Shown piece by piece: positions 1 to 5,712 of a DNA stretch of 5,712 nucleotides (the first letter of the stretch is position 1; each line of letters begins with the position of its first letter). The stretch comes from a bacterium (lineage in GTDB: Bacteria; NPL-UPA2; JAUVJM01). The position numbers and the translations under genes were made by a program. The notes below the pieces were generated by a model. It searched no databases. It was not told the origin of the DNA and was given only the letters and a program-made list of their open reading frames with translations. The stretch spans positions 1 through 5,712 of the forward strand of contig JAUWGW010000034.1 in NCBI GenBank assembly GCA_030606215.1, read 5' to 3'.

Positions 1-72
1 AATCTTCCCAGTTACCGCATCGAACAAGCAAAAAAGCACGTCGGTCAAAATAAAAAAAGAAAGGAGAGATAA
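1..72 (+). CDS. Possible C-terminal end of an unidentified protein (5' end outside window)
   Basis: Frame 1 is open from the window edge to a TAA at 70-72 and would encode 23 residues ending in a very basic tail (QNKKRKER). A Lys/Arg-rich tail is common at real protein ends, but 23 residues are too few to identify a family, and other frames are also open here. There is no sequence-level proof that this is coding. Bases 73-134, between this stop and the small minus-strand gene, hold nothing I recognise beyond A/T-rich sequence. Confidence 0.2.
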   Translation, partial: NLPSYRIEQAKKHVGQNKKRKER

Positions 73-134
73 ACATATTTTTTCTCTTAAAAACGGGAAA
101 AATAATTGTCGTTGGAGGGAAAAAATAGTTGACG

Positions 135-254
135 TCAATCAACGTCTCCCTCTATTACTACTTCTACGTAATCTCCTGGCTCACAATGCAAAGTTTTTCT
201 CAACTCTGCCGGTATTGTAAGCTGTCCTCTTTCATTTATTTTTGTTAAACTCAT
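135..254 (-). CDS. Very short AbrB/MazE-type (SpoVT-AbrB domain) DNA-binding protein, 39 aa
   Basis: This short gene encodes 39 residues. It has the looped-hinge AbrB/MazE pattern: a first strand (SLTKINERGQLTIP, residues 2-15), the helix AELRKTL (16-22), then a Gly-Asp turn and strand (EPGDYVEVVIEG, 25-36). The 'G-Q-hydrophobic-TIP-x-x-hydrophobic-R' signature and the following 'GD-x-V' are diagnostic of this fold, which dimerises to bind DNA and often serves as an antitoxin or transition-state regulator. The ATG at 254 is preceded by AGGGGG eight bases upstream and by a good promoter. The protein stops right after the core domain, so it is shorter than typical members and has no C-terminal toxin-binding tail. 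No recognisable toxin gene follows within the 134 bases to the window edge. It may be a free-standing autoregulator or an orphan or decayed antitoxin. Confidence 0.8.
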   Translation of the reverse strand: MSLTKINERGQLTIPAELRKTLHCEPGDYVEVVIEGDVD

Positions 255-267
255 AATATCATCCCCC

Positions 268-283
268 TTCATACTTTCATACT
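268..283. repeat. Tandem 8-bp direct repeat over the -10 and start site of the AbrB-type gene
   Basis: TTCATACT occurs twice without a gap (268-275 and 276-283). The array covers most of the -10 box and the expected transcription start of the small regulator. Repeats in this position commonly act as operator sites. Autoregulation by the encoded AbrB-type protein is an inference from position only. Confidence 0.5.
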
Positions 284-307
284 ATCATATCTTCGCATAT
301 TTGTCAA
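279..307 (-). promoter_or_regulatory. Sigma70-type promoter of the AbrB-type gene
   Basis: Read on the minus strand, a perfect -35 TTGACA (307-302) is followed by a 17-bp spacer and the -10 hexamer TAGTAT (284-279). TGA directly upstream of the -10 gives an extended -10 (TGn). Transcription would start near 272, about 18 bases before the ATG at 254. The box match and spacing are better than expected by chance in AT-rich DNA. Confidence 0.6.
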
Positions 308-313
308 GACAAA
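300..313. promoter_or_regulatory. Inverted repeat overlapping the -35 box, candidate operator
   Basis: TTTGTC-AA-GACAAA is a perfect 6-bp inverted repeat with a 2-bp centre. It contains the whole -35 hexamer (302-307) of the AbrB-type promoter, so a dimer bound here would block RNA polymerase. With the direct repeats over the -10, the small promoter appears to be flanked by two candidate binding sites. No binding protein can be assigned. Confidence 0.4.
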
Positions 314-346
314 CCCAAAATTTTCCTCAAGGTTTCTGGTTTTGAA

Positions 347-358
347 TTGCATTTGCAA
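347..358. promoter_or_regulatory. Short inverted repeat upstream of the aldolase promoter
   Basis: TTGCA-TT-TGCAA is a perfect 5-bp inverted repeat with a 2-bp centre, ending 20 bases before the predicted -35 of the aldolase-isomerase operon. The position would suit an activator or repressor site. It is short and AT-rich, so chance is a real alternative. Confidence 0.25.
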
Positions 359-378
359 AAATTGCCCCAACTTTTCTG

Positions 379-407
379 TTTACTTTACTTTAGGAAAGTG
401 CTATAAA
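379..407 (+). promoter_or_regulatory. Predicted promoter of the aldolase-isomerase operon
   Basis: A -35-like TTTACT (379-384) lies 17 bp from a -10 TATAAA (402-407), which is preceded by TGC, making an extended -10. Transcription would start near 413-415, at the beginning of the GC-rich leader, giving a leader of about 56-58 nt before the ATG at 471. The -35 matches the consensus at only four of six positions. Confidence 0.45.
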
Positions 408-410
408 CTA

Positions 411-466
411 CTCGGACGGCTGGGAACCACCAACCGTCGGCGGAGCAAGAAGCACCCGGGGAGGTA
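411..466 (+). promoter_or_regulatory. GC-rich, foldable 5' leader with strong Shine-Dalgarno
   Basis: About two-thirds of these bases are G or C, in sharp contrast with the AT-rich DNA on either side. Bases 415-438 can form a hairpin: GACGG (415-419) pairs with CCGTC (434-438), followed by one C/A mismatch, then TGG (421-423) with CCA (430-432), around a 6-nt loop. A strong Shine-Dalgarno, GGGGAGG (458-464), stands six bases before the ATG at 471. It is preceded by CCC (455-457), which could pair with other G runs. This could be a regulatory leader. An alternative is a remnant of an IS200/IS605 (TnpB) element end. I recognise no known riboswitch class. Confidence 0.4.
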
Positions 467-470
467 GCTT

Positions 471-1136
471 ATGGAAGATGTTAGAAGGATAAAACAGGAA
501 CTCGTCAGGTATGGTAAAAAGATTGTAGAGAAAGGATTAGTTGTCGGCCCCGGAGGAAACATCAGTGCCCGTTCAGGAGAGGTAGTCTATGTTTCTCCGA
601 CAGGCTATTCCCTGGAGGAGTTGAGTGAGGAAGATTATGTGGGAGTAAACCTCAAGACAGGGGAGATAGTTGAAGGACATCTGAGACCTACCTGTGAGGT
701 CTCCATGCATCTTGGCTGCTATTTGATAAGGGAAGATATTAGAGCTGTTGTCCATATCCATCCTCCCTTAGCTACCGGAGTGGTAAGTGCGGGGGTGAAG
801 CTCAAACCAATGTTTCCTGACTTTGTGGCATTCATTGGAGAAGTGCCGGTGGTAGACTATGTGATCCCCGCAGGGCAGGAGATAAGAAAAGCAGTAACGG
901 CAGTTATCAAGGAGCATAATGCGGCTCTTTTAGTGAATCATGGAGCAGTAACTGTAGGCGCTAATCTAAAAGAGGCTTTCTATCGGGCTCTTATTATAGA
1001 AGATGCGGCTCGCATTCTGCTTGCTTCCCTGACAGCAGGTAAACCTCGTTTTCTAACCGATGAGGAAATTGAGGGAATTAAAAACTTAGAGGCAGAAGAT
1101 TATCGGAAGGCGCTTCTTAGAGGAGAAATGCTATGA
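471..1136 (+). CDS. Class II aldolase (FucA/AraD-type), zinc-dependent sugar-phosphate aldolase or epimerase family
   Basis: The 221-aa product matches the class II aldolase/adducin family in length and motifs. It has the phosphate-binding loop GGNIS (residues 28-32) and SPTGY (42-46), an acidic residue in the position of the catalytic Glu (E76 in RPTCEVSMH), and the metal-binding histidines H95 and H97 (HIHPP) and H157 (NHG). These correspond to Glu73, His92, His94 and His155 of E. coli L-fuculose-phosphate aldolase. Such cytoplasmic enzymes cleave a ketose 1-phosphate to dihydroxyacetone phosphate and an aldehyde, or epimerise L-ribulose 5-phosphate. The substrate cannot be read from sequence. 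The start at 471 has a strong ribosome binding site six bases upstream. The stop overlaps the start of the isomerase-like gene by 4 nt (ATGA), indicating translational coupling. L-fuculose, L-rhamnulose, L-ribulose and 5-methylthioribulose phosphates are all possible substrates. Confidence 0.92.
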   Translation: MEDVRRIKQELVRYGKKIVEKGLVVGPGGNISARSGEVVYVSPTGYSLEELSEEDYVGVNLKTGEIVEGHLRPTCEVSMHLGCYLIREDIRAVVHIHPPLATGVVSAGVKLKPMFPDFVAFIGEVPVVDYVIPAGQEIRKAVTAVIKEHNAALLVNHGAVTVGANLKEAFYRALIIEDAARILLASLTAGKPRFLTDEEIEGIKNLEAEDYRKALLRGEML

Positions 1137-2257
1137 GAATAAGCAAGGAAAGTTTGGAAAAATTGGACAAAGAATATAATGGTTATTTAGATGGGGAGAG
1201 GCTGGATAAGTTTTTTGATGAATTTGAGATTAATTTTGCTGCAGGGCACTGGTGTGCCGGAGATTTTTGCGATAGATTTGCACCTCTCGGTTACAACAGT
1301 GATAACCCGGATTTCAGCAGCGATATTGTTAACCAGATAGAAAGAGTTGCTAAAGCCAGGATTAAAGGAATTGAGTTTCACGAGGCTCTCTTCATTGATA
1401 AGAGTTACAAAAAAGACCCATCTACTATTGAGAGAGTTAAAGAAGCTTTAACTAAATATCAAGTTGTTCCTACGAACATGAATACTAACCTTTTCTCCGA
1501 CCCGAAATGGAAACTTGGGGGGATTACCAATCCGAATAAAAATATTCGTGAAGATGCACTAAATGTCGCTCTTCAGGGAGTAGAGATAGCCAAAGAAATA
1601 GGATGCACAAGTGCAGCGCTCTGGCCAGGGTCAGACGGCTGGGACTATAATTTTGAGGTTAATTACGGGAAGTTACTTGATAGGTTTATTAAAGGTTGTA
1701 TTGCCATCAACAAGAAAGCTAAAGGGTTAGGGCTAAAGTTCGGAGTTGAGGCGAAACTTCATGAGCCAAGAGAAGGTAACATGATTATTGCTACCACCCA
1801 TAAGGCAGCCTTAGCAGCTAAGGCAGTTAATGAGGAATGCGAGGGAACTAATATGGGAGTAGCTATTGACTACGGTCATGAACAGATGTATGCGAACGAG
1901 CCAGCCGATAACCTTTACACTCTGAAGAGATTTGGAGTGCCTATAGTCAATTTCCATGTCAATAATGCTAAACTCCATAGTAATGATGAGGACAGGATTG
2001 CCGGCACTGGCGATATATGGAGGCTGGCTGACTTCTGCTATGCCGCAATAGATACAGATTACCAGGGCTGGTTTGGGGAGGACCAGTTCACCTACCGCAC
2101 CGACCCTGTCAAATCAATGGCTCTCTCCAGAGAGCTGTTTGGCAATGCGATGAAGAAGGCATTAGCAATCTACGCGGTCAAAGATAAGTTAGAAGAAGCT
2201 CAGTCAACAGGTGATGCCACTGCTACAATTGATGTGGTAAAAAAATATCTGATGTAA
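1133..2257 (+). CDS. Xylose isomerase-like TIM-barrel sugar isomerase, substrate unknown
   Basis: The 374-aa product aligns by eye along its length with xylose isomerases of the Streptomyces type. Shared blocks are FAAGHWCAGDF (35-45), TNLFSDPKWKLGG (118-130), the substrate-pocket Trp W164, GVEAKLHEPR (204-213, with ligands E206 and K208), GHEQM (248-252, H249) and DED (285-287). Several key positions differ. The metal ligand equivalent to Glu217 is Asp (D246), that equivalent to Asp245 is Asn (N277 in FHVNN), and the residue that supports the catalytic His (H83 here) in xylose isomerase is not conserved. It therefore probably interconverts an aldose and ketose in the cytoplasm with divalent metal, but the sugar may not be xylose. 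The start overlaps the aldolase stop by 4 nt, with an AGGAG-like site inside the aldolase end. The sugar kinase expected between such enzymes is absent here. Confidence 0.85.
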   Translation: MRISKESLEKLDKEYNGYLDGERLDKFFDEFEINFAAGHWCAGDFCDRFAPLGYNSDNPDFSSDIVNQIERVAKARIKGIEFHEALFIDKSYKKDPSTIERVKEALTKYQVVPTNMNTNLFSDPKWKLGGITNPNKNIREDALNVALQGVEIAKEIGCTSAALWPGSDGWDYNFEVNYGKLLDRFIKGCIAINKKAKGLGLKFGVEAKLHEPREGNMIIATTHKAALAAKAVNEECEGTNMGVAIDYGHEQMYANEPADNLYTLKRFGVPIVNFHVNNAKLHSNDEDRIAGTGDIWRLADFCYAAIDTDYQGWFGEDQFTYRTDPVKSMALSRELFGNAMKKALAIYAVKDKLEEAQSTGDATATIDVVKKYLM

Positions 2258-2259
2258 AA

Positions 2260-2275
2260 AAGGACTTCACTCCTT
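2260..2275 (-). terminator. Weak hairpin plus T run between convergent operons
   Basis: On the minus strand, AAGGA-GTGAAG-TCCTT forms a 5-bp stem and 6-nt loop. With the stem's last two T's this gives a run of six T (2261-2256). It overlaps the stop codon of the free-standing MetV gene and sits in the 9-bp gap between the two converging reading frames. The stem is short, so termination here would be weak, or Rho or the opposing transcription may finish the job. Confidence 0.3.
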
Positions 2276-2896
2276 CACTACAGGCTTTTCAGTGATAATC
2301 CGCCGGTAATCTCTCACAAGAACTTTCTTCTTCTTTAATATTTCCTCTTTCCCAATTTTCTTAAGTCTTTTATAAATCAACTCCCACCCACAATCCATCT
2401 CAGGGTTAACCTCGCATTTACCATTCTTTGCTCCACCACAGGGACCATTCAAAAGACCCTTTGAACAAGCCGTAATCGGGCAGATTCCGCCGGTATAATT
2501 GAGATAACATTCCCCACACTGCTGACAGTTAAAATCCTGCACAGATAAACCCTGGAATCCATTTAGATAGTAAGTATCACATCCAGCCAGAACCTTCTTT
2601 TCCTCAAGGAGCTTTGCTATCACCTGGACACCAACTCCGCAGGAGAAAACAACAACCCCTCCCGACCTTTCAATTTCCAAACTTACCTTTTCTATATAGA
2701 CTTTACTGAATTCCTCCCGGCATAAATAATCCACACGGGCAATACCAGTTATTTTATTCCGGTTATCTTCTATCAGTCTATCTACCTCTTCTTCCGGGAA
2801 ATAGACCTCCTTACAACCAAAACATTTAAAAACAAACGGCCGCAGGTCAAAGAAAGAAATTATCTCTTCTCTATCCTTTAGCTTTGTTATAAGCAT
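2267..2896 (-). CDS. metV: Free-standing MetV-like protein (methylene-tetrahydrofolate reductase C-terminal family)
   Basis: The 209-aa cysteine-rich protein belongs to the MetV family, the partner subunit of MetF in acetogens. It carries CFGC (residues 25-28), C59, SCGVGVQ (85-91, C86), C106, a ferredoxin-like CQQCGEC (124-130), GGICPITAC (136-144), the family signature GLLNGPCGGAKNGKCEV (147-163) and DCGWELIYKRL (168-178). Thirteen cysteines match those of the MetV domain in the upstream fusion gene, so the two are paralogs. Known MetV proteins carry metal centres and pass electrons to the flavoprotein MetF. The start at 2896 lies inside the end of the fusion gene (26-nt overlap), with only a weak AAAGG site upstream, so translation probably depends on reinitiation. 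No MetF gene is in the window. A role with a partner other than MetF is possible. Confidence 0.88.
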   Translation of the reverse strand: MLITKLKDREEIISFFDLRPFVFKCFGCKEVYFPEEEVDRLIEDNRNKITGIARVDYLCREEFSKVYIEKVSLEIERSGGVVVFSCGVGVQVIAKLLEEKKVLAGCDTYYLNGFQGLSVQDFNCQQCGECYLNYTGGICPITACSKGLLNGPCGGAKNGKCEVNPEMDCGWELIYKRLKKIGKEEILKKKKVLVRDYRRIITEKPVVKE

Positions 2897-4880
2897 ATCT
2901 TTTCGCCTTTTTAATAAAACTTAAAAGGTTGATTTTTGAAGAGCAGATGTAGTCACAGCAACCGCATTCAATACAATTTTCAACATTATATTTAAGGGCT
3001 TCCTCCCACATCTCTTTTTTCCCATAATAAGCATAATAGAGAGGATAGAGTTCCATCGGACATACCTCAACACATCTACCACATTTGATACATTCCCTCT
3101 CCTCTGAAACTTCCACAGGGTATTTTCTCAAAATAGTGAAACCCGTTGTTCCTTTTATAACAGCGGAATTCAAATCTTCCTGCAAAATACCCATCATCGG
3201 TCCACCCATCTTTATCTGATATTCCTCAAGAAACTTTTCTCTATTTCCATCAAAGCATAGATCTATAATATCTTCAATAGGCGTGCCTATCCTGATAAGG
3301 AAATTTCCCTTTCTTTTCAAACCTTCACCTGAAATGGTGATAACCCTTTGAATTAGAGGTAACCCCTCATATATAGCCTGGTAAATTGCAAGAATTGTGC
3401 TTACATTTAAAACCACAACCCCCACATCCAATGGCAAACCACCTTCAGGAACCTGCCGGTCCAATAACTTCTTTACCAGCATTTTTTCTGCGCCCTGAGG
3501 ATATTTAGTCTTTAAGGACGCAACGGTTACATCAGGAGAACTATCCAATCCCTTCAGTTTTCCAATTGCCCCAGATTTATTTTCCTCAACTCCAATAATA
3601 ATATTTTTAGCCTCCAGGATTTTCTGAACTATCTTGATGCCTTTTAAAATGCTATCGGGATGTTCAATCATCACTCTATTATCAGCGCTCAAATAAGGCT
3701 CACACTCACAACCATTAACAACAAGAGTATCAACCGGCTTGGGTGGACAAAGTTTTACATGAGTTGGAAACATAGCTCCACCCAAACCAACAATTCCTTT
3801 TTCTTTTAATAATTCCAGTAATGATTCCTTTGAAACATTTTCCAAATCTGAAACCGGTTCTACAGAAGAATCAACAGAGTTCAGACCGTCATTCTCAATA
3901 ATTATCGCAAGAGAAGGTTTAAGAAGAGATGGATGAATTCTTTCCTCTATCGAAAGTACTTTCCCACTGATACTGGCATGGATAGATGCAGAAATAAGGC
4001 CTGAGCTTTCTCCGATTTTCTGTCCCATCTTCACCATGGAGCCTGGCTTGACAAGAGAGTGAGCAGGGGAACCTGTATGCTGGGAGAGGAAAACAACTAC
4101 ATGTTCTGGTTCAGGGAAAGCTTCAATAGAAAGATTTTCCGTCTCTTCTTTTCTCTCTAAGGGATATAACCCCCCATAAAAATTCTGCATTCTCCGGGTC
4201 TGGGTAAATAGAGAAATTCTATTCCTCTCATCAACTTTAAATTTTCCATAATCCCTTAACTTAACCTCACCAGGAAGATTTCTTCCCTGTCCCTTAAGTC
4301 GTAGATATATCTTCTCCCAGGCGCAGTCAACCTGGGGGTCAACCTCGCATTTTCCATTTTTTGCACCGCCACATGGACCATTCAAGAGTCCCTTAGCACA
4401 ATCTATCACAGGACAAATACCACCTGTAATATTTAAATAACACTGCCCACAACCTGCGCACTTTTCTAAACCCAGAGATATCCCATGATAACCGGTAACA
4501 CTTGTTGCATTCCCACTCTGTGGTACGGAATCGCATAGAGTCAGAACCCTCTTCCCTTCTAACTCTTGTGCTACAAACTGAACTCCTATCCCACAAGATA
4601 TAACCCCGATTGTTTCAACATTGGAAATATCCAAATCAGTCAACTTTTTCTTGGTTAGATAGCTATTGCATAAGAAATCAAACTCAGCACAACCCGAAAT
4701 CTTTGAACGCTCCTCGCCAAGAAGTTCCAGTAATTTGTCGTATTCAGGTTCAGCTTCTATTTCAAATTCTTTATAACATTTCTTACAGGAGATTATAAAA
4801 ATACTGGAAACTTCTTTAAAGGTTTCCCTAATCTCTGATTCTGGTTTCAAACGGTATTTGGTATAATCGATTTCTGACAT
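2871..4880 (-). CDS. MetV-RnfC fusion: MetV-like domain joined to an RnfC-type NADH/FMN/Fe-S electron-input module
   Basis: Residues 1-215 of this 669-aa protein are a complete MetV domain: CKKC (32-35), C64, C71, SCGIGVQ (95-101), CAGCGQC (141-147), GGICPVIDC (153-161), NGPCGGAKNGKCEV (167-180) and DCAW (185-188). From about 230 to the end is a full RnfC-like unit. It comprises the N-terminal block GGLYPLERK (236-244) and QHTGSPA (267-273), the barrel region ending in IHASISGKV (300-308), the NADH/FMN-binding GLGGAMFP (365-372), NGCECEP (389-395), and two 4Fe-4S motifs, C597/C600/C603/C607 and C636/C639/C642/C646. No transmembrane segment is evident, so it is probably soluble. By analogy with A. 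woodii RnfC2-MetV-MetF, it should take electrons from NADH and pass them through Fe-S centres to a reductase. The start at 4880 has GAGGA seven bases upstream. The reading frame is continuous across the junction, so this is a real fusion unless the assembly is wrong. Confidence 0.9.
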   Translation of the reverse strand: MSEIDYTKYRLKPESEIRETFKEVSSIFIISCKKCYKEFEIEAEPEYDKLLELLGEERSKISGCAEFDFLCNSYLTKKKLTDLDISNVETIGVISCGIGVQFVAQELEGKRVLTLCDSVPQSGNATSVTGYHGISLGLEKCAGCGQCYLNITGGICPVIDCAKGLLNGPCGGAKNGKCEVDPQVDCAWEKIYLRLKGQGRNLPGEVKLRDYGKFKVDERNRISLFTQTRRMQNFYGGLYPLERKEETENLSIEAFPEPEHVVVFLSQHTGSPAHSLVKPGSMVKMGQKIGESSGLISASIHASISGKVLSIEERIHPSLLKPSLAIIIENDGLNSVDSSVEPVSDLENVSKESLLELLKEKGIVGLGGAMFPTHVKLCPPKPVDTLVVNGCECEPYLSADNRVMIEHPDSILKGIKIVQKILEAKNIIIGVEENKSGAIGKLKGLDSSPDVTVASLKTKYPQGAEKMLVKKLLDRQVPEGGLPLDVGVVVLNVSTILAIYQAIYEGLPLIQRVITISGEGLKRKGNFLIRIGTPIEDIIDLCFDGNREKFLEEYQIKMGGPMMGILQEDLNSAVIKGTTGFTILRKYPVEVSEERECIKCGRCVEVCPMELYPLYYAYYGKKEMWEEALKYNVENCIECGCCDYICSSKINLLSFIKKAKRYAYNKAKG

Positions 4881-4887
4881 GTCCTGT

Positions 4888-4931
4888 TCCTCGTAATCTT
4901 ACTTTGTATCACAAAAAAAGGGGGGAATCAA
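4888..4931 (-). promoter_or_regulatory. Predicted promoter and ribosome binding site of the MetV-RnfC operon
   Basis: On the minus strand, TTGATT (4931-4926) is followed by exactly 17 bp and TACAAA (4908-4903), with TGA directly before the -10. Each hexamer matches the consensus at four of six positions. The spacer is mostly two homopolymers, six C then seven T as read on this strand. A GAGGA Shine-Dalgarno (4892-4888) lies seven bases before the ATG. A promoter here would separate this operon from the efflux gene that ends 70 bp upstream. Confidence 0.4.
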
Positions 4932-4950
4932 AGAAAATCTTCATTTCTCA

Positions 4951-5712
4951 TTATTCCTCTCCAACTAACCTCTTGCTTACTTCTTTTCTGGTTCGATGGG
5001 CGATATCATCTAAAATGCTATAGACTGTAGGCACAATTATTAGCGTCAAGAAAGTAGAGACTAATAATCCTCCAATAACTGCCAAAGCCATAGGAGACCT
5101 TAGTTCTGAACCTTCTGATCTACTTATAGCCATAGGAAACATCCCAAATATCGCAGTGGCTGCTGTTAATAAAACTGCTCTTAATTTAGTCACCCCTGCA
5201 TGAACAATGGCATCATCCTTATTCATCCCCCTGGCGCGGAGTTGATTGATATAATCTACAAGGACAATACCTGTATTTACCACAATCCCAGCCATAATGA
5301 TAACTCCTAAAAGTGATGGTAAAGAAAGGGTATTCCCGGTCAAGAATAGAATCAAAATCACACCTGCCAATCCGAGGGGGACAGTGAACATCACAGTAAG
5401 AGGATGCACCAATGATTCAAACTGGCTGGCCATGATCATATATACCAGAAAGACTGCCATGATAAAAGCAAAGCCCAGCGATAGGAAGGTCTCGCGCATA
5501 CGCTCTGCCTCACCTCCATATTCTATAAAATAACCAGGTGGAAGCTCTAGCTTCTTAAGCCTCAATTTTATATCGTTTAATACACTGCCTAAATCACGCC
5601 CGCTTATATTGGCTGTTACCGCGGCTTTTCTCTTCTGGTTTTCCCGATAAATTTTGACCGGACCTTTAGCTTCTATAACCCTTGCTATATCCTCTAAATG
5701 GTGCTGAGAACC
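4951..5712 (-). CDS. RND multidrug efflux transporter (HAE-1/AcrB-like), C-terminal part; N-terminus outside window
   Basis: The frame is open from the right edge to a TAA at 4953-4951, giving 253 residues, roughly the last quarter of a protein usually about 1,000-1,050 aa long. The first ~75 residues are the end of the second periplasmic loop (KIYRENQKRKAAVTANISG, then LPPGY). Five hydrophobic segments follow, at about 77-97, 104-126, 130-152, 175-197 and 206-231, matching helices 8-12 of the RND fold. Family motifs include ASQFESLVHPLTVM, GIVVNTGIVLVDYINQLR, KLRAVLLTAATAIFGMFP and VIGGLLVSTFLTLIIVP. Such inner-membrane proton antiporters export drugs, lipids or other amphiphiles, usually with a periplasmic adaptor and an outer-membrane channel. 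The Asn-containing helix 10 motif resembles SwrC/YerP-type members. A TTG at 5565 is internal, not a start. Confidence 0.93.
   Translation of the reverse strand, partial: GSQHHLEDIARVIEAKGPVKIYRENQKRKAAVTANISGRDLGSVLNDIKLRLKKLELPPGYFIEYGGEAERMRETFLSLGFAFIMAVFLVYMIMASQFESLVHPLTVMFTVPLGLAGVILILFLTGNTLSLPSLLGVIIMAGIVVNTGIVLVDYINQLRARGMNKDDAIVHAGVTKLRAVLLTAATAIFGMFPMAISRSEGSELRSPMALAVIGGLLVSTFLTLIIVPTVYSILDDIAHRTRKEVSKRLVGEE

Follow-up and report, generated by a model that had tools for sequence, protein, structure and literature searches.

The window (i.e., the whole 5,712-bp stretch of DNA that was analyzed) is an entire contig, C25 of a 1.52-Mb genome that is 93% complete and whose source assembly is incomplete (34 contigs). 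On its minus strand lie two adjacent genes, rnfC2 and metV, flanked on one side by a convergent gene pair and on the other by part of a transporter gene (Table 1). The convergent pair looks like a sugar catabolism pair. The start of metV lies within the 3' end of rnfC2 (26-bp overlap), and the rnfC2-metV order and the domain content of both genes can be read directly from the window. Two MetV domains are encoded, one fused to an RnfC module and one free, and the free MetV and the N-terminal domain of RnfC2 share 43% identity. The first-pass annotation had made no mention of the free MetV gene. Searching the PDB by sequence with the free MetV gave no match.

Table 1. Genes and domains of the window
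Feature	Position	Strand	Basis or remark
Class II aldolase gene and xylose/rhamnose-isomerase-like TIM-barrel gene	471-2257	+	4-bp overlap; convergent with rnfC2-metV
metV, free-standing MetV subunit (209 aa)	2267-2896	-	Own PF12225 match; next gene after rnfC2
rnfC2 (669 aa), N-terminal MetV domain and C-terminal RnfC module	2871-4880	-	ORF, Pfam, NCBIfam
RnfC module (residues 233-669): RnfC_N, FMN-binding Complex1_51K, SLBB, two 4Fe-4S motifs	2874-4184	-	
MetV-like domain of RnfC2 (residues 1-215)	4236-4880	-	Pfam; alignment
RND efflux transporter (ACR_tran), C-terminal part	4951-5712	-	Cut by contig end; upstream of rnfC2

Domains and integrity of the rnfC2 frame

The first-pass annotation had described one frame holding a MetV domain (residues 1 to 215) and a complete RnfC-like module with both 4Fe-4S motifs intact, and had proposed a domain search of the 669-aa protein and a listing of genomes with the same architecture. 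ORF, Pfam, and NCBIfam evidence confirmed the description. The gene is a single, uninterrupted ATG-to-stop frame of 669 codons, and all four families named for the search were matched by Pfam: PF12225 (MTHFR C-terminal/MetV; residues 125 to 200; E = 3e-27), RnfC_N (residues 233 to 332; E = 2e-29), Complex1_51K (residues 359 to 500; E = 2e-47), and a 4Fe-4S dicluster domain (residues 593 to 649). An SLBB domain was also matched. The NCBIfam rnfC model (TIGR01945) covers residues 233 to 662 with 493 bits (cutoff, 246). The two intact 4Fe-4S motifs are CIKCGRCVEVC (residues 597 to 607) and CIECGCCDYIC (residues 636 to 646).

Residues 232 to 663 align along the core of solved RnfC chains (PDB 7zc6, 9eri, and 8ahx). 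An AlphaFold2 model (33 homologues) was confident for the RnfC core and of low confidence for the Cys-rich MetV segment (residues 120 to 174); the cofactor geometry of this segment is therefore unreadable from the model.

Relatives and the two MetV clades

We compiled the 80 best loci among one-genome-per-species contigs, ranking them by their similarity to the entire fusion. The MetV domain and the RnfC module were encoded in a single frame in 79 of these 80 relatives, a similarity-ranked set that shows the architecture to be common and whose number is no survey of unfused genes. The exception (L082) is an RnfC-only gene. The records are named as Aerophobetes, Omnitrophota, Dehalococcoidia, Ratteibacteria, Elusimicrobia, Lachnospiraceae, Blautia, Alkalibacter, and others. 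A metV gene (in a few cases cut by the contig end) lies directly behind the fused gene in 76 of the 79 loci, and the contig ends first in the other three; metF, cut by the contig end in some loci, comes after metV wherever there is enough sequence (72 of 72). On one Elusimicrobia contig (L076, 2366 to 2852), metV is split into two short frames, which points to either a sequencing error or gene decay.

Twelve cysteines of the MetV-like domain never vary among the 80 fusion proteins in the alignment, and every aligned sequence long enough to include the two RnfC motifs keeps the eight cysteines of these motifs. In a tree of MetV domains from the fetched loci, which yielded no type II MetV, the fused and free domains formed separate clades (support, 0.96 to 0.995). 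This separation fits a single old duplication and fusion, inherited with the operon; the fused and free MetVs would then be an old duplicate pair passed down across Bacillota and several candidate phyla.

Assignment to the type III methylene-tetrahydrofolate reductase

The RnfC2 protein of Acetobacterium woodii carries an N-terminal, MetV-like extension of ~220 residues that is 59% similar to MetV (Poehlein 2012, PMC3315566) and 41% identical to it (PMC8515935); this domain is also described in PMC8760232. The 2012 study argued that the extension might connect RnfC2 to the reductase (Poehlein 2012, PMC3315566). The purified A. woodii complex contains RnfC2, MetF, and MetV at 1:1:1 with about 24 Fe, and it takes electrons directly from NADH (PMC8760232). 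Across MetV and RnfC2, the iron content fits six 4Fe-4S clusters, and six clusters fit two in MetV and four in the fused RnfC2, a split that is our own arithmetic.

The window and its genome hold the features of a type III RnfC2: a fused MetV domain with a complete RnfC, a Complex1_51K domain with two 4Fe-4S motifs, metV behind the gene, and a MetF in the genome. We therefore have high confidence that the gene is rnfC2 and encodes the subunit that oxidizes NADH in a type III methylene-tetrahydrofolate reductase (RnfC2-MetV-MetF). The likeness of this protein to A. woodii RnfC2 (Awo_c09290), i.e., an ~220-aa N-terminal MetV-like domain and a full RnfC module followed by metV, rests on descriptions in three papers. 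Blautia species are named examples of type III clusters (PMC8760232), and in Blautia and other Lachnospiraceae the rnfC2-metV-metF clusters have the fused frame (about 44 to 51% identity) with metV directly behind it, but most of their genes are separated by 1 bp, in contrast to the 26-bp overlap in the window, and metF is adjacent. The type II MetVF enzymes of Clostridium ljungdahlii and Eubacterium callanderi share the MetV and MetF subunits but lack RnfC2 and the NADH-binding module; none of the papers searched combined MetVF with cryo-EM. The RnfC of the Rnf complex (PDB 7zc6, 9eri, and 8ahx) shares the RnfC core, whereas it has no MetV domain and is a subunit of a membrane complex.

Beyond the domain content, the electron order is most likely that suggested by the enzyme purified from A. 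woodii. The RnfC module would exchange hydride or electrons with NAD(H) via FMN; its two 4Fe-4S clusters would relay the electrons to the fused MetV domain, from which they would reach first the free MetV and finally the flavin-bearing MetF, whose gene lies elsewhere in the genome. The general path of the first-pass annotation (NADH, FMN, two 4Fe-4S clusters, and MetV) is supported.

A different role was hypothesized by Poehlein et al. (2012), namely, that RnfC2 takes the place of RnfC in the membrane-bound Rnf complex, coupling the reductase directly to it. The RnfC module of the window is complete and aligns to solved RnfC chains, and the genome contains an RnfD/RnfE/NqrB-family gene. However, the same genome has its own ordinary RnfC (444 aa), and NADH is a direct electron donor of the purified A. 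woodii enzyme (PMC8760232), which makes this coupling improbable.

The first-pass annotation had instead contrasted the frame with A. woodii, where MetV and RnfC2 were said to be kept apart, and had left open whether the architecture was already described. Both domains do sit in one frame, but a novel single-chain fusion of otherwise separate subunits is very improbable: the MetV-like domain is already present in A. woodii RnfC2 (PMC3315566, PMC8760232, and PMC8515935), a separate metV follows in the window too, and the architecture is common to 79 relatives. The published description of RnfC2 refutes this reading, and the fused architecture, published in 2012 (PMC3315566), is already known. 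Because A. woodii RnfC2 has the MetV-like domain, the window gene is simply rnfC2 and not a fusion that replaces two subunits. The fusion had also been taken to support contact between MetV and RnfC2 in split systems; since RnfC2 as described is already a MetV-RnfC fusion, the contrast was false and the frame adds nothing on subunit contact in those supposedly split systems.

An assembly join or a missed stop linking two separate genes might be suspected in a contig from an incomplete 34-contig assembly, but the continuous frame, the even G+C content on either side of the MetV/RnfC junction (0.40 and 0.39), the same junction crossed in one frame on 79 independent contigs, and the grouping of the fused MetV domains in a supported clade of their own make it extremely unlikely, and as far as sequence can tell, it is excluded in favor of a real fused gene.

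Location of metF and direction of the reaction

A single MTHFR gene was found in the window genome. It lies on another contig (C13, 38595 to 39467; 291 aa), with a RACo-type corrinoid-activation gene on one side and a formate/nitrite transporter gene on the other, whereas in A. woodii metF follows metV. Compared with the MetFs encoded in the operons of the nearest loci, this MetF shows 60 to 67% identity in most cases and about 40% in the two Dehalococcoidia records. In the other genome of the same family (G001), metF (85% identical) is likewise off the metV contig and has other neighbors (contigs C1 and C146). Thus, neither genome of the family has metF linked to rnfC2-metV, unlike the 72 relatives described above, and because of this separation MetF is a presumed member of the complex. 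In four other genomes of the phylum, a MetV match lies near metF, and RnfC-type matches are unfused to MetV.

Neither CdhC/ACS nor a Prismane-family CODH was found in the window genome (93% complete), whereas A. woodii has ACS/CODH. The genome encodes formyl-THF synthetase, three MttB-family proteins (methyltransferases), and one methyl-THF:corrinoid methyltransferase-like protein. Given these methyltransferases and the formyl-THF synthetase, with no detectable ACS or CODH, we hypothesize that the complex may run toward oxidation of methyl-THF with NAD+ in this genome; the enzyme could equally provide methyl-THF for methionine synthesis. We tentatively consider, as a possible reading on the doubtful side, that this two-genome, one-family lineage has a type III reductase that is no longer tied to its metF operon or to the carbonyl branch of the Wood-Ljungdahl pathway and that would oxidize methyl groups from MttB-family demethylation toward formate with NAD+ as the acceptor. 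The modest additions of this analysis are the occurrence of the complex in a genome where neither ACS nor CODH was detected and the putative old pair of fused and free MetVs.

In G001, metV is followed by a Rex-like redox repressor gene (L110, 1327 to 1980), a name that rests on the domain pair PF02629 and PF06971. Its position behind metV suggests control by the NADH/NAD+ ratio.
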